NCBI RefSeq assembly: GCF_918698095.1
Contig: NZ_CAKKLY010000025.1
Span: 1-64,000 of the forward strand
Origin: Arthrobacter sp. Bi83
GTDB lineage: Bacteria; Actinomycetota; Actinomycetes; Actinomycetales; Micrococcaceae
Direction of reading: 5' to 3'
Length of the DNA stretch: 64,000 nucleotides
The notes below the pieces were generated by a model. That model made no database searches. It was not told where the DNA came from and saw nothing but the letters and a program-made list of their open reading frames with translations. A program made the translations under genes and the position numbers. Positions 1-64,000 of this stretch are shown in pieces (within the stretch, counting starts at the first letter, position 1; every line of letters begins with the position of its first letter).

Positions 1-1
1 G

Positions 2-880
2 TCAGGCGGTGATGACGCGGTACCAGGAGACCGCTACCAGGAGTGCCAGAACAATGGCCAGCCCGGCCAACTGGATGAGGTGCTGGCGGGGTCCGCGGGG
101 TGCGTAGGCGATGACAGCCGCGCACAGCGCACCGGTGATCAGGCCGCCAAGGTGGGCCTGCCAGGCGATCTGCGGGACCATGAATCCGATAACGCCGTTG
201 ATGGCGATGAGCACCCAGAGTTGCCTGGTGTCGCCGCCGCGGTGGCGCTGCACCACGAGCATGGCGCCGAAGAGCCCGAAGATGGCCCCCGAAGCACCCA
301 CGACCCCCACCGGGCCGCCCTCCGGAAGAATAGGCGTCAGGAGCAGGTACCCCACGGATCCACCGAGTGCGGAGAGGAGATAGACAGCGAGGAACCGGAT
401 CCTGCCCAGCAATGGTTCGAGGGCCTGGCCAAAGATCCATAGCGTGTACATGTTCAGCAGGATGTGGAGCAGGAAGCCCTGGGAATGCAAAAAGGCCGAC
501 GTGATCATTCGCCACGGCTGGAATACGCCAAACTCGGGGGTGGCATAGACGGAGGCGTAGGCAAGCGTCCGGAACACGGCGCTTCCCGGAATCACCCACT
601 GCAGGACGTACAGCAGCGCGCACACGGCGATTATCCCGAACGTCACCACCGGTTTCCCGGTGGCCACGGCGCCGCCGTAGACCGTCCGGACTGCCGGCGT
701 CGTACGTTTTGTTTCGTTGACGCAGTCAACGCACTGGAATCCGACGGCGGCCGCCCGCTGGCACTCTGGGCATGCGGGACGCCCGCAGCGCTGGCAGCTC
801 ACATAGGAGGGCCGGTCCGGGTGCCTGGGGCACACGGGTACCTGCGCGGACGGCTCTGCCGACGGAATTCCGTAACTCAT
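2..880 (-). CDS. Rhomboid-family intramembrane serine protease
   Basis: Membrane-embedded serine protease that cleaves transmembrane substrates (292 aa). Residues about 17-53 form a Cys/His-rich zinc-ribbon-like module with paired cysteines (C29/C32, C37/C40, C50/C53). Hydrophobic segments begin near residue 78. The catalytic serine is in GASG (S197) and its partner histidine in the motif WQAHLGG (H243), so both catalytic residues are present. The stop codon occupies bases 2-4, so the gene is complete. Only seven bases separate it from the cyclophilin gene upstream on the same strand, which suggests co-transcription. An N-terminal zinc-ribbon fused to rhomboid is a known actinobacterial arrangement; the substrate is unknown. 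Confidence 0.93.
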   Translation of the reverse strand: MSYGIPSAEPSAQVPVCPRHPDRPSYVSCQRCGRPACPECQRAAAVGFQCVDCVNETKRTTPAVRTVYGGAVATGKPVVTFGIIAVCALLYVLQWVIPGSAVFRTLAYASVYATPEFGVFQPWRMITSAFLHSQGFLLHILLNMYTLWIFGQALEPLLGRIRFLAVYLLSALGGSVGYLLLTPILPEGGPVGVVGASGAIFGLFGAMLVVQRHRGGDTRQLWVLIAINGVIGFMVPQIAWQAHLGGLITGALCAAVIAYAPRGPRQHLIQLAGLAIVLALLVAVSWYRVITA

Positions 881-887
881 GGTGGGG

Positions 888-1433
888 TTAGAGCTGCTCG
901 ATATCGATGCTGTTGATCTTTACGTCTTCAACCGGGCGGTCGCCCATACCGGTGCGGACAGCCTCAATGGCGTCCACCACCTTCCGGGACTCGTCGTCTG
1001 CAACTTCGCCGAAGATGCTGTGCTTGCCCTGCAGCCAGTCAGTGGGGATGGTGGTGATGAAGAACTGGGAGCCGTTGGTGCCCTTGCCCATCTGCAGGCC
1101 GGCGTTGGCCATGGCCAGCTTGTAGGGGGCGTTGAAGCTCAACTCGGGGTGGATCTCGTCGTCAAACCGGTAGCCGGGTCCGCCGGTGCCGCGGCCCAGG
1201 GGATCGCCCGCCTGGATCATGAAGTCCTTGATGATGCGGTGGAAAATGGTGCCGTCGTACAGCGGCGTGCCGGACTTGTCTTCGCCGCTCTCCGGGTGCG
1301 TCCACGGCTGTTCGCCCGTGGCCAGTCCAATGAAGTTCTTAACAGTCTTCGGCGCGTGGTTGCCGAAGAGGTTCACGACGATGTCGCCGAGGCTTGTGTG
1401 GATGGTTGCTTTTGCAGTTGCTGTGGCAGTCAT
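888..1433 (-). CDS. Peptidyl-prolyl cis-trans isomerase, cyclophilin type
   Basis: Cyclophilin that accelerates cis-trans isomerisation of Xaa-Pro bonds (181 aa). It has no signal peptide or membrane segment, so it should be cytoplasmic. The core motif FHRIIKDFMIQAGD (about residues 64-77) carries the active-site Arg and Phe, and NGSQFFIT follows near residue 119. The length matches the single-domain family. It is first in a likely two-gene operon with the rhomboid protease downstream. The upstream region (1434-1589) is shared divergently with the next gene. Confidence 0.95.
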   Translation of the reverse strand: MTATATAKATIHTSLGDIVVNLFGNHAPKTVKNFIGLATGEQPWTHPESGEDKSGTPLYDGTIFHRIIKDFMIQAGDPLGRGTGGPGYRFDDEIHPELSFNAPYKLAMANAGLQMGKGTNGSQFFITTIPTDWLQGKHSIFGEVADDESRKVVDAIEAVRTGMGDRPVEDVKINSIDIEQL

Positions 1434-1589
1434 ACGGTCATTCTTTCACGGCGGGTCAACGCGGGACGGGGCCTGAAACGCAGTTCCGCGCTGGGTGAAA
1501 TCCGCTCTGAATCCGCCTGAACGATAGCAGGGCAGCTCATCCGCAACGTAGGCTAACTGCAGAACCGTCACATTAATCGGGAGGTAGTT

Positions 1590-2546
1590 GTGAAGAAATC
1601 GGATCGTATTGCCCGTGAACTGGAATTGTCGGTCAGTTCCGCAGTAGAGAACGCAAAAGACCGGATGGAAGCTGCAGTGGACTGGGCTGTACCCCGGCTG
1701 CAGCATGGCATCGACACCGCTTCCCCCAAGATCCAGGAAGGGCTCAAGTCGGCAGCCCACAACCTGGCTGGCGGAGTTGCCACCGTGACGCCCCGCCTCC
1801 AGGACGGACTGTCGCAGCTGGCGCCCAGGATTCACGACGCCGTTGAGGGCGCGACGCCGAGGCTGCACGAGGCCCTGGACCGGGCCACGCCTGTTATCAA
1901 CCAGGCCCGTGACCGCGTGGTAGTGGAATACCTTCCGCGTCTCTCGGACCAGATCGGCACGGCGTCGGAAGTGGTCCACCGGACGCTGGAGGGCGCACCG
2001 GCCCGGGTGGACGCCGTAGCACAGAGGCTTGGCGACGTCGGTATCATCCACTCCCTCCAGGAGCAGGCACAGGTTGCCGGCAGCCAGTTGAAGTCGGCAG
2101 CCTCCGAGGCAAGCCGGGCAGTGACCGGCAAGCCGCTGATCCAGCCGGAGAAGCCCAAAAAGCGCGGTCTCCTGATCGTCGGTGTGATCGCAGCTGCGGT
2201 CGCAGCCGGTGTCGCGGCGTGGAAGGCTTCCAAACCGGTGGAGGACCCGTGGAAGACCCCGGCCCCCGTTACACCGGCACCGTCCACCACAGCGCCTTCC
2301 GCCCCTGTGGCCGAGACGCCGGCGCCCGTAGCCGCCGCCACGGTGAACGAATCGGCACCCGGATCCGACGCCGCACCGCTGGCCCCTGCCTCCGCAGAGG
2401 ACAGCGACAACGCAGCTGACAAGGCCAAGCACGTGGCCGAGGATGCAGACGCCGACGCCGGTGCTGTCGCCTCCGATGCGAAGACGGCCGTCAAGAACAT
2501 TGCGGCCAACATCGACAACGGCGCGGACAAACCGGCCGACAAGTAA
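1590..2546 (+). CDS. Membrane-anchored protein with amphipathic helical repeats
   Basis: A 318-aa protein I cannot name. Residues 30-150 hold degenerate repeats of the form TPRLxxGL / APRIHDAV / TPRLHEAL, typical of long amphipathic helices such as apolipoprotein-like coiled segments. One transmembrane helix follows at about 193-212 (GLLIVGVIAAAVAAGVAAW). The rest is a Pro/Ala/Thr-rich then acidic tail, probably disordered. The GTG start at 1590 has a good ribosome-binding site (GGGAGG about 6 bases upstream). Similar conserved hypothetical proteins occur near the origin in Micrococcaceae. A surface or membrane-associated structural role is only a guess. Confidence 0.85.
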   Translation: MKKSDRIARELELSVSSAVENAKDRMEAAVDWAVPRLQHGIDTASPKIQEGLKSAAHNLAGGVATVTPRLQDGLSQLAPRIHDAVEGATPRLHEALDRATPVINQARDRVVVEYLPRLSDQIGTASEVVHRTLEGAPARVDAVAQRLGDVGIIHSLQEQAQVAGSQLKSAASEASRAVTGKPLIQPEKPKKRGLLIVGVIAAAVAAGVAAWKASKPVEDPWKTPAPVTPAPSTTAPSAPVAETPAPVAAATVNESAPGSDAAPLAPASAEDSDNAADKAKHVAEDADADAGAVASDAKTAVKNIAANIDNGADKPADK

Positions 2547-2705
2547 ACAATCTCCACGCCCACCGGGCGTGCGGTTAGAGGGGTTCCGCCTGGTGCGGGG
2601 CCCCTCCAGTCATTTATGGCCAGGTTGCTTGGACCGCTGGAACCTTTTGTGGGTCCGGCTGCGTAGGCCGCGGAAAGAAAATCGATCGGTGCTAAGTTTG
2701 AGGTG

Positions 2706-3578
2706 ATGTCACCCGATAGATCCGCCGAGGATTCCTTGCACGACGCTCAGCTGCCGGGCGTATCAATCGTCATACCGGCATATAACGAGGAAAGCGTCAT
2801 CCGGCAGTGCCTCATCGCGGCCGTTTACCAGTCCGTTCCGGCGCACGAGATTATCGTGGTGGACAACATGTCCAAGGACCGGACTGCGGACATCGTCCTG
2901 CAGATGCAGCAGGAATACCCGGAGAGCCCCATCATCCTGCTTCGTCAGGACGCGAGCCAGGGCCTCATCCCCACACGGAACTTCGGCCTCGACCACGCCA
3001 CCGGTGAAATCCTGGGCCGGATCGATGCCGACTCGGTGGTGGAACCGGACTGGGTGGAGCAGGTCCAGAAAGCGTTCGCGGACCAGTCCACGCAGGCTGC
3101 CACGGGACCGGTCGTCTACTACGACATGCCCATGCGGCGTTTCGGCCTCAAGGCCGATGACAAGATGCGCCAACTGATGCTCAAGCTGGCAAAGCACCAA
3201 TACCACTTTCTGTTTGGCTCCAACATGGCGCTGCGGCGTTCTGCCTGGGAGATCATCCGCGGCGAGACCTGCCGGGATGAGAAGGACGAGATGCATGAAG
3301 ACATTGATCTCTCCCTCCACCTGGCCGACCACGACCTGCGGGTCCAGTACTGGCCGCAGATGGTCTCTGGAATGTCCGCCCGGCGGCTCGAGGACTCACC
3401 CCGTGACTACCGCTACTACGTGACCCGCTTTGACCGCACATATAAGGCCCACAACGTCAAGAAAATGGCCCTCAAGGCCCCTATGGTGGTCTTCTTCTCC
3501 GTGTACTTCCCTGCGAAGCTCCTGCGAGCCATTCACACGGTCAACACCAGCCAGCCAGCCCGCCGCGGCGGACAGTAG
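2706..3578 (+). CDS. Glycosyltransferase family 2
   Basis: GT-A fold glycosyltransferase of about 290 aa, using a nucleotide-sugar donor. The N-terminal half shows the family pattern: VSIVIPAYNEE near residue 20, IIVVDNMSKDRT near 50, and a DAD (DxD) metal/nucleotide-binding motif near 108-110. The acceptor-side ED pair (HEDIDLSLHLAD) follows further on. There is no clear transmembrane bundle beyond a weak hydrophobic stretch at the C-terminus. An ATG at 2706 directly follows an in-frame GTG at 2703; the purine-rich GAGG sits very close to both, so the start is uncertain by one codon. The acceptor is unknown. Confidence 0.9.
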   Translation: MSPDRSAEDSLHDAQLPGVSIVIPAYNEESVIRQCLIAAVYQSVPAHEIIVVDNMSKDRTADIVLQMQQEYPESPIILLRQDASQGLIPTRNFGLDHATGEILGRIDADSVVEPDWVEQVQKAFADQSTQAATGPVVYYDMPMRRFGLKADDKMRQLMLKLAKHQYHFLFGSNMALRRSAWEIIRGETCRDEKDEMHEDIDLSLHLADHDLRVQYWPQMVSGMSARRLEDSPRDYRYYVTRFDRTYKAHNVKKMALKAPMVVFFSVYFPAKLLRAIHTVNTSQPARRGGQ

Positions 3579-3672
3579 TCTCAGCGCTGGAAGCCGGCCC
3601 TTAGCGCCGGCCCAGGCGCCGCGGCTCCGTCAAACAGCTTCAGCGCCTGCCGGGGGCGGGAAACTTTCCCCC

Positions 3673-4596
3673 TCAGTCCGTCCCCAGCTCCGCCAAGGGC
3701 CGCTCCTGCGGTGTTTTGCCCCGCCCGGCTTTGCCGGTGCGCTGACCTGTGACGACGACGGCGAGCCCCACCAGGATCAGTGCAAGGCCGCCATACGTAC
3801 CGGCGGGCAGGGTCTCGTTCAGAAAGATGGCCGCAAGCAGTGCTGCGCCGGGAATCTCAAGCAGGATGATCATTGAGACGAGCAGTGGACTCATGGTTGC
3901 CAGCAGGTAGTTGAAGGCGGTGTGCCCCACCAGCTGCGCACAAACGGTGATGGCTACGATCCCCAGCCAGCCGCCGGCGTCGAACCCCAGGAGCGGCTGC
4001 CTGGTGATGAGCGCCAGCAGCGCCACCAGCGCCGCGCACATGCCGTAGCAGAGCGTGGTGTAGGTTCCCGTTGTCATGCTCTGCCGGGCACGGCCCCCGG
4101 CCAGCGTATAAACCCCTGCGAGGAGCCCGCCAGCTACCGCCAGGAGGTCGCCGAGCAGCGCCTCGGGCGATGCGCCCATGTCAAAGCCCGTAATGGCGAC
4201 GACGCCGCCGAAAGCGATGCCGAGCCCCACGAGGACCTGCCACCGGTGCCTCACGCCGCGGAGCATCTGTATGACGGCGATCCAGGCGGACTGGAGGCAG
4301 ACCAAGGCGGTTGCCGCAGCAACCGATGTCAGCTGCAGGGAGGTAATGAAGCAGGCGAAATGCAACGCGAGGGCCGAAGCCGCCACGAGCGACCAGCGGA
4401 ACTCCCGGCCCGTGATGTGGCCGAACTGCCGCGGTTCCCTGATCAGGGTGGGTGTGGCCACGACCGCAGCACCTATCGCGTTGCGCCAGAAGGCGATAGC
4501 GAGGGCACTGACCGTGGTTGCACCGAGTGTCGCAGCGATGAGGGGCCCGGAGGAGGCCACCCCCAGTACGCCCAGGGCCGCGAGGAAGAAGTTCAC
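3673..4596 (-). CDS. EamA/DMT-family transporter
   Basis: Integral membrane transporter of the drug/metabolite superfamily (307 aa) with about ten transmembrane helices in two EamA repeats. The second repeat starts near residue 150, after a glycine-rich junction. Members export amino acids, metabolites or drugs; nothing here fixes the substrate. It converges on the glycosyltransferase gene, with a GC-rich spacer (3579-3672) between their stop codons. Its start faces the tRNA-Ala terminator region. Confidence 0.92.
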   Translation of the reverse strand: MNFFLAALGVLGVASSGPLIAATLGATTVSALAIAFWRNAIGAAVVATPTLIREPRQFGHITGREFRWSLVAASALALHFACFITSLQLTSVAAATALVCLQSAWIAVIQMLRGVRHRWQVLVGLGIAFGGVVAITGFDMGASPEALLGDLLAVAGGLLAGVYTLAGGRARQSMTTGTYTTLCYGMCAALVALLALITRQPLLGFDAGGWLGIVAITVCAQLVGHTAFNYLLATMSPLLVSMIILLEIPGAALLAAIFLNETLPAGTYGGLALILVGLAVVVTGQRTGKAGRGKTPQERPLAELGTD

Positions 4597-4729
4597 GACT
4601 CCACAGTAGTGTGCCCGGGCGGCCCTCCGATTCGGCCAATACGGGCCGCTCGCCGCCCTGTGGCAAGGTCCGAAGGGCCAGATCCCTGTGGCAAGGTCCG
4701 CCGGGCGGGGCTACGGCAACCCGCTAAAC

Positions 4730-4763
4730 AAAAAAGTCCCGGCCATCTCTGGCCGGGACTTTC
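4730..4763 (-). terminator. Rho-independent terminator after tRNA-Ala
   Basis: A perfect 10-bp inverted repeat (4735-4744 with 4751-4760, 6-base loop) is followed, on the minus strand, by a T-run (AAAAAA on the plus strand at 4730-4735). It lies a few bases downstream of the tRNA-Ala 3' end. Confidence 0.9.
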
Positions 4764-4767
4764 CTTA

Positions 4768-4843
4768 TGGTGGAGGCACGGGGACTCGAACCCCGAACCC
4801 CCTGCTTGCAAAGCAGGTGCGCTACCAATTGCGCCATGCCCCC
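4768..4843 (-). tRNA. tRNA-Ala (anticodon TGC)
   Basis: Minus-strand cloverleaf of 76 bases including an encoded CCA (TGG at 4768-4770 on the plus strand). The acceptor stem GGGGGCA pairs with TGCCTCC. The anticodon loop within CCTGCTTTGCAAGCAGG reads TGC, and the T-arm has GGTTCGAGTCC-type conservation. It sits downstream of gyrA and tRNA-Ile, the usual actinobacterial position, and is followed at once by a strong terminator. Confidence 0.97.
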
Positions 4844-4915
4844 ATAAGAAGCAACCCGTCAATCATACCCTAGTTCCGGAGGCCGTCTGACCAGCCTCCG
4901 TACCGGGGATCCGGA

Positions 4916-5032
4916 CTATTCAACCGTATCGGTTGACTTACTCCAGACCGTTTTCCGGGCCTCGGATTCCTGCACTTTCCTGTAGAGCAGGACGCCTGCG
5001 ATCGCAGCTGCAAATGCCAGCAACTTCTTCAC
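4916..5032 (-). CDS. DLW-39 family small protein (38 aa)
   Basis: Tiny gene between tRNA-Ala and tRNA-Ile. Read on the minus strand from a GTG at 5032 it encodes 38 residues: VKKLLAFAAAIAGVLLYRKV, then QESEARKTVWSKSTDTVE and a TAG stop. The N-terminal KKLL plus Ala-rich helix, the YRK boundary and the acidic TVWSKSTD tail match the DLW-39 family, a small conserved actinobacterial protein recurrently found beside gyrA and these tRNAs. It is probably a single-pass membrane peptide. Function is unknown. Confidence 0.8.
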   Translation of the reverse strand: MKKLLAFAAAIAGVLLYRKVQESEARKTVWSKSTDTVE

Positions 5033-5090
5033 ACGCACCCCGTTCCGGTCAGTCTTACCTGATCCTTTACTTGAACCTGTGCAGGTTCCG

Positions 5091-5164
5091 TGGGCGTACC
5101 AGGACTTGAACCTGGGACCTCTTCGTTATCAGCGAAGCGCTCTAACCGCCTGAGCTATACGCCC
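5091..5164 (-). tRNA. tRNA-Ile (anticodon GAT)
   Basis: Minus-strand cloverleaf of 74 bases. The acceptor stem GGGCGTA pairs with TACGCCC with discriminator A. The D-arm contains AGCTCAGGCGGTTAGAGCG, the anticodon loop reads CTGATAA with GAT, and the T-arm is GGTTCAAGTCC. The CCA end is not encoded (CGG follows the discriminator). It sits between gyrA/DUF3566 and the DLW-39 gene. Confidence 0.96.
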
Positions 5165-5227
5165 CGATGCCTCATCGGGCCGAGACATGACTTTACAGCA
5201 CATCCCGGCCCGATCTCAAATCGAGGC

Positions 5228-5253
5228 ATTCCGCGGTGCTAATTCCGCGGAAT
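5228..5253. terminator. Inverted repeat downstream of the gyrBA-DUF3566 genes
   Basis: A perfect 9-bp inverted repeat (ATTCCGCGG / CCGCGGAAT, 8-base loop) lies just past the DUF3566 stop codon. No adjacent T-run is seen on the minus strand, so it may be a weak terminator or a 3'-end stabiliser. Confidence 0.45.
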
Positions 5254-5263
5254 CACGGGTTTT

Positions 5264-5962
5264 TTAGTCGTCCGTCAGCGTGACGCCGATGCCGCCCACG
5301 AGGGTGGCGGAGATGTTGTACAGCACGGCGGACAGCATGGACAGGGCCGTCAGCAGCACAACGTTGACTACGGCGATGATGACGGCAAAGGATGCCACCT
5401 GGCCGAGCGACGCAACCTTCTTCAGTTCAAAACCGCCACCCTCGGAGCCCGCGAGGGTGCCAAGGAGGCTATCCACCTGGTCGAAGATGCCTGTCAGGTC
5501 CAGGACGGTCCACAGCACAATGGCCGCAACCACGGTGACGATGCCGAGTGCCACGGAGAGCAGGAACGCCATCTTCAGGACGGACCAGGGGTCCACCTTG
5601 CTTACCAGCAGGCGCGCACGGCGGACCTTGGCCTTCGGGGCCGGCTTCACCAGTCCCGGGGCACTCTGGCCCGGCCGCTGGCCGGGTGCCGCGGGCCTCT
5701 GGCCCGGGGCCTGGGGCCGCTGCCCCTGGACGGGGCGCTGTCCCGGCGCCGCCGGGCGCTGGCCCTGGGAGGGCAGTCCCGGGGTTGACTGTCCAGGCAG
5801 TGACTGTCCTGGCGCCGCGGGGCGTTGCCCCGGAATGCCCGACGCCGTGCCCGGACTCTGCTGCGGACGCACCGGGGCATTCACTCGTGGAGCGGTTGCC
5901 GGCTGCCGCATCCCGCCGGGACCATTACTGCTCGGCTTGGGAAATGAGTCGGAATTACTCAC
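5264..5962 (-). CDS. DUF3566 membrane protein downstream of gyrA
   Basis: A 232-aa protein with a long disordered N-terminal half dominated by Pro-Gly-Gln-Arg repeats (APGQRP-type units, about residues 30-110). A basic segment and a DUF3566 domain follow, with two transmembrane helices at about 128-152 and 190-215. DUF3566 proteins lie next to gyrA throughout Actinobacteria, and a mycobacterial relative has been linked to the cell-wall/division apparatus. The start overlaps the gyrA stop by four bases (ATGA), so it is translationally coupled to gyrA. Precise role unknown. Confidence 0.9.
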
Positions 5963-8640
5963 TCGTTACCTCCGGTGTTGTCTTCGTTCAGCTCGGTGTC
6001 GCTGTCGGCATCCTCGGATGCCGCGGGCATCGCCGGCTCTGCCTCTGCTGTTTCTGCCTCTGCGGACCCGTCTACGGATCCCGTATCTTCAGCCAACGTT
6101 ACGTCATCCTCCGGAGATTCCTCTCCCTCAAGGCCACGTTCGCTGTTCCGCGCCACCTCAATGATGCGGTCGTTCTTGTCAGGTTTTGCGAAGATGACGC
6201 CCATGGTGTCCCTGCCCTTGGCGGGAACCCCTGCCACGGACGAGCGGACCACCTTGCCGCCCTCCATGACCACCAGGACTTCATCCTCTTCCTGGACGAT
6301 CAGGGCGCCAACCAGGTCACCGCGTTCCTCGGCGAGCTTAGCCACCTTGATGCCCAGCCCGCCGCGGCCCTGGAGACGGTACTCCTCGACGGCGGTCCGC
6401 TTGGCGTAGCCGCCTTCGGTGACGATGAACACGAATGATCCGTCGGTGACCACGTTCGCGGCGAGGAGCTCATCATCCTCGCGGAACTTCATGCCCGTCA
6501 CGCCTGAGGTGGCCCGACCCATGGGGCGGAGTGCATCATCAGTCGCGGTGAATCGGATGGACTGGCCCTTCCGGGATACCAGCATGAGATCGTCTGTCTC
6601 GGATACCAGCTGGGCGGAAACAAGCTCATCCTCGTCGCGAAGGTTTATCGCGATGACGCCGGCGGAGCGGTTGGTGTCGTAGTCCTCCAGCCGCGTCTTC
6701 TTGACCAGCCCGCGCTTCGTGGCCAACACAAGGTACGGCGAGTGCTGATAGTCCCTGAGGTCCAGCACCTGGGCGATGTGTTCGTCCGGCTGGAAGGCCA
6801 GCAGGTTGGCCACGTGCTGTCCCTTGGCGTCCCGGCCGGCCTCAGCCAGTTCATAGGCCTTGGCCCGGTAGACGCGTCCGAGGTTGGTAAAGAAGAGGAG
6901 CCAGTGGTGTGTGGTGGTAACGAAGAAGTGTTCCACGACGTCGTCGCCGCGCAGCTGGGCGCCCTTTATGCCCTTACCGCCGCGCTGCTGGGAGCGGTAG
7001 TTGTCACTCCTTGTCCGCTTGACGTACCCGCCGCGGGTAATGGTAACCACCATTTCCTCTTCGGGGATCAGGTCCTCCATGGACATGTCACCGTCGTAGC
7101 CCATGAGGATCTTGGTTCGCCGGTCATCCCCGTGCTTGGCAACGATTTCCGCCAGCTCGGTGCTGATGATCTCACGCTGGCGCTCCTCCGAGGCAAGGAT
7201 CGCGTTGAACTCTGCGATCATCGCTTCGAGTTCGGCGTGGCGGTCCTGGATCTTCTGGCGTTCCAGGGCTGCCAGGCGACGGAGCTGCATGTCCAGGATC
7301 GCCCTTGCCTGAAGCTCGTCGATATCCAGCAGTTCCATTAGGCCATCGCGTGCGGCTTCGGTGGTGTTGGACGCACGGATGAGGGCGATGACCTCATCCA
7401 GCATGTCCAGGGCCTTCAGGAGCGCGCGCAGGATGTGCGCTTCCTCCTCGGCCTTGCGCAGGCGGTAACGGGTACGCCGCGCGATGACGTCCATCTGGTG
7501 CGTCACCCAGTGGCGGATGAAGGCGTCTAGGCTGAGTGTGCGCGGCACACCGTCCACGATCGCCAGCATGTTGGCGCCGAAGTTTTCCTGCAGCTGGGTG
7601 TGCTTGTAAAGGTTGTTCAGCACCACCTTTGCCACGGCGTCCCGCTTAAGGACAATCACCAGGCGCTGGCCGGTGCGTCCCGAAGTTTCATCACGGAGAT
7701 CGGCGATGCCCTGGACCTTGCCGTCCTTGACGAGCTCGGCAATCTTGATGGCGAGGTTGTCCGGGTTGGCCTGATAGGGCAGTTCGGTGACCACCAGGCA
7801 CGTGCGGCCCTGGAGTTCCTCAACGTTGACCACGGCGCGCATGGTGATGGAGCCGCGGCCGGTGCGGTACGCGTCCTCAATCCCCTTGTGGCCCAGGATG
7901 GTGGCGCCAGTGGGGAAATCCGGTCCCTTGATGCGGAGCAGCAGCTCTTCGAGGAGCTGCTCGCGGCTGGCGGTGGGGTTGGACAGGTACCACTGGACAC
8001 CGTCGGCAACCTCGCGGAGGTTGTGCGGCGGAATGTTGGTGGCCATGCCGACGGCGATGCCCGAGGAGCCGTTGACCAGCAGGTTCGGGAACCGGGCCGG
8101 CAGGATGGTGGGTTCCTGGTTCTTGCCGTCGTAGTTGTCCTGGAAGTCGACGGTTTCCTCGTCGATGTCCCGCACCATCTCCATGGCGAGGGGAGCCATC
8201 TTGGTTTCGGTGTACCGCGGTGCTGCTGCGCCGTCGTTGCCCGGGGAGCCGAAGTTTCCCTGCCCGAGTGCCAGCGGGTAGCGCATGGTCCAGTCCTGGA
8301 TCAGGCGCACCAGCGCATCGTAAATGGCGGTGTCACCGTGAGGGTGGTACTGGCCCATTACCTCGCCCACGACGCGCGCGCACTTGTTGAACGAACGGTC
8401 CGGGCGGTAGCCGCCATCGAACATTGCGTACAGCACGCGGCGGTGCACGGGCTTCAGACCATCCCGGACGTCGGGCAGCGCGCGGCCCACAATAACGGCC
8501 ATGGCGTAGTCGAGGTAGGACCGCTGCATCTCCGTCTGGAGGTCGACCTGCTCCACGCGGTCAATCAGCAGATCGCCCTCCAACACCGGCTCGGGGAGAT
8601 CTCCGGAGTCCGCGGGAACCTCAGGGGTTTCGTCACTCAT
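5959..8640 (-). CDS. gyrA: DNA gyrase subunit A
   Basis: Breakage-reunion subunit of gyrase (893 aa), an A2B2 enzyme that introduces negative supercoils. The catalytic tyrosine is Y143 in APRYTE. The quinolone-resistance-determining helix reads [14 protein letters not shown], with Thr104 at the E. coli Ser83 position and Asp108 at the Asp87 position, so no classical resistance change is evident. The C-terminal wrapping domain carries the GyrA box (QRGGKGI). The C-terminus is an acidic Glu/Asp/Ala-rich tail. gyrB lies 59 bases upstream on the same strand. Confidence 0.98.
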
Positions 8641-8699
8641 AGTGTGTATTTTCCGTTTCAGGTATATGTCGGCTCGGGAATATCAGTGCGGTAAACCGC

Positions 8700-10787
8700 T
8701 TAGATATCGAGGAACCTGACGTCCTTGGCGTTCTGCTGGATGAAGTTGCGGCGTGATTCGACGTCCTCGCCCATCAGCACGTTGAAGATCTGATCCGCGG
8801 CGGCGGCGTCTTCCATGGTGACCTGGAGCAGTGTCCGGTGGTCCGGGTCCATGGTGGTGTCCCACAGTTCCGTGTAGTCCATCTCGCCGAGTCCCTTGTA
8901 GCGCTGGATGCCGTTGTCCTTGGGGATGCGTCGGCCCGCAGCCTGTCCGGACACCAGCCTGGAGTCGCGCTCACGGTCGCTGTACACGTAATCATGCGGG
9001 GCGTTGGACCATTTGATCCTGTACAGGGGAGGCTGTGCCAGGTATACGTAGCCATTTTCGATCAGCGGGCGCATGTAGCGGAACAGGAGCGTCATGAGCA
9101 GCGTGGTGATGTGCTGGCCGTCAACGTCGGCATCGGCCATGAGGACGATCTTGTGGTACCGCAGCTTGCTGAGGTCGAAGTCCTCACCAATTCCCGTGCC
9201 GAAGGCGGTGATCATGGACTGGACCTCGTTGTTGCCGAGGGCCTTGTCCAGCCGGGCCCGTTCCACGTTCAGGATCTTGCCGCGCAGCGGCAGGATGGCC
9301 TGCGTTTCCGGGTTGCGCCCGCGCTTGGCCGAACCGCCGGCGGAGTCGCCCTCCACGATGTAGACCTCGCACTTCGAAGGATCCTTGGAGGAGCAGTCGG
9401 AGAGCTTGCCGGGCATGCCGAAGGATTCCAGCGGGCTCTTGCGGCGGGCGTTGTCACGTGCCTTGCGGGCGGCCATGCGAGCCTGGGCAGCCGAAATGGC
9501 CTTGCGGATCACGTCCCTTGCCGGTCCGGGGTTGCGTTCGAGCCAGTCTCCGAGCTGGTCAGTGACCACGCGCTGGACGAATCCCTTGACCTCCGAGTTG
9601 CCCAGTTTGGTTTTGGTCTGGCCTTCGAACTGCGGCTCGGCGAGCTTCACCGAGATGACGGCCGTGAGGCCCTCACGGATGTCGTCGCCGGTAAGGTTCT
9701 CTTCCTTTTCCTTGATGATGCTCTTCTCCCGCGCGTAGCGGTTGATGAGTGAGGTCATCGCGGCCCGGAACCCCTCTTCGTGGGTTCCGCCTTCATGGGT
9801 GTTGATGGTGTTGGCGTAGGTGTGGACGCTCTCTGAATACGCGCTGGTCCACTGCATGGCCATTTCCACCGCAATCTTGCGTTCGGTGTCCTCGGTTTCG
9901 AAGGCGATGACGTCCTCGTGGACCACATCGACTTTTTTGCCGGAATTCAGGTGCTTGACGTAATCCAGCAGCCCGTCGTTGTACTGGTAGACAACGGTGC
10001 GGTGGTCCGCGTTGACTTCGCCTTCGGTGGCGACGCTGTCAAGGTCCAGATCATCGTTCTCGCCGGAAGCGGTAGTGACGCGCTCGTCGGTGAGGGTGAT
10101 GCGCAGGCCCTTGTTGAGGAAGGCCATCTGCTGGAAGCGGGCGCGCAGCGTCTCGAAGTCGAATTCAACCGACTCGAAAATGCCGGTATCGGGGTAGAAC
10201 GTCTGGGTGGTGCCGGTGGTGTCGGTTTCCTCGCCCTTGTCCAGCCCGCCCTGGGGCTTGCCGCCGTCGGCGAAGGACATCCGCCAGACGTGGCCCTGCC
10301 TGCGCACCTCGGTGTTTACCCTGCTGGAGAGTGCGTTGACCACCGAAATGCCCACACCGTGGAGGCCTCCGGAGACGGCGTATCCGCCGCCGCCAAACTT
10401 TCCGCCGGCGTGCAGGATAGTCATGACCACCTCAACGGTGGGCTTGCCCTCACTCGGGTGAATGTCGACGGGGATGCCGCGGCCGTCGTCCACCACTTTG
10501 ACGCCGCCGTCGGCCTGCAGGACGATTTCAATATGTGTGCAGTATCCGGCCAGGGCCTCGTCAACGGAGTTGTCCACCACTTCGTACACGAGGTGGTGCA
10601 GGCCGCGGAGGCCGGTGGATCCGATGTACATGCCGGGCCGTTTACGCACAGCCTCAAGACCCTCAAGGACGGTGATGTCACTGGCGCCGTATTCCCGTTT
10701 GGTCACCGCTTCAGCCGGCGTGTCAGGCGTCGGGGCATCCTCCATTGCGGGTTCCACTGCCTGGATATCTGCATTGTCGTTAGCCAC
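8700..10787 (-). CDS. gyrB: DNA gyrase subunit B
   Basis: ATPase subunit of gyrase (about 695 aa). A GHKL ATP-binding domain comes first ([32 protein letters not shown]), then the transducer. The TOPRIM domain follows with EGDSAGG and DADVDGQHI, which ligate magnesium. I chose the GTG at 10787 (product begins MANDNADIQ) because this is where actinobacterial GyrB sequences usually begin and a GAGGAG lies 12 bases upstream. The frame stays open to 10871 but that extension does not look conserved. It forms an operon with gyrA. Confidence 0.95.
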
Positions 10788-11194
10788 AGGCGCTTTCGAC
10801 TCCTCTGTAATTGATAGTGGCTGGCCGATGCCGTCTCCCAGGGGAAAGGCGCCCGCCAACAGGCGCGTCACTGATAACGCCGTCTACTTGGTTGGCTTGC
10901 GGAACCGTCTTCCGGCCGCTGGAAAAGCGTCGGAAAACGGACTCAGTCAACGTTTCACCGGCGCCCAGTTATCTACAGAGATTCTATCGTGAAAGAGGAC
11001 CGATCCCCGCATTCCAGGGCGGCGAACGGCGAGCAGTGTGCCTCTCGCAGGCCATTGGCCCCGCCTGCAAGGCCCCAGCGGTACCGTCTTCGGGTTCCTA
11101 TACGGCTCACGGCGGTTTGAACGCCCTACACGCCGTTTGTGCATTTTTCAATAGATCCGGCCGCGGGCTGGCCGCTGCCACTTGCGGACGGGCT
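10788..11194. other. Spacer between gyrB and dciA
   Basis: About 400 bases without a credible gene. It should contain the gyrB promoter on the minus strand; TAGAAT near 10982-10987 (minus) is a possible -10 but I see no convincing -35 at the right distance. No repeat or RNA structure stands out. Confidence 0.5.
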
Positions 11195-11755
11195 CTATCC
11201 GTAGGTGTCCCGGGGCCCGCGGCCATTGACGGTGCGGCCCCCCTTGCGCCAGCTTGGCGCGGCCGGACCCAGCACCTGGATGCTGGTGACGACGCCGTCG
11301 CCAAGTTCAGTGCGGAACTTCTCCAGCAGGCTGATGCTCAGCAGCCGAAGCTGCGTGGCCCAGGCCGTGGAGTCGCACCTCACGTGCAGCGTGGTGTCCG
11401 TAAAGCTTTCGGGTGTGCAGTGTGCAGCGATCTCCGGCCCCACCAGCGTGCCCCACTCGGCCATGACCGATCCGACCGCCACGGGTGAGGTCCAGCCACG
11501 TTCGGCAACAAGGCGACCCACCACCTTTCCCAGTCCCAAGGGATCGCGTCCGGTGGCATGGAACTGGCTGAATCCGCGAGTGTTCCGCGCCGCGGTGCGC
11601 TGTTTTTGGGCGCTGCTTCCGGCGCGGGGCGCCGCCCGGCGCACCTCGCCGCGGGCAGCCGCAGCGTCGCGCATCCTGTTCAACGCGGCCTGGGCGGCAT
11701 CGATCTCATCAGGGTCACGGCCTGGCTGGAGGCCGCCGTCCTTATCCCTGTTCAT
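11195..11755 (-). CDS. DciA-type (DUF721) replication protein
   Basis: A 186-aa protein of the DUF721/DciA family, the ancestral bacterial loader or recruiter of the DnaB replicative helicase. The folded domain is in the C-terminal half (about residues 70-165): LGKVVGRLVAERGWTSPVAVGSVMAEWGTLVGPEIAAHC, then TLHVRCDSTAWATQLRLLSISLLEKFRTELG, a KH-like signature. The N-terminal 60 residues are basic and low complexity. Its start overlaps the recF stop by 14 bases. The position between recF and gyrB is standard for actinobacteria. Confidence 0.92.
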   Translation of the reverse strand: MNRDKDGGLQPGRDPDEIDAAQAALNRMRDAAAARGEVRRAAPRAGSSAQKQRTAARNTRGFSQFHATGRDPLGLGKVVGRLVAERGWTSPVAVGSVMAEWGTLVGPEIAAHCTPESFTDTTLHVRCDSTAWATQLRLLSISLLEKFRTELGDGVVTSIQVLGPAAPSWRKGGRTVNGRGPRDTYG

Positions 11756-12944
11756 CGATTCCTCCCGGGATAACCTTCACCCGCCGCCCGGTCAGTTCCT
11801 CAGGAATGTCGGCGTCAACAGCGGCGGTTACGAGGACCTGTTCGGCGCCGGCTACTATTGCGGCCAGTTTACGCCGCCGCTGCACATCAAGCTCGGCAAA
11901 AACGTCGTCCAGGATCAGGATGGGTGCCGAACCGCCGGTGCGCGCGTCATCGAGCATGACGTAGTAGGAGGCAAGACGCAGGGAGAGGCACATGGACCAG
12001 GTTTCACCATGGGAGGCATAGCCCTTCGTCGGTGCCTGTCCGAGGACAAGTTCAAGCTCATCGCGGTGGGGACCGACAAGCGAGATGCCACGCTCGAGTT
12101 CCTTGCGGCGGGACGCTGCGAAGGCCCTCACGTAGCGCTCGGTGAGCTCGTCAACGGAAAGCAGCAGGAGGTCTTCCATCTGGTCTCCACCCGCGGAAGG
12201 TTCCACGTTCGTTCCGGTGGGTGCGCCGTCGTCGTCAATCATGTTTTGAAGTGTTGACCGGTACACCGCATCGGCGGCCTTGGACCCGTCGGTCAACTGG
12301 GCGTAGGCGCTGTTGAGGTGCGGACGAAGCCGCTCTACGAGCTCCAGCCTGGCATGCAGCAGCTCCGCGCCTGCGCGCGCCATGTGCTGGTCCCAAACAT
12401 CCAGGGTTGTCTCATGGCCAGCCGTGAATTTCCCGGCACGGGCCGACTTCAGGAGGGCGTTACGCTGTTTGAGGACGCGGTCGTAGTCACTCCGCGTGGC
12501 GGCGTGCCGCGGAACAAGGCTCACGAGCAGCTCGTCAAGGAAACGCCGCCGGCTGGACGGATCTCCTTTGACGAGGGCCAGATCCTCAGGGGCAAAAAGG
12601 ACGGTGTGGCAGATGCCCAGAAGATCCCGCGCCCGGACAGGGTTGCTGCGGTTGATGCGTCCGCGGTTGGCCCGGCCGCCGTTGATCTCAAGTTCCAGCA
12701 CGGTGGACTGTTCGCCGCGCACCAGTTTGGCCCGGATCAGTGCGCGTTCGGTGCCGAAACGCAGGAGCGGCCCATCGGCGCTCACCCTGTGCGAACTCAG
12801 CGTTGCAAGGTAGCCGATGGCTTCCATCAGATTGGTCTTGCCGATCCCGTTGGAACCGACCAGGACGGTGACGCCGGGTTCCAGCCGGAGATCCACTTGC
12901 GCATAACTGCGGAAGTCGGTCAGTGACAGGTGTTCTAGGTACAC
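11742..12944 (-). CDS. recF: DNA replication/repair protein RecF
   Basis: SMC-like ABC ATPase that acts with RecO/RecR to load RecA at gapped DNA (400 aa). The Walker A motif is GSNGIGKTN near residue 33. The signature-region motif LVGPHRDELEL and the Walker B LILDDVFAELD are toward the C-terminus. MYLEHLSLTDFRSY is the canonical start. The length is slightly above the E. coli protein, as usual for actinobacteria. It overlaps dciA downstream. Confidence 0.97.
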   Translation of the reverse strand: MYLEHLSLTDFRSYAQVDLRLEPGVTVLVGSNGIGKTNLMEAIGYLATLSSHRVSADGPLLRFGTERALIRAKLVRGEQSTVLELEINGGRANRGRINRSNPVRARDLLGICHTVLFAPEDLALVKGDPSSRRRFLDELLVSLVPRHAATRSDYDRVLKQRNALLKSARAGKFTAGHETTLDVWDQHMARAGAELLHARLELVERLRPHLNSAYAQLTDGSKAADAVYRSTLQNMIDDDGAPTGTNVEPSAGGDQMEDLLLLSVDELTERYVRAFAASRRKELERGISLVGPHRDELELVLGQAPTKGYASHGETWSMCLSLRLASYYVMLDDARTGGSAPILILDDVFAELDVQRRRKLAAIVAGAEQVLVTAAVDADIPEELTGRRVKVIPGGIDEQG

Positions 12945-13001
12945 GCGCTCTTCAGGATTCTCGGGACACTGGTTCCGGGACTCACGGCCCCGGTGCGGGT
13001 G

Positions 13002-13886
13002 CTACTTTGCCGGACGGGTGGCATGCCCGCCGAACTGGTGGCGCAGTGCGGACACCATCTTCATGGCCGGCGAGTTGTCCTCGCGGGAGGAGAACCGGGC
13101 AAAGAGCGCGGCGGTGATGGCCGGGGCTGGAACCGCGTTGGCGATGGCCTCTTCCACGGTCCAGCGGCCCTCGCCGGAGTCCTCGACGTAGTCGTCGATC
13201 GAGGCCAGGCCAGGATCCTCATCCAGCGCCTTCACCATGAGGTCCAGCAGCCAGGACCGGACAACTGTTCCCTTTTGCCAGGCGCGGAAGGTACCGGGAA
13301 GATCGGTGACGATCTCCTTGGCAGCGAGCAATTCATAGCCTTCGGCATAGGCTTGCATGAGGCCGTACTCGATGCCGTTGTGGACCATCTTGGCGTAGTG
13401 GCCCGCCCCGACGCCGCCCACATGGACGAAGCTGTCTGCCCGCTCTCCTTCAGGACGAAGGGCGTCAAAGACCGGCAACGCGCGTTCGATGTCCGCGGCC
13501 TCACCGCCGGCCATGAGCCCATAGCCGTTCTGCAGGCCCCAGACTCCACCGGAGACACCGCAGTCCGCGAAGCGGATGCCCTTGTCGGCCAGGGCGGCGC
13601 CGTGCTTCTGGTCTTCTGTGAATCGAGAGTTGCCGCCGTCGATCACGAGATCGCCTGGCTGAAGTTTGTTGCCGAGTTCGCTGATGACGGCGTCCGTAAT
13701 GTCACCCGACGGGACCATCACCCAGATCAGGCGGGGCGAGGGAACGGCGGCGATGAGTTCATCCACGGAGGACACGTCGGTCACGTCCGGATTGCGGTCA
13801 AAGCCCGTGACCTCCACGCCTCCCTTGCGCAGCCGTTCGCGCATGTTGAAACCCATTTTGCCAAGGCCGATCAGTCCGATGTGCAC
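13002..13886 (-). CDS. gnd: 6-phosphogluconate dehydrogenase (decarboxylating), short type
   Basis: Oxidises 6-phosphogluconate to ribulose-5-phosphate and CO2 in the pentose phosphate pathway. The Rossmann motif GLIGLGKMGFNM opens the protein. IDGGNSRF and the catalytic-site sequence GVGAGHYAKMVHNGIEYGLMQAYAEG (Lys and His) follow. At 294 aa it is the short, often NAD-linked form. I chose the GTG at 13886 because the conserved fold begins right there and AAAAGAG lies upstream; the frame is open to 13961. gnd between dnaN and recF is a hallmark of actinobacterial origins. Confidence 0.93.
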   Translation of the reverse strand: MHIGLIGLGKMGFNMRERLRKGGVEVTGFDRNPDVTDVSSVDELIAAVPSPRLIWVMVPSGDITDAVISELGNKLQPGDLVIDGGNSRFTEDQKHGAALADKGIRFADCGVSGGVWGLQNGYGLMAGGEAADIERALPVFDALRPEGERADSFVHVGGVGAGHYAKMVHNGIEYGLMQAYAEGYELLAAKEIVTDLPGTFRAWQKGTVVRSWLLDLMVKALDEDPGLASIDDYVEDSGEGRWTVEEAIANAVPAPAITAALFARFSSREDNSPAMKMVSALRHQFGGHATRPAK

Positions 13887-13999
13887 GGTGGGAACTCTTT
13901 TCTGCGCTGGGGTGGTGGTGGGTCTGTGCAACTGGGTCGCAGCAGATGTCATCTTTAACACTCAAAACGGCGTTAAGTGCGACCTGGTTGGGAAAGTGG

Positions 14000-15124
14000 C
14001 TAGTTGGGAAGGCGGACCGGCATCACGAGGTAGCGGTAGTCATCCTGATCTTCGCCATCCGCATCCATCTGGGCCGTGATCATGGCCGGCTTCGGGGCGG
14101 TGGTGAAGGAGAAGCGGACGTACTTTGTTTCGATCACGCTCAGGCCTTCCACGAGGTAGTGCGGATTGAACGCCACGGTGATGTCATCGCCGGAAAGCTG
14201 CGCTTCAAGTTCTTCGGAAGCCTGCGCGTCCTCGCCGGTTCCGGCGTCGAGGTGAAGCTGGCCCTGCGTGAAGGCGAGGCGCACGGGGGTGTTGCGTTCG
14301 GCAACGAGCGACACACGGCGGACGGCTTCTACGAGTTCCTGGGTCTGCACCGTCGCGTGGATCGGTGTGGAATCCGGGAACAGGGAGCGGATCTTGGGGT
14401 AATCACCGTCGACAAGAAGCGAAGTCGTGGTGCGTCCGCCGCTCTCGAAACCGATGAGCCGGCTGTCGTCATCCGCAATGGCCAGGTTGATGTCGCCGCT
14501 GCCGCCGAGTGTCTTGGCGACTTCGTTGAGGGTCTTCGCCTTGACCAGGGCGCTGGTGGACATGCCTGGGGTGACTGGTTTCCACGGGACTTCCCGCATG
14601 GCCAGTCGGTAGCGGTCGGTAGCAAGGAGGGTGATGAGGTCATCCTCGATCTCCATCCTTACGCCAGTAAGGATGGGGAGGGTGTCATCCTTACTCGCAG
14701 CGATGATCACCTGGGACACCGCCTGTGCGAAGGAGTCGCCCGCGACCGTTCCGCTGATGGTGGGAAGTGCCGGCAGCGGCGGGTATTCGGCTTCCGGCAT
14801 GGTGGCGAGGTGGAAACTGCTGCGGCGGCAGGTGAGCGTCACCTTGTTGCCTTGGGTTTCGATTTCCACCGGGGCGGACGGAAGGCTCCGGCAAATGTCC
14901 GCGAGCAACCGGCCAGAGACCAGGATGGTGCCCTCATCCCTGATGTCGGCAGGGATTTCAAGTCTCGCTGACGTTTCGTAATCGAAGCTCGAGAGGCTGA
15001 CCGTTCCGGCCTCGGCCTTGAGCAGCAGGCCCGAGAGGACCGGTACTGGCGGCCGCGGGGACAACGACCGGGCTGTCCAGGTGACGGCTTCTGCCAGGAC
15101 GTCCCGTTCGACTTTGAACTTCAC
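14000..15124 (-). CDS. dnaN: DNA polymerase III beta subunit (sliding clamp)
   Basis: Processivity clamp (374 aa), a ring-forming homodimer of three repeated clamp domains per subunit. The N-terminus MKFKVERDVLAEAVTWTARSL and the C-terminal YLVMPVRLPN are canonical; the latter contributes to the client-protein pocket. It starts with GTG at 15124. A hairpin with a perfect 8-bp stem (15168-15186) lies in the leader, and oriC lies between this gene and dnaA. Confidence 0.97.
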   Translation of the reverse strand: MKFKVERDVLAEAVTWTARSLSPRPPVPVLSGLLLKAEAGTVSLSSFDYETSARLEIPADIRDEGTILVSGRLLADICRSLPSAPVEIETQGNKVTLTCRRSSFHLATMPEAEYPPLPALPTISGTVAGDSFAQAVSQVIIAASKDDTLPILTGVRMEIEDDLITLLATDRYRLAMREVPWKPVTPGMSTSALVKAKTLNEVAKTLGGSGDINLAIADDDSRLIGFESGGRTTTSLLVDGDYPKIRSLFPDSTPIHATVQTQELVEAVRRVSLVAERNTPVRLAFTQGQLHLDAGTGEDAQASEELEAQLSGDDITVAFNPHYLVEGLSVIETKYVRFSFTTAPKPAMITAQMDADGEDQDDYRYLVMPVRLPN

Positions 15125-15649
15125 GGAAGGGTGCCGCCTTTCATTGCTGCTGCCATTTTCTGAACGGGAACTCCCGCAGGGAGTTCACAAAACCTTTGCG
15201 TCCGGACACCGGAACCTGCATGGTCCGCGCTTGCTGAACCACAGACAGACCCGGGGATGGGAGCGCTGCTGACAGCTTAGCCGGAACATTGAGGATTTCC
15301 CCATCCCCGGCAAGGACGCTGGCCCTTTGGGGCCATGGCCGCGGAGTCGGGTGAGTAGGGAAACGAGATTGTTGTTTGAGGGATTTCAATTTTTTGGGAT
15401 TAGTAGTGTTAATAACTGCTGTGGAAACTGTGGATAACTCTATTTCACGGCAGGAATCCGGGGTTAAGCCCTGTTCACGGACTGTGGGCGGGGCAGGTTT
15501 TAAACAGGCTGTGGATGGGGATAACATCTTTGGCCGTTTCGGCGATCCACAGACACCTTAAGGGTTTTAAGCCCATTAACCGCGGTTGTCCCCTTAACTG
15601 TCCACAGGGTTATCCACATGCACCTGTTAATAAGGTAAGGAAGTGCGGC
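15125..15649. other. oriC: Chromosomal replication origin (oriC), dnaA-dnaN spacer
   Basis: Non-coding spacer with DnaA boxes in both orientations: TGTGGAAAC at 15420, TGTGGATAA at 15429, TGTGGATGG at 15510, CTGTCCACA at 15598 and a perfect TTATCCACA at 15610. An AT-rich tract (15361-15420) abuts the first pair. On the minus strand the order is TTATCCACA, GTTTCCACA, a GCAG spacer, then triplets TTA TTA ACA CTA CTA. This matches the basal unwinding layout of two boxes plus DnaA-trios. The location is the usual one in actinobacteria. Function is inferred from these motifs. Confidence 0.88.
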
Positions 15650-17074
15650 CTACGAGTCCCGCTGCTGCTGCTTGATCCGGTTGGTCAGCTCAGTCACCTG
15701 GTTGTAGATCACACGTCGCTCGGCCATGAGCTCACGAATCTTGCGGTCCGCGTGGATCACCGTGGTGTGGTCGCGGCCGCCGAGCTCCTGTCCGATCTTC
15801 GGCAGCGACATGTCCGTCAGTTCCCGGCAGAGGTACATGGCGATCTGCCGAGCCGTGACCAGGGTCCGGGTCCGTGACTTGCTGCAGAGCTCTTCCATGC
15901 TGAGCTTGAAGTAATCCGCGGTCTGCGTGAGGATCTGGCTGGATGTGATTTCCTGCGCACCGTCGTCGGTGATGAGATCCTTGAGAACCATCTCGGCCAG
16001 CGCCACGTCCACGGGCTGGCGGTTCAGGCTGGCGAAGGCCGTGACGCGGATGAGGGCGCCTTCGAGCTCGCGGATGTTGCTGGAAATCTTGGAAGCGATG
16101 TACTCCAGCGCGTCGTCCGGAGCGGAAAGGCCTTCGCTGAGGGCCTTCTTCCGGAGGATGGCGATGCGGGTTTCCAGTTCCGGCGGCTGGATGTCGGTCA
16201 GCAGGCCCCACTCGAAGCGGGACTTCATGCGGTCTTCGAATCCTGCCAGCAGCTTGGGCGGCTGGTCCGAGGTGATGACAACCTGCTTGTTGTTGTTGTG
16301 CAGGGAGTTGAACGTGTGGAAGAACTCCTCGAGCGTCCGGTCCTTGCCGGCGAGGAACTGGATGTCATCGATGAGGAGGACATCCACATTCCGGTAGGTG
16401 GTCTTGAAGCTGGCGCCTTCATCGTCACGGATGGAGTTGATGAAGTCGTTGGTGAATTCCTCAGAGTTCACGTAGCGCACGCGGATGCCGCTGTAGAGAC
16501 GGCGGGCGTAGTGGCCGATCGCGTGCAGCAGGTGGGTCTTGCCGAGTCCGGAGTCGCCGTAGATAAACAGCGGGTTGTAGGCCTTCGCCGGCGCTTCGGC
16601 CACGGCCACGGCTGCTGCATGGGCGAACCGGTTGGACGAGCCGATCACGAACGTGTCAAAAACATACTTTGGATTCAGCCGGCCGAATTCGTGGGAGGTG
16701 CTCGGCAGCATCGGCTGCGGCTTCAGTTCAACTGACTGGTCACTTGCGAGGGAAAGTTCGACGGCGGGTTCCGGCTCCTTGTGGAGGGGCACCAGATCTG
16801 TGTCCACGTCGATCGCGCACCGGATGTCGTCAGAGAAGACGTTGTGAAGCGCGTCGTCGAGTGCGTCCTTGACCTGGGTCTGGAGAACTTCCCGAGTGAG
16901 TTCGTTGGGCACTGCGACCAGGAGCGTGGAACCGATGAGGCCCTGCGCCTGGGCGAGGATAACGAAGCCGCGCTGTCTTGGGGATACCCGGTCGTCCTGC
17001 TCAAGAAGAGTCACCACGCGCCGCCAGGAACTTCCGACAGTATTGGCGTGGTTGGCTTCGTCTACTGTCATCAA
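15650..17074 (-). CDS. dnaA: Chromosomal replication initiator DnaA
   Basis: AAA+ initiator (474 aa) that binds DnaA boxes and opens oriC. Domain I covers about residues 15-90, followed by a short linker. Domain III has Walker A GDSGLGKT (173-180), Walker [10 protein letters not shown] (233-241) and sensor motifs. Domain IV carries the DNA-binding signature [15 protein letters not shown] near the C-terminus. The linker is short compared with Streptomyces DnaA. It is flanked by DnaA-box-containing spacers on both sides, consistent with autoregulation. Confidence 0.98.
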
Positions 17075-17539
17075 TCCGGTTCCTCAAAGCTTGCTTACCT
17101 GCATTACATGCAGCCACAAGCCCGGATCCGGGGTACCGGCCCGGCTTAATCCACAGGTTTATGCACAGTCCGTGGATAATTGGCTACTGAGCCACTCTAG
17201 GGGATGAAAAGGCTAGAAGATAGCTGGGAAGTAGCTTGTGGATAATTACACCGGTGTGGTTCGAAAAGGGGCCCTGTGAGCCACTTCATCCACAGGTTGG
17301 GACAAGGAGTTAGCCACAGCTGGGGAAAGATGGCGGCAACCCATCCGGTTTGACTCAAGGACGCGGTCTGGCCTAACGTTGTGGAGTCCTTTGTGCCTGC
17401 TTTCTGACCCCATTTTGGATCTTTCGAACGCCCAGCGTTGCGGAAAACCGGGGGAAGCAGACATATACAAAACTTAGCGTCGGCCAGTTCTTCCCCTTTG
17501 ATCGGGTGGGCGCACCTTTGATCCACTGGAGTAACTAAC
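17075..17539. promoter_or_regulatory. dnaA-rpmH divergent spacer with DnaA boxes
   Basis: Non-coding spacer between divergent dnaA and rpmH. DnaA-box-like 9-mers include TAATCCACA (17147), CGTGGATAA (17171), perfect TGTGGATAA (17237), TCATCCACA (17286) and TTAGCCACA (17310). They probably mediate DnaA autoregulation or form a second origin sub-region. I see no DnaA-trio tract here. It contains the rpmH promoter. Confidence 0.75.
17350..17379 (+). promoter_or_regulatory. Putative vegetative promoter of rpmH
   Basis: TTGACT (17350-17355) and TAACGT (17374-17379) are separated by 18 bases, a housekeeping-sigma match. The implied leader to the rpmH start is about 155 bases. Confidence 0.55.
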
Positions 17540-17677
17540 GTGAGCAAGCGGACTTTTCAGCCGAATAACCGCCGTCGAGCCAAGAAGCACGGCTTCCGCC
17601 TTCGTATGCGTACCCGTGCCGGCCGCGCCATCCTGGCTGCCCGCCGCGGCAAGGGCCGCGTCGAACTGTCGGCCTAA
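17540..17677 (+). CDS. rpmH: 50S ribosomal protein L34
   Basis: 45-aa basic ribosomal protein beginning [19 protein letters not shown], followed by [19 protein letters not shown]. It starts with GTG at 17540. It is first gene of the conserved rpmH-rnpA-yidD-yidC-jag-rsmG cluster, transcribed away from dnaA. Confidence 0.98.
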
Positions 17678-17717
17678 ATACTGACTCGTCGGTTAACTTT
17701 CCTTTGCGAGTTTAACG

Positions 17718-18128
17718 GTGCTGGCCACCAGGAACCGTCTGAGGACCTCAACCGATTTTTCAACAACTGTACGTTCCGGCGTCCGCAATGGACGCCGGAA
17801 CGTAGTGTTATATACGGCAACTATCGGAGCCGATGAACCTAGCCGGATCGGGTTCATCGTTTCCAAGGCTGTCGGGAACGCTGTTGCCAGGAACCTCGTT
17901 AAGAGGAGACTTAGGGAAGCCGGTGCTGTCTCGCTACGCGAGTACGGTACCGGGTTCGCTATTGTGGTACGGGCGTTGCCCTCATCGGCGACCGCCAGCT
18001 GGCAGGAACTGCTGACGGATTACAACGCTGCCTTGGAAACCACCACGAAGCGGTTGGAAAGCCGCCATCAACGGTCGGCTGGAACTGGTTCGAACGGAAC
18101 AACACGGGAAGGGACACAGCGTGCTTGA
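17718..18128 (+). CDS. rnpA: Ribonuclease P protein component
   Basis: Basic protein subunit of RNase P (136 aa), which assists the catalytic RNA in maturing tRNA 5' ends. The family RNA-binding motif is AVARNLVKRRLREA near residues 55-68, preceded by RIGFIVSKAVGNA. The start is GTG at 17718, 40 bases after rpmH. A basic low-complexity tail ends the protein, and its last codons overlap the start of yidD by eight bases. Confidence 0.96.
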   Translation: MLATRNRLRTSTDFSTTVRSGVRNGRRNVVLYTATIGADEPSRIGFIVSKAVGNAVARNLVKRRLREAGAVSLREYGTGFAIVVRALPSSATASWQELLTDYNAALETTTKRLESRHQRSAGTGSNGTTREGTQRA

Positions 18129-18516
18129 CCTGACTGCCGCCGTCGTCCGTTCGCCAAAGTCCGCAGCAGCGGCTGCCGGCAGATTCGTCTGGAACCTGCC
18201 GCGCAACATCCTCATTCTTCTGCTGATGGCCTACCGCAAGGTGATTTCGCCCTTGTACGGACAGGTCTGCCGCTTCTTTCCTTCGTGCTCGGCCTACGCG
18301 CTTGAAGCCATCACCGTCCACGGCGCGGTAAAGGGAAGCTGGCTCGCTGCCAGGCGCCTCGCGCGCTGCCATCCATGGAATGCCGGCGGTGTGGACCACG
18401 TCCCCGCCGGCCACCGGGAATGGCCGGAAGACCAGACCCCCACAATTGTTGTGCTGAACAATCCGGACAAGTACCTGGCTGCTCAGACTGATGGAGAAGG
18501 CCGCCTTGCGGCCTAA
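18121..18516 (+). CDS. yidD: Membrane protein insertion efficiency factor YidD
   Basis: Small membrane-associated protein (131 aa) that assists YidC-dependent insertion. The family core is complete: LLMAYRKVISPLYGQVCRFFPSCSAYALEAI (conserved cysteines in CRFFPSC) and GSWLAARRLARCHPWNAGGVDHVP. An N-terminal amphipathic stretch precedes it and about 30 non-conserved residues follow. The GTG start overlaps the rnpA end. yidC is 16 bases downstream. Confidence 0.95.
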   Translation: MLDLTAAVVRSPKSAAAAAGRFVWNLPRNILILLLMAYRKVISPLYGQVCRFFPSCSAYALEAITVHGAVKGSWLAARRLARCHPWNAGGVDHVPAGHREWPEDQTPTIVVLNNPDKYLAAQTDGEGRLAA

Positions 18517-18532
18517 CGAATAGGGATATCGC

Positions 18533-19510
18533 ATGGACATCTTTGGAACAATCATGGCTCCGTTCAAGTGGCTGGTTTCAGTCATTATGGTCGGCTTCCA
18601 TGACGGACTGAGCTTCATCGGCCTGCCAGCCGCGAACGGCTGGACGTGGACGTTGTCCATCATCGGGCTGGTGCTGGTGATCCGTGCCGCCCTGATCCCC
18701 GTGTTTGTCAAGCAGATCAAGGCTCAGCGAGGCATGCAGCTGCTGCAGCCCGACCTGAAGAAGATGCAGGACAAGTACAAGGGCAAGACGGATCAGCTCT
18801 CCCGCCAGGCCATGGCGCAGGAGCAGATGGCCCTGTACAAGAAGCACGGCACCAACCCGTTCTCTGCCTGCCTTCCGATGCTGATCCAGATGCCGTTCTT
18901 CTTCGCGCTGTTCCAGGTGCTTTCCGGCATCAGCTCGGCCAAGGCGGGTGGCCAGGGCATCGGTGCCATGAGCATCGAGCAGGTCAAGCAATTCGACGAG
19001 TCAAGCATCTTCGGTGCACCGCTCTCCGCGTCGCTGCTACACGGCAGCACTGCCGGCGGTGAGGTTGCCGTTTGGATCCTGTCGATCGTGATGATCCTTG
19101 CCATGACGGCCTCGCAGTTCATCACGCAGAAGCAGATCATGGCCAAGAACATGTCCGAAGAGGCCATGGCGAGTCCCTTCATGCGCCAGCAGAAGATGAT
19201 GCTCTACATCCTGCCTCTCGTCTTTGGCGTCGGCGGCATCAACTTCCCCATCGGTGTCCTCATCTACTGGACCACCACCAACCTGTGGACCATGGGCCAG
19301 CAGTTCTTCGTTATCCGCCGCATGCCCACGCCGGGATCCCCCGCCGCCAAGGCCCTCGCCGAGCGCCGTGCCGCCAAGGGCCTTCCGGCCCTCCCCATTC
19401 TGGGAGGCAAAAAGGTCGATGCAGCGGCAGAGGCCGCCGCTGCAGCTGCGGTCGCGGAGGCCAGGAGCCAGCGCGTCCAGCCACAACGTAAGAACAGGAA
19501 GAAGAAGTAA
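18533..19510 (+). CDS. yidC: Membrane protein insertase YidC
   Basis: Oxa1/YidC/Alb3 insertase (325 aa) that inserts and folds inner-membrane proteins. It is the short Gram-positive form without the large periplasmic domain. About five transmembrane segments are visible, with the conserved cytoplasmic hairpin (KQIKAQRGMQLLQPDLKKMQDKYKGK) after the first core helix, and CLPMLIQMPFFFALFQVL and FPIGVLIYWTTTNLWTMGQQ later. The C-terminal tail is very basic (RKNRKKK), as in forms that contact ribosomes. The stop overlaps the jag start by one base. Confidence 0.96.
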   Translation: MDIFGTIMAPFKWLVSVIMVGFHDGLSFIGLPAANGWTWTLSIIGLVLVIRAALIPVFVKQIKAQRGMQLLQPDLKKMQDKYKGKTDQLSRQAMAQEQMALYKKHGTNPFSACLPMLIQMPFFFALFQVLSGISSAKAGGQGIGAMSIEQVKQFDESSIFGAPLSASLLHGSTAGGEVAVWILSIVMILAMTASQFITQKQIMAKNMSEEAMASPFMRQQKMMLYILPLVFGVGGINFPIGVLIYWTTTNLWTMGQQFFVIRRMPTPGSPAAKALAERRAAKGLPALPILGGKKVDAAAEAAAAAAVAEARSQRVQPQRKNRKKK

Positions 19511-20103
19511 TGTCTGTTGAAAGCTCCGAGCACGCACTTTCCGCTGAAGTCAGCGAAGACCAGGACAACGACGCCGAGGCCGTGACCGCCGAGGGCACGA
19601 ATGCCGGGGCTGCGGCCGCCGACAAGGGCACGTCCGCGAGCCGTCTGGAAGAAGAAGGCGACGTCGCAGCTGACTACCTCGAAGAACTTCTCGACATCGC
19701 CGACATCGATGGCGACATCGACATTGAGGTCCGCAACGGACGTACCTACATCTCCATCGTCGCCGAGGAAGAATCCGCCGGCCTGGAGAGCCTCGTGGGT
19801 CGCGACGGTGAAGTCCTCGAGGCTCTGCAGGAACTGACGCGTCTGTCCGTTCTGTCCGCGACGGAAAACCGGTCCCGCCTTGTGCTCGACATCAACGGCT
19901 ACCGCAAGGAACGTGCCGGACACCTGCAGAAGATCGCCGAAGACGCCGTGGCCACCGTCAAGGAAACCGGCGACGCCGTTGCCTTGGAGCCGATGAGCGC
20001 CTATGAGCGCAAGATCGTTCATGACGCCGTAGCCGATCTGGGGTTTGTAAGCGAGTCCGAGGGCGAAGGCGCCGGACGCCACATCGTTGTCTCCGCCGAC
20101 TGA
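19510..20103 (+). CDS. Jag/KhpB-like R3H domain RNA-binding protein
   Basis: 197-aa RNA-binding protein with an acidic disordered N-terminus (about 1-55), a KH-like domain (DIDIEVRNGRTYISIVAEEESAGLESLVGRDGEVLEALQEL) and a C-terminal R3H domain. The R3H part includes YRKERAGHLQKIAEDA and MSAYERKIVHDAVADL. Relatives (Jag, KhpB/EloR) bind RNA and influence cell elongation. The start codon overlaps the yidC stop, indicating translational coupling. Confidence 0.93.
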   Translation: MSVESSEHALSAEVSEDQDNDAEAVTAEGTNAGAAAADKGTSASRLEEEGDVAADYLEELLDIADIDGDIDIEVRNGRTYISIVAEEESAGLESLVGRDGEVLEALQELTRLSVLSATENRSRLVLDINGYRKERAGHLQKIAEDAVATVKETGDAVALEPMSAYERKIVHDAVADLGFVSESEGEGAGRHIVVSAD

Positions 20104-20122
20104 ACCGCCGGCTGACAGACTG

Positions 20123-20773
20123 ATGGTTGAAATTACGGAAGCTGAGCACCGGGCGGCGGAGAAGATCTTCGGCGACCGCCTGGGCCTGGCCGAACGGTAC
20201 GTCGAACACCTGGCGACGTCGGGAACTGAACGAGGACTGATCGGGCCGCGGGAGATTCCGCGCCTGTGGGGACGGCACGTACTGAACTGCGCTGTCATCG
20301 AAAGTGAGATCGCCCAGGGAAGCCACGTGGCCGACGTTGGCAGCGGCGCCGGGCTGCCCGGCCTCTGCCTGGCCATTGCCCGTCCGGATCTGGAACTGAC
20401 GCTCATTGAGCCCCTGGAACGCCGGGTCATCTGGCTCCAGGAAGTGGTTGATGACCTCGGTTTGGACAATGTCACCATCATGCGCACCCGCGCTGAACTT
20501 GCCGTCGGCATGGTCAAGGTCAACGTTGTCACGGCGCGCGCAGTGTCCGCCCTGAGCAACCTGGCCGGACTTACCATTCCACTCCTTGACGGAGAAGGCG
20601 AAGTTGTTGCCATCAAGGGACGCAGCGCCGCTGAGGAACTTCAGAAGGCCGCTAAATTGATCCGCAGGCTTGGCGGCGTGCAGACGTCGGTCGTCACAGT
20701 CGGGCAGGACCTGCTTGACGAGCCCACCACCGTGGTGCGCATCGTAGTGAAGAAGTCCCGAAAGATCGCCTAG
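20123..20773 (+). CDS. rsmG: 16S rRNA (guanine527-N7)-methyltransferase RsmG
   Basis: S-adenosylmethionine-dependent methyltransferase (216 aa from the ATG at 20123) that methylates G527 of 16S rRNA. The SAM-binding motif is ADVGSGAGLPGLCLAIARPDLELTLIEPLERR. Loss of this enzyme gives low-level streptomycin resistance in other bacteria. The frame is open back to a TTG at 20087, but MVEITEAEH is the family-like beginning. It closes the rpmH cluster. Confidence 0.95.
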   Translation: MVEITEAEHRAAEKIFGDRLGLAERYVEHLATSGTERGLIGPREIPRLWGRHVLNCAVIESEIAQGSHVADVGSGAGLPGLCLAIARPDLELTLIEPLERRVIWLQEVVDDLGLDNVTIMRTRAELAVGMVKVNVVTARAVSALSNLAGLTIPLLDGEGEVVAIKGRSAAEELQKAAKLIRRLGGVQTSVVTVGQDLLDEPTTVVRIVVKKSRKIA

Positions 20774-20859
20774 TCCAGGCCCGGTGCCGCAGGTCTTGAT
20801 GATGGACCGGTTAGGCTAGAGAGCGGCAGCGAAAGCCGAACGAGAGTGAGTGTGTCCCA

Positions 20860-21912
20860 GTGACCAGTAGCGAAACCTCCACACAGCGGATCCCCCCGTT
20901 TGTGTCTTTGGGGTCGGCACGGGCCGTTGCTGCGCCCATCGCTACGGCCTCAAATCACCTGAATCCGTTTGCAGGCAAGGCAAGTGTCGCCAAGGTTTCA
21001 CGTGAAACACCGGGTGCATCCAATGTTCTGGACACCATGGATGACTCCAGCCCTATAGCCCGCGAGCTGGCACACGAGAACAAGCGCCGCGAAAGGCTGC
21101 TGGGCCGCAACCTTCCGAAGCCGGAGAAGACGCGCGTCTTCACAGTGTCAAACCAAAAAGGTGGTGTTGGTAAGACCACCACCACCGTCAACATCGCTGC
21201 TGCCTTGGCTGCGGCCGGACTGAATGTCCTGGTTATCGATATCGATCCCCAGGGCAATGCCTCCACGGCGTTGGGCATTGAGCATCATGCCGACGTGGAC
21301 AGCATCTACGACGTTCTGATCAACGATGTCGCGCTAGAGGATGTTGTGGCACCCTGCCCTGACATCAGCAACCTCATCTGTGCGCCGGCCACCATTCACC
21401 TTGCCGGCGCTGAGATCGAACTCGTTTCCCTCGTTGCCAGGGAACAACGGCTCCGCCGTGCGATCGACGTTTACGCGAAGGCCCGGGAGAAAAAGGGCGA
21501 ACCGCGCCTGGACTACATTTTCATCGACTGCCCGCCGAGCCTCGGGCTGCTGACGGTCAACGCGTTCTGCGCCGCCGGTGAAGTGCTGATTCCCATCCAG
21601 TGCGAGTACTACGCTCTTGAGGGGCTGAGTCAGCTTCTCAAGAACATCGAGATGATCCAGAAGCACCTAAATGCCGACCTGGTTGTCTCCACGATTCTGC
21701 TCACGATGTACGACGGCCGCACCAACTTGGCAGCGCAGGTGGCTGCCGAGGTGCGCCAGCATTTCCCTGAGCAGGTGCTGGGTGCGGTTGTCCCCCGCTC
21801 CGTGAGGATCTCCGAGGCGCCGAGCTACCAGCAGACTGTCATGACTTACGATCCGTCCTCCAGCGGTGCACTTTCCTACCTGGAAGCCGCAGCGGAAATC
21901 GCTGAGCGTTAG
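20860..21912 (+). CDS. parA: Chromosome partitioning ATPase ParA
   Basis: Deviant-Walker ATPase (350 aa) that drives origin segregation with ParB. The P-loop KGGVGKTTT lies at residues 100-108; the later motifs [10 protein letters not shown] and [16 protein letters not shown] are present. The GTG start gives an unusually long N-terminal extension of about 95 residues, rich in Ser, Ala and Pro, before the ATPase core. A parS core is embedded in this extension (coding K-V-S-R-E-T-P). parB follows 67 bases after the stop. Confidence 0.96.
20994..21009. promoter_or_regulatory. parS: parS site 1 (within parA)
   Basis: Exact 14-bp core GTTTCACGTGAAAC at 20995-21008, inside the parA coding sequence at about codons 46-50. 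Confidence 0.92.
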
Positions 21913-21979
21913 AATTTTCCAAACACTGCAACAGCCGGAGCCGGGCATAGCCGGGCTCTTCCAATGGAGGGATTTATCC

Positions 21980-23320
21980 ATGAGCGATAAGCGACGCGGG
22001 CTCGGTCGCGGTCTTGGCGCACTCATTCCAAGTTCCGCCGCAAGCGCTTCCGGTAACGGAGCGGCTCCGTCGCGTCCAGTGGACCTGTTCTTCCCGGAAG
22101 CACGCAAGACTGCCCGCGCTGACACGCCGGTTATTTCTGACGCCGACGCTCCTGCCGTCTCTGAGTCTGTCTTCGCGGGGTCCGCTGCCCCTGAGTCCGT
22201 TGCTTCTGAGACCGCTGCTAAGGGGGTAGCTTCCAGGCGCACCCCCGGTACCACGGCCGCTGCTGAGCCTGCGGCGAAGGCTTCTCCCGTAAAGCCTGCC
22301 GGCGCACGGTCCGCCGGCAACAAAGCTGGCGTGAAGGACACCGAGGCAGCTGACAAGGAACAGGTTGCTACGTCTGGCACAAAGGCTGAGTCTCTTTCAG
22401 CCGAGTCCCGCGCGAAGACTGACGTGACTGACGTTGACTCCGGTCCGGCTGCGAACGGCGGTGGCGGATCATCGGCTTCAAACGATGTCGAGCTGGTTGA
22501 GGTCCCCGGAGTGCGGTTTGCCGAAATCCCCGTCTCTGACATCCATCCGAACCGAAAACAGCCCCGGACCGTCTTCGATGAGGACGACATGGCGGAGCTT
22601 GTTCACTCCGTACGTGAAATCGGCGTCCTCCAGCCAATTGTGGTGCGTACCTCAACCGAAGAAGGTGGAGAACCCTACGAACTGGTGATGGGCGAACGCC
22701 GGTGGCGTGCCGTTCAGGCTGCCGGACTGGAGACCATCCCGGCAATTGTCCGCGACACCACGGACGATGACCTCCTGCGCGATGCACTGCTGGAAAACCT
22801 TCACCGTAGCCAGCTGAATCCCCTGGAAGAAGCGGCGGCGTACCAGCAGCTGCTCGAGGACTTCGGAACCACCCACGAGCAGCTGGCAGATCGAATCGGC
22901 CGGTCCCGCCCGCAGGTGTCCAATACGCTTCGGCTGCTCAAGCTGCCGCCGCTGGTTCAGCGACGGGTGGCTGCGAATGTTTTGTCCGCCGGTCATGCTC
23001 GTGCGCTTCTCGCGTTGCCGGACGCCGCCGCCATGGAACGTCTGGCGCAGCGGATTGTTGCCGAGGGAATGTCGGTGCGCGCCACCGAGGAAGCCGTGAC
23101 GCTACACCGGGAACCGGCAACTGCGCCGAAAAACAACATTCCGCGGCCGGGGGCGCGCCACGAACGCCTGGACTACCTCGCGTCGTCGCTGTCGGACCGG
23201 CTGGATACCAACGTGAAGATTTCGCTGGGCGCGCGAAAGGGACGCGTCAGCATCGAGTTTGCGAGCGTTGAGGACCTCAACAGAATCATGGATGTTTTGG
23301 CTCCTGGCTCTGAAAGCTAA
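21980..23320 (+). CDS. parB: Chromosome partitioning protein ParB
   Basis: CTP-dependent clamp protein (446 aa) that loads at parS and spreads. The product from ATG 21980 begins [17 protein letters not shown], the canonical ParA-interacting N-terminus, with GGAGG upstream. An Ala/Ser/Glu-rich linker of about 130 residues (roughly 45-175) is unusually long. Then come the CTP-binding motifs GERRWR (238-243) and [10 protein letters not shown], the helix-turn-helix ([20 protein letters not shown]), and a C-terminal dimerisation domain. The frame is open to 21866 but that would overlap parA. Confidence 0.96.
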
Positions 23321-23335
23321 GTTAGAAAGAACTTC

Positions 23336-23369
23336 GGGGTCCGTTTCACGTGAAACGGGCCCCTTTTTT
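23336..23369 (+). terminator. Terminator of parAB whose stem contains parS
   Basis: Starting 16 bases after the parB stop, 14 bases (23336-23349) pair with the next 14 (23350-23363), including one G-T wobble, and TTTTTT follows at 23364-23369. The inner part of the stem is the parS core. On geometry this is a rho-independent terminator and a ParB site at once. Confidence 0.75.
23342..23357. promoter_or_regulatory. parS: parS site 2
   Basis: Exact core GTTTCACGTGAAAC at 23343-23356, forming the inner stem of the parAB terminator. Confidence 0.92.
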
Positions 23370-24353
23370 GGTCCCAAGGCGGGTTGGCGCTCCGGTTCGG
23401 TGGCTCGCGTGCATCACTTTTGACTGTCGGCTTCGTGGAGCCGCGTGAGGCAACTATCTTGCTTGTCGGCTTCCTTACGGTCCCGGGATGGACCGTATCC
23501 AAAGCTAGATAGGGTCAAACACTTGGCGTAGACACCCCTGCCGCTGTCCCGGTTGGGGTCGAACTGTCGGACAAAACCGTTCGATTTGATGCACGGCAGA
23601 TCGTCGGTGGCCAGAAGACTTTGGCTTCACGTTGTGTAAGCCGATGCATGGGAAGATTTGTCCCTGTCCGCGGGCGCGATTGAGCTTCGAATTCAGTTCG
23701 TTCGCTAGCCCTACGTCTCGGGCCAAGTTCGGCGCCCAGCGAAGCTGCTGCCCAACCCAGCCTCGCACGTTCCGGACTGGATTCCACCCGACAGGGTCAA
23801 ACGGCGTTCAAATGGCCCATGGCAGGTCTGCGGAGCGGCAAAGACCACAATCGAACACTCCTAGGGCTCCTAAGGCGCTGGCCGTCGTGCGGACTCAGAT
23901 CGCGATGAATGTGGTTGGTATGCCGTCTATAAGGGTGCGGCCGTGTGGCTCGTGGGGCTTCCTTTGGGCTTCGTGCGGACAAGGGACTGTCCGATGGGAC
24001 GTCTTTCGTCTGCTGGGGCCTAACGTGGCCCGCTCAAACGACTCCCTGGAGCAGTTGGCCGCGCGCTGCCGGCGGGCATTCAGGAGCCCCCTAGCCGTTG
24101 CACAGCCTGAATCAAGAGCAAGGGCGAAGTGTTTGCCCCGCCATGGGTTCCGGGCCCCTCAGCGGCTCGGGATGAGCTTGGTACCGCCCTGGGGACGCCG
24201 CGGTCCCCTAGGAACAGCAGCTGATGGCCAGACAATGATCGGCTGCGACGGACCCGCTGGTACTGCAGCCCGCAGCGATCATCGGCAGGTCGCAGGCCCG
24301 AAGGACGTACGGACCCGATCCGAGACGAACGGACCTTCCGCGTGCAGAAGAGG

Positions 24354-24369
24354 TGTTTCACGTGAAACG
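24354..24369. promoter_or_regulatory. parS: parS site 3
   Basis: Exact core at 24355-24368; the 16-mer is TGTTTCACGTGAAACG. Confidence 0.92.
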
Positions 24370-24452
24370 ATCTGTTGGGCTGTGCAGTTCGGGGTGCCAT
24401 TCCCTGCGCGGACCGTATTCTGCGCGTCATGGGTGGCCTGGCGTGAACGGAG

Positions 24453-24498
24453 TATCCACAATCGCGACATATCCAGAATCGCAACACATCCAGAACGG
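24453..24498. repeat. 17-bp imperfect tandem repeat
   Basis: Units TATCCACAATCGCGACA (24453) and TATCCAGAATCGCAACA (24470), then a partial third copy CATCCAGAACGG (24487). Confidence 0.6.
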
Positions 24499-24560
24499 TG
24501 AATCTAGAACTGAGTCCACCGAGATGCCCCCGTATTGATTGACCACCCCGATCACGGCCA

Positions 24561-24576
24561 TGTTTCACGTGAAACT
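24561..24576. promoter_or_regulatory. parS: parS site 4
   Basis: Exact core at 24562-24575, 207 bp from site 3. Confidence 0.92.
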
Positions 24577-24616
24577 TCCACGTACGCCTGACATGAACGT
24601 TCAGAGGAGATCCAGT

Positions 24617-24643
24617 GTTCCACCTCCTTTGTTCCACCTCCTT
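24617..24643. repeat. 14-bp tandem duplication
   Basis: GTTCCACCTCCTTT at 24617-24630 is repeated at 24631-24643 (last base missing). Confidence 0.7.
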
Positions 24644-25276
24644 GCCGGATCCGACCCCCTGCCGGCTGGCGGCCGGGGTTTCGCAGTGGCTCCGTTGACT
24701 GCGGCGCGCAGGATGAGCAGCAGGAAGCCCGCCCCATTGGAGTGATGCCGTGTCGCGAGGCAGTACGGAGCGGAACCCTCTCCCTTGGGCGCCAAGCCTT
24801 AGCTATTCGGCGTTTGATATTTGATTGGGACTCAGCGGACGAGCTTTCCGGAGAGCTATCTGTCAGCGTGGCGTCCGGCGGGACCGCTACTTTCCCCACC
24901 ATCACTGTCACCGAACGCCCGATCCTGTCAGGAATCCTAACCCTATTGGAGTCCGTACATTGGATGAACGTGGTCCGGCGAACTCCAACGGTGGCCTCGA
25001 CTATCGTTGAACGGTTTGTCGGCGACTCAGAAGGCCGATGCCGCCAGATCGTCGAGATATCTAGGGCGTCCAGACCATGGGCCCCGGGCTCACATGTAAC
25101 GACGACTGAGAGGCGAGTGGGCATCACTCCCCACAAGGAAGCAGGCGACCCTAAAAACAGGCTCGCTGGAGTGGCGGAGTACCGGCCTTCCCTCACCACC
25201 CTCCCCCTGACCACCTTCCCGGACTACCTGGTGAGTACCGCGGCGCACAACGTCTCAAGTGCAATACTGCCGACGT

Positions 25277-25292
25277 CGTTTCACGTGAAACA
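25277..25292. promoter_or_regulatory. parS: parS site 5
   Basis: Exact core at 25278-25291. Confidence 0.92.
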
Positions 25293-26014
25293 TGAAAGGG
25301 TGCGGTGGTGCCCCGTGCGTCGAATAGAGCGGTGGGCAAACGTTGGGTCGTTGTCCTCCATTCGCACAGGCTCCGCCAAGGGTCCTGCCGACATCACCAG
25401 GCTAGGCTGGTTACATGGCTCTGAGGCGCGAAGCGTCGGTTACGTATGGAAGCGGGATCTGTGGCGAGACCAGCTGTCCGGCTTTCTGACAAGCCAGGTC
25501 CCCGCGAGCCAGCGGTGGCGTCTCGACAACGCACAATACGGAGCAGGTCAGCAGCGCCCTGATTGTCTGGCCGTTTTCTCTAACTTCGGGCGAGATCTCC
25601 GTGATCGACCGTCGAGCGTATCGACCAAGACGAGCGCGGCGACGATCAGGATGTCGATAGCGACCAAAGATATCGTGGCACTGCCCCCAACGGAAGGCTC
25701 TTCAGCGTGCCTCCCTGGCCAATGACTTCCCACCGACGGCCCGCCGAGACCACAGGTTGCCCAGTCGCGGGTAGCGGTCTATGTCGTTCCCCGTCAGACT
25801 GGTCCGGTCCCACTGCATCAAACTTTGCGAAGGGTGACCCGCCTCATGTCCCCCTGGGCGAATGGGCTTCCCCTAGCGTGGCACCCACAATAAATGGGGC
25901 CCGTTGCTCAAACCCGGCCGCCGACTTGCTGACAGCTTCCCGCACGTCTGTGAATGCCCCGGGTTGACGCCGGTTGATCCCTTGAGCGCAGCCCCCATCC
26001 AGGAGGGGTGTGAC

Positions 26015-26071
26015 TGTGGATACACCGGTGGATACTGCAGTGGAAAACCCTGTGGATAACTCTGGGGATAC
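26015..26071 (+). promoter_or_regulatory. Phased DnaA-box array A (5 boxes, 12-bp period)
   Basis: Five 9-mers start exactly 12 bp apart in one orientation: TGTGGATAC (26015), GGTGGATAC (26027), AGTGGAAAA (26039), TGTGGATAA (26051, perfect DnaA box) and TGGGGATAC (26063). No coding or RNA feature explains the period. No DnaA-trio tract is adjacent. Confidence 0.75.
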
Positions 26072-26166
26072 TTGGTCTCCTTTTGTCGACCCCAACGGCT
26101 GCTCCCCTGATTCCTTTCGTTGGGTCGCACCGTTGCATGGTGACAGCGGGCTAAGAAGAAGCGCAT

Positions 26167-26182
26167 CGTTTCACGTGAATCA
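26167..26182. promoter_or_regulatory. parS: Degenerate parS site 6
   Basis: GTTTCACGTGAATC at 26168-26181 has one mismatch to the 14-bp core. It lies between the two phased DnaA-box arrays. Confidence 0.6.
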
Positions 26183-26404
26183 ATGCCCAGCCATTCACGT
26201 TGGGGTGGACACGGCGAAAGGTTGCGCTATTTTGCGTGTGATTAAGCGAATATGGTTTAGCATGAGCGCTGTACGGTGGTCACATATTGCTGTGGCAGTC
26301 GGTCGTCAGGTTCTGTTCCACGCTTCTCTGAAAGATGCCATTCGTCGACGGTGATCGACAAGACGAGACGCATTCCGAAATTTCAGGCTAATGTCCTACG
26401 CTGC

Positions 26405-26449
26405 TGTGGAAAAGCCTGTGGATTTCGATGTGGATAACCATGTGAATAA
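26405..26449 (+). promoter_or_regulatory. Phased DnaA-box array B (4 boxes, 12-bp period)
   Basis: Four 9-mers start exactly 12 bp apart: TGTGGAAAA (26405), TGTGGATTT (26417), TGTGGATAA (26429, perfect box) and TGTGAATAA (26441), in the same orientation and period as array A. Confidence 0.75.
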
Positions 26450-27323
26450 TCTCATGTCTCTTCGGCCAAAAGTTGGCGGATATATCACGTTCGCCACGTC
26501 CCCGCTGCCTCAATGCGTCTTCGGTCGATGGCTTCAGGACGGTAAATGGGCTAGCCGCCCGTGGCAATGAAGTCATGTGGAAGTTGCGTGGGGTGTCGGA
26601 TGCCCGGGGCCCAAGGCGTTCCAGAGGACCTTTTGTACCCTGCCGGCATGCCGGAGCCGGGCGGTATCTTCATCGAGTGGTTCAGTGGCCGTCCTACCGA
26701 GGGGTCTCCACACACATCCCGCAACGGCTAGGAATGGGGCCGTGCCCGAGGAACACTGGCTCCAGGTGGCAGCAGGAGGCGCCTCCAAAGCAAGACCGAG
26801 CTGTGGCCGAAGCTTGGCCTGGTGCGATGACGCATTCTGCTGCGAACGTGCCTACAGCGACTGCGGCCTGTGCAGTTCCATGAGCGTACGTGGCGCGGCC
26901 TCGTCCGTGAGTTTCGCGAATGGCCGAGGGGTCGGTGCCACGCACATGGTGGGTCATTGCAGTATGCCGCGGCTGCACAGTCGAGGCCGGGATGCCGCAC
27001 TGCCGTCGCATTGTCTCCCGCGTCGTAGTACGTCGCCAGGCAGGGTCCTGAGGTTCTTCCGAGCTGCGCCTGCTCACTCAGGTGGCGACGTCGTGGGGCA
27101 GCGACGGCAGACGAGTCGCGGGAGCCGGTGACGGTGAACGAGTCTTGGGGGCGGCGACGGTAAGCGCCAGGGTCTGCTGAGCCATGTCGTGGCTGATGGG
27201 GCGGGCAGCGCGAGTGCATTCCACCTGGGCTTGTGTGTATAGATTGGTGCTGGGTGTAGATCTGCAGGCTGTTGGACTGCCGGATCCTTTCCCCGGCCGT
27301 CCGCCTGACCCCAAGCCAGGCGT

Positions 27324-27352
27324 CTGGTAGCTAAGCGCACTGGTAGCTAAGC
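27324..27352. repeat. 13-bp direct repeat
   Basis: CTGGTAGCTAAGC at 27324-27336 recurs at 27340-27352. Confidence 0.6.
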
Positions 27353-27476
27353 CCGTCAGAAGTACTCATGGGGATGTCCGCACTCGCCACAATCTTGGGC
27401 GACGCGAACGGACACTCACACGTGGTTTCCGTTGGATCTGTGGTGCACCGTCGACGCTTCGGTGCCCGCGCGTAGA

Positions 27477-27492
27477 GGTTTCACGTGAAACA
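27477..27492. promoter_or_regulatory. parS: parS site 7
   Basis: Exact core at 27478-27491. Confidence 0.92.
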
Positions 27493-27655
27493 CCCCGTGT
27501 ACGACGTCGCCGACGTTGCTTCGTTGGGCCGGCCCGAATAGACAATCCTGAATTAAGTCGAATCGACGGCCGCTGCCTTGTCCACTCCTCTGGGGCCGCG
27601 GAGCAGAATGATATGTCAGCGTGGCAGGCTACTTCGTGCGTTAGTGCGTCCATCC

Positions 27656-27688
27656 CTTGTCCGAGTTGCAGTCTTGTCCGAGTTGCAG
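27656..27688. repeat. 17-bp tandem duplication
   Basis: CTTGTCCGAGTTGCAG at 27656-27671 is repeated at 27673-27688, one base apart. Confidence 0.7.
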
Positions 27689-27835
27689 GCTCCGCGCGGG
27701 ACGTCCTTGGCTGTGGGCGAAATCATTGATCTCACGCGGGAATAGCAGGTTTGACGGGACATGCCCACTAACAACAACCCAGCGACCCGATCACTCGCTT
27801 GCCTAAGGATCGCCGGGCGGCGAAACAGTTGACGC

Positions 27836-27851
27836 TGTTTCACGTGAAACA
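27836..27851. promoter_or_regulatory. parS: parS site 8
   Basis: Fully palindromic 16-mer TGTTTCACGTGAAACA. Confidence 0.95.
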
Positions 27852-28077
27852 TCGTCCATCGTTCGACCTCATCACCACCCCGAGGTGGGGCAGGGGCATC
27901 CGACAGCAGGACGGCGGCGCAATCGGACAGGCATCATCGCGCCTGTTGGAACGAGGGGTGGCGGCCGCCTTGAGGAGCCGGGCCCTGTCCAGACACCCTG
28001 TATATAGGCACACAGATCGCCAGGGCGGTTGACTGCGCTGATCCTGGCACGTTGGGGAGGGACGTTCGGTTGCGAGG

Positions 28078-28093
28078 TGTTTCACGTGAAACA
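28078..28093. promoter_or_regulatory. parS: parS site 9
   Basis: Fully palindromic 16-mer TGTTTCACGTGAAACA, 242 bp from site 8. Confidence 0.95.
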
Positions 28094-28575
28094 ACGTCCA
28101 TGGCGGGCCCCCGCGCGGATCGCCAGTACGGCGGGGAAACCAAAGTAGCGCACAGTCGGGTTTCGGCGCTTCGTATCCGTGGATGCCTCGGAACTCACGG
28201 TGTTTGGCCGGCGTTAGCACTAGCCCACTTCATCCTTAGTGCCGCGCAGGCTTGTTTGGACGCCCCAAGCTTGCCGCAGCAGGACAAAGCCAATACTCAT
28301 GTCCGCGCCCGACTGCCCCCGTCTTCTCAGTCCTCATCAGGTTCTGCAGGCTTCTGCGTGTGACAACCGGCCCTCAGCAAGCTGTAGGACTCAGCAAGGT
28401 GCAGGTGTTTCCGGGCCTTCTTCGGCCCGGGAAGCCGGAAAAGGATCGCGGGAGTCGCGTTCTGCAGTGGCCGGAAATCTAGGGTTCGTCGAGCCGAGAG
28501 GTCAATGGGCAAGTTTTCGCTTCTGTTCCCTCCTCTCCTATCCGGCGAGTGTCTGCGGCGCGCGGTCGGTTTTCA

Positions 28576-28645
28576 GCCAGCGTCCCGTCTTTCCGCCAGC
28601 GTCCCGTCTTTCCGCCAGCGTCCCGTCTTTCCGCCAGCGTCCCGT
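28576..28645. repeat. 19-bp tandem repeat, about 3.7 copies
   Basis: The unit GCCAGCGTCCCGTCTTTCC starts at 28576, 28595, 28614 and 28633, the last copy partial. The copies are identical, so the expansion looks recent. It is not in a credible gene. Confidence 0.9.
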
Positions 28646-29242
28646 TCGCTCTCCTGTGGGCGCTGGTTCTCCCCACGTCTCCTGGCCTGAACACCCAGGC
28701 GGTTCTTGTTTGGCCGACTGTCTCAAGGGACGATGGCGATATCTTCCCAAAGCACCGTTGGATCCCTCGGCGGTCTCGATCGCCCGGTCGCATGCGGGCG
28801 TTGACTGCTTGCAGTGGCAGTTCGGCGACAAAAATGGGGCCTTCAGGGGGAAGGTAGAGAGGGGGTCCATAGTGCATCCGCCAGTTCACTCGCGTCAGTG
28901 GGTTGTTTACTCATGTGTTCTTAAGTTTCCGAACGATGCTTGTTGCTCGTCCACCGACATCGGATCGTCTTCTTGCACAGTGGTCCAGCTAGGCGACAGA
29001 GGTGCAGTTCGCCGGCAAAGGAAGGCTCATAGGCACAAGAGTGCATGGTCAATGAAGAAAAAGACGATCCGGGATCCTGAGCGAAGGCACGCTGTACGAC
29101 GGTTGTGGGTTGTAGGGCTTGCCTGCGAGCAGACGGGTTTGTCGGGCAGCCGGCGCCTGGGGACGGACGCGGGTGCGTCGTCAGGCCGCTGAGTCGCCAA
29201 TCCGCTGTGTCGCGAGCATGGAGGTCGGAAAATGCAATGACG

Positions 29243-29258
29243 TGTTTCACGTGAAACA
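29243..29258. promoter_or_regulatory. parS: parS site 10
   Basis: Fully palindromic 16-mer TGTTTCACGTGAAACA. Confidence 0.95.
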
Positions 29259-29570
29259 CGACATCAGGCTGTCCGGCAACTCAATGCGCGTGAATCCGGG
29301 CAGGCACAGCAGTATTCGGGCCTTGGTACCCCATTGCCCAGCAGACCTTGGTAGTCGGCAAATTCACTGCCAAGAGGAATAGCCGTATGTAGCCTGCTGG
29401 AACCGCGCGGCTTACCCGGTCCCCACAATCAAAGGAAGGCAGTCGATTGCCCCGTGATCCGATCCCCTGTTTCCCAAACGATATTCCGGCCAATGGCTGT
29501 CGAGAGCAGTTCCAAGTACTTCGGGGTGTTGGTGCGTGTTGTTGCAGATAACATCCCGTTTGGACCAAAG

Positions 29571-29586
29571 GGTTTCACGTGAAACA
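29571..29586. promoter_or_regulatory. parS: parS site 11
   Basis: Exact core at 29572-29585, the parS farthest from parB in this window. Confidence 0.92.
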
Positions 29587-30203
29587 TGGGGCGTCAGGCA
29601 CAGCGTGGTGCTACCTGAATAGACACCCGGGCCCTACCGCCGCGTCGCAAGCCACGTACCGGTCACCTACGACGCAGGGGTCCTACGACGGCGCGCGCGT
29701 CCATCGTCCGAGGCAGTGAGCAGACGGGGAAGGGTGCAGCCTTCTGTCGGAGTACTCGATCCGCTCTGCGCTGACGAGTGTCCTAGAGCCGGCGCACATC
29801 CTGAAGCAAGTGTCCGGCCAGCATGGCAGGCAGGAGACCAAAGGGGCCAGCCTGTGATCGACTCCCAGCGGGATTGATTCCCACGGGTTACTGAGCCGAA
29901 CGGCGTTGGTCCGCCGGTGCAGCAGTGCTGCCTCGTCCCACAGAAGATTTCAGGGAACAGTGCCCATGTTTGATACGGATGTCGGTTGTTATGCACACTC
30001 GAGGGTATGCGGACAGTCGCTGGTGCGGACCACTGCACCTCTCTCCGTGCCCGACTTTGCCCCAATACGCTCGCCGACCGCCGGGATCGGGACGCCGGCA
30101 CCAACAAACGGCTAAGGATTACCTGCAACTGTGGCAAGCAGTCCACACCTGGACAAAGAGCGTGAGGCAGCGATCGACAAGGGCCATTCAGGCTGCAAGC
30201 AAA

Positions 30204-30243
30204 ACAAAAGTGGCCACCGCTCCCTTAGGAGTGGTGGCCACCG
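30204..30243 (-). terminator. Terminator of the trxB-trxA operon
   Basis: On the minus strand a long GC-rich stem (GGTGGCCACCACTCC pairing, with small mismatches, to GAGCGGTGGCCAC) with a 5-base loop is followed by TTTTGTTTT. Confidence 0.85.
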
Positions 30244-30276
30244 GTTTGCCGTCAGGCGGCAGGCGTCGTGCTCTTG

Positions 30277-30603
30277 TTAGGAAAGAACGTCCGCGAATTC
30301 CTTCTCGAAGAACTGCTTCGGCTTGGCGCCGATGACGGTGCTCTTCACTTCGCCGTCCTGGAACAGGTAGACGGCAGGAATTGAGGTGATTCCGTATTGG
30401 GCTGCGATGTCGGGGTTATCGTCCACGTTTACCTTGACGACGTTCACCTTTTCCCCGTACTCCACCGAGATTTCGTCGAGGATGGGGCCGAGCTTACGGC
30501 AAGGACCGCACCATTCAGCCCAGAAGTCCACGATTACCGGTTTGTCAGCGGCGAGTACGTCCGTGCTGAAGCTTGCGTCTGTTACATCTTTTGCGTTGCT
30601 CAT
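30277..30603 (-). CDS. trxA: Thioredoxin
   Basis: Cytoplasmic thiol-disulfide oxidoreductase (108 aa). The active site WCGPC has cysteines at 32 and 35, preceded by VDFWAE; the cis-proline region (TSIPAVYLF) is present. The length is typical. It lies 38 bases downstream of trxB in the same operon and is followed by a strong terminator, so both share the SigR-type promoter in front of trxB. Confidence 0.97.
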   Translation of the reverse strand: MSNAKDVTDASFSTDVLAADKPVIVDFWAEWCGPCRKLGPILDEISVEYGEKVNVVKVNVDDNPDIAAQYGITSIPAVYLFQDGEVKSTVIGAKPKQFFEKEFADVLS

Positions 30604-30641
30604 AACCCTTGTCTCTCTCTTCGAATGGTGTTCAGCGCCGG

Positions 30642-31598
30642 TCAGGCGTGAAGGTCAGCGAGGTAGTGCTCAACGTCGATCGCTGCGACGCAGCCCGAGC
30701 CGGAGGCCGTGATGGCCTGGCGGTACGTGGGGTCCACGACATCGCCGGCCGCGAAGACCCCCTTGATGCTCGTTCGCGAGCTGCGGCCCTCGACGGCGAT
30801 GGTTCCGGCGTCGGTTATCTTCAGCGTGTCCTTGACTAGTTCGGTCCGGGGATCGTTGCCGATCGCCACAAAGATACCCGTTACGGGCAGCTCGGATTCC
30901 GTACCGTCGAGAAGGTTTTTCAGTTTCAGGCCGGTGACCTTGTCGTTCCCGAGTACGTCCTCCACGGCCGTGTTCCAGACGAATTTGATCTTCTCGTGCG
31001 ACTGCGCGCGGTCGCCCATGATCTTTGACGCCTTCAAAGTATCGCGGCGGTGAATCACCGTTACGGACCGGGCGAACTTGGTCAGGAACAGTGCCTCTTC
31101 CATCGCGGAGTCACCACCGCCAATGACGGCAATGTCCTGATCCTTGAAAAAGAAACCGTCGCAGGTTGCGCACCAGCTAACGCCATGGCCGGATAGGCGC
31201 TTCTCGTTCGCGAGGCCAAGCTCCCGGTACGCGGAACCGGTGGAAAGAATAATCGACCGAGCGCGGAAGGTCTCCCCCGTTGCGATGGTGACAGACTTGA
31301 CGTCGCCGTCGAGGTCCAGCGCCGTGACGTCCTCGAACTGGACCTCCGTGCCAAAGCGGACAGCCTGCTTTTCGAAGTTTTCCATCAGATCCGGACCCAT
31401 GATGCCTTCGGGGAAGCCAGGGTAGTTCTCGACGTCGGTGGTGTTCATCAGCTCGCCGCCCGCGGTGACGGATCCGGCCAAAAGCAATGGATTGAGGTTG
31501 GCGCGCGCCGTGTACACGGCGGCCGTGTAGCCTGCCGGACCGGAGCCGACGATGATGACATCACGTACTTCTGACGCGCTGTTTTCTGCGTTGCTCAC
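30642..31598 (-). CDS. trxB: Thioredoxin-disulfide reductase
   Basis: FAD/NADPH-dependent reductase (318 aa) that recycles thioredoxin. The FAD-binding motif is GSGPAGYTAAVYTARA, the redox-active pair is CATC (C143, C146), and the NADPH motif is GGGDSAMEEA. I chose the GTG at 31598 (product MSNAENSASEVRDVIIVGSGPAG) because the fold starts there and GGAAGAGG lies upstream; the frame is open to 31730, which would run over the promoter. Confidence 0.95.
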   Translation of the reverse strand: MSNAENSASEVRDVIIVGSGPAGYTAAVYTARANLNPLLLAGSVTAGGELMNTTDVENYPGFPEGIMGPDLMENFEKQAVRFGTEVQFEDVTALDLDGDVKSVTIATGETFRARSIILSTGSAYRELGLANEKRLSGHGVSWCATCDGFFFKDQDIAVIGGGDSAMEEALFLTKFARSVTVIHRRDTLKASKIMGDRAQSHEKIKFVWNTAVEDVLGNDKVTGLKLKNLLDGTESELPVTGIFVAIGNDPRTELVKDTLKITDAGTIAVEGRSSRTSIKGVFAAGDVVDPTYRQAITASGSGCVAAIDVEHYLADLHA

Positions 31599-31656
31599 TG
31601 AACGGTGAACCTCTTCCTTAGTCGATGCGCCAGCCTTGCGGCCGGCCACATGGCAC

Positions 31657-31682
31657 AACTGATTCGTGGTGCCGAATATTCC
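31657..31682 (-). promoter_or_regulatory. SigR/SigH-type promoter of trxB-trxA
   Basis: On the minus strand GGAAT (31682-31678) and GTT (31659-31657) are separated by exactly 18 bases. This is the consensus for the disulfide-stress ECF sigma factor (SigR of Streptomyces, SigH of mycobacteria), whose classical target is trxBA. The predicted leader is about 50 bases. Confidence 0.75.
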
Positions 31683-31880
31683 AGACGTAGTGGGAGGCCT
31701 GGTGCAGCCGGTTCGGGGCTGCACGCACACGCCATCACAAGACGTCCCCTAAGGTTACCGTCTTGGGTTGTGTCAGGGCGTGCGCGTTACCTTGCAGCGA
31801 CCGTCCAGGGGAGGCCGTGCCAACTGGATCTCATGCCGACAGGCCCTGCCAAGAGCAGGCGGCAGCAGCTCTGTGACTCG

Positions 31881-31912
31881 CTGCTACTGAACCTTGCTGC
31901 TACTGAACCTTG
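31881..31912. repeat. 16-bp tandem duplication at the end of the pseudokinase gene
   Basis: CTGCTACTGAACCTTG at 31881-31896 is repeated at 31897-31912. The second copy contains the stop codon of the gene at 31900. The rest of the spacer up to trxB (31599-31880) holds only the SigR-type promoter. Confidence 0.8.
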
Positions 31913-33678
31913 ATTTCTGCGAGGCGCAGGCCGAAGCCGTAGCGGGTCTTCGGGGCAGCGAGCCGGGGTAGGTTCTTGATGGTGACGATCACGTACTGGG
32001 CGGTGACGGGTTCAGCCAACGGCATGGTGAGGTCAGTGGACGTGAAGCTGTTGGTGCCGACCTGCTTGGCGCCGTCCAGGGAAGGACGGTCGTTGGTTAG
32101 GACGCTGATGCTGCCGCCTGACGCACCCAACTGGTTCAGGGTGATTGAAGATACCTTCGACGGGCCCTTCAGCTTGACCACGAGGGGAACGCCGTCCGGA
32201 GCCAGGCCACCCCAGTCCTCGGTGGCGAACTCCATGTCAGACCAGTAGCTGGCCGCGTTGCCGTCAAACGTCTTGGTGAGGTCGTTGTCATACGTGGAGG
32301 CAAAATCGAAGGTGCCGAGACGCGTAACACCCTCCACGGCGGGCGGACCCGCCGCAGGGGCCGTGCTCTGGGTCGGCGAAGGCTTTGCGGTGCCGGACTG
32401 CCCAGCGGCCGACGAGGCCGCTGCCCCGGGGGTTGCCTCGGCTTGCGGGGCACTCTTGAAGAGGCTGCCGAGGTTGGTGACGGCGAAAATGAGGCCGACG
32501 ATCAGCACAGCTGCCAGCAGCCCGCCAACGAGCCAGCGCATGGAGCGCGGTTCCCGCCGGGGCTCGTCATCTTCTTCGTAATAGTCGCCTGCAGCGGCAG
32601 GGCTGCTGGTCTTGGCGACGGCAGGGAAATTACCGGCCCGCCGGTCCGTGGGCCGAAGCTGGGTGTCCCCATCGTCGGCAAACTCGTCCTCGGCGAACCC
32701 GTCGTCGGCGAACTCGTCCCGGGCGTCCCCGGTGTCCTGGTCCCCGGTGTCCTGGTCCCCAGGGCCGTAGTCGTAGTCGTCCTGAGACCACAAAGACACC
32801 TTGGGCTTCTCCTGGCCGCCTACGACGCCGGCAGCTGCTCCCTCCCGCGAGCCGGCAGCCACGTTTGCGGAGCGGTTGCCTTCGCGCTGGAGCAGTGCCT
32901 GTTCAACGTTCTCACGCTGGACGGGCTGCGGTGCCGTGTTCTCGGGGGCTTCAGTCTGCTGTCTGCCTTGGGCGGTTGCTGCGGCGCCGGCTGCAACACC
33001 GGCACCTGCCGCGATACCGGCGCCTACGCCAATGTTGCGGGCACCCGCGGACGGCACGGCAGCCGGGCGGCTTTGCGGAAGCGGCGGAACAACGGGTGCC
33101 TTACGCACCGGTGCACCCGCAGCGTTGGCGCCGGCCGGTTGGTCCGATGAGCGCTCACCGGGCGTACGGTCACCGGAACCGCGCCTGGATGCAGGACTGT
33201 CTGCAGCCGCCGGATAAGGGTCGACCTGCCGCGCGTGGGTGCCGCCGTAATTGATGTAGCCGGCGTCAACCTCTTCCTCGTCGTCATAGACTTCCGGCTC
33301 GTGGGAGCGGGCCTGGCCGAAAATTTCGCTGCCCAGGGTGTCCGTAAAGAACGGCTCGACGTAAGGAGGGTTAGAGGCGACCACCAGGTCCAGCAGGTCA
33401 GCGGCGGACGTGTGGTTGGTGATGAGGTACGTGGTGGCTTCGCTGACGCCAAGGTCGAGGATCTGCACGCTGCCCGGGCGTTCGCCTGTGGCCACCTCGC
33501 GCGCACTCTGGGCCACCTGGTCCGCGTTGTGGGGACCGGCCACCAGGATGCTGACCGGCCGGTTGAGCACCTGGTCCACACCGTCCAGCACCAGATCCTG
33601 GTCATGTGAGGTCAGTACTGTGGCCGTGACCTTGTAGCGGCCGCCAAGTACTGATCCGACATCGATCGGGTGGGACAC
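31900..33678 (-). CDS. Membrane protein with pseudokinase-like N-terminus and discoidin-like extracellular domain
   Basis: 592-aa single-pass membrane protein. Residues 1-130 resemble the N-lobe of a Ser/Thr kinase (VLGGRYKVTATVLTSHDQDLVLDGVDQVLNRPVSILV) without recognisable catalytic motifs. A long Ala/Gln/Asp-rich disordered region follows. The transmembrane helix is near 385-408 (WLVGGLLAAVLIVGLIFAVTNLG). The extracellular C-terminal part (about 450-592) resembles a galactose-binding/discoidin fold. Mycobacterial MviN (Rv3910) fuses MurJ to a pseudokinase and such a domain; here the same order is split, with murJ directly upstream. A role in peptidoglycan-precursor control is inferred. Confidence 0.8.
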   Translation of the reverse strand: MSHPIDVGSVLGGRYKVTATVLTSHDQDLVLDGVDQVLNRPVSILVAGPHNADQVAQSAREVATGERPGSVQILDLGVSEATTYLITNHTSAADLLDLVVASNPPYVEPFFTDTLGSEIFGQARSHEPEVYDDEEEVDAGYINYGGTHARQVDPYPAAADSPASRRGSGDRTPGERSSDQPAGANAAGAPVRKAPVVPPLPQSRPAAVPSAGARNIGVGAGIAAGAGVAAGAAATAQGRQQTEAPENTAPQPVQRENVEQALLQREGNRSANVAAGSREGAAAGVVGGQEKPKVSLWSQDDYDYGPGDQDTGDQDTGDARDEFADDGFAEDEFADDGDTQLRPTDRRAGNFPAVAKTSSPAAAGDYYEEDDEPRREPRSMRWLVGGLLAAVLIVGLIFAVTNLGSLFKSAPQAEATPGAAASSAAGQSGTAKPSPTQSTAPAAGPPAVEGVTRLGTFDFASTYDNDLTKTFDGNAASYWSDMEFATEDWGGLAPDGVPLVVKLKGPSKVSSITLNQLGASGGSISVLTNDRPSLDGAKQVGTNSFTSTDLTMPLAEPVTAQYVIVTIKNLPRLAAPKTRYGFGLRLAEIKVQ

Positions 33679-33851
33679 GTGTTCCTCCTAGGCTGTCCGG
33701 GAATTGCGCGGGCCGTGGTGATTTCGTCACCGCGGGAAGACCTCCGGCAAGCCGGCTGACCCTGACCTGCAACTACCCTTGTTCTTTTTCGATCCTAGCC
33801 GATGCTGCGCAACGGCCGGGTGAGACGGGGCTGGACAAGTCGGGTACGCGG

Positions 33852-36011
33852 TTATTTTTTCTTCTTGCGTCCGGACTTGAAATACGGATTTTGCCCGGTC
33901 TTTCCCTGGAACGTCCTCCGGCCGGGGAGGGGGATCTCGTCGCGCAGGGCGTGGCCGCGGGCCGTGCTGGGCACCTCTTCCTCCGGCAGGTAGGAAACAA
34001 CATCGCCGGAAGGGTGAACGTCCGGTTCCGGCAGCGGTGCCGGTCCCGCGCGGAAGGAAGCGGAATCGAATTCGCCCGAGATCCGTGGAATCAAGCCGGT
34101 GTCCATCGACACCGTGGCGCGTTCCGCCGTCGGACGCCCTGTTAAAGCGTTGGCAGCAGGGGCGCCGGCCGCCGAAGCCGTTCCGGCGGAAGCGCCGGCC
34201 GGACCCCCGGCCGGACGTCCGGGCGGCGCAGCAGCTCCACGGCCAAGCCGCCCGAGCAGCGGCCGCAAAAGGTCGCGCAGTTCGGTGACACGGAACAGCT
34301 TGAGCAGGAGCAAGTAGACGGCCAGCATGACCGGACCGACGACGACGATGGTCACCAGTGCGGCAGGCCGGCTGCTCCACGCGAAGCCCACCGGACTGTA
34401 ACTGCCCAGCAGCCAGAGAGCGCCGACACCTGCCACAGCTGCGCCGAGTGCGGCATAGCCCATCCGTATATATGAGTTGGCGATCCTCGGCCCGTCCAGA
34501 TGGCCCAGGAGGCGGCGCAGGAAGGACGCACTCACGATCACGGAGAGGATGTTTCCGCCGGTGTAGAGGATGGCGATGGCGAAGATGATCTGGTCGAACG
34601 GGAGGAACTGGATGAAGAACGCCGACACGACATTGACCAGCGCCAGGACCAGCTGGATGTAAAACGGAGTCCGGGCGTCCTCGTTGGCGTAGAAGACCCG
34701 GGACATCATGAAGTTCGCGCTCATGAACGGCGTGCTGAGAGCCAGGATGGTGAGCGTCTGGGCCAGCATGACACCGTCCGTCCGCAGCCCGCCGGAGAAG
34801 AACATGCCCAGCGGCCCCGCCAGGGCGAAAAGCGCCAGGGCACCGAACACGGTGGCCACCGCCATGGTCCGCAATCCCTGTGACAGGGCATCGCGCAGTT
34901 CGTTCCGGTTGCCATCCTGCGAGGCGCGGGTCATGCGGTTGAACAGTACTGTGGCCAGGGAGAGGGCGATGATCGAGTGCGGCAGCAGGTACAGCTGGCT
35001 GGCCACCTCAAGCACGGCATTGCCGGGCAGCATGGCCGCGCCGGCGAGGTCGCCGGCTTTCTCCAGCCGGAGCCGCTCGGCGCCGGGGATGGTGGCGATG
35101 CGCATGACGTACAGGAAAGCGAGCTGCCCGACGGCGGCGGTCAGGAGCGTCCAGACGCTCAGCTTTGCCGCCTGGCCGAGTCCCACTCCCCGCCAGCCGA
35201 AGCGCGGACGGAGGCCGAGTTTCAGCCGGAACACCGGGATCAGCAGGATGGCCGTCTGGGTCATGACGCCAATCGTGGAGAAGCCTGCCACGAAAAACGT
35301 CTGTGAGGCGCCCCAGTTGTCCAGGGAATGCGGATTGGCGACGTTGGCACCGAAAAGCCAGATGAACATGCCCAGGCCGGTGATGGCCACCACGTTGTTA
35401 AGGATGGGTGCCCACATGGCCGGGCCAAAGGCGCCGTTGGCATTGAGGACCTGGGTCAGCAGGGCGTACAGGCCGTAGAAGAATATCTGCGGCAGGCACC
35501 AGAAGGCGAAGGCAACGGCCAGCGACTTCTGCTGCGGCGAGTAACCCTGGGTGGTCAGTTCGATGACCGATGGTGCGAGCAGGGTCACCAGCAGGGTGAG
35601 GGACAGCAGCACCAGCACGGCCAGGGTGAGGAGCCGGCTGATGTAATCCGCTCCCCTGTCCGGCGCCTTGCTTGCCTTGATAATCTGCGGCACCAGCACA
35701 GCATTGAAGACACCGCCCGCCACCAGCAGGAAGATCAGGTTTGGCAGGTTGTTGGCGTTGATAAACGTGTCGTTGACCGTGGAACCCAGGCCCAGCGCGG
35801 CGCCCAGCATCCAGGTCTTGCCGAAGCCCAGGATGCGGGAAACCAGCGTTCCGGCAGCCATGATGGCGCTGGAGCGGGCCTCCCCGGGCTGTGCGCCACC
35901 GGAATTGGCGGCGCCGGAAGCAGCCCCACTGGCGGGCACCACACCGGAAGGTGCTTCGCCTGGCTGCGCGGGCTGTTCGGACGCTGGATTGGCTGCTGAC
36001 ATCGTCTTCAT
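33852..36011 (-). CDS. murJ: Lipid II flippase MurJ (MviN)
   Basis: MOP-superfamily flippase (719 aa) that moves lipid II across the membrane for peptidoglycan synthesis. About 14 transmembrane helices span residues 50-560, with early landmarks SRILGFGKTWMLGAALGLGSTVNDTFINANNLPNLIF. The first 45 residues are Ala/Pro-rich and the last 150 form a soluble Pro/Ala/Gly-rich tail ending in a basic KSGRKKKK. I chose the ATG at 36011 (MKTMSAAN), with GGTGAG nearby, over the open frame to 36059; the ATG at 36002 is also possible. The pseudokinase-like partner lies 173 bases downstream. Confidence 0.93.
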   Translation of the reverse strand: MKTMSAANPASEQPAQPGEAPSGVVPASGAASGAANSGGAQPGEARSSAIMAAGTLVSRILGFGKTWMLGAALGLGSTVNDTFINANNLPNLIFLLVAGGVFNAVLVPQIIKASKAPDRGADYISRLLTLAVLVLLSLTLLVTLLAPSVIELTTQGYSPQQKSLAVAFAFWCLPQIFFYGLYALLTQVLNANGAFGPAMWAPILNNVVAITGLGMFIWLFGANVANPHSLDNWGASQTFFVAGFSTIGVMTQTAILLIPVFRLKLGLRPRFGWRGVGLGQAAKLSVWTLLTAAVGQLAFLYVMRIATIPGAERLRLEKAGDLAGAAMLPGNAVLEVASQLYLLPHSIIALSLATVLFNRMTRASQDGNRNELRDALSQGLRTMAVATVFGALALFALAGPLGMFFSGGLRTDGVMLAQTLTILALSTPFMSANFMMSRVFYANEDARTPFYIQLVLALVNVVSAFFIQFLPFDQIIFAIAILYTGGNILSVIVSASFLRRLLGHLDGPRIANSYIRMGYAALGAAVAGVGALWLLGSYSPVGFAWSSRPAALVTIVVVGPVMLAVYLLLLKLFRVTELRDLLRPLLGRLGRGAAAPPGRPAGGPAGASAGTASAAGAPAANALTGRPTAERATVSMDTGLIPRISGEFDSASFRAGPAPLPEPDVHPSGDVVSYLPEEEVPSTARGHALRDEIPLPGRRTFQGKTGQNPYFKSGRKKKK

Positions 36012-36073
36012 CGTCTCACCCGCGCGCGCATAATGCCGCAATCCGCGGGGACCAGGCACGGGTCCGTGGGCCG

Positions 36074-36622
36074 TCAGAGGTGTTCGGGGAGGACTTCGCG
36101 GGCCAGGTCCGCGATACGGCGCTCATTGGGAAAGGACAGTTTCCGGGCGAGCTCGTGGATCGGTACCCAGGCAACATCCACTGCTTCCTTGTCAGGATCA
36201 TTTTCGATGGTGAGCTCGCCACCAGTGGCGCGCAGCAGGTAATGGTGGACGGTCTTGTGCACACGGTGCCCGCTGACGGTGAACCAGTAGTCGATGCTGC
36301 CCAAGGGGGCCAGGATGTTGCCGTCGATGCCGGTCTCCTCGGCGATCTCGCGCACGGCGGCTTCCTCGTTGTTTTCCCGGCCTTCCGGATGGCCCTTCGG
36401 CAGGCACCATTCCAGCCGTCCGCCCCTATTAAGGCGGGCGATAATCGCAACCCTCAGTTCGTCGTCGGACGTGTCCACCACGACGCCGCCGGCGGAGATC
36501 TCCTCGACCGTGGGGAGGGAGGCCGGAGCCGAGTGCGGGGCAGGCGCGATATGGGCACCGATTGCCGACGGCAACGGTGGGTTTGTCCTCCTGCCGGGGG
36601 CGCTCGGTACGGGATGGGCCAT
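36074..36622 (-). CDS. NUDIX hydrolase
   Basis: Nucleoside-diphosphate-linked hydrolase (182 aa from the ATG at 36622). The NUDIX box is complete: GHPEGRENNEEAAVREIAEETGI (about residues 77-99) with the REXXEE metal ligands. The first 40 residues are Pro/Ala-rich. It lies 62 bases upstream of murJ on the same strand and is divergent from the CCA-adding enzyme gene. The NUDIX next to the CCA enzyme is a frequent actinobacterial arrangement. The substrate cannot be read from sequence. Confidence 0.92.
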   Translation of the reverse strand: MAHPVPSAPGRRTNPPLPSAIGAHIAPAPHSAPASLPTVEEISAGGVVVDTSDDELRVAIIARLNRGGRLEWCLPKGHPEGRENNEEAAVREIAEETGIDGNILAPLGSIDYWFTVSGHRVHKTVHHYLLRATGGELTIENDPDKEAVDVAWVPIHELARKLSFPNERRIADLAREVLPEHL

Positions 36623-36770
36623 GCAGTCCACTCTAACGACTCTTGCCCCGTGGTGATGACCGGAACATGGCTTCAAGATGGACTGCATGTGACGCACTTT
36701 GCATCCTCATCCCTGCAATCCCCGTGATTTGGTGTGGTTGGGAGTGGTTTTCTGACAAGCTTAAGTAACT

Positions 36771-38291
36771 ATGGCGCACGCACATGAAAAGACTGATCTC
36801 CACACCGTTGACTTCCAGGTGGACCCGGTGGTCCTGGAGCTCGGCCAGCGCTTCGTGGACGCCGGTCATGAGCTGTCGCTCGTGGGCGGTCCGGTAAGGG
36901 ATCTGTTCCTTGGCCGCACGTCCCCGGACCTCGATTTCACCACCGACGCCACGCCTGACCAGACGGTGGCGCTGATTAAGAAGTGGGCGGACAACTTTTG
37001 GGAGATCGGGCGCGCCTTCGGAACGATCGGGATGCGCAAGGCCGGCTTCCAGATCGAGATCACCACGTACCGCGCCGAGGCATACGACCCGGAATCCCGG
37101 AAGCCGGTGGTCGCGTTCGGATCCTCACTGACGGATGACCTGCTCCGGCGGGATTTCACCATTAACGCGATGGCGCTGCGGCTGCCGTCCATGGAGCTGA
37201 TCGACCCTTTCGGCGGTGTCCGGGATCTGCACGCCTCCGTCCTGGCAACCCCCGGTGCCCCCGAGGCCTCCTTTTCGGACGACCCCCTGCGCATGATGCG
37301 TGCGGCGCGCTTTGCGTCCCAGCTGGGCGTGGCCGTCCATGACGACGTCCGGCTGGCCATGACCCAGATGGCCGAGCGGATTACCATCATCTCCGCCGAG
37401 CGGGTGCGCGATGAACTCGTCAAGCTGATCTGCGGGCGCCACCCGCGCGTCGGCGTGGACCTGCTGGTGGACACCGGCCTGGCCGAGTTCGTGCTTCCCG
37501 AGGTGTCCGCACTGCGCCTCGAATCCGACGAGCACCACCGTCACAAGGACGTCTATCAGCATTCCCTTCAGGTCCTCGAGCAGGCGGCCAGCCTGGAGAC
37601 CGACGAGGAAGGCCCCGTGCCGGGTCCCGATTTTGTTCTGCGGTTCGCCGCCTTGATGCACGACGTCGGGAAGCCGGCTACGCGGCGTTTCGAACCGGGC
37701 GGCGCGGTCAGCTTCCGCCACCACGACATGGTGGGCGCCAAACTCACCGCCAAGCGGATGAAGACCCTTCGCCTCGACAACGACACCATCAAGGCCGTCG
37801 CCCGCCTTGTGGAACTTCACATGCGCTTCTACGGCTACGGCGAGGCCGGGTGGACCGACTCGGCCGTCCGCCGCTATATCACCGACGCCGGACCCCTGCT
37901 GGAACGCCTGCACCGCCTGACCCGCTCGGACGTCACCACCCGAAACCAGCGCAAGGCTGAGCGGCTGGCTTTCGCCTACGACGACCTTGAAACCAGGATT
38001 GCCGCCCTTCGAGAGCAGGAATCCCTGGACGCCGTGCGCCCGGACCTTAACGGCGCCCAGATCATGTCCCTGCTAGGCCTAAAACCTGGGCCCGTGGTGG
38101 GCAGGGCCTACAATTTCCTGCTGGAGGAACGGATGGAGAACGGTCCGCTCGAACCGTCCGACGCCGAGTCACGGCTTCGCGTCTGGTGGGCGGCCCAGCC
38201 CGAATCAGCAGCTGAAGCACCTCAGCCCACGGCGACCGACTCCGCAAAGTCCCCCGCCGACGTCGAACCTTCCCCAACCGAGGAGTCCTAA
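36771..38291 (+). CDS. CCA tRNA nucleotidyltransferase
   Basis: Class II nucleotidyltransferase (506 aa) that builds or repairs the CCA end of tRNAs; this matters because tRNA-Ile in this window lacks an encoded CCA. The head domain has LVGGPVRDLFLGRTSPDLDFTTDATPDQ with the DxD metal ligands, then the RRDFTINAMAL motif. An HD domain (ALMHDVGKPATR) follows, and a Pro/Ala-rich acidic tail of about 35 residues ends the protein. The next gene starts at the base after the stop. Confidence 0.95.
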   Translation: MAHAHEKTDLHTVDFQVDPVVLELGQRFVDAGHELSLVGGPVRDLFLGRTSPDLDFTTDATPDQTVALIKKWADNFWEIGRAFGTIGMRKAGFQIEITTYRAEAYDPESRKPVVAFGSSLTDDLLRRDFTINAMALRLPSMELIDPFGGVRDLHASVLATPGAPEASFSDDPLRMMRAARFASQLGVAVHDDVRLAMTQMAERITIISAERVRDELVKLICGRHPRVGVDLLVDTGLAEFVLPEVSALRLESDEHHRHKDVYQHSLQVLEQAASLETDEEGPVPGPDFVLRFAALMHDVGKPATRRFEPGGAVSFRHHDMVGAKLTAKRMKTLRLDNDTIKAVARLVELHMRFYGYGEAGWTDSAVRRYITDAGPLLERLHRLTRSDVTTRNQRKAERLAFAYDDLETRIAALREQESLDAVRPDLNGAQIMSLLGLKPGPVVGRAYNFLLEERMENGPLEPSDAESRLRVWWAAQPESAAEAPQPTATDSAKSPADVEPSPTEES

Positions 38292-38873
38292 GTGAACGCT
38301 GCCAACATCCCCCGTCCCCAGCTCTGGATCCTGCGGCACGGCGAAACTGAGTGGTCCAAGAGTGGTCAGTACACAGGGCTCACCGACCTCCCGTTGACCG
38401 TGGAAGGCGAACAGCAGGCGGTGGAGGCCCGCAAGGTCCTGGACAGTGTGGATTTCGACCTCGTGCTGACCTCCCCGCTGCGGCGCGCCCGCCGGACCGC
38501 CGAACTCGCGGGATTCCCCGACGCCGTCCACGAGCCCCTGGCCGTCGAGTGGGATTACGGCGACTACGAAGGCATCAGCTCGGACCTGATCCGCAAGGAC
38601 AACCCGGATTACCTGATCTGGACCCACGGGGTTCCCAACGGGGAGAAACTGCAGGACGTGGCGGCCCGCGCGGACAAGATAGTGGCCCGGGTCTTGGAGT
38701 CTGGCCTCGACAACGTCCTGATCGTGGCGCACGGCCACTTCTCCCGCATCCTCACCGCCCGATGGCTGGAACTCGACCCGGAGGAAGGCCGGCACTTCAT
38801 TTTGGGTACCGCAAGAGTGTGCACCCTTGGCTGGGATAAAAGGACACCGGCTATTGTCCGCTGGGGGCTCTAA
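38292..38873 (+). CDS. Histidine phosphatase family protein
   Basis: Phosphoglycerate-mutase-like phosphatase (193 aa). The catalytic motif LRHGETEW has Arg15 and phospho-acceptor His16; the second histidine is in IVAHGHFSR. The GTG start abuts the stop of the CCA enzyme gene, so the pair is an operon. The family includes sugar-phosphate and nucleotide phosphatases; the substrate is not evident. Confidence 0.92.
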   Translation: MNAANIPRPQLWILRHGETEWSKSGQYTGLTDLPLTVEGEQQAVEARKVLDSVDFDLVLTSPLRRARRTAELAGFPDAVHEPLAVEWDYGDYEGISSDLIRKDNPDYLIWTHGVPNGEKLQDVAARADKIVARVLESGLDNVLIVAHGHFSRILTARWLELDPEEGRHFILGTARVCTLGWDKRTPAIVRWGL

Positions 38874-39474
38874 GAATGCTTTGTTCGGGATTCTAAAACT
38901 TCGTTTGAGAATTAACTAGTCAACTGCATCATTCCTGGTGTATTTTTATTTCTGACCCCAGAGCGACTTTGCCAGGGTCACGGCGCGCGTTGTCCGGCCA
39001 TTCGGCTTGTACACCGGCAGAGCAGAAAAGGAGGTTGGGACAATGATTACTTTGACTAGCGGATGGACGTTGACCATCACCGCGTTCCCGGCCTTCGTTG
39101 CTGGCCCGCGCCCTCATCACGGACTCGCCGTCTCCTGACCCTTCGCTCCCGGTGCCCGCACCGGCGCTGCGATAACAGGACGATAATCCTGCTTCTTCGG
39201 AGGACTTTCTGACCTCGGCGGTCTGATATGGCGGAGCCACGCGCTTGCGCCGCACCCCCATGATTCAGAACCCTGGCTTCTTGTTGGGGGGGTCTGCCTC
39301 GCCACCGCTTCGGGGCCACTCACCCGCTTTTACAGATTTCCCTTCATTAGCCCGGGCATTTCTTTGCCCATTTATGGCCATTCTCTGACAAATTAGATGG
39401 CTCTACTTGTCATGCCCGGAATTCTGCTTGATTTCCCTGTCTGAATTTACCGAACCCGAATCAAAGGATCCACC
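38874..39474. other. 600-bp spacer with small ORFs
   Basis: The first 100 bases are AT-rich. The remainder contains a 31-codon ORF with a strong ribosome-binding site (39043-39138), a C-rich/G-rich pair near 39253-39290 that could fold, and no RNA family I recognise. A minus-strand frame (38929-39261) looks spurious. Confidence 0.5.
39043..39138 (+). CDS. Possible 31-aa ORF with strong ribosome-binding site
   Basis: ATG at 39043 is preceded by AAAAGGAGG at 8 bases, a near-perfect Shine-Dalgarno. The ORF reads MITLTSGWTLTITAFPAFVAG, followed by PRPHHGLAVS and TGA. The peptide is mildly hydrophobic. There is no homology I recognise; it could be a leader peptide or chance. Confidence 0.3.
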   Translation: MITLTSGWTLTITAFPAFVAGPRPHHGLAVS

Positions 39475-39753
39475 GTGACTCCCAGTAGTAGCAGCGCCGC
39501 CCCCGCCGGCGCGGCGTCCCCCGTAGCGGCCCCGGCTGCGAACGTGTCCGCCAGGGGAAGCACCCGCCCCCGCCTCACCCGCCGACTGATCCGACACCGA
39601 AAGGAGGTGAATGCCATGCTTCGCCAGCTTCAAGAGCTTCTTTCCAGCCGAAACGAAGAGCTGGAGCAACCGCAGTTCAACGGCCAGCTGCTGGACCAGA
39701 ACCGGGAAGACGTCTACACGCTGATGCATCAGCAAATGAGCAGCATGCGCTGA
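39475..39753 (+). CDS. Small conserved-looking protein, 45 or 92 aa (two possible starts)
   Basis: The frame encodes 92 aa from GTG 39475 (AAAGGA six bases upstream) or 45 aa from ATG 39616 (AAAGGAGG at the ideal distance). The N-terminal part is Ser/Ala/Pro-rich then very basic (TRPRLTRRLIRHRKEV). The C-terminal 45 residues form a probable helix pair rich in Gln and Glu (MLRQLQELLSSRNEEL..., ending DVYTLMHQQMSSMR). Codon usage in the last 45 codons looks genuine. A hairpin terminator follows at 39837. I recognise no family. Confidence 0.6.
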   Translation: MTPSSSSAAPAGAASPVAAPAANVSARGSTRPRLTRRLIRHRKEVNAMLRQLQELLSSRNEELEQPQFNGQLLDQNREDVYTLMHQQMSSMR

Positions 39754-39836
39754 GTCCACGTCGGCACGATCCCTCCAATACGTTTCCGGTAAAGGGAGGT
39801 ACTGATGGACTGCACTGCCCACAGCATTCGGCAGAG

Positions 39837-39864
39837 AGCCCGCGCGGCCACGCGCGGGCTTTCG
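39837..39864 (+). terminator. Rho-independent terminator
   Basis: A 10-bp GC-rich stem (AGCCCGCGCG / CGCGCGGGCT, 4-base loop, then TT) follows the small 45/92-aa gene. Confidence 0.7.
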
Positions 39865-39930
39865 CAGTTAAGCTTCACCCGCTCTTGAACGATCCGCTAA
39901 GAGGTACACGGCCCCGGTAAGCTCGAACCC

Positions 39931-41400
39931 ATGCAGGAGACACAGCCGCCGCCCCATCGAAAGCGTGCGCGCGTGGTGGTACCCAGCCGCAGCGACCGTC
40001 TGCTGAAAAATTTCACTGAACTTGTCGGCGGCCCCTTAGGACAGCGGTCAGCACCGGGTATCGTCTCCCCCGGCTTTTTCACGGTGGAACGCGTGCTGAT
40101 CATCCTCACCGTGGTGGCAGCCCTCGCCGGGATTCTCATCAAGGACTATTGCCGGGTCAACGGATGGGCAACCCCATCGCAGTTTTACTCCACCTGCTAT
40201 TCCGACTTTCCGGAGCTGTTCCGCAACCGAGGACTGGGCGACGGCGCCTTCCCCTTCTTCACCCAGGGCACCCTTTTTGAGTACCCGGTCCTGATGGGAC
40301 TCATCGCCGGAGCAACGGCCTGGCTTGTCCCGGGCAGAGGGGCTACGGATTCGCGCGTCCTGGGCTACTTCGATGTCAACGCGACGCTGATTGCGGCCGT
40401 TTGGATCGTCACTGTCCTTGCAACGGCCCGGATGACCCGCCGCCGCCCGTGGGACGCCGCCATGGTGGCCTTGGCGCCGGGAATCGTCTTGGCCGGTGTG
40501 ATCAACTGGGACATGTGGGCCGTGGCAATGCTGGCTCTCGGCATGTACTTCTTCTCGAAGGAGCGGCTGGTGCTCGCCGGGATCCTGATAGGCCTGGGGA
40601 CTGCCACCAAGCTGTACCCGGTGCTGGTCTTCGGTGCGATCCTTCTGCTGGCCCTGCGCACCGGAAAGATCCGGGCTTTCGTCATTCCCGCAGCGGCGGC
40701 CGCGGCTGCCTGGCTGGCCGTCAACGTTCCCTTTGCCGTGAAGGACCCCGCCGGCTGGAAGTATTTCTTCGAGTTCACGCAGGACCGCCCGGCCGGATTC
40801 AGCTCTCCCTGGTTCGCATACAACCTCGTGGCAGAGCGTGTCCGATGGACCATACTCACGCCCGAGGCCATCAACACCCTAGCCCTGAACCTGTTCCTGC
40901 TCGCCTGTGTTCTCATCACTGTTCTGGCGCTCACCGCACCCCGGCGTCCGCGTATCGCGCAACTGACGTTCCTGATCGTGGCCGCCTTCATCCTGACCAA
41001 CAAGGTGTATTCCCCCCAGTTCGTGATCTGGCTGGTCCCGCTGCTGGCCCTGGCTCGGCCCCGTTGGCGGGACTTCCTGGTCTGGCAAGGGATCGAAGGG
41101 CTGCACTGGGCTGCCATCTGGATGTATCTTGGCCAAGTGACCAGTGGCGGCGTTTCACAGCACAACATCGACATGCCTTACTACGTTCTGGCCGTGGCGG
41201 GACATATGCTTGCAACGGCATATCTTATGGCGCGCGTGGCAATGGATGTCTGGGACCCCCGATACGACCCTATCCGCCGCCATTTCATGGATGACCCTCA
41301 CGGCGGGCCTTTCAATAACGCCATTGACCGGCTTCGGCTGGATCCCCTGCGTCCCTCAGTATCTCTGCTGCCTTGGCGGACGGCTGCGCGCGATGCCTGA
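39931..41400 (+). CDS. GT87-family polyprenyl-phosphate-mannose-dependent glycosyltransferase
   Basis: Integral membrane GT-C glycosyltransferase (489 aa) with about ten transmembrane helices from residue 55 on. The early motif with acidic residues after the first helix (KDYCRVNGWATPSQFYSTCYSDFPELF) fits the catalytic loop of the DUF2029/GT87 family. WDMWAVAMLALG and GLGTATKLYPVLVFGAILL are typical. Relatives mannosylate lipomannan-type glycolipids. The first 50 residues are cytoplasmic and basic. No clear ribosome-binding site is seen before the ATG. The next gene overlaps its stop by eight bases. Confidence 0.88.
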   Translation: MQETQPPPHRKRARVVVPSRSDRLLKNFTELVGGPLGQRSAPGIVSPGFFTVERVLIILTVVAALAGILIKDYCRVNGWATPSQFYSTCYSDFPELFRNRGLGDGAFPFFTQGTLFEYPVLMGLIAGATAWLVPGRGATDSRVLGYFDVNATLIAAVWIVTVLATARMTRRRPWDAAMVALAPGIVLAGVINWDMWAVAMLALGMYFFSKERLVLAGILIGLGTATKLYPVLVFGAILLLALRTGKIRAFVIPAAAAAAAWLAVNVPFAVKDPAGWKYFFEFTQDRPAGFSSPWFAYNLVAERVRWTILTPEAINTLALNLFLLACVLITVLALTAPRRPRIAQLTFLIVAAFILTNKVYSPQFVIWLVPLLALARPRWRDFLVWQGIEGLHWAAIWMYLGQVTSGGVSQHNIDMPYYVLAVAGHMLATAYLMARVAMDVWDPRYDPIRRHFMDDPHGGPFNNAIDRLRLDPLRPSVSLLPWRTAARDA

Positions 41401-42832
41401 CGTCGCCGTCGTCGGTTCCGGACCCAACGGCCTCGCAGCAGCCGTGGTGATGGCCCGCGCCGGGCTGAAAGTGCAGGTCTACGAGGCTGCGGCGGAGATT
41501 GGCGGCGGAACCCGGACATCGCAGGTGATTGAGGCCGATCACTGGCACGATGTCTGTTCTGCCGTCCATCCCATGGCGCTTGCTTCCCCGTTTTTCAAGG
41601 CCTTCGAGTTGCCACGCCGCATCGAGCTTGCCCTGCCCAAAGTCCAGTTTGGCTCGCCGCTCGACCGCGGGCGGTCAGCGCTGGCCTACCGCTCCCTGGA
41701 CCGTACCGCTGACGAACTGGGCCGAGATGGCCACGCCTACCGCCGGCTCATGGCTCCGCTGGTCCGGCACCTCGACGGCATCGTGGAAACCACCTCGGAC
41801 CAGTTGCTGCGCATCCCGGCTCATCCATTTTCCGCCGCAATCCTGGGTCTTAGGACGTTGGAACAGGGCTCACCGCTGTGGAACCTGCGGTTCAGAGGGG
41901 ATCTGGCACCTGCTTTGGTCAGTGGTGTGGCGGCCCATGCGGTGGCGCGGCTGCCGTCCCTAGCCGCGGCGGGCGCGGGCCTGCTACTGAATGCCCTTGC
42001 GCATGCGGACGGCTGGCCCATTCCAGTGGGCGGATCAGCGGCGATTGCCGCTGCCATGGCCGAGGATATTCGCGCGCACGGGGGCGAAATCCATACTGGG
42101 GTCACGGTGTCCTCACTGGCGGAGCTACAACCTGCCAAGGCCGTCCTGCTGGACGTGGCGCCACCGGCCCTGTCCAGACTCGCGGGCAGCAGGTTGCCGG
42201 CATCGTATCGCCGCGCCCTGGAGTCCTTCCGCTTCGGCAACGGTGCCTGCAAAGTGGACTTCATCCTCTCAGGACCTGTTCCGTGGGCCGCCCCGGGACT
42301 GGCCGACGCCGGCACAGTCCACGTAGGCGGCACGCGGGCCGAGACGGCACAGGCTGAACACGACGTCGCCGTCGGCAGGCATCCGGAGCGGCCGTACTTG
42401 CTCGTGTCACAACCCTCCCCCTTTGACTCCAGCCGTGCCCCCGGCGGCCGGCAAATCCTGTGGAGCTATTGCCACGTTCCTGCAGGCTCCACGGTGGACA
42501 TGGGCGAGGCCGTGATAAATCAGCTGGAGCGATTCGCGCCGGGGTTCAGGGACGTGGTGCTCAAATACAAGGTGACTACTGCCGCCGAATTGGCCGCGTA
42601 TAACGAGAACTACGTCGGCGGCGATTTCAGTGCTGGGCTTCTGGACATCCGCGGACTGCTCCAGCGTCCCGTGGTGTCACCGGTCCCGTGGCGGACCCCT
42701 GCCCGCGGCGTCTACCTGTGCTCCTCGTCCACGCCGCCTGGCCCCGGCGTCACGGGGATGCCCGGTTTTCATGCAGCAAAGTATGCCCTCAAGGACATAT
42801 TTGGCTTGGATGTACCGGCGCTGGGCGTCTGA
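41393..42832 (+). CDS. FAD-dependent oxidoreductase, phytoene desaturase-like
   Basis: 479-aa flavoprotein. The N-terminal dinucleotide-binding motif VAVVGSGPNGLAAAVVMARAGLKVQVYEAAAEIGGGTRT is complete. The C-terminal FAD-contact region (GVYLCSSSTPPGPGVTGMPGFHAAKYAL) matches the NAD(P)/FAD-dependent amine oxidase/carotene desaturase-isomerase group. I start it at ATG 41393, eight bases before the stop of the GT87 gene. No carotenoid genes are nearby, so the substrate is open. Confidence 0.9.
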   Translation: MPDVAVVGSGPNGLAAAVVMARAGLKVQVYEAAAEIGGGTRTSQVIEADHWHDVCSAVHPMALASPFFKAFELPRRIELALPKVQFGSPLDRGRSALAYRSLDRTADELGRDGHAYRRLMAPLVRHLDGIVETTSDQLLRIPAHPFSAAILGLRTLEQGSPLWNLRFRGDLAPALVSGVAAHAVARLPSLAAAGAGLLLNALAHADGWPIPVGGSAAIAAAMAEDIRAHGGEIHTGVTVSSLAELQPAKAVLLDVAPPALSRLAGSRLPASYRRALESFRFGNGACKVDFILSGPVPWAAPGLADAGTVHVGGTRAETAQAEHDVAVGRHPERPYLLVSQPSPFDSSRAPGGRQILWSYCHVPAGSTVDMGEAVINQLERFAPGFRDVVLKYKVTTAAELAAYNENYVGGDFSAGLLDIRGLLQRPVVSPVPWRTPARGVYLCSSSTPPGPGVTGMPGFHAAKYALKDIFGLDVPALGV

Positions 42833-42944
42833 CAACGCTCACCGCGCCTCACGCGCGCCTTGGGGGTCGAGGGTTGAGTCGACTCCTGCCCGCCCACCGG
42901 CGGTGTGACAGGCGGTGGGCTGCCGGAAGGGGCATAATGGCGCA

Positions 42945-44948
42945 GTGGGGAACTCAAAAAAAATTTCACTTGCTCTCATCGGTCTTATTCTTGGCACGTC
43001 GTTGGTGGCCTGCGATGACGGCCGCGGCGGTGCCGAAGCGGCCGCAAAGCAGCTGGCATCGGCCGTGGCGGGGCTGGATCTCCGCCCCGTTGCATTCGAT
43101 GGCCGGGACTCTTCCGTGGCCAACGACCAGCTGAAACAGGTATTCAAGGCCCTCGAGCCTGCCAAGCCGTCCGTGGAAGCGGGAGAACTCAAGCTTGACG
43201 GAGACACGGCCAGCTTTCCGCTGAGCTACAGCTGGAAGATCGACTCCGGCGAATGGAAGTACACCGTTTCTGCCGGGCTCCGGAAGTCCGCAGACAAGTG
43301 GCTCACGGTCTGGTCCCCGGGCATGCTTGTGCCGGACCTCGTCGAAGGGGAGATCCTCAGCAAGTCCACACAGTCCCCGCAGCGCGCGGACATCCTGGGC
43401 GCGCAGGATGCTCAACTCGTCACCTACCGGCCCGTGGTCAACGTCGGCATCGACAAACCACAGCTCGGCACCGCGGCTGCGGCCGATTCAGCCACCAAGC
43501 TGGCCAAACTCGTGGGTATCGACCCCGCGGCCTACGCCCAGCAGGTTGAGGCCTCCGGACCGGAAGCCTTTGTTCCCGCCATCACCCTCCGGGACACCAA
43601 CAGCCGCACCGTCACCGACGCCCAGATCGAGGCCATTCCCGGCGGCCGCGCCATCCCCGACAAGCTGCCGCTCGCCCCCACCCGCAACTTTGCCCGCGCC
43701 ATACTCGGCACCGTCGGCGAGGCCAGCGCAGAACAGATCGAAAAGTCCGACGGCGCCCTGACCGCCGGCGACGTCACAGGCACCGGTGGTTTGCAGCAGC
43801 AGTACGACGAGCAGCTCCGTGGAACGGCCGGCCTTGCGATCAGGGTGCAGCGCGCGGATCTCACGAGGGAAGAGATCCAGGCCGCCCCGACCGATCCGCG
43901 CCGCACCGTCTTCGAGATCAAGGCGACCGCCGGAACGCCGCTCAAGACTACTCTCGACCCAAAGCTGCAGCAGCTCGCGGAAGACACCCTCGCGGACATC
44001 AAGCCTGCCTCCGCCATCGTGGCCCTCCGTCCGTCCACGGGAGCCGTGCTGGCCGCGGCGTCCGGCCCCGGGAGCAACGGCTACAACACCGCAATGCTCG
44101 GCCAGTACGCACCCGGCTCCACCTTTAAGGTGGTGGACTCCCTGGCCATGCTGCGCAACGGGTTCACCCCAGATTCAACGGTGGAATGCACGCCGACGCT
44201 GACGGTGGATGGACGCAAGTTCAAGAACGCGGAAGGCTATCCCGCCGATTCGCTGGGCTCGGTGACACTGCGCGACGCCTTTGCCCACTCGTGCAACACG
44301 GCCTTCATCTCAGTACGGGAGAAGGTGTCGCAGGCGCAGCTTGAATCAGCGGCAACGTCCCTGGGCGTGGCGGTTGAGGCCCCGAAGCTGGGGGCTGATG
44401 CCTTTCTTGGTTCCGTTCCCGGTGAGGCCGAGGGTACCGAGCACGCGGCGGCCATGATCGGCCAGGGCAGGGTGCTGATGTCCCCGCTTTCCGCTGCCAT
44501 CATGGCCGGCTCAGTCGCCAAGGGCGCACCGGTGTCGCCGGTGCTGGTCCTCAACCCGGACGCCACCCCGGGTGCCTCACCCGCCGCCAGCGGAGCGGCA
44601 GGCACGCAACCCGCAGAAGGCGCGTCGCCGTCGTCGACCGTCACGGCAGAGGCTCCCGCGAAAAATGCGCAGACTCCGGTGACCAAGGCGGAGGCCGCTT
44701 CCCTCGCCGACATGATGCGCGCGGTGGTGACCTCCGGACATGCGGGCTTCCTGGCTGATGTGCCGGGCGAACCCGTGGGCGCCAAGACCGGCACAGCGGA
44801 GTTTGGCGACGCCAAGCCGCCGAAGACGCACGCCTGGATCATCGCAGTACATGGTGACCTGGCTGTGGCGGTCTTTGTTGAAGACGGCGGGCTGGGCGCC
44901 ACCACGTCCGGGCCACTCCTAAAGAAGTTCCTGACTGCCGCCGGCTGA
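42945..44948 (+). CDS. Lipoprotein penicillin-binding protein (class B transpeptidase)
   Basis: Peptidoglycan transpeptidase (667 aa). The N-terminus is a lipoprotein signal with lipobox SLVAC (lipidated Cys near residue 23), unlike the transmembrane anchor of most class B PBPs. An NTF2-like MecA_N domain (about 30-140) and the PBP dimerisation region follow. The transpeptidase domain has STFK (S392/K395), SCN (449-451) and KTG (614-616), so it should be active. A Pro/Ala/Ser-rich insert precedes KTG. I chose GTG 42945; the frame is open to 42915 but the signal peptide fits the later start. Confidence 0.92.
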   Translation: MGNSKKISLALIGLILGTSLVACDDGRGGAEAAAKQLASAVAGLDLRPVAFDGRDSSVANDQLKQVFKALEPAKPSVEAGELKLDGDTASFPLSYSWKIDSGEWKYTVSAGLRKSADKWLTVWSPGMLVPDLVEGEILSKSTQSPQRADILGAQDAQLVTYRPVVNVGIDKPQLGTAAAADSATKLAKLVGIDPAAYAQQVEASGPEAFVPAITLRDTNSRTVTDAQIEAIPGGRAIPDKLPLAPTRNFARAILGTVGEASAEQIEKSDGALTAGDVTGTGGLQQQYDEQLRGTAGLAIRVQRADLTREEIQAAPTDPRRTVFEIKATAGTPLKTTLDPKLQQLAEDTLADIKPASAIVALRPSTGAVLAAASGPGSNGYNTAMLGQYAPGSTFKVVDSLAMLRNGFTPDSTVECTPTLTVDGRKFKNAEGYPADSLGSVTLRDAFAHSCNTAFISVREKVSQAQLESAATSLGVAVEAPKLGADAFLGSVPGEAEGTEHAAAMIGQGRVLMSPLSAAIMAGSVAKGAPVSPVLVLNPDATPGASPAASGAAGTQPAEGASPSSTVTAEAPAKNAQTPVTKAEAASLADMMRAVVTSGHAGFLADVPGEPVGAKTGTAEFGDAKPPKTHAWIIAVHGDLAVAVFVEDGGLGATTSGPLLKKFLTAAG

Positions 44949-44983
44949 TCCGAACGCTCCCGCAGCTCCCGCAACGTTCCGCG

Positions 44984-45014
44984 AAACCCTCCTGCAGCGA
45001 ACGCAGGAGGGTTT
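44984..45014 (+). terminator. Rho-independent terminator after the PBP gene
   Basis: A perfect 12-bp inverted repeat (AAACCCTCCTGC / GCAGGAGGGTTT) with a 7-base loop ends in T residues. Confidence 0.9.
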
Positions 45015-45072
45015 GGCCGTCTGGTGACGGGACGTGCGGGAGCGTAGGAGTCAGCCATGGGAAGATTGCCGG

Positions 45073-46755
45073 GTGGCCCATATTGACGTTTCCGGCATCG
45101 ACTACTTCCTCTCCGACGGCACCCAGCTGCTCAACGGGGTGACCTTCAAGGTCCCCGACGGCACCAAGACAGCCCTGATCGGCCCCAACGGCACCGGAAA
45201 AACCACACTGTTCCGCATCATCGCCGGCGATCTCATTCCGGACGAGGGCGTGATCGGCCGATCCGGCAACATGGGTATCATGCGCCAGTTCGTGGGCCAG
45301 GTCCGGGATGATTCCACGGTCAAGGACCTCTTGGTTTCTGCCGCCCCGGCGGCACTGGCGGCCGCTGCCCGCGCCGTGGACGACGCCGAGCTCGCCATGA
45401 TGGAGCACGACGACGAACCCACCCAGATGCGGTACGCCCAGGCGATCGTCGACTGGGGAGACGCCGGCGGCTACGACGTCGAGACCGTCTGGGACGAAGT
45501 CTGCATGGCCGCGCTGGGACTGCCGTTTGACCGCGCGCAGCACCGCCCGGCGTCGAGCCTTTCCGGCGGCGAGCAGAAGCGCCTGGTGCTGGAGGCGCTG
45601 TTCGCGGGCCCTGATGAGCTGCTGCTCCTCGACGAACCGGACAACTACCTCGACGTCCCGGGCAAGCGGTGGCTCGAGGGAAGGCTCAATGAGTCGAAGA
45701 AGACCGTATTCTTCATCAGCCACGACCGCGAGCTGCTGAACAACGCTGCCGGCCGCATCGTCACCCTTGAGCCGGGCATCAACGGTGCCGGTGCCTGGGT
45801 ACACGGCGGCGGCTTCGGGTCGTACGTGGAGGCACGCGCCGACCGCAATGCCCGCTTCGAGGAGCTCCGCAAACGCTGGGACGAGGAGCACATCAAGCTC
45901 AAAGAACTCGTCAACATGTACAAGAACAAGGCGGCATTCCGCTCGGACATGGCCAACCGGTACCACGCCGCCCAGACGCGCCTCGCAAAGTTCTTGGAGG
46001 TCGGGCCGCCCGAGGCGCTGCCCATCGAGCAGAACGTGCGGATGCGTCTCAAGGGCGGCCGCACGGCCAAACGCGCCATCGTGGCCGAAAAGCTCGAACT
46101 GACAGGCCTCATGAAGCCGTTCTCCACCGAAATCTGGTTCGGGGACCGGGTGGGCGTGCTGGGCTCCAACGGCTCCGGTAAATCCCACTTCCTGCGGCTG
46201 CTCGCCACCGGGGGCACCGACCCGGAGCGCGAACACCTGCCCGTGTCCGACGTCGAAATCGCCGAAGTGCCCCACGAAGGAACCGTAAAACTCGGCGCCC
46301 GCATCCGCCCCGGCTTCTTCGCGCAGACCCACGTGCGGCCGGACCTGCTCGGCAAGACCCTGCTGCAGATCCTGCACCGCGGCGACGAACACCGCTCCGG
46401 ACTGGCGCGCGAGGCCGCCGCCGGAGCGCTGGACGGCTACGGGCTCGCAGGCCAGTCCGAGCAGAAATACGAGTCGCTCTCCGGCGGGCAGCAGGCGCGG
46501 TTCCAGATCCTGCTGCTGCAGCTCTCCGGTGCCACGTTGCTGCTGCTGGACGAGCCCACCGACAACCTGGACCTGCATTCCGCAGAGGCCCTCGAGCGGG
46601 CCATCGACCACTTTGAGGGCACAGTCCTCGCTGTCACCCACGACCGCTGGTTCGCCCGGACTTTCGACCGCTTCCTGGTGTTCGGTTCCGACGGGCGCGT
46701 CTACGAATCCGCGGAGCCGGTCTGGGACGAAAAGCGCGTGGAGCGCGCCCGCTAA
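45073..46755 (+). CDS. ABC-F family ATPase
   Basis: Soluble protein with two ABC nucleotide-binding domains in tandem (560 aa) and no membrane segment, the mark of ABC-F ribosome-acting factors. First domain: Walker A GPNGTGKTT, signature LSGGEQKR, Walker B LLLLDEPDNYLD. Second domain: GSNGSGKS, LSGGQQAR, LLLLDEPTDNLD. The interdomain linker is helical and charged. Start GTG 45073 (MAHIDVSGIDYFL) has GGGAAG upstream. Members act in translation or in ribosome-targeting antibiotic resistance; the sequence does not decide which. Confidence 0.93.
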   Translation: MAHIDVSGIDYFLSDGTQLLNGVTFKVPDGTKTALIGPNGTGKTTLFRIIAGDLIPDEGVIGRSGNMGIMRQFVGQVRDDSTVKDLLVSAAPAALAAAARAVDDAELAMMEHDDEPTQMRYAQAIVDWGDAGGYDVETVWDEVCMAALGLPFDRAQHRPASSLSGGEQKRLVLEALFAGPDELLLLDEPDNYLDVPGKRWLEGRLNESKKTVFFISHDRELLNNAAGRIVTLEPGINGAGAWVHGGGFGSYVEARADRNARFEELRKRWDEEHIKLKELVNMYKNKAAFRSDMANRYHAAQTRLAKFLEVGPPEALPIEQNVRMRLKGGRTAKRAIVAEKLELTGLMKPFSTEIWFGDRVGVLGSNGSGKSHFLRLLATGGTDPEREHLPVSDVEIAEVPHEGTVKLGARIRPGFFAQTHVRPDLLGKTLLQILHRGDEHRSGLAREAAAGALDGYGLAGQSEQKYESLSGGQQARFQILLLQLSGATLLLLDEPTDNLDLHSAEALERAIDHFEGTVLAVTHDRWFARTFDRFLVFGSDGRVYESAEPVWDEKRVERAR

Positions 46756-46791
46756 GCACGACGCTCTCTCACTTTCTGCACGTTTTGTGCC

Positions 46792-46820
46792 AACGCTCTC
46801 TCACACGGTGAGGGAGCGTT
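46792..46820 (+). terminator. Hairpin after the ABC-F gene
   Basis: AACGCTCTCTCAC pairs with GTGAGGGAGCGTT (13-bp stem, one wobble, 3-base loop). The stem arms are the same motif that is reiterated in the tandem repeat just downstream, and one more inverted copy of the motif lies at 46761-46772. Confidence 0.65.
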
Positions 46821-46838
46821 TGGCGTTATTTGCGACAA

Positions 46839-46986
46839 GTGAGAGAGCGTTGGGGATGTGGCTGCAGGGAGTGAGAGAGCGTTCGGGATGCGGCGGCAGG
46901 AAGTGAGAGAGCGTTCGGGATGCGGCGGCAGGAAGTGAGAGAGCGTTGGGGATGTGGCGGCAGGAAGTGAGAGAGCGTTGGGCACC
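46839..46986. repeat. 32-bp tandem repeat, 4.5 copies
   Basis: Units begin GTGAGAGAGCGTT at 46839, 46871, 46903, 46935 and 46967 (last copy truncated). Units differ by a few bases (TTGGGGATGTGG versus TTCGGGATGCGG). They are contiguous without spacers and fill most of the interval between the ABC-F and MFS genes. Confidence 0.93.
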
Positions 46987-47053
46987 TGCTGAATCCCGAG
47001 GTGGACCCGGGTTTCGGCACGCCCAGCCAGCGACCTTTGGCTAGAGTTGTCGA

Positions 47054-48250
47054 ATGACTTCCACCCAGCAGATCGCCGGCCGGCAGGTCTCCGCCGCTGC
47101 CGTTGCCACGTTCATTATTTTCGGCGCCAACGGCCTGGTCTTCGCCAGCTGGGCGGCCCGCATTCCGGCTGTCACCGAAATCCTGCACATCTCGTCCGGG
47201 CAGATGGGCACACTTCTGCTGTGCACCGCCGTGGGCTCGCTGATCGCGCTGCCCACCGCCGGGCATGTCATCAGCAGGATCGGCACGGCCAACAGTGTCC
47301 GGGCAAGTGGCTTGCTGGCGGCGATGGCGGGTGTGGGCATCGCGATCTCGCTGCTCGCGGAGTCTGTTCCGGGTACTGCGGTCGCGCTCTTCTTTTTCGG
47401 CATGGGCGTCGGTCTGTGGGATGTTTCCCAGAATGTCGAAGGGGCCGACGTCGAGCATCGCCTCCGCCGGACGATCATGCCCAAGTTCCATGCGGCTTTT
47501 AGCGGCGGGGCTTTCTTGGGTGCACTCATCGGTGCGGGGCTTTCCGGAGTCGGCGTGGGCCTGCCCCAGCACCTCCTGGTCATCGCAGCCGCCGTTGCCC
47601 TGCTGACCTTCATCACGCCGCGCTACTTTCTTCCCCATGAAGCACCGCAGGTGCCGGACGCCGGTGAGTCCAAGCCGGCCCGCGGTCCGTCCGCCTGGCG
47701 AAATTCCCGCACTTTGCTGATCGGGGTAGTGGTTCTCGGTGCCACTCTGACCGAAGGGGCGGGCAACGACTGGATCGCCAAGGCATCGGTGGACGGCCTC
47801 GGCACGACGGAGTCCACCGGGGCGCTGCTCTTCGCACTCTTTGTCCTGGCCATGACAGCCATGCGCTTTTTCGGAGGCGGCGTCATCGACAGGTACGGGC
47901 GGGTGGCCGTGCTCCGGGCGAGCATGGCCGCGGCGGCTGCCGGCCTCGCGCTGTTCGTCTTCGCGGGCGACGTTTGGCTTGCCGCCGTGGGCGCCGCCCT
48001 GTGGGGAGTCGGGGCAGCCTTGGCGTTCCCCATGGGAATGTCCGCCGCCGCCGATGACCCCAAGCACGCCGCTGCGAGGGTTTCGGTGGTCTCCACCATC
48101 GGCTACGTGGCGTTCCTCGCCGGCCCTCCGCTGCTCGGTTATCTGGGCGACCTCACCGGTATCCACCTGGCGCTCCTTGCCATCGCCGCACCGATCCTGG
48201 TGGCGCTGCTGCTGGCCGGTGCCGCCAAGCCGCTGTCCTCGAGGGAATGA
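47054..48250 (+). CDS. MFS transporter
   Basis: Major facilitator permease (398 aa) with about 12 transmembrane helices. It resembles fucose-permease-like or small-molecule exporters: FGANGLVFASWAARIPAVTEIL at the first helix and a GxLxxRxG-like loop (GHVISRIGTANSV). The central cytoplasmic loop is around residue 200. The substrate is not evident. The tandem repeat immediately upstream may contain its promoter. Confidence 0.92.
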   Translation: MTSTQQIAGRQVSAAAVATFIIFGANGLVFASWAARIPAVTEILHISSGQMGTLLLCTAVGSLIALPTAGHVISRIGTANSVRASGLLAAMAGVGIAISLLAESVPGTAVALFFFGMGVGLWDVSQNVEGADVEHRLRRTIMPKFHAAFSGGAFLGALIGAGLSGVGVGLPQHLLVIAAAVALLTFITPRYFLPHEAPQVPDAGESKPARGPSAWRNSRTLLIGVVVLGATLTEGAGNDWIAKASVDGLGTTESTGALLFALFVLAMTAMRFFGGGVIDRYGRVAVLRASMAAAAAGLALFVFAGDVWLAAVGAALWGVGAALAFPMGMSAAADDPKHAAARVSVVSTIGYVAFLAGPPLLGYLGDLTGIHLALLAIAAPILVALLLAGAAKPLSSRE

Positions 48251-48321
48251 ACCTCGAGGGAGCGAACCGCGGCCCGGGCGGGCCAATGTCCAGCCCCGCA
48301 CCCCGGCGGTAGGGTGGGCTG

Positions 48322-49824
48322 ATGCGAAGAATGCTGCGACGGGGCCCGGGCTGGGTGGCGGGGATGGACCGCACACTGATGCGGGCGGTCTCGGGATTTC
48401 CAGGCGGGCATCATGACACCTTCTTCCGCCGGCTTTCCGCGTCAGCGAACAAGGGTAAGCTCTGGTTCGGTGTGGCCGCCGTGGCCGCCCTTGTTCCCGG
48501 ACGCACAAGGAGGGCCGCCGTTCACGGGCTGCTCGCACAGGGTGTGGCTTCTGCCGTCACCAACATCGTCTTCAAGACCCTGCTGCCCCGCACCCGCCCG
48601 CTGCCCGAGCACCTGCCGGTTTTCCGTTTCGTCCATCCCCAGCCCACCAGCTCCTCCATGCCGTCCGGCCATTCTGCGTCGGCAGTGGCTTTCGCCCTCG
48701 GGACAGGACTCGTCCAGCCGGTTCTGGGCGCGGCGGTGGCGCCCGTTGCTGCCGGAGTTGCATACTCCCGGGTGCATACAGGGGCCCATTGGCCGTCAGA
48801 CGTCCTCTTCGGCTCGGCCATCGGAGCCGGGGCCGCCCTCATCACCAGGAAATGGTGGCCCGTCCGGCCCCCGTTCCCGCCCACTACCCGCACGTGGATC
48901 AAGACGGCCCAGGTGCCCAGCGGCGAGGGCCTGAGCATCGCGGTGAATTCGTTGGGAGGTTCTTTCACGGAGGAGACCGCGGATGCCCTTCGGGAAGTAT
49001 TCCCTCTTGCACATATAACCACGATCGCGCCGGACCAAGACCTGGCCGAACAGATAGAAACGGCGGCGACGCGGCCCGGGACGCGTGCGCTGGCGGTGTG
49101 GGGCGGTGATGGAACCGTGGGCACGGCTGCTGCGGCCGCCGTCGGACATGACCTTCCCCTGCTGGTACTGGCGGGCGGCACGCTCAACCATTTCGCCAGG
49201 GACGCCGGAACGCCCTCGCTCCAGGAGGCGGTCGAAGCAGCGGGAAAGGGCGAGGCGGCGCAGGCCGACGTCGGGATCGTGGCCGTGGAACGAGGGCTGG
49301 CGGACGACCCCGAAATGGTGGAGCTCATCATGCTCAACACCGCCAGTATCGGGCTCTACCCCAACCTGGTCCGCCGCCGCGAACAGCTGCAGCCGGCCCT
49401 GGGAAAGCCGCTGGCAGGGGTCGCGGCGATGTTCCGCACGTTCGCGGTGGAAAAGCCCGTCACGCTGATTGTGGACGGCGTCCGCCACAAACTGTGGATC
49501 ATGTACCTTGGCCGGGGCCGCTACTACCCCAGGGACCATGCCCCGCTCTTCCGCCCGGTGCTCGACGACGGAGTGCTGGATGTCAGGATGATCACGGCCG
49601 ACGAATCCTTTGCGCGCCTCCGCATGCTCTGGTCCGTGCTGACAGGCACCGTGGCCACCTCCAAAATTACCCACCTCAGGGAGGCCAGCCACGTGCGGCT
49701 TGAATGCGGAACGGTGCCCATGGTGCTCGCTGTGGACGGTGAAACCATGCCGGGTGTGCGAGCAGTTGAAATCACTCTCAAGCGCGGCGCACTGAAGTAC
49801 TACTCGCCGCGTCCGAAGGACTAG
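48322..49824 (+). CDS. PAP2 phosphatase / diacylglycerol kinase fusion protein
   Basis: 500-aa bifunctional lipid enzyme. The N-terminal half is a PAP2 phosphatase with KTLLPRTRP, PSGHSAS and SRVHTGAHWPSDVLFG, the three catalytic motifs, among several hydrophobic helices. The C-terminal half (from about residue 200) is a DAGK catalytic domain with VWGGDGTVGTAA and LAGGTLNHFARD. The two activities act in opposite directions on phosphatidic acid or isoprenoid phosphates, so it may balance lipid phosphate pools. The fusion is known in actinobacteria. Confidence 0.92.
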   Translation: MRRMLRRGPGWVAGMDRTLMRAVSGFPGGHHDTFFRRLSASANKGKLWFGVAAVAALVPGRTRRAAVHGLLAQGVASAVTNIVFKTLLPRTRPLPEHLPVFRFVHPQPTSSSMPSGHSASAVAFALGTGLVQPVLGAAVAPVAAGVAYSRVHTGAHWPSDVLFGSAIGAGAALITRKWWPVRPPFPPTTRTWIKTAQVPSGEGLSIAVNSLGGSFTEETADALREVFPLAHITTIAPDQDLAEQIETAATRPGTRALAVWGGDGTVGTAAAAAVGHDLPLLVLAGGTLNHFARDAGTPSLQEAVEAAGKGEAAQADVGIVAVERGLADDPEMVELIMLNTASIGLYPNLVRRREQLQPALGKPLAGVAAMFRTFAVEKPVTLIVDGVRHKLWIMYLGRGRYYPRDHAPLFRPVLDDGVLDVRMITADESFARLRMLWSVLTGTVATSKITHLREASHVRLECGTVPMVLAVDGETMPGVRAVEITLKRGALKYYSPRPKD

Positions 49825-49965
49825 GGGCTCATCCGTCCGGACTACGCCGGACAACCCTGATTCGCCCCTGAATCATCCCTGAGACCGGCGAATTCGACCG
49901 TCCGCATCGGTAGCGTGGAACGTGCAGACCAATCAGCACTCCGCAGCTAGGCAAAGGACCGCTCC

Positions 49966-50910
49966 ATGATCGAGGCACAAGGCCTGACGAAGGTCTACGG
50001 CGACAAAACCGCCGTCGGCGGCGTCGACTTCACCGTCCAGGCCGGACGGGTCACCGGCTTCCTGGGCCCCAACGGGGCCGGCAAATCAACCACCATGCGC
50101 ATGATCATGGGACTGGACCGCCCGACGGCGGGAACGGTCACCGTGAACGGCGTCCCGTTCGCCCGGCACGTGGCCCCGCTCCGTGAGATCGGCGCCCTCC
50201 TGGACGCGAAGGCTGTCCACACGAGCCGGTCGGCCTACAACCATCTCCTGGCCATGGCCGCCACCCACAGCATCCCCAAGAAACGTGTCCACGAAGTCAT
50301 CGAGATGACGGGCCTGGCCGACGTGGCCCGAAAAAAGGTCAAGGGTTTCTCACTTGGCATGGGGCAGCGCCTGGGCATCGCCGCCGCGCTCCTGGGCGAC
50401 CCGCAGACCATCATCCTGGACGAACCGGTCAATGGCCTCGACCCCGAAGGCGTGGTGTGGGTCCGCAATCTGGTCAAGTTCCTGGCCTCCGAGGGCCGCA
50501 CGGTGTTCCTGTCCAGCCACCTCATGAGCGAGATGGCGCTGACCGCCGACCATCTCATCGTGATCGGCCGCGGCAAGATCATCGCCGATGCACCCATCAA
50601 GGACATCATCACCGGCAAGGGACAGACCCGGACGCGGGTCCGCACGGACCAGCCCGACCAGCTTATGAACGTCCTCGCCGGAACCGGCGTCTCCGTTGAA
50701 GTCCAGGACCACGAACTGCTCGAGGTCAAGGGCCTGGACCCCCGCCAGATCGCACGGGCGGCGCTCGACAGCCGCGTCATGATCTACGAACTCACTCCGC
50801 TGCAGGCCAGCCTCGAAGAGGCGTACATGGAGCTGACCAAGGATGAGGTCGAATACCACTCGCTGATTACCACGGGAGTCCCCGTCCCCGTCCAGTCCGG
50901 AGGCAACTAA
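49966..50910 (+). CDS. ABC transporter ATP-binding protein
   Basis: Single nucleotide-binding domain (314 aa): Walker A GPNGAGKST, signature FSLGMGQRLG (LGMGQ replaces LSGGQ, as in many drug/lantibiotic exporters), Walker B IILDEPVNGLDPEG, H-loop SSHLMSE. The C-terminal 80 residues are the usual extension of this exporter group. It lies four bases before its permease gene and upstream of a two-component system. Confidence 0.95.
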   Translation: MIEAQGLTKVYGDKTAVGGVDFTVQAGRVTGFLGPNGAGKSTTMRMIMGLDRPTAGTVTVNGVPFARHVAPLREIGALLDAKAVHTSRSAYNHLLAMAATHSIPKKRVHEVIEMTGLADVARKKVKGFSLGMGQRLGIAAALLGDPQTIILDEPVNGLDPEGVVWVRNLVKFLASEGRTVFLSSHLMSEMALTADHLIVIGRGKIIADAPIKDIITGKGQTRTRVRTDQPDQLMNVLAGTGVSVEVQDHELLEVKGLDPRQIARAALDSRVMIYELTPLQASLEEAYMELTKDEVEYHSLITTGVPVPVQSGGN

Positions 50911-50914
50911 AGCC

Positions 50915-51802
50915 ATGAGCACATCAACCGTCGCCCAGCCCGGCCCCCGCAGCGCCGGCCCCGCGCACTCCAGCAACGCCCGTACCGCCAGCCCGGGTCC
51001 TGGACCCAGTTTCTTCCGCGTGCTGAACTCTGAATTCATCAAGTTCCGGACGCTTCTGTCCACCCTGATCCTGCTCGCCGCCACGGCCGTGGTGATGGTG
51101 GGGTTCGGCGCCCTGTCCGCCTGGGGAACCGGCCAGTTCGCTGATGCGGCCGGCTCCGATCCCCAGGCGGCGGAAGCACTGGCGGCCCAGGGCGGGGACC
51201 TCGCAGTCACTGTCCCCACGTCCGGCATCGCCTTCGCCCAGCTCATCCTTGGCTCGCTGGGCGTGCTGCTCATGAGCTCCGAGTTCACCACAGGAATGGC
51301 CCGCTCCACGTTTGCCGCCGTGCCCAAACGGATCCCCGCGTTCGTCGCCAAGCTCGCCGTGGTGATGGTCAGCGCCTTCATCCTGACGGCCGTATCCACC
51401 TACGTTGCGGGCCTGGTTGCCGTGCCGATCCTGGACAACTACGGCCTGAAGCTGGATCTGGCCAGTTCCCAGTCAATCAAGCTGCTGCTCGTCAACAGTG
51501 CCTATGTGGCTGCCGTGGCCGCGATCGGCATGGCCCTCGGGACTCTGGTGCGGAACTCGGCCGGAGGCATCATGAGCCTCGTGGGACTGTTCTTCGTGGC
51601 ACCCATCGCCTTCCAGCTGATTCCGGGCGACTTCTTCGTGGAAGCCCGCAAGTACCTGCCCGGCAACACGCTGACGCCCCTGACGGCCGTAGAGCACGTC
51701 CCGGACACCCTCGAAGTCTGGCAGGCCGGACTTGTGCTGGGCGCCTGGGTAGTGGTGCCGCTGGCCCTCGCCACGATCCTGCTGAAAATCCGCGACGTCT
51801 AG
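50915..51802 (+). CDS. ABC transporter permease
   Basis: Membrane subunit (295 aa) with about six transmembrane helices and a Ser/Pro-rich cytoplasmic N-terminus of 35 residues. ABC-2 type, like natA/bceB-class short permeases. It pairs with the ATPase upstream. The histidine kinase gene starts 22 bases after the stop, suggesting a sensed-and-exported substrate such as a peptide or drug, which is an inference from context. Confidence 0.92.
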   Translation: MSTSTVAQPGPRSAGPAHSSNARTASPGPGPSFFRVLNSEFIKFRTLLSTLILLAATAVVMVGFGALSAWGTGQFADAAGSDPQAAEALAAQGGDLAVTVPTSGIAFAQLILGSLGVLLMSSEFTTGMARSTFAAVPKRIPAFVAKLAVVMVSAFILTAVSTYVAGLVAVPILDNYGLKLDLASSQSIKLLLVNSAYVAAVAAIGMALGTLVRNSAGGIMSLVGLFFVAPIAFQLIPGDFFVEARKYLPGNTLTPLTAVEHVPDTLEVWQAGLVLGAWVVVPLALATILLKIRDV

Positions 51803-51824
51803 GGTCAGAGCCTAGGCTCGTTTC

Positions 51825-53120
51825 ATGACTGAAGCTGTTCCACTGAAGGACGCGCCGGCCGGCCAGGGCGGCGCGTCCTTCGCCGAGATAGCGGCCAGGC
51901 GCCGCGGCCGCCTGCGCCGCTACCTGCACCAGCATCCGCGCGTCATGGATGCCGTGGTGGTTCTCTGCTATCTCCTGCTGGTGACACCCACCATGGTGGA
52001 CGCCGTACGCGCCGGGGTTTGGCTGGCAGCCGGGCTGCTCACCGCCGTCGCCCTGTCCTTGTTTCTCCGGCGACGTTATCCGGTTCCTCTTGTGGCGTTC
52101 ATTGCGGCCGTGGAGGTGGCTGTCACCGTGCTGCATCCCTGGGGGACCAACGTTTCCGCCGGGCTCTGGTTCTCGCTTTACGCCCTCGCCGTGGTGCGCA
52201 CCAGGCGGTTCGCCCTGGTTACGCTTGCGCTCGCGACGGCACCGCTGGCGCTGCTCTACTTCTTCGCGGCTGTGGGTCCGCTGGAGAGGGAACTGCCCGC
52301 CTCTGCAACGTCGCCCGAAGAGTTCCAGCTGATCTCAAGCATCGCGGCGGGCACAACCATCGCGCTCTCAAACGTTCTCGCCACAGGCATCGGAATATCG
52401 GTTCGCCAGCGCCGGGAACACGAACAGGAGATTGCCGCGTGGGCGGCCCAGGCGGCCAAGCTCGGCTCCGTCAATGAACGGAACCGGATCGCACGGGAAA
52501 TGCATGACGTCGTGGCGCACTCGCTGACCGTCATGGTCACACTTTCGGACGGGGCCGCCGTGGTGGTCCGGAAGGATCCCGAACGCGCGGCAGAGGTCTT
52601 GGCAGAGATGTCCCGGACCGGGCGTACCGCCCTGGCGGATATGCGCCGCGTTCTCGGGGTCCTGCGCGACGACGCGTCCGCGGGGCAGGCGCCGCGCGAG
52701 CCGCTGGCTGCCGGGGACAACCTCGCCAAGCTCCTGGACGGGTTCCGTGCGGCAGGGCTTCCCGTGCACTACTCGCACACCGGACCCGCGCTGCCGGCGG
52801 ATGCCGCGTTCCAGCTGACCGTCTACCGCATTGTTCAGGAGTCGCTGACCAACGTGCTGCGATATGGCAGGGCGCTGAGCCGCGTTGACGTTACGGTGGT
52901 CCGTGACCCGTCCACGGTCACCATCGAAGTAGTGGATGACGGCCGGGGCACCGGCTCCGCACCCACCGGCACAGGCGCGCTTGGTTCGGGGCAGGGATTG
53001 ACGGGCATGAAGGAACGGGCCGGGATCTACGGGGGTACCGTGGAGGCTGGGCGGACCACCAGCGGCGGCTGGCGGGTGAAGGCTGTCCTGGCACTCAACG
53101 GCAACAAGGGGGAAGAATGA
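51825..53120 (+). CDS. Two-component sensor histidine kinase (NarL/DesK type)
   Basis: Membrane histidine kinase (431 aa). Several hydrophobic helices in residues 40-190 form the sensor. The HisKA_3 phospho-acceptor is in RNRIAREMHDVVAHSLTVMV. The ATP-binding domain has NVLRYGRA, VVDDGRGTGSA and GQGLTGMKERAGIYGGTVEAG. The stop overlaps the response regulator start by four bases (ATGA). Confidence 0.95.
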   Translation: MTEAVPLKDAPAGQGGASFAEIAARRRGRLRRYLHQHPRVMDAVVVLCYLLLVTPTMVDAVRAGVWLAAGLLTAVALSLFLRRRYPVPLVAFIAAVEVAVTVLHPWGTNVSAGLWFSLYALAVVRTRRFALVTLALATAPLALLYFFAAVGPLERELPASATSPEEFQLISSIAAGTTIALSNVLATGIGISVRQRREHEQEIAAWAAQAAKLGSVNERNRIAREMHDVVAHSLTVMVTLSDGAAVVVRKDPERAAEVLAEMSRTGRTALADMRRVLGVLRDDASAGQAPREPLAAGDNLAKLLDGFRAAGLPVHYSHTGPALPADAAFQLTVYRIVQESLTNVLRYGRALSRVDVTVVRDPSTVTIEVVDDGRGTGSAPTGTGALGSGQGLTGMKERAGIYGGTVEAGRTTSGGWRVKAVLALNGNKGEE

Positions 53121-53824
53121 GCGATGCCGGACGCATCCGGGTTTTGCTGGTGGATGACCAGCCGCTACTGAGGATGGGCTTCCGGCTCATTCTGGAGGGC
53201 GAAGACGATCTGGAAGTGGTGGGCGAAGCCTCGGACGGGGCCGAGGCAGTCCGGGAGGTCCGCGAGCTCAAGCCCGACGTCGTTCTCATGGACGTCCGGA
53301 TGCCGGTCCTGGACGGGATTGAGGCCACCCGCGCCATCACCGTCTCCGGCTCGTGCGCCAGGATCATCATCCTGACCACCTTCGACCTCGATGAGTACGC
53401 TTTTGCCGGGCTGCAGGCCGGAGCGTCGGCCTTTCTGCTCAAGGACGTGGCGCCGTCCGAGCTGGTCCAGGCCGTGCGGGTGGTGGCCAGCGGTGACGCC
53501 GTCGTCGCGCCCCGCGTTACCCAACGGCTCCTGGAAACCTACGTCCGTGGTGCGGCTGCCAACGCGCCGGCCGCGGCTGCCGCCACCCCCGCCCACCGGG
53601 ATCCGCTGCTGGAAGCTCTGACTCCGCGGGAAACCGAAATGCTGGAGGCAATGGCCGAGGGCCTGTCCAATGCCGAAATCGCGCACCGGTACTTCCTCTC
53701 GGAGGCCACGGTGAAGACCCATGTCCGGCGGATCCTCACCAAACTCCACCTGCGGGACCGGGTCCAGGCCGTGGTCTATGCCTACGAAACAGGACTCGTG
53801 ACCCCCAGCAACCCGGACTACTGA
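53117..53824 (+). CDS. LuxR/NarL-family response regulator
   Basis: 235-aa DNA-binding regulator. The receiver domain has the acidic pair DD (13-14), phospho-acceptor D59 in LMDVRMP and the conserved Lys in FLLKDV. An Ala/Pro-rich linker leads to the LuxR helix-turn-helix (LTPRETEMLEAMAEGLSNAEIAHRYFLSEATVKTHVRRIL). It probably controls the ABC transporter operon in front of it. Confidence 0.96.
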   Translation: MSDAGRIRVLLVDDQPLLRMGFRLILEGEDDLEVVGEASDGAEAVREVRELKPDVVLMDVRMPVLDGIEATRAITVSGSCARIIILTTFDLDEYAFAGLQAGASAFLLKDVAPSELVQAVRVVASGDAVVAPRVTQRLLETYVRGAAANAPAAAAATPAHRDPLLEALTPRETEMLEAMAEGLSNAEIAHRYFLSEATVKTHVRRILTKLHLRDRVQAVVYAYETGLVTPSNPDY

Positions 53825-53919
53825 ACCGGCCGCCGGCAGGTACCGCCAGGCGCCCCGCGCACAGCTTCCGCACAGGATTGCCCTATGCGGGCCATAGCTG
53901 CCTGGCGTTTCATGGATCC

Positions 53920-54870
53920 ATGAGCACATCACCCCGCACCCCCGACGTGCAGCACTCCCCGCACAGGCCGCATCCCGACCACGACCGTGGCCTCCAGTTC
54001 GACCTCACGACGCTGATGAGCAGGCGATCCCTGGGCATGTTCTTTGGCGCCGGCACGGCGGCTGCTGCGCTGGCTGCGTGCACGCCGGGTGGGTCGTCCG
54101 GTTCTGCGGGCACCACCGGAACCTCGGCGTCCGCGCCGGCCGGATCCACGGGCACGACGACGGCGCCCGCGGCTTCCGCCGCATCCTCCGCCAGTGCATC
54201 CCCCACAGCTTCCCCTACGGTGACCCGGGCGATCGCCGAGTGCGGTGTGGAGATCCCGCAGGAAACGGCCGGTCCCTACCCGGGCGACGGGTCCAACGGC
54301 CCGAACGTCCTCGAGGCCTCCGGCGTGGTGCGGCAGGACATCACGTCCAGCTTCGGTACGTCAGCCACGAAGGTCGACGGCGTACCGCTGACCGTCACGC
54401 TGACCCTGCTCGACAACGCCAACGGCTGCGTTCCGCTGGCCGGCGCCGCCGTCTACGCCTGGCACTGTGACCGGGACGGAAAGTACTCCCTGTACGATTC
54501 CGGGTTGGAAAACGAGAACTACCTCCGCGGCGTGCAGGAAGCGGACGCTAACGGGCAGGTCACCTTCAAGACCGTCTACCCGGGTGCCTACAACGGCCGC
54601 TGGCCGCACATCCACTTCGAAGTCTTTGAATCCATGAATAACGCCACAGCGGCCGGGCAGGTGCTGGCGGTCTCGCAGATCGCGATGACCGATGCGGCCT
54701 GCAAGGTGGTCTACACGTCCCCTGGCTATGAGACCAGCGCCCAGAATTTCCCCAACACCACCTTGCAGTCGGACAACGTCTTCGGCGACGACGGCGGCAT
54801 CTACCAGCTCGCCACCATGTCGGGTTCAGTATCGGCCGGCTATACCGCAGGTCTCAACGTCACTGTCTAA
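53920..54870 (+). CDS. Exported intradiol ring-cleavage dioxygenase-like lipoprotein
   Basis: 316-aa secreted protein with a twin-arginine-type signal (SRRSLGMFFGAGTAAAALAAC) ending in a lipobox, then a Gly/Ser/Thr/Ala spacer. The catalytic domain matches the intradiol dioxygenase fold: GPYPGDGSNGPNVL, then YAWHCDRDGKYSLY and WPHIHFEVF, which supply the usual Tyr/His iron ligands. Most homologues are cytoplasmic catechol dioxygenases; extracellular lipoprotein versions are less well characterised, and the substrate is unknown. The frame is open to TTG 53878 but ATG 53920 fits the signal peptide. Confidence 0.85.
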   Translation: MSTSPRTPDVQHSPHRPHPDHDRGLQFDLTTLMSRRSLGMFFGAGTAAAALAACTPGGSSGSAGTTGTSASAPAGSTGTTTAPAASAASSASASPTASPTVTRAIAECGVEIPQETAGPYPGDGSNGPNVLEASGVVRQDITSSFGTSATKVDGVPLTVTLTLLDNANGCVPLAGAAVYAWHCDRDGKYSLYDSGLENENYLRGVQEADANGQVTFKTVYPGAYNGRWPHIHFEVFESMNNATAAGQVLAVSQIAMTDAACKVVYTSPGYETSAQNFPNTTLQSDNVFGDDGGIYQLATMSGSVSAGYTAGLNVTV

Positions 54871-54891
54871 CGCGGCGCTAGACTCGGAGCC

Positions 54892-56214
54892 ATGCCTCTC
54901 CACACCTCTGCCGCAGACCACATCCGGGACCTGGGCGACTATGTCAGCGCATCGCCGTCGAGCTTTCACGCCGTCCACGAAGCGGCGCGGAGGCTGGACG
55001 GGGCGGGCTTTACCGGGCTGGACGAGCTTGAGCCGTGGGAAGCGGCGGCAGGCAAGTTTTATGTGATCCGCGACGGCGCACTGATCGCCTGGGTGACCCC
55101 CGATGGTGCCGGCCCCACCACCGGCTTCAACATTCTGGGCGCGCACACGGATTCGCCGTCTTTCAAGCTCAAGCCCAAGCCCACCACCGGCAGGTTCGGC
55201 TGGCTGCAGGCCGGCGTGGAAGTCTACGGCGGACCCCTGCTGAACTCGTGGCTGGACCGCGAACTGCAGCTTGCCGGACGCCTGGTCATGCTCGACGGCA
55301 CCCAGCACCTCACCGCCACCGGTCCGCTCCTGCGCTTTCCTCAACTCGCCATCCACCTCGACCGTGCCGTGAATGAGGGCTTGGCCCTGGACAAGCAGCA
55401 GCACATGAATCCGGTGTTCGGCCTCGGCGATCCAGCCGGGGAGGACCTGCTGGGACTCCTGGCCCAGCGTGTGTCCGGCGCCGGGACTGTTGACCCTGCG
55501 CAGATCGGGGGATACGACGTCGTCATTGCGGACACGCAGCCGGCTGCCGTTTTCGGGGCCAAGGGCGAGTTTTTCGCCTCCGGCCGGCTGGATAACCTCT
55601 CCGCGACGCACGCCGGGCTGATGGCCCTTATCGCCCTCGCGTCACGGCCGGGGGGCGGTTCCTCCACCACCGTACCGGCCCCGATTGCCGTGCTTGCTGC
55701 GTTTGATCATGAGGAAATCGGTTCGGCGTCGCGCTCGGGCGCCTGCGGGCCCGTGCTCGAGGACGTCCTGGTCCGCATTTCGGACGGGCTGGGGGCGTCG
55801 GTGAGCCAGCGGCGGCAGGCGTTTGCGGCGTCGTTCTGCGTTTCCGCGGATGCCGGACACGCTGTCCACCCGAACTATCCCGAGCGGCATGATCCCGTCA
55901 ACCATCCCCTCCTCAACGGGGGGCCGTTGCTCAAGATCAATGCCAACCAGCGCTATGCCACGGACGCCGCCGGTGCCGCCCTCTGGGCACGGCTCTGCGG
56001 CGAAGCCGGCGTTCCCTACCAGGAATTCGTGTCCAACAACGTCATGCCGTGCGGCTCCACCATCGGGCCGCTGACGGCCACCCGGCTGGGCATCAGGACC
56101 GTGGACGTGGGGGTGCCCCTCCTGTCGATGCACTCCGCGAGGGAACTGTGCGGCGTGGAGGATCCGCACCGTCTTGCTAAGGTGACGGAACGGTTCTTCG
56201 CGGTTCCGGCATAG
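54892..56214 (+). CDS. M18 family aminopeptidase
   Basis: Dinuclear-zinc aminopeptidase (440 aa) that removes N-terminal residues, often acidic. The metal ligands are visible in AHTDSPSFKLKPKP (His/Asp), FDHEEIGSAS (Glu pair) and SADAGHAVHPNYPERHD. The C-terminal histidine is in LLSMHSARE. The length is normal for DnpEP/ApeB-like enzymes. Cytoplasmic by sequence. Confidence 0.94.
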   Translation: MPLHTSAADHIRDLGDYVSASPSSFHAVHEAARRLDGAGFTGLDELEPWEAAAGKFYVIRDGALIAWVTPDGAGPTTGFNILGAHTDSPSFKLKPKPTTGRFGWLQAGVEVYGGPLLNSWLDRELQLAGRLVMLDGTQHLTATGPLLRFPQLAIHLDRAVNEGLALDKQQHMNPVFGLGDPAGEDLLGLLAQRVSGAGTVDPAQIGGYDVVIADTQPAAVFGAKGEFFASGRLDNLSATHAGLMALIALASRPGGGSSTTVPAPIAVLAAFDHEEIGSASRSGACGPVLEDVLVRISDGLGASVSQRRQAFAASFCVSADAGHAVHPNYPERHDPVNHPLLNGGPLLKINANQRYATDAAGAALWARLCGEAGVPYQEFVSNNVMPCGSTIGPLTATRLGIRTVDVGVPLLSMHSARELCGVEDPHRLAKVTERFFAVPA

Positions 56215-56374
56215 ATGTGCCCGCTGGGCGAAGATTTCCGCTCCGTTACAAAAGTCCGCCCCAGAAAACTTGCGTTGACTATTAGTACTTCCCGTTGGAA
56301 GTCTGCCCGTTTTCCGGCGAGGCAAACTGTGCGACTGCATAAGTCTCTGCCCTTAGCTGCTCGCCTAGTGTGAA

Positions 56375-56402
56375 ACGCATCATGTGGGACGCATCATGTG
56401 GG
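56375..56402. repeat. 14-bp tandem direct repeat upstream of the permease gene
   Basis: ACGCATCATGTGGG occurs at 56375-56388 and again at 56389-56402, and ACGC begins a third copy. It lies 71 bases before the permease start, where an operator could lie. The rest of the 56215-56472 spacer shows TTGACT at 56275 but no good -10. Confidence 0.65.
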
Positions 56403-56472
56403 ACGCGGCACACGCTCCTGCCGGCTCCGGCCCACACCCAAGATCTGAAATCAACAAGAGGACGGCGCATTC

Positions 56473-57894
56473 ATGCACGCTGACCAGCAACTCTCGAAAT
56501 CCCTGAAACCCCGCCACCTGTCCATGATCGCCATCGCCGGGGTCATTGGCGCAGGGCTGTTCGTCGGCTCCGGTGCCGCAATCCAGCAGGCAGGACCGGG
56601 CATCCTGCTTGCCTACACGGCCGCCGGAATCGTGGTCATCCTGGTGATGCGGATGCTGGGTGAGATGGCTGCCGCCAATCCCGAGACCGGATCCTTCTCC
56701 ACGTACGCCGACAAGGCTCTGGGCAGTTGGGCAGGCTTCAGCATCGGCTGGCTCTACGCCTGGTTCTGGATCATCGTGCTCGGAATCGAGGCGACCGCCG
56801 GTGCCGCCATCATGCACCGCTGGGTTCCCGGCATCGACCAGTGGATCTGGGCCCTGCTCCTCATGGTCCTGCTGACACTGACCAACCTTGGCTCGGTGAA
56901 GTCCTACGGTGAGTTCGAGTTCTGGTTTGCCTCCATCAAGGTCGCGGCCATTGTCCTCTTCCTGCTCTTTGGTGTGGCAGCCATCCTGGGCCTGGTCCCC
57001 GGCGTTCCGGCACCGGGACTGAGCAACCTGACCGACAACGGCGGCTTCCTGCCGAACGGGCCGGGAGCGGTGCTCGCCGGCATCCTCGTGGTGGTCTTCT
57101 CCTTCTTCGGCGCCGAAATCGCCACCATCGCCGCCGGCGAGTCCGAGAACCCCGTGGATGCCGTGAAGAAGGCCGTGAAGTCCACCGTCTGGCGCATCTT
57201 GGTCTTCTACATCGGCTCCATTGCCATTGTTGTCACCCTGCTGCCGTGGAACTCAGCCAACGTCGCCAAAAGCCCGTATGTTGCGGTGATCGAACTGTTC
57301 GGCATCCCCGGCGCCGGCACCATCATGGACATCGTTGTGCTCACGTCCGTGCTGTCCTGCCTGAACTCCGGCCTCTACACGGCCAGTCGGATGCTCTTCT
57401 CACTCTCCCGGCGCGGGGATGCCCCGAAGTCCTGGATGAAGATCTCCCGCCGCGGCGTGCCGGCCGCGGCTGTTCTGGCCTCCACCGTGGTGGGCTTCAT
57501 TACCGTGGGCCTGAACTACATCGCTCCGGACACCGTGTTCCTGTTTCTGGTGAACACCTCCGGTGCCATCGCGCTGTTCGTCTGGCTGGTCATTGCAGTG
57601 TCGCAGCTGATCCTGCGCCGCCGGATGGGTTCCGCCGCCAAGGACCTTGCCCTGAAGATGTGGCTGTTCCCCTACCTGACGTGGTTGGCCATCGGCAGCA
57701 TCGTCGCGCTCATCATCGGCATGGTGATTCTCGAATCCACCAGGGAGTCACTCCTGCTGTCAGTCGGCCTCGCTGCGGTCGTGGTCGGCATCGGCGTATG
57801 GCGTTACCGCAGGGGCAACGCGGAAAGCGGCCCTCTGGAAGCCGCCGTTCCGGAAACCGAAGCGGCCAGCGTGGGCGCAGAGCCGACGTCGTAG
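56473..57894 (+). CDS. APC-family amino acid permease
   Basis: Twelve-helix amino acid:proton symporter (473 aa). The family signature is present from the start: LKPRHLSMIAIAGVIGAGLFVGSGAAIQQAGPGILLAYTAAG and RMLGEMAAANPETGSFSTYADKALG. It is closest in character to the GABA/aromatic/proline permease group. A soluble acidic tail follows the last helix. Confidence 0.93.
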   Translation: MHADQQLSKSLKPRHLSMIAIAGVIGAGLFVGSGAAIQQAGPGILLAYTAAGIVVILVMRMLGEMAAANPETGSFSTYADKALGSWAGFSIGWLYAWFWIIVLGIEATAGAAIMHRWVPGIDQWIWALLLMVLLTLTNLGSVKSYGEFEFWFASIKVAAIVLFLLFGVAAILGLVPGVPAPGLSNLTDNGGFLPNGPGAVLAGILVVVFSFFGAEIATIAAGESENPVDAVKKAVKSTVWRILVFYIGSIAIVVTLLPWNSANVAKSPYVAVIELFGIPGAGTIMDIVVLTSVLSCLNSGLYTASRMLFSLSRRGDAPKSWMKISRRGVPAAAVLASTVVGFITVGLNYIAPDTVFLFLVNTSGAIALFVWLVIAVSQLILRRRMGSAAKDLALKMWLFPYLTWLAIGSIVALIIGMVILESTRESLLLSVGLAAVVVGIGVWRYRRGNAESGPLEAAVPETEAASVGAEPTS

Positions 57895-57926
57895 TCCGCG
57901 GTTGCATCGCGCAGCTTGAATACCCG

Positions 57927-57974
57927 AACCGTCCGCCCGGTGTGCCGTTAAGGCCCGCCGGGCGGACGGTTTTG
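57927..57974. terminator. Bidirectional terminator between permease and YnfA-like gene
   Basis: A perfect 14-bp inverted repeat (57927-57940 with 57958-57971) with a 17-base loop and a T-run on the plus strand separates convergent genes. Confidence 0.88.
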
Positions 57975-58000
57975 CGTTGCCGTCGGCGGGTGAACAGCAG

Positions 58001-58336
58001 TCAGCCCTGTCGCGGCGCGAACATGATCAAAGCCACGCCCGCGAGGCACACAGCGGCGCCGATGAGGTCCCAGCGATCTGGCCTGAAGCTGTCCAGGATC
58101 ACGCCCCAAGCCAACGAGCCCACGATGAATACGCCGCCGTAGGCAGCCAGGACACGGCCAAAATTGGCGTCGGGCTGGAACGCGGCCACAAATCCGTAGA
58201 TCCCCAGGGCCACGACGCCGAGTCCGGCCCACCACCATGCCCTGTCCTCCCGCACAGCCTGCCAGATCAGCCAGGCGCCACTGATTTCCGCGGCCGCGGC
58301 AAGGGCGAACAGCAGGACCGATTTCAGAATCGTCAT
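58001..58336 (-). CDS. YnfA-like small membrane protein
   Basis: 111-aa protein with four transmembrane helices, the size and pattern of the UPF0060/YnfA family: [23 protein letters not shown] at the start, [31 protein letters not shown] later. I start at ATG 58336; the frame is open to 58450 but the family begins here. YnfA relatives are small multidrug-resistance-like membrane proteins; function here is not demonstrated. Confidence 0.88.
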
Positions 58337-58660
58337 GGCTCCAGTATTTGCTTGGGCGTGATTTATCCACAGCCGGCCGTCATGTGGCTGGAACCGTGGC
58401 CGTCTTCCCCGGGGTGCAGCGCCGGTCAGTACGGGCGTCACGTTTTCCACATAGGAGTCTCTGCTGCTGCACCCGCCGGCAGCAGCACGTTAGCCTCGAG
58501 TCAGAGCACGAATCGCGGAATCCCTCCCCGATGCACTAAGATATTGAAGTCTGTGCTGCGCCCTGCCTCCGTTTTGGAGCCTGGCCTGCACGGCACCGCA
58601 AATGAACCTCCTGTTACGGAAATGCCGTAACCGCTTAGCCCAAAGGAGGTGGGTTCACAT
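58337..58660 (+). promoter_or_regulatory. rpsF leader and promoter region
   Basis: Spacer between the YnfA-like gene and rpsF. A perfect hairpin GTTACGG/CCGTAAC (58613-58631, 5-base loop) lies just upstream of the AAAGGAGG ribosome-binding site. S6:S18 binding leaders of rpsF usually expose a CCG near such a stem, so autoregulation is plausible. TAAGAT at 58537 is a possible -10. Confidence 0.45.
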
Positions 58661-58966
58661 ATGCGTCCTTACGAATTGATGGTAATCATCGACCCCGAGG
58701 TCGAAGAGCGTACCGTAGAGCCGTCGCTTCAGAAGTTCCTGAATGTCATCACCAACGATGGTGGAACCATCGAAAAGGTCGACATCTGGGGCCGCCGTCG
58801 CCTCGCTTACGACATCAAGAAGAAGTCCGAAGGTATCTACGCCGTGGTGAACTTCACCGCCAAGCCGGAAACCGCCAAGGAACTTGACCGCCAGCTGAGT
58901 CTCAATGAGACCATCATGCGCACCAAGATCACCCGCCCCGAAGAGCAGAAGGTCGTTGCTGAGTAA
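58661..58966 (+). CDS. rpsF: 30S ribosomal protein S6
   Basis: 101-aa ribosomal protein beginning [16 protein letters not shown], with [20 protein letters not shown], the S6 signature. Strong ribosome-binding site AAAGGAGG. First gene of the rpsF-ssb-rpsR-rplI operon; S6 binds 16S rRNA as a dimer with S18, encoded two genes downstream. Confidence 0.98.
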
Positions 58967-59021
58967 TTTCAGCTCCCGGCATTCATTCTTTACCCCGCAG
59001 GAACGAACAAGGAGGCAGTAG

Positions 59022-59597
59022 ATGGCAGGCGAAACCACTATTACGGTCATCGGTAATCTCACCAATGATCCCGAACTGAGGTTCACACCGTCAGGTTCGG
59101 CAGTAGCGAACTTCACCATCGCTTCTACGCCCCGCACTTTTGACCGCCAGTCCAATGAGTGGAAGGACGGGGAAACCCTGTTCCTCCGCGCATCGGTGTG
59201 GCGCGAAGCAGCTGAAAACGTCGCCGAGTCCCTGACAAAGGGCATGCGCGTGATCGTTTCCGGCCGACTGAAGAGCCGTTCCTACGAAACAAAAGAGGGC
59301 GAAAAGCGCACCGTTATAGAGCTCGAGGTCGATGAAATCGGCCCGAGCCTGCGCTACGCCAACGCCAAGGTCAACCGCACCCAGCGCTCCGGCGGTCAGG
59401 GTGGACAGGGCGGCTTCGGCGGCGGCAACAGCGGCGGTGGATTCGGTGGCGGCCAGGGTGCAAACCAGGGCGGCAACACCGGCGGAACCTGGGGTGGCAA
59501 CCAGCCCGCAGCGCAGGAAGACCCTTGGGCCACGCCCGGGGTCAGCAATGCAGGCGGCGGCTGGGGCAACGGCCCGGATTCCGAACCTCCCTTCTAA
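59022..59597 (+). CDS. ssb: Single-stranded DNA-binding protein
   Basis: 191-aa SSB with an N-terminal OB-fold ([32 protein letters not shown]) to about residue 115. A Gly/Gln/Asn-rich linker follows, with the acidic interaction tip DSEPPF at the C-terminus, intact. This is the main SSB of the cell by operon position. The ribosome-binding site AAGGAGG is 9 bases upstream. Confidence 0.97.
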
Positions 59598-59730
59598 ATA
59601 AACACATCAAAGGTTCTACGCCGGCAACCCCTGAAGCGTGCCATATGGCACGTTTTGGTCACCGCCGCCGTCGGACCACCACCATCCCGTGGATCAATGT
59701 CCACGGGCTCCAAAGAATAGGAGCTCCACG

Positions 59731-59970
59731 ATGGCTAAGGCTGAACTCCGTAAGCCCAAACCAAAGTCCAACCCCTTGAAGGCCGCTGACATCACCGTCA
59801 TCGACTACAAGGACGTAGCATTGCTGCGCAAGTTCATCTCCGACCGCGGAAAGATCCGCGCCCGTCGCGTCACCGGCGTCACGGTGCAGGAACAGCGCAA
59901 GATCGCCCAGGCAATCAAGAACGCCCGCGAAGTTGCTCTGCTGCCTTACTCCGGCGCTGGCCGCGGCTAA
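59731..59970 (+). CDS. rpsR: 30S ribosomal protein S18
   Basis: 79-aa protein: the core [49 protein letters not shown] is classical S18. I see no CxxC pair, so this is the zinc-independent form. ATG 59731 with AGGAG upstream. The frame is open before it, but the conserved N-terminus [10 protein letters not shown] starts here. Confidence 0.97.
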
Positions 59971-59987
59971 GGAAGGGATTAACTAAC

Positions 59988-60440
59988 ATGGCAAAGCTCA
60001 TTCTGACCCACGAAGTAACCGGTCTCGGTGCTGCAGGCGACGTTATCGAGGTCAAGGACGGTTACGCACGTAACTACCTGCTGCCCCGCGGCTTCGCTCT
60101 GACCTGGTCCAAGGGTGGCGAGAAGCAGGTTGAGTCCATCAAGGCTGCCCGCGTCGCCCGCGAGCACGCTTCCCTGGAAGATGCTCAGAAGCAGGCCGCT
60201 GCGCTGTCCGCCAAGCCGGTCAAGCTGGTCGTCAAGGCTGGCGAAAGCGGCCGCCTGTTCGGCACGGTCAAGCAGGCCGACGTTGCTGACGCTGTTGAGG
60301 CCGCTGGCCTTGGCCGCATCGACAAGCGCAAGGTTGAACTGCCGACGCACATCAAGTCGGTCGGTTCCTACCAGGCCAACGTCCGTCTGCACGACGACGT
60401 TGCCGCTGTGATCGAACTCGACGTAGTCGCAGGCAAGTAG
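59988..60440 (+). CDS. rplI: 50S ribosomal protein L9
   Basis: 150-aa ribosomal protein with the L9 signature [26 protein letters not shown] connecting helix (about residues 45-75) and the C-terminal domain ([18 protein letters not shown]) follow. Last gene of the operon. Confidence 0.98.
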
Positions 60441-60484
60441 TCTTTCCGGCTCTAAGCCAGATCGCTGCGCAGTCCTGAACTGCT

Positions 60485-60540
60485 GAAAGCCCCCGCTGTC
60501 GGTTCCCCCGGGAACCCGACAACGGGGGCTTTCGCTTTCC
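60485..60540 (+). terminator. Rho-independent terminator of the rpsF-rplI operon
   Basis: Two nested inverted repeats: outer GAAAGCCCCCG / CGGGGGCTTTC and inner GTCGGTT / AACCCGAC, followed by TTCGCTTTCC. Confidence 0.88.
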
Positions 60541-60552
60541 GTCACGGTCGGT

Positions 60553-60975
60553 TCAGTGGCGTTGGACCACGGTGGTGTAGTAGCGGTAACCCGCCCGGAT
60601 CAGTTCAGCCAGTGCGGTTTCATCGATGTCCTCGAGCTTGTTGACGTACACGCAGCCGGCACCCATCTTGTGGTTGCCCAGCCTCGCGAGGAGTTCAGGG
60701 GCTTCCGGTGCCGCGCTCAAACCGTACAGGGACAGGCTGGCTTTGCGCGGAGAGAATCCGACCGCCGCGGCATCGCCTTCCCGCCCGCTGTCGTATTTGT
60801 AGTGGTACCTGCCGAATCCCACGATGGTGGGCCCCCACATCTCGGGTTCCTCGCCGGTCAGCTCCGCCATGAGGGCCCGCAGCCGGAGGCCGTCCTGGCG
60901 CCGGACAGGATGTTCCACACCGGCCAGGAACTCATCCACCGAGGCGCCGGTTACTTGCGTCTTGTTTTCCGCCAT
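60553..60975 (-). CDS. DUF1801 domain-containing protein
   Basis: 140-aa soluble protein of the DUF1801 family (YdhG-like): VDEFLAGVEHPVRRQDGLRLRALMAELTGEEPEMWGPTIVGFGRYHYKY, then GFSPRKASLSLYG. Start ATG 60975. The family is of unknown biochemical role; it is common and small in soil actinobacteria. It diverges from the FMN reductase gene. Confidence 0.93.
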   Translation of the reverse strand: MAENKTQVTGASVDEFLAGVEHPVRRQDGLRLRALMAELTGEEPEMWGPTIVGFGRYHYKYDSGREGDAAAVGFSPRKASLSLYGLSAAPEAPELLARLGNHKMGAGCVYVNKLEDIDETALAELIRAGYRYYTTVVQRH

Positions 60976-61150
60976 GGAGGCAGTGTAAGTCGCCTTGCTG
61001 CCGGCGCTGATAGTTCGCGAACTGAACGGCCCGCACTCCGCAGCGCCGCCACCAACTCCGAAGTCCGGAATAAACACGGAAGGGCCCGGGTTGAGGGAGT
61101 AGATGCAAACGCATGCACTGTCGCCGACAGTCGACCCTGAGGAGATCACC

Positions 61151-61777
61151 GTGGAGACCCGCCGCATAACCGTTCTGTCCGCCGGCCTGGGGGTTCCGTC
61201 GTCGAGCAGGCTGCTGGCCGACCAGTTGGCCGGCGCCGCCAGCCAACAGCTTGAGGCAGCCGGGTACGAGGTGACCGTTGATGTGGTGGAACTCCGCGAT
61301 CTGGCCGTGGACATCGCCAACAACTTCGTCGCCGGCTACGCGGCTCCGCGCCTCGCAGAGGTTATCGCCGGGGTGGAGGCGTCCGACGGAATCATCGCGG
61401 TCACGCCTGTCTTCAGCGCCTCGTACAGCGGCCTCTTCAAGTCCTTCATCGACGTGCTGGACCCCAAGTCACTGGACGGGAAGGCTGTGCTGCTGGGCGC
61501 CACGGGCGGAACCGACCGCCACCAGATGGTCCTCGAGTACGCCATGCGCCCACTGTTCAGCTACCTCCGCACCAGGGTGGCTCCGACGGCCGTCTTTGCC
61601 GGCCCCCAGGACTGGGGGAACACGGACGACGGCGGCTCTCCCCTTTCGGCGCGAATCGGGCGGGCGGCGGGCGAGTTTGCCGGCCTGCTGGACGGGGTGC
61701 AGCCCGGCAGGAAGCAGGCGCCCCTGGAGTCGCTGCCTTTTGAACAGCTGCTGGCCGGGATATCCGCCGCGCGGTAG
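61151..61777 (+). CDS. NAD(P)H-dependent FMN reductase
   Basis: Flavodoxin-fold reductase (208 aa) of the CE1759/LLM-partner type: RRITVLSAGLGVPSSSRLLADQLAGA at the FMN phosphate-binding loop, FSASYSGLFKSFIDVLDPKSLDGKAVLLGATGG centrally. It supplies reduced FMN, often to a monooxygenase not visible here. GTG 61151 has GAGGAG six bases upstream, which decides the start over the open frame to 61103. Confidence 0.92.
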   Translation: METRRITVLSAGLGVPSSSRLLADQLAGAASQQLEAAGYEVTVDVVELRDLAVDIANNFVAGYAAPRLAEVIAGVEASDGIIAVTPVFSASYSGLFKSFIDVLDPKSLDGKAVLLGATGGTDRHQMVLEYAMRPLFSYLRTRVAPTAVFAGPQDWGNTDDGGSPLSARIGRAAGEFAGLLDGVQPGRKQAPLESLPFEQLLAGISAAR

Positions 61778-61825
61778 TGGTGCGGACCGGTGAACTATTC
61801 CCGGGACCCGCTCGTTGTGCCGGTC

Positions 61826-62218
61826 ATGAAGTGTCCTGTTGATTCCGTAGACCTGATCATGAGCGAACGCAGTGGAGTGGAGATTGATTACTGCCCCCAG
61901 TGCCGCGGCGTATGGCTTGACCGAGGGGAGCTGGACAAGATCATTGACCGTGCGGCCGACTCGTTCGGGGGAGCGGGCGCGCCTGCGGCGCCGCCAGTAC
62001 CGGCTCCGCCAGCTCCGGGCATGGTCCCGCCTCCCCTGTACCAGAACCACGAGGCACCGCGGGAACGGCCCCGGTATGAGCAGCCGAACTATGACAAGCC
62101 CGGTTACGACAAGCCCCGTTATGACGACCGTGGCTACGGCAAGGGCTATGACCGCGAGTACGACGGGCGGCGGCCAAAAAAGAAGGAAGGATGGCTGGGC
62201 GACCTCTTCGATTTCTGA
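61826..62218 (+). CDS. Zinc-ribbon (TFIIB-type) protein
   Basis: About 130 aa. A zf-TFIIB module opens the protein: MKCPVDSVDLIMS, then YCPQCRGVWLDRGELDKII, with the second CPxC pair intact. A proline-rich linker and a repetitive tail rich in Tyr, Asp, Lys and Arg (YDKPGYDKPRYDDRGYG) follow, then KKEGWLGDLFDF. The frame is open to GTG 61790, but CPxD-type family members begin at the cysteine motif. Function unknown. Confidence 0.85.
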   Translation: MKCPVDSVDLIMSERSGVEIDYCPQCRGVWLDRGELDKIIDRAADSFGGAGAPAAPPVPAPPAPGMVPPPLYQNHEAPRERPRYEQPNYDKPGYDKPRYDDRGYGKGYDREYDGRRPKKKEGWLGDLFDF

Positions 62219-62308
62219 CCGTTTGCGGGTTCTGCGCGACGTTGGCCCGCGCAGGAAGACTCAGCGGTCAGACGCCCCAGAAATGCGGCGTGTCCTCCAC
62301 TTGGACGA

Positions 62309-62875
62309 TCAGTCGTCCAACAGCGCGATGAATTCGCGGGCCTGCTTCATGGTGATGTCCGAATGCCTGGAGAGGGCGGTGGCCGCCGCCTCCGTGTTAC
62401 CGCTTTTGGCCAGGGTCCGGATACGGCCGTAAATCTCGTCGTTCAGCATGTTGCTGCTGACTTCCCGCGTGACGTCGCCCTTGCTCGCGATTGCCCGGTA
62501 CCGGTAGGGGAACCGCTGCGGCGTTTCGTCGTCGGGGTCTGGTTCGCTGGCCTCCGCCGCCGGGGTATGGAATGGCTGGGGGTGGGCAGCCAAGGCCGCC
62601 ACGGCGTCCCGCGAGGCCCGAAGGCCGAGACCTGACACCTCGTAGTAGAGCTTTATGGCAGCCATGGCCTGTCCCTGCGCGATCAGCGCATAAAGCCTCC
62701 GGTGTTCGTCCTCGGACAGCTTGGTCGCAGCCGCCCTGGCCAGTTCGACAGAGTCCGGCGGTGCTTGCGCCGGCCCGACGGCAGTCCGCTGGCGGCGGTT
62801 CCATGCCCGGACGGCGAAGGCCAGGGCGACGGCGACGGCCACGAGGATCAGGACGGGGATCACGAGCGGTTCCAT
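62309..62875 (-). CDS. Membrane-anchored protein with L7/L12-C-terminal-like motifs (188 aa)
   Basis: A single N-terminal transmembrane helix (about 4-24) and a cytoplasmic part. LIAQGQAMAAIKLYYEVSGLGLRASRDAVAAL resembles the C-terminal helix pair of ribosomal L7/L12 (consensus AIKxxRexTGLGLKEAKxxV). A second, weaker copy closes the protein (RTLAKSGNTEAAATALSRHSDITMKQAREFIALLDD). It lies four bases after the related 155-aa gene, as an operon. No function can be named. Confidence 0.83.
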   Translation of the reverse strand: MEPLVIPVLILVAVAVALAFAVRAWNRRQRTAVGPAQAPPDSVELARAAATKLSEDEHRRLYALIAQGQAMAAIKLYYEVSGLGLRASRDAVAALAAHPQPFHTPAAEASEPDPDDETPQRFPYRYRAIASKGDVTREVSSNMLNDEIYGRIRTLAKSGNTEAAATALSRHSDITMKQAREFIALLDD

Positions 62876-62879
62876 GGTT

Positions 62880-63347
62880 CTAAAGCCGATCTACGTATTG
62901 CTTGGCGGTCAAAAGGTCGGAGTGCGTTGCCTGGCGCAGGAGCTTGATGGCCTGGAGCTTTTGCCCGTTACGCGCCATCGACTGCAGCTGGAGCGCCAAC
63001 TGCGCGTTGACCTGCCCCCCGGGCAGGACGTACCCCTGGTAGCCAGGGTGGCCTGAGGCGGGACCAGAGGCCGCCTGAGCCAGAAGCGCGGCCCGGGCGT
63101 GATCGTTCTGTTGGGTCTGCTGCTGCTCGTTCTGGCTGGGACGCGTCGCCGCATCAACCCGTGCACGCGCGGCCGTCGCAGCCTGCACCTGGGCCGCATA
63201 GTGGGCCTGTGAGCGCCTGGCCAGATCCAACTGGTAGCGGTCGGCCTCCGACATTCCGGTGTCGCGCGGCTTCAGTGCCGTGGAGAGGGCCCAAAGGACC
63301 GCCGCCAGAACGAGGACAGGCACTATGGCTATCAGAACGTCGCCCAT
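62880..63347 (-). CDS. Membrane-anchored protein with L7/L12-C-terminal-like tail (155 aa)
   Basis: An N-terminal transmembrane helix (about 3-22), an Ala/Gln-rich coiled region (35-105) and a C-terminal tail LQSMARNGQKLQAIKLLRQATHSDLLTAKQYVDRL that resembles the L7/L12 C-terminal helices. It is followed by the 188-aa gene of similar plan. Both are conserved-looking; no known family role is assigned. Confidence 0.82.
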   Translation of the reverse strand: MGDVLIAIVPVLVLAAVLWALSTALKPRDTGMSEADRYQLDLARRSQAHYAAQVQAATAARARVDAATRPSQNEQQQTQQNDHARAALLAQAASGPASGHPGYQGYVLPGGQVNAQLALQLQSMARNGQKLQAIKLLRQATHSDLLTAKQYVDRL

Positions 63348-64000
63348 AGATAGAGCTTAGGCCAGTTAGTCGTTATCCACAGCATATGCAGCGGTACGCA
63401 TGCGGCGGTCCTGTCGGGCCGAACGTGGCCGAACGTCGCAGCCCGGCGTGGAGCGGTTCGGGGAGCGTTCGCGATAATGATCACATTCCGCCCATCCCCG
63501 GCGGTCAACACGCGGAAATTACCGGCGAGTATCCCCAGTCGCGGCGTTCCGGCTGTGGATGAAGGTTCAAGAAAAGAATTTTGAGTCCACAGGCCTCGAC
63601 GGGCGTTTCCGCAGGTCAGGCTGCATATAGGCGTGAAAGAAATTTGATATCCACACCTTCGCCCACAGACTGTGCACAAGCAGCGGCCCATTGTGCACAG
63701 GTTATCCACAGACGTGCAAAACTCCGGGCTTTGTGCGTTGCCCGGCGGGCGCTAACGTAGCGGAGACACCGAATCGGGACATGCGCTCCACATCAGCCAA
63801 CCGGACCGGGGCCCCCATTTCAGGGTTTCGGATAATCCGCGGTGCCCTGTGGAAAACCTGTGGATGAGGCGTCGGCCGAGGCCACGGCTTCCGGCTTAAA
63901 TTGTCAGGGCTGGCTGGTACAACTTTTCATTAGCCGGCGCTGCAGCTTTCGCGGAAACGCGCGTTCAACGGCACACGGCAGACTTGCCGCAGGCCTCCAT
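63348..64000. promoter_or_regulatory. DnaA-box-rich spacer at the right edge
   Basis: No gene is seen to the window end. Perfect DnaA boxes TTATCCACA occur at 63373 and 63702. Near-matches are TGTGGATGA (63554, 63859), ATATCCACA (63647), TTGTGCACA (63691) and TGTGGAAAA (63848). Next in this gene order in relatives is usually dnaB, so this may be its upstream region; that gene is outside the window. Confidence 0.6.

Follow-up and report, generated by a model that had tools for sequence, protein, structure and literature searches.

The centromere region next to the replication origin carries two arrays of DnaA boxes that, as judged by sequence, are each unidirectional and phased at 12 bp, consist of a perfect or near-perfect anchor box accompanied by weaker boxes, and lie near the middle of the field of parS sites. 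With confidence that is evenly balanced, we favor the reading that the arrays are part of a composite DnaA-ParB control element in the centromere, which may couple initiation with origin segregation.

The window (the whole stretch of 64,000 nucleotides that was analyzed; contig G000:C25) lies within a 4.9-Mb genome whose nearest named relatives are Arthrobacter and Pseudarthrobacter. The genes dnaA (15650-17074, minus strand), yidC, a KH/R3H-domain gene, rsmG, parA, and parB precede the spacer in that order, and on its far side stand trxA (30277-30603, minus strand, with a Pfam Thioredoxin match) and then a pyridine-nucleotide oxidoreductase gene, taken as trxB. parB, the product of which matches Pfam ParB_N and HTH_ParB, ends at 23320, and the parB-trxA spacer that follows (23321-30276, unstranded) is an apparently noncoding centromere region of ~7 kb with 10 parS sites. 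These 10 are among 11 parS sites listed in the window at up to three mismatches to the 16-mer, the 11th being at 20994, within the predicted parA open reading frame (ORF). A coding explanation of the spacer was rejected, since the nine spacer ORFs tested, a subset of those present, gave no Pfam family match and codon-position bias in the spacer was mostly weak; the preliminary description of this DNA had likewise found no gene that would explain the arrays. A structured RNA was also rejected, as only two tRNAs in the window attained the Rfam gathering score.

Array 1 (26015-26071, minus strand) has five boxes at a 12-bp step, reading TTATCCACA on the minus strand, with one mismatch to TGTGGATAA at 26015, two each at 26027, 26039, and 26063, and none at the anchor, 26051. 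Array 2 (26405-26449, minus strand) has four boxes at the same step, with one mismatch at 26405, two at 26417, none at the anchor, 26429, and one at 26441. All nine boxes share one orientation (TGTGGATAA on the plus strand), there is one perfect box per array, and the exact 12-bp steps number seven. The preliminary description had recorded the nine 9-mers, their common orientation, and the single perfect box of each array correctly. It had also held that the repeated 12-bp step exceeds chance, and this was borne out by 1,000 dinucleotide shuffles of the window spacer, which never gave a 12-bp-step run longer than 2, whereas the longest run in the real spacer is 5. Two copies of TGTGGATAA separated by 3 bp (TGTGGATAA-N3-TGTGGATAA, at most three mismatches) occur eight times in the 64-kb window, compared with a mean of 0.01 in shuffles; six of these matches are in the arrays, one is in oriC, and one is ahead of dnaA. 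Between the arrays is a parS site (26167-26182, unstranded; core GTTTCACGTGAATC), the start of which lies 117 bp from that of the array-1 anchor, and, as had been described, it is the only one of the 11 window sites with a mismatch, a single one, in the 14-bp core. The distance to oriC, given earlier as ~11 kb, is 10.6 kb for its perfect box at 15429 and 10.4 kb for that at 15610. Some 45 to 75 bp past the parS site is a weakly conserved AT-rich patch (26225-26265, unstranded), in which the GC content of the bins falls to 0.45 to 0.48, compared with ~0.6 around it (49 genomes), and at which a degenerate motif gave a log-likelihood of 193 versus 84 to 101 in three shuffled sets. As to an IHF-type bending site among the boxes, judged from base composition and motif enrichment, this weak AT-rich patch was all that was seen.

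To describe conservation, we used a genus-clade sample of 65 loci (the window plus 64 others), from which nine G loci identical over the element were removed to leave 56 distinct loci. Under one array rule, at least one array was present in all 56, and under a stricter paired rule, in which a single perfect box may count as a cluster, paired box clusters 288 to 370 bp apart were found in 54. One of the two loci failing the paired rule (L043) has a weaker array 1, although both of its arrays were seen by the first rule, and in the other (L035, Arthrobacter sp. MA-N2), the arrays are ~1.8 kb apart. Two ORFs lie in the stretch between the arrays of the latter (L035:13539-14989), one of them a transposase gene with an rve integrase core. 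Two loci with a spacer without a closing trxA (L031 and L055) were excluded from the 9-mer, orientation, and spacing counts, which thus cover 54 closed spacers. The only 9-mers common to all 54 were parS and the DnaA box. Box orientation across the spacers was 296 to 12, and same-strand box pairs with the 12-bp spacing numbered 110, against 3 with 11 bp and 14 with 13 bp. The consensus in relatives was gGTGGATAt-N3-TGTGGATAA-N3-TGTGGAta for array 1 and TGTGGATAA-N3-TGTGnAtAA for array 2. With the best box taken as the anchor, a neighboring box with at most two mismatches was present in array 1 at -12 in 51/54 and at +12 in 47/54 and in array 2 at +12 in 45/54 and at -12 in 21/54. Array 1 ended at 0.44 of the spacer (standard deviation [SD], 0.04; n = 52), and spacers in the genus held 6 to 12 parS sites. 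In an alignment around the element, the boxes and parS were conserved and little else was, and the flanks could not be aligned. Alignment of the spacer across relatives was the check that the preliminary description itself had proposed, and its expectation held: the 12-bp step was kept while the surrounding sequence drifted. In wider scans, a two-box form of the pattern was found in 142/150 genus genomes and in 40/120 genomes drawn from the family, many of the latter's matches being at oriC, and a pattern of three phased boxes (one mismatch) was found in 5/149 genomes drawn from the order, comprising three of the four sampled from the genus and two from other families.

Comparison of these loci showed that the spacing between the array and parS is tight. 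In 49 of 54 genomes, the interval enclosed by the paired clusters held exactly one parS site (at most two mismatches), versus ~0.55 expected from parS density, and in 49 of 54, parS was 104 to 139 bp downstream of the array-1 anchor. The offset of this inner site had an SD of 11 bp (n = 49), whereas the SDs for the closest parS sites outside the arrays were 463 and 296 bp (n = 54). In the main form, the last box of one array is 92 to 127 bp from parS, and the first box of the other array is 195 to 263 bp from it. Among 24 disjoint sister pairs, the array 1-parS distance differed by 0 to 5 bp in 19 and by 13, 15, 21, 21, and 23 bp in the others, and the parS-array 2 distance differed by 0 to 4 bp in 13 and by 9, 9, 11, 11, 12, 16, 21, 22, 23, 34, and 37 bp in the others; control intervals to the next parS site in the same pairs differed by 5 to 294 and 0 to 715 bp. 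An exact gapped pattern (anchor-N93..123-parS) was found in 155/206 genus genomes. In the 150 matches listed, among which G130, G437, G441, and G116 give two rows each (two perfect boxes, one array), the array 1-parS distance was 104 to 107 bp in 18, 108 or 109 bp in none, 110 to 114 bp in 12, 115 to 118 bp in 87, 119 to 124 bp in 5, and 125 to 131 bp in 28. On the other side, where distances of 223 to 253 bp were searched, no parS-array 2 distance of 243 to 248 bp was found among the 94 matching genomes of 204.

The exceptions to the inner-parS layout partly support the same distance rule, as read from their sequences. An inner parS is missing from five genomes, which group as a single clade (Paenarthrobacter-clade loci); each of the five carries a parS site 96 to 120 bp upstream of array 1, toward parB, and of these sites, four are perfect and one has two mismatches. 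An exact scan for this upstream arrangement matched 16/204 genomes, of which four (G406, G440, G121, and G452) also have the downstream arrangement among the matches listed and twelve match upstream only. Either exact pattern is present in 167/206 genus genomes and neither is in 39; the window's own genome matches neither because of its parS mismatch. In genus g19, parS is 97 to 108 bp upstream of the array-2 anchor in all four loci, and of three Sinomonas-type loci, a single one has parS near an array, 115 bp past the anchor of array 2, while the other two lack a nearby site. From the five upstream-parS genomes, g19, and the one Sinomonas-type locus, we concluded that a parS site ~100 to 120 bp from an array recurs in varied arrangements but is not universal.

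Larger changes in spacing tend toward steps of 11 to 12 bp, and helical phasing of the array-parS distance is only suggestive. Loci of identical array layout still fall into distance classes ~11 bp apart, with a best period of 11.5 to 11.75. Under a jitter null, the parS-array 2 distances gave 0/2,000 with the full 49 loci and again when these were thinned to 30, then 0.047 with 13 and 0.575 with 4, and the array 1-parS distances gave 0 for the 49, 0 for the 30 thinned loci, 0.057 for 13, and 0.053 for 4. Both the 12-bp lattice and the kinship of the genomes confound the near-11-bp stepping, the significance of which weakens with thinning. Pure helical phasing as read from peaks at 104, 116, and 128 bp was rejected, as the 12-bp array lattice yields similar steps.

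On a 112-row tree built from protein pieces of YidC, ParA, and ParB, which is of a quick kind and came with a long-branch warning, the array label required 2 changes, compared with a shuffled mean of 36.9. All array rows fell inside one 63-row clade (support, 95) made up of the window's genus (56 rows), Sinomonas cellulolyticus with two g7 genomes, and g19. L150, which fails the rule of at most one mismatch (array n3 [2,0,2]), was placed in the array group by hand; L206 was scored "none" even though separated boxes are present; and sampling outside the genus was partly pattern chosen, with two of four g7 genomes taken, both matching, and all four g19 genomes taken. On this distribution, the array element is one retained over a long time in the clade. 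No DnaA box at zero or one mismatch was found in the 4.8-kb spacers of A. gandavensis and A. koreensis, which bear 7 or 8 parS sites, and since these species keep the parS field without the arrays, the field is separable from them.

In the coupling reading, each array would seed a head-to-tail DnaA oligomer, probably specific for ATP-DnaA, and both oligomers, together with ParB on the nearby parS, would build one complex. Because this complex would be assembled only when ATP-DnaA is abundant, and the element would be copied soon after firing, it could tell ParABS when initiation has happened; in addition or instead, the partition complex might act on DnaA through the element. We judged such coupling to be the most likely reading, and pure initiation control the next, because the near-constant parS distance suggests a joint complex and because there are precedents for DnaA-ParB contact and in Caulobacter. 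ParB-DnaA contacts are reported, in review passages, for Deinococcus radiodurans and Vibrio cholerae, and in Caulobacter, the DnaA found at parS is reported to influence segregation even when there is too little of it to start replication (a passage in PMC6399470). At the Thermotoga origin, according to part of one account, the strongest paired binding was to two same-direction boxes 2 bp apart (the gap in the arrays here is 3 bp), and head-to-tail oligomers did not always require one direction; elsewhere it is noted that domain I dimers of actinomycete DnaA may link distant clusters. A more specific version, which we regard as unlikely, is a DnaA-gated parS, in which a pair of phased filaments of ATP-DnaA would combine with ParB bound at one parS in a single, helically aligned switch. 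Assembled only at high ATP-DnaA, this switch would license origin segregation, or report the state of ParB/ParA back to DnaA, once in each initiation. As a footprint, it would leave array-array and array-parS distances that are nearly fixed, larger changes that often come close to whole turns, and a parS moved to the opposite flank at a similar distance. Against coupling stand the loci with parS outside the array pair, the two Sinomonas-type loci without a close parS, the L035 arrays split by the rve transposase gene, Micrococcaceae such as A. gandavensis and A. koreensis that have long parS fields without arrays, and the 39 genus genomes that match neither exact pattern.

An element for initiation control only, through datA-like inactivation or DnaA titration, is possible but somewhat doubtful; its place in the centromere would then do no more than give early duplication and free noncoding DNA. 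Such a role would fit with B. subtilis and S. coelicolor, in which DnaA-box clusters near oriC are said in part of one review to repress untimely initiation, although a passage of a second review describes the B. subtilis effect as strong only with all six removed and doubts a significant role. It would also fit with datA, which is described in a partial account as requiring several DnaA boxes and one IHF site, the arrays here flanking an AT-rich patch, and with the two of three Sinomonas-type loci that keep arrays without a close parS. However, strict phasing, a single orientation, a near-constant array separation, and a near-constant parS distance are not needed for titration, which is for that reason less supported. 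Hence, of the earlier suggestion of a datA/DARS-like titration locus built into the centromere, the conserved DnaA-box set within the centromere stands, whereas plain titration or a datA/DARS role has lost ground. Moreover, the genus already has irregular, mixed-orientation DnaA-box clusters, which lie beside a rhomboid gene ~17 to 20 kb from dnaA on the dnaN side in 14/15 fragments. They comprise 8 to 12 boxes, or up to 15 with a satellite cluster; the rhomboid gene is present in 15/15 dnaN-side fragments and crgA in 8, and the sole fragment without a cluster (L220) has its rhomboid gene near the fragment end. One such cluster lies by rhomboid and crgA at G001:C1:16917-18066 (L207), another between rhomboid and crgA in genus g4, and another beside rhomboid in g28. 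The window's genome has eight boxes at 272-726 of contig C52 (G000:C52, L221), with crgA nearby, and this contig may adjoin the window contig, because the left end of the window lies in a rhomboid gene. The rhomboid-side clusters resemble the Streptomyces/Bacillus type, the S. coelicolor example of which is named H69. From their sequences, they fit titration better than the parB-trxA element does, and they provide an internal contrast in which titration-type clusters look unlike that element.

The remaining explanations fare less well. That the arrays serve as roadblocks, limiting ParB sliding from the nearby parS or insulating SMC loading without any initiation signaling, would suit the main form, in which one parS lies between two arrays, but a roadblock would need no phasing, and the five Paenarthrobacter-clade loci and one of the Sinomonas type have their parS beyond the array pair, as do the twelve of 204 genomes matching the upstream arrangement only; we consider this improbable. 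A transcription-regulatory site (a promoter or noncoding RNA) has in its favor that DnaA, according to an abstract, is also a transcription factor. Yet from the arrays it is on average 2.3 kb to the parB side of the spacer and 2.7 kb to its trxA side (n = 52), the spacer has no Rfam match at the gathering score, and all spacers have no 9-mer in common other than those of parS and the DnaA box; the idea of a decaying copy of the oriC boxes is at odds with their retention in 56/56 loci, and we hold both to be very improbable. An auxiliary or second replication origin, which we find scarcely credible, would accord with arrays that point to an AT-richer middle, boxes beside an AT-rich stretch being the general origin plan, and with a GC skew that is higher to the right of the arrays than to the left in 29/43 genomes. 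The canonical oriC (15360-15633, unstranded, in the dnaA-dnaN gap, outside the element), with an AT-rich stretch, TAG-type triplets, and boxes at 15420, 15429, 15516, 15598, and 15610, is nevertheless intact and strongly conserved (44 aligned loci). A 12-bp box pair is present there too, with both boxes at zero or one mismatch in 35/44 loci (the window's pair needs two mismatches), and the 12-bp step is therefore used at the organism's own DnaA sites. No AT-rich unwinding element adjoins the boxes of the arrays: the mean minimum 50-bp GC content between them is 0.44 (54 genomes), near the 0.47 of random spacer pieces and far from the 0.29 of oriC (44 genomes). Alignment gave no conserved tract of the DnaA-trio kind adjoining either array, and two consecutive [TA]A[GA] triplets, taken as a simple measure of such a tract, occurred in 43/44 oriC regions but in only 5/54 genomes on the array 2 side and 1/54 on the array 1 side. 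GC skew pooled over the 43 genomes in which both arrays were detected is positive on either side of them (+0.029 on the left, +0.047 on the right), the window's own sequence has no cumulative-skew minimum there, and in one genome, a noisy skew minimum lay at 11 to 21 kb on the dnaN side rather than at the arrays. These results sustain two points of the preliminary description, that no DnaA-trio tract follows the arrays and that they do not look like a second unwinding site.

A literature search, with most subscription papers lying outside it, returned no description of the element. As a genus-wide module, paired, phased, unidirectional arrays at a near-fixed parS distance appear to be new, and we know of no pair of 12-bp-phased unidirectional arrays at a fixed separation in Caulobacter. 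What is already known is that centromeres can contain initiator sites and that DnaA-box clusters occur near oriC. Binding of DnaA to the Caulobacter crescentus parS centromere (Mera et al., 2014, as reviewed in PMC6399470) means that the earlier statement that no equivalent had been described was wrong in concept, although the geometry does appear new. The element has conserved DnaA boxes near parS, the feature of a DnaA-bound centromere, and resembles the Caulobacter case in that these boxes lie at parS close to the origin, where DnaA is reported there to act on both segregation and initiation; it differs in belonging to an unrelated phylum and in having 6 to 12 parS sites per spacer, whereas Caulobacter appears, from the passages concerned, to use one main parS (PMC6399470). 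In rctA/parS2 of V. cholerae chromosome II, an initiator likewise binds at a locus holding parS, but that initiator is RctB and the locus is on a second chromosome (PMC6399470, in part). Like the B. subtilis DnaA-box clusters (DBCs) and the S. coelicolor cluster, as far as these are described in the sources drawn on, the parB-trxA element is a DnaA-box group near oriC and outside the unwinding region; unlike them, it is strictly phased, unidirectional, and tied to parS. With E. coli datA and DARS1/2, again from partial accounts, it shares DnaA boxes in a noncoding control locus and spacers that drift while binding sites are kept, and it differs in lying in the centromere. For the tie between replication start and origin segregation in bacteria there are few models only, and the geometry suggests a built-in link between replication start and the separation of the copies. 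One module of ~450 bp extends across a genus of soil bacteria and is absent from some relatives with the same kind of parS field. As putative DnaA oligomerization sites and parS stand in near-fixed register, coupling is testable without touching oriC or the par genes.

Further DnaA-box clusters and repeats were seen in passing. Six boxes with zero or one mismatch lie within 490 bp at 63373-63859 of the window, ~46 kb from dnaA, and in G001, seven boxes are clustered on that side of dnaA, 55 kb from it. In genus g23 (L194 to L196), dense DnaA-box clusters lie ~52 to 109 kb upstream of dnaA. In the parB-trxA spacers of relatives, 9-mers around GTGGCCAC were present in 20 to 27 of 54, compared with 4 to 6 for reversed controls, an excess that may be GC-rich background only. 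Inside the centromere spacer of the window, at 28571-28645, are four head-to-tail 19-bp repeats of the TTTCCGCCAGCGTCCCGTC type.
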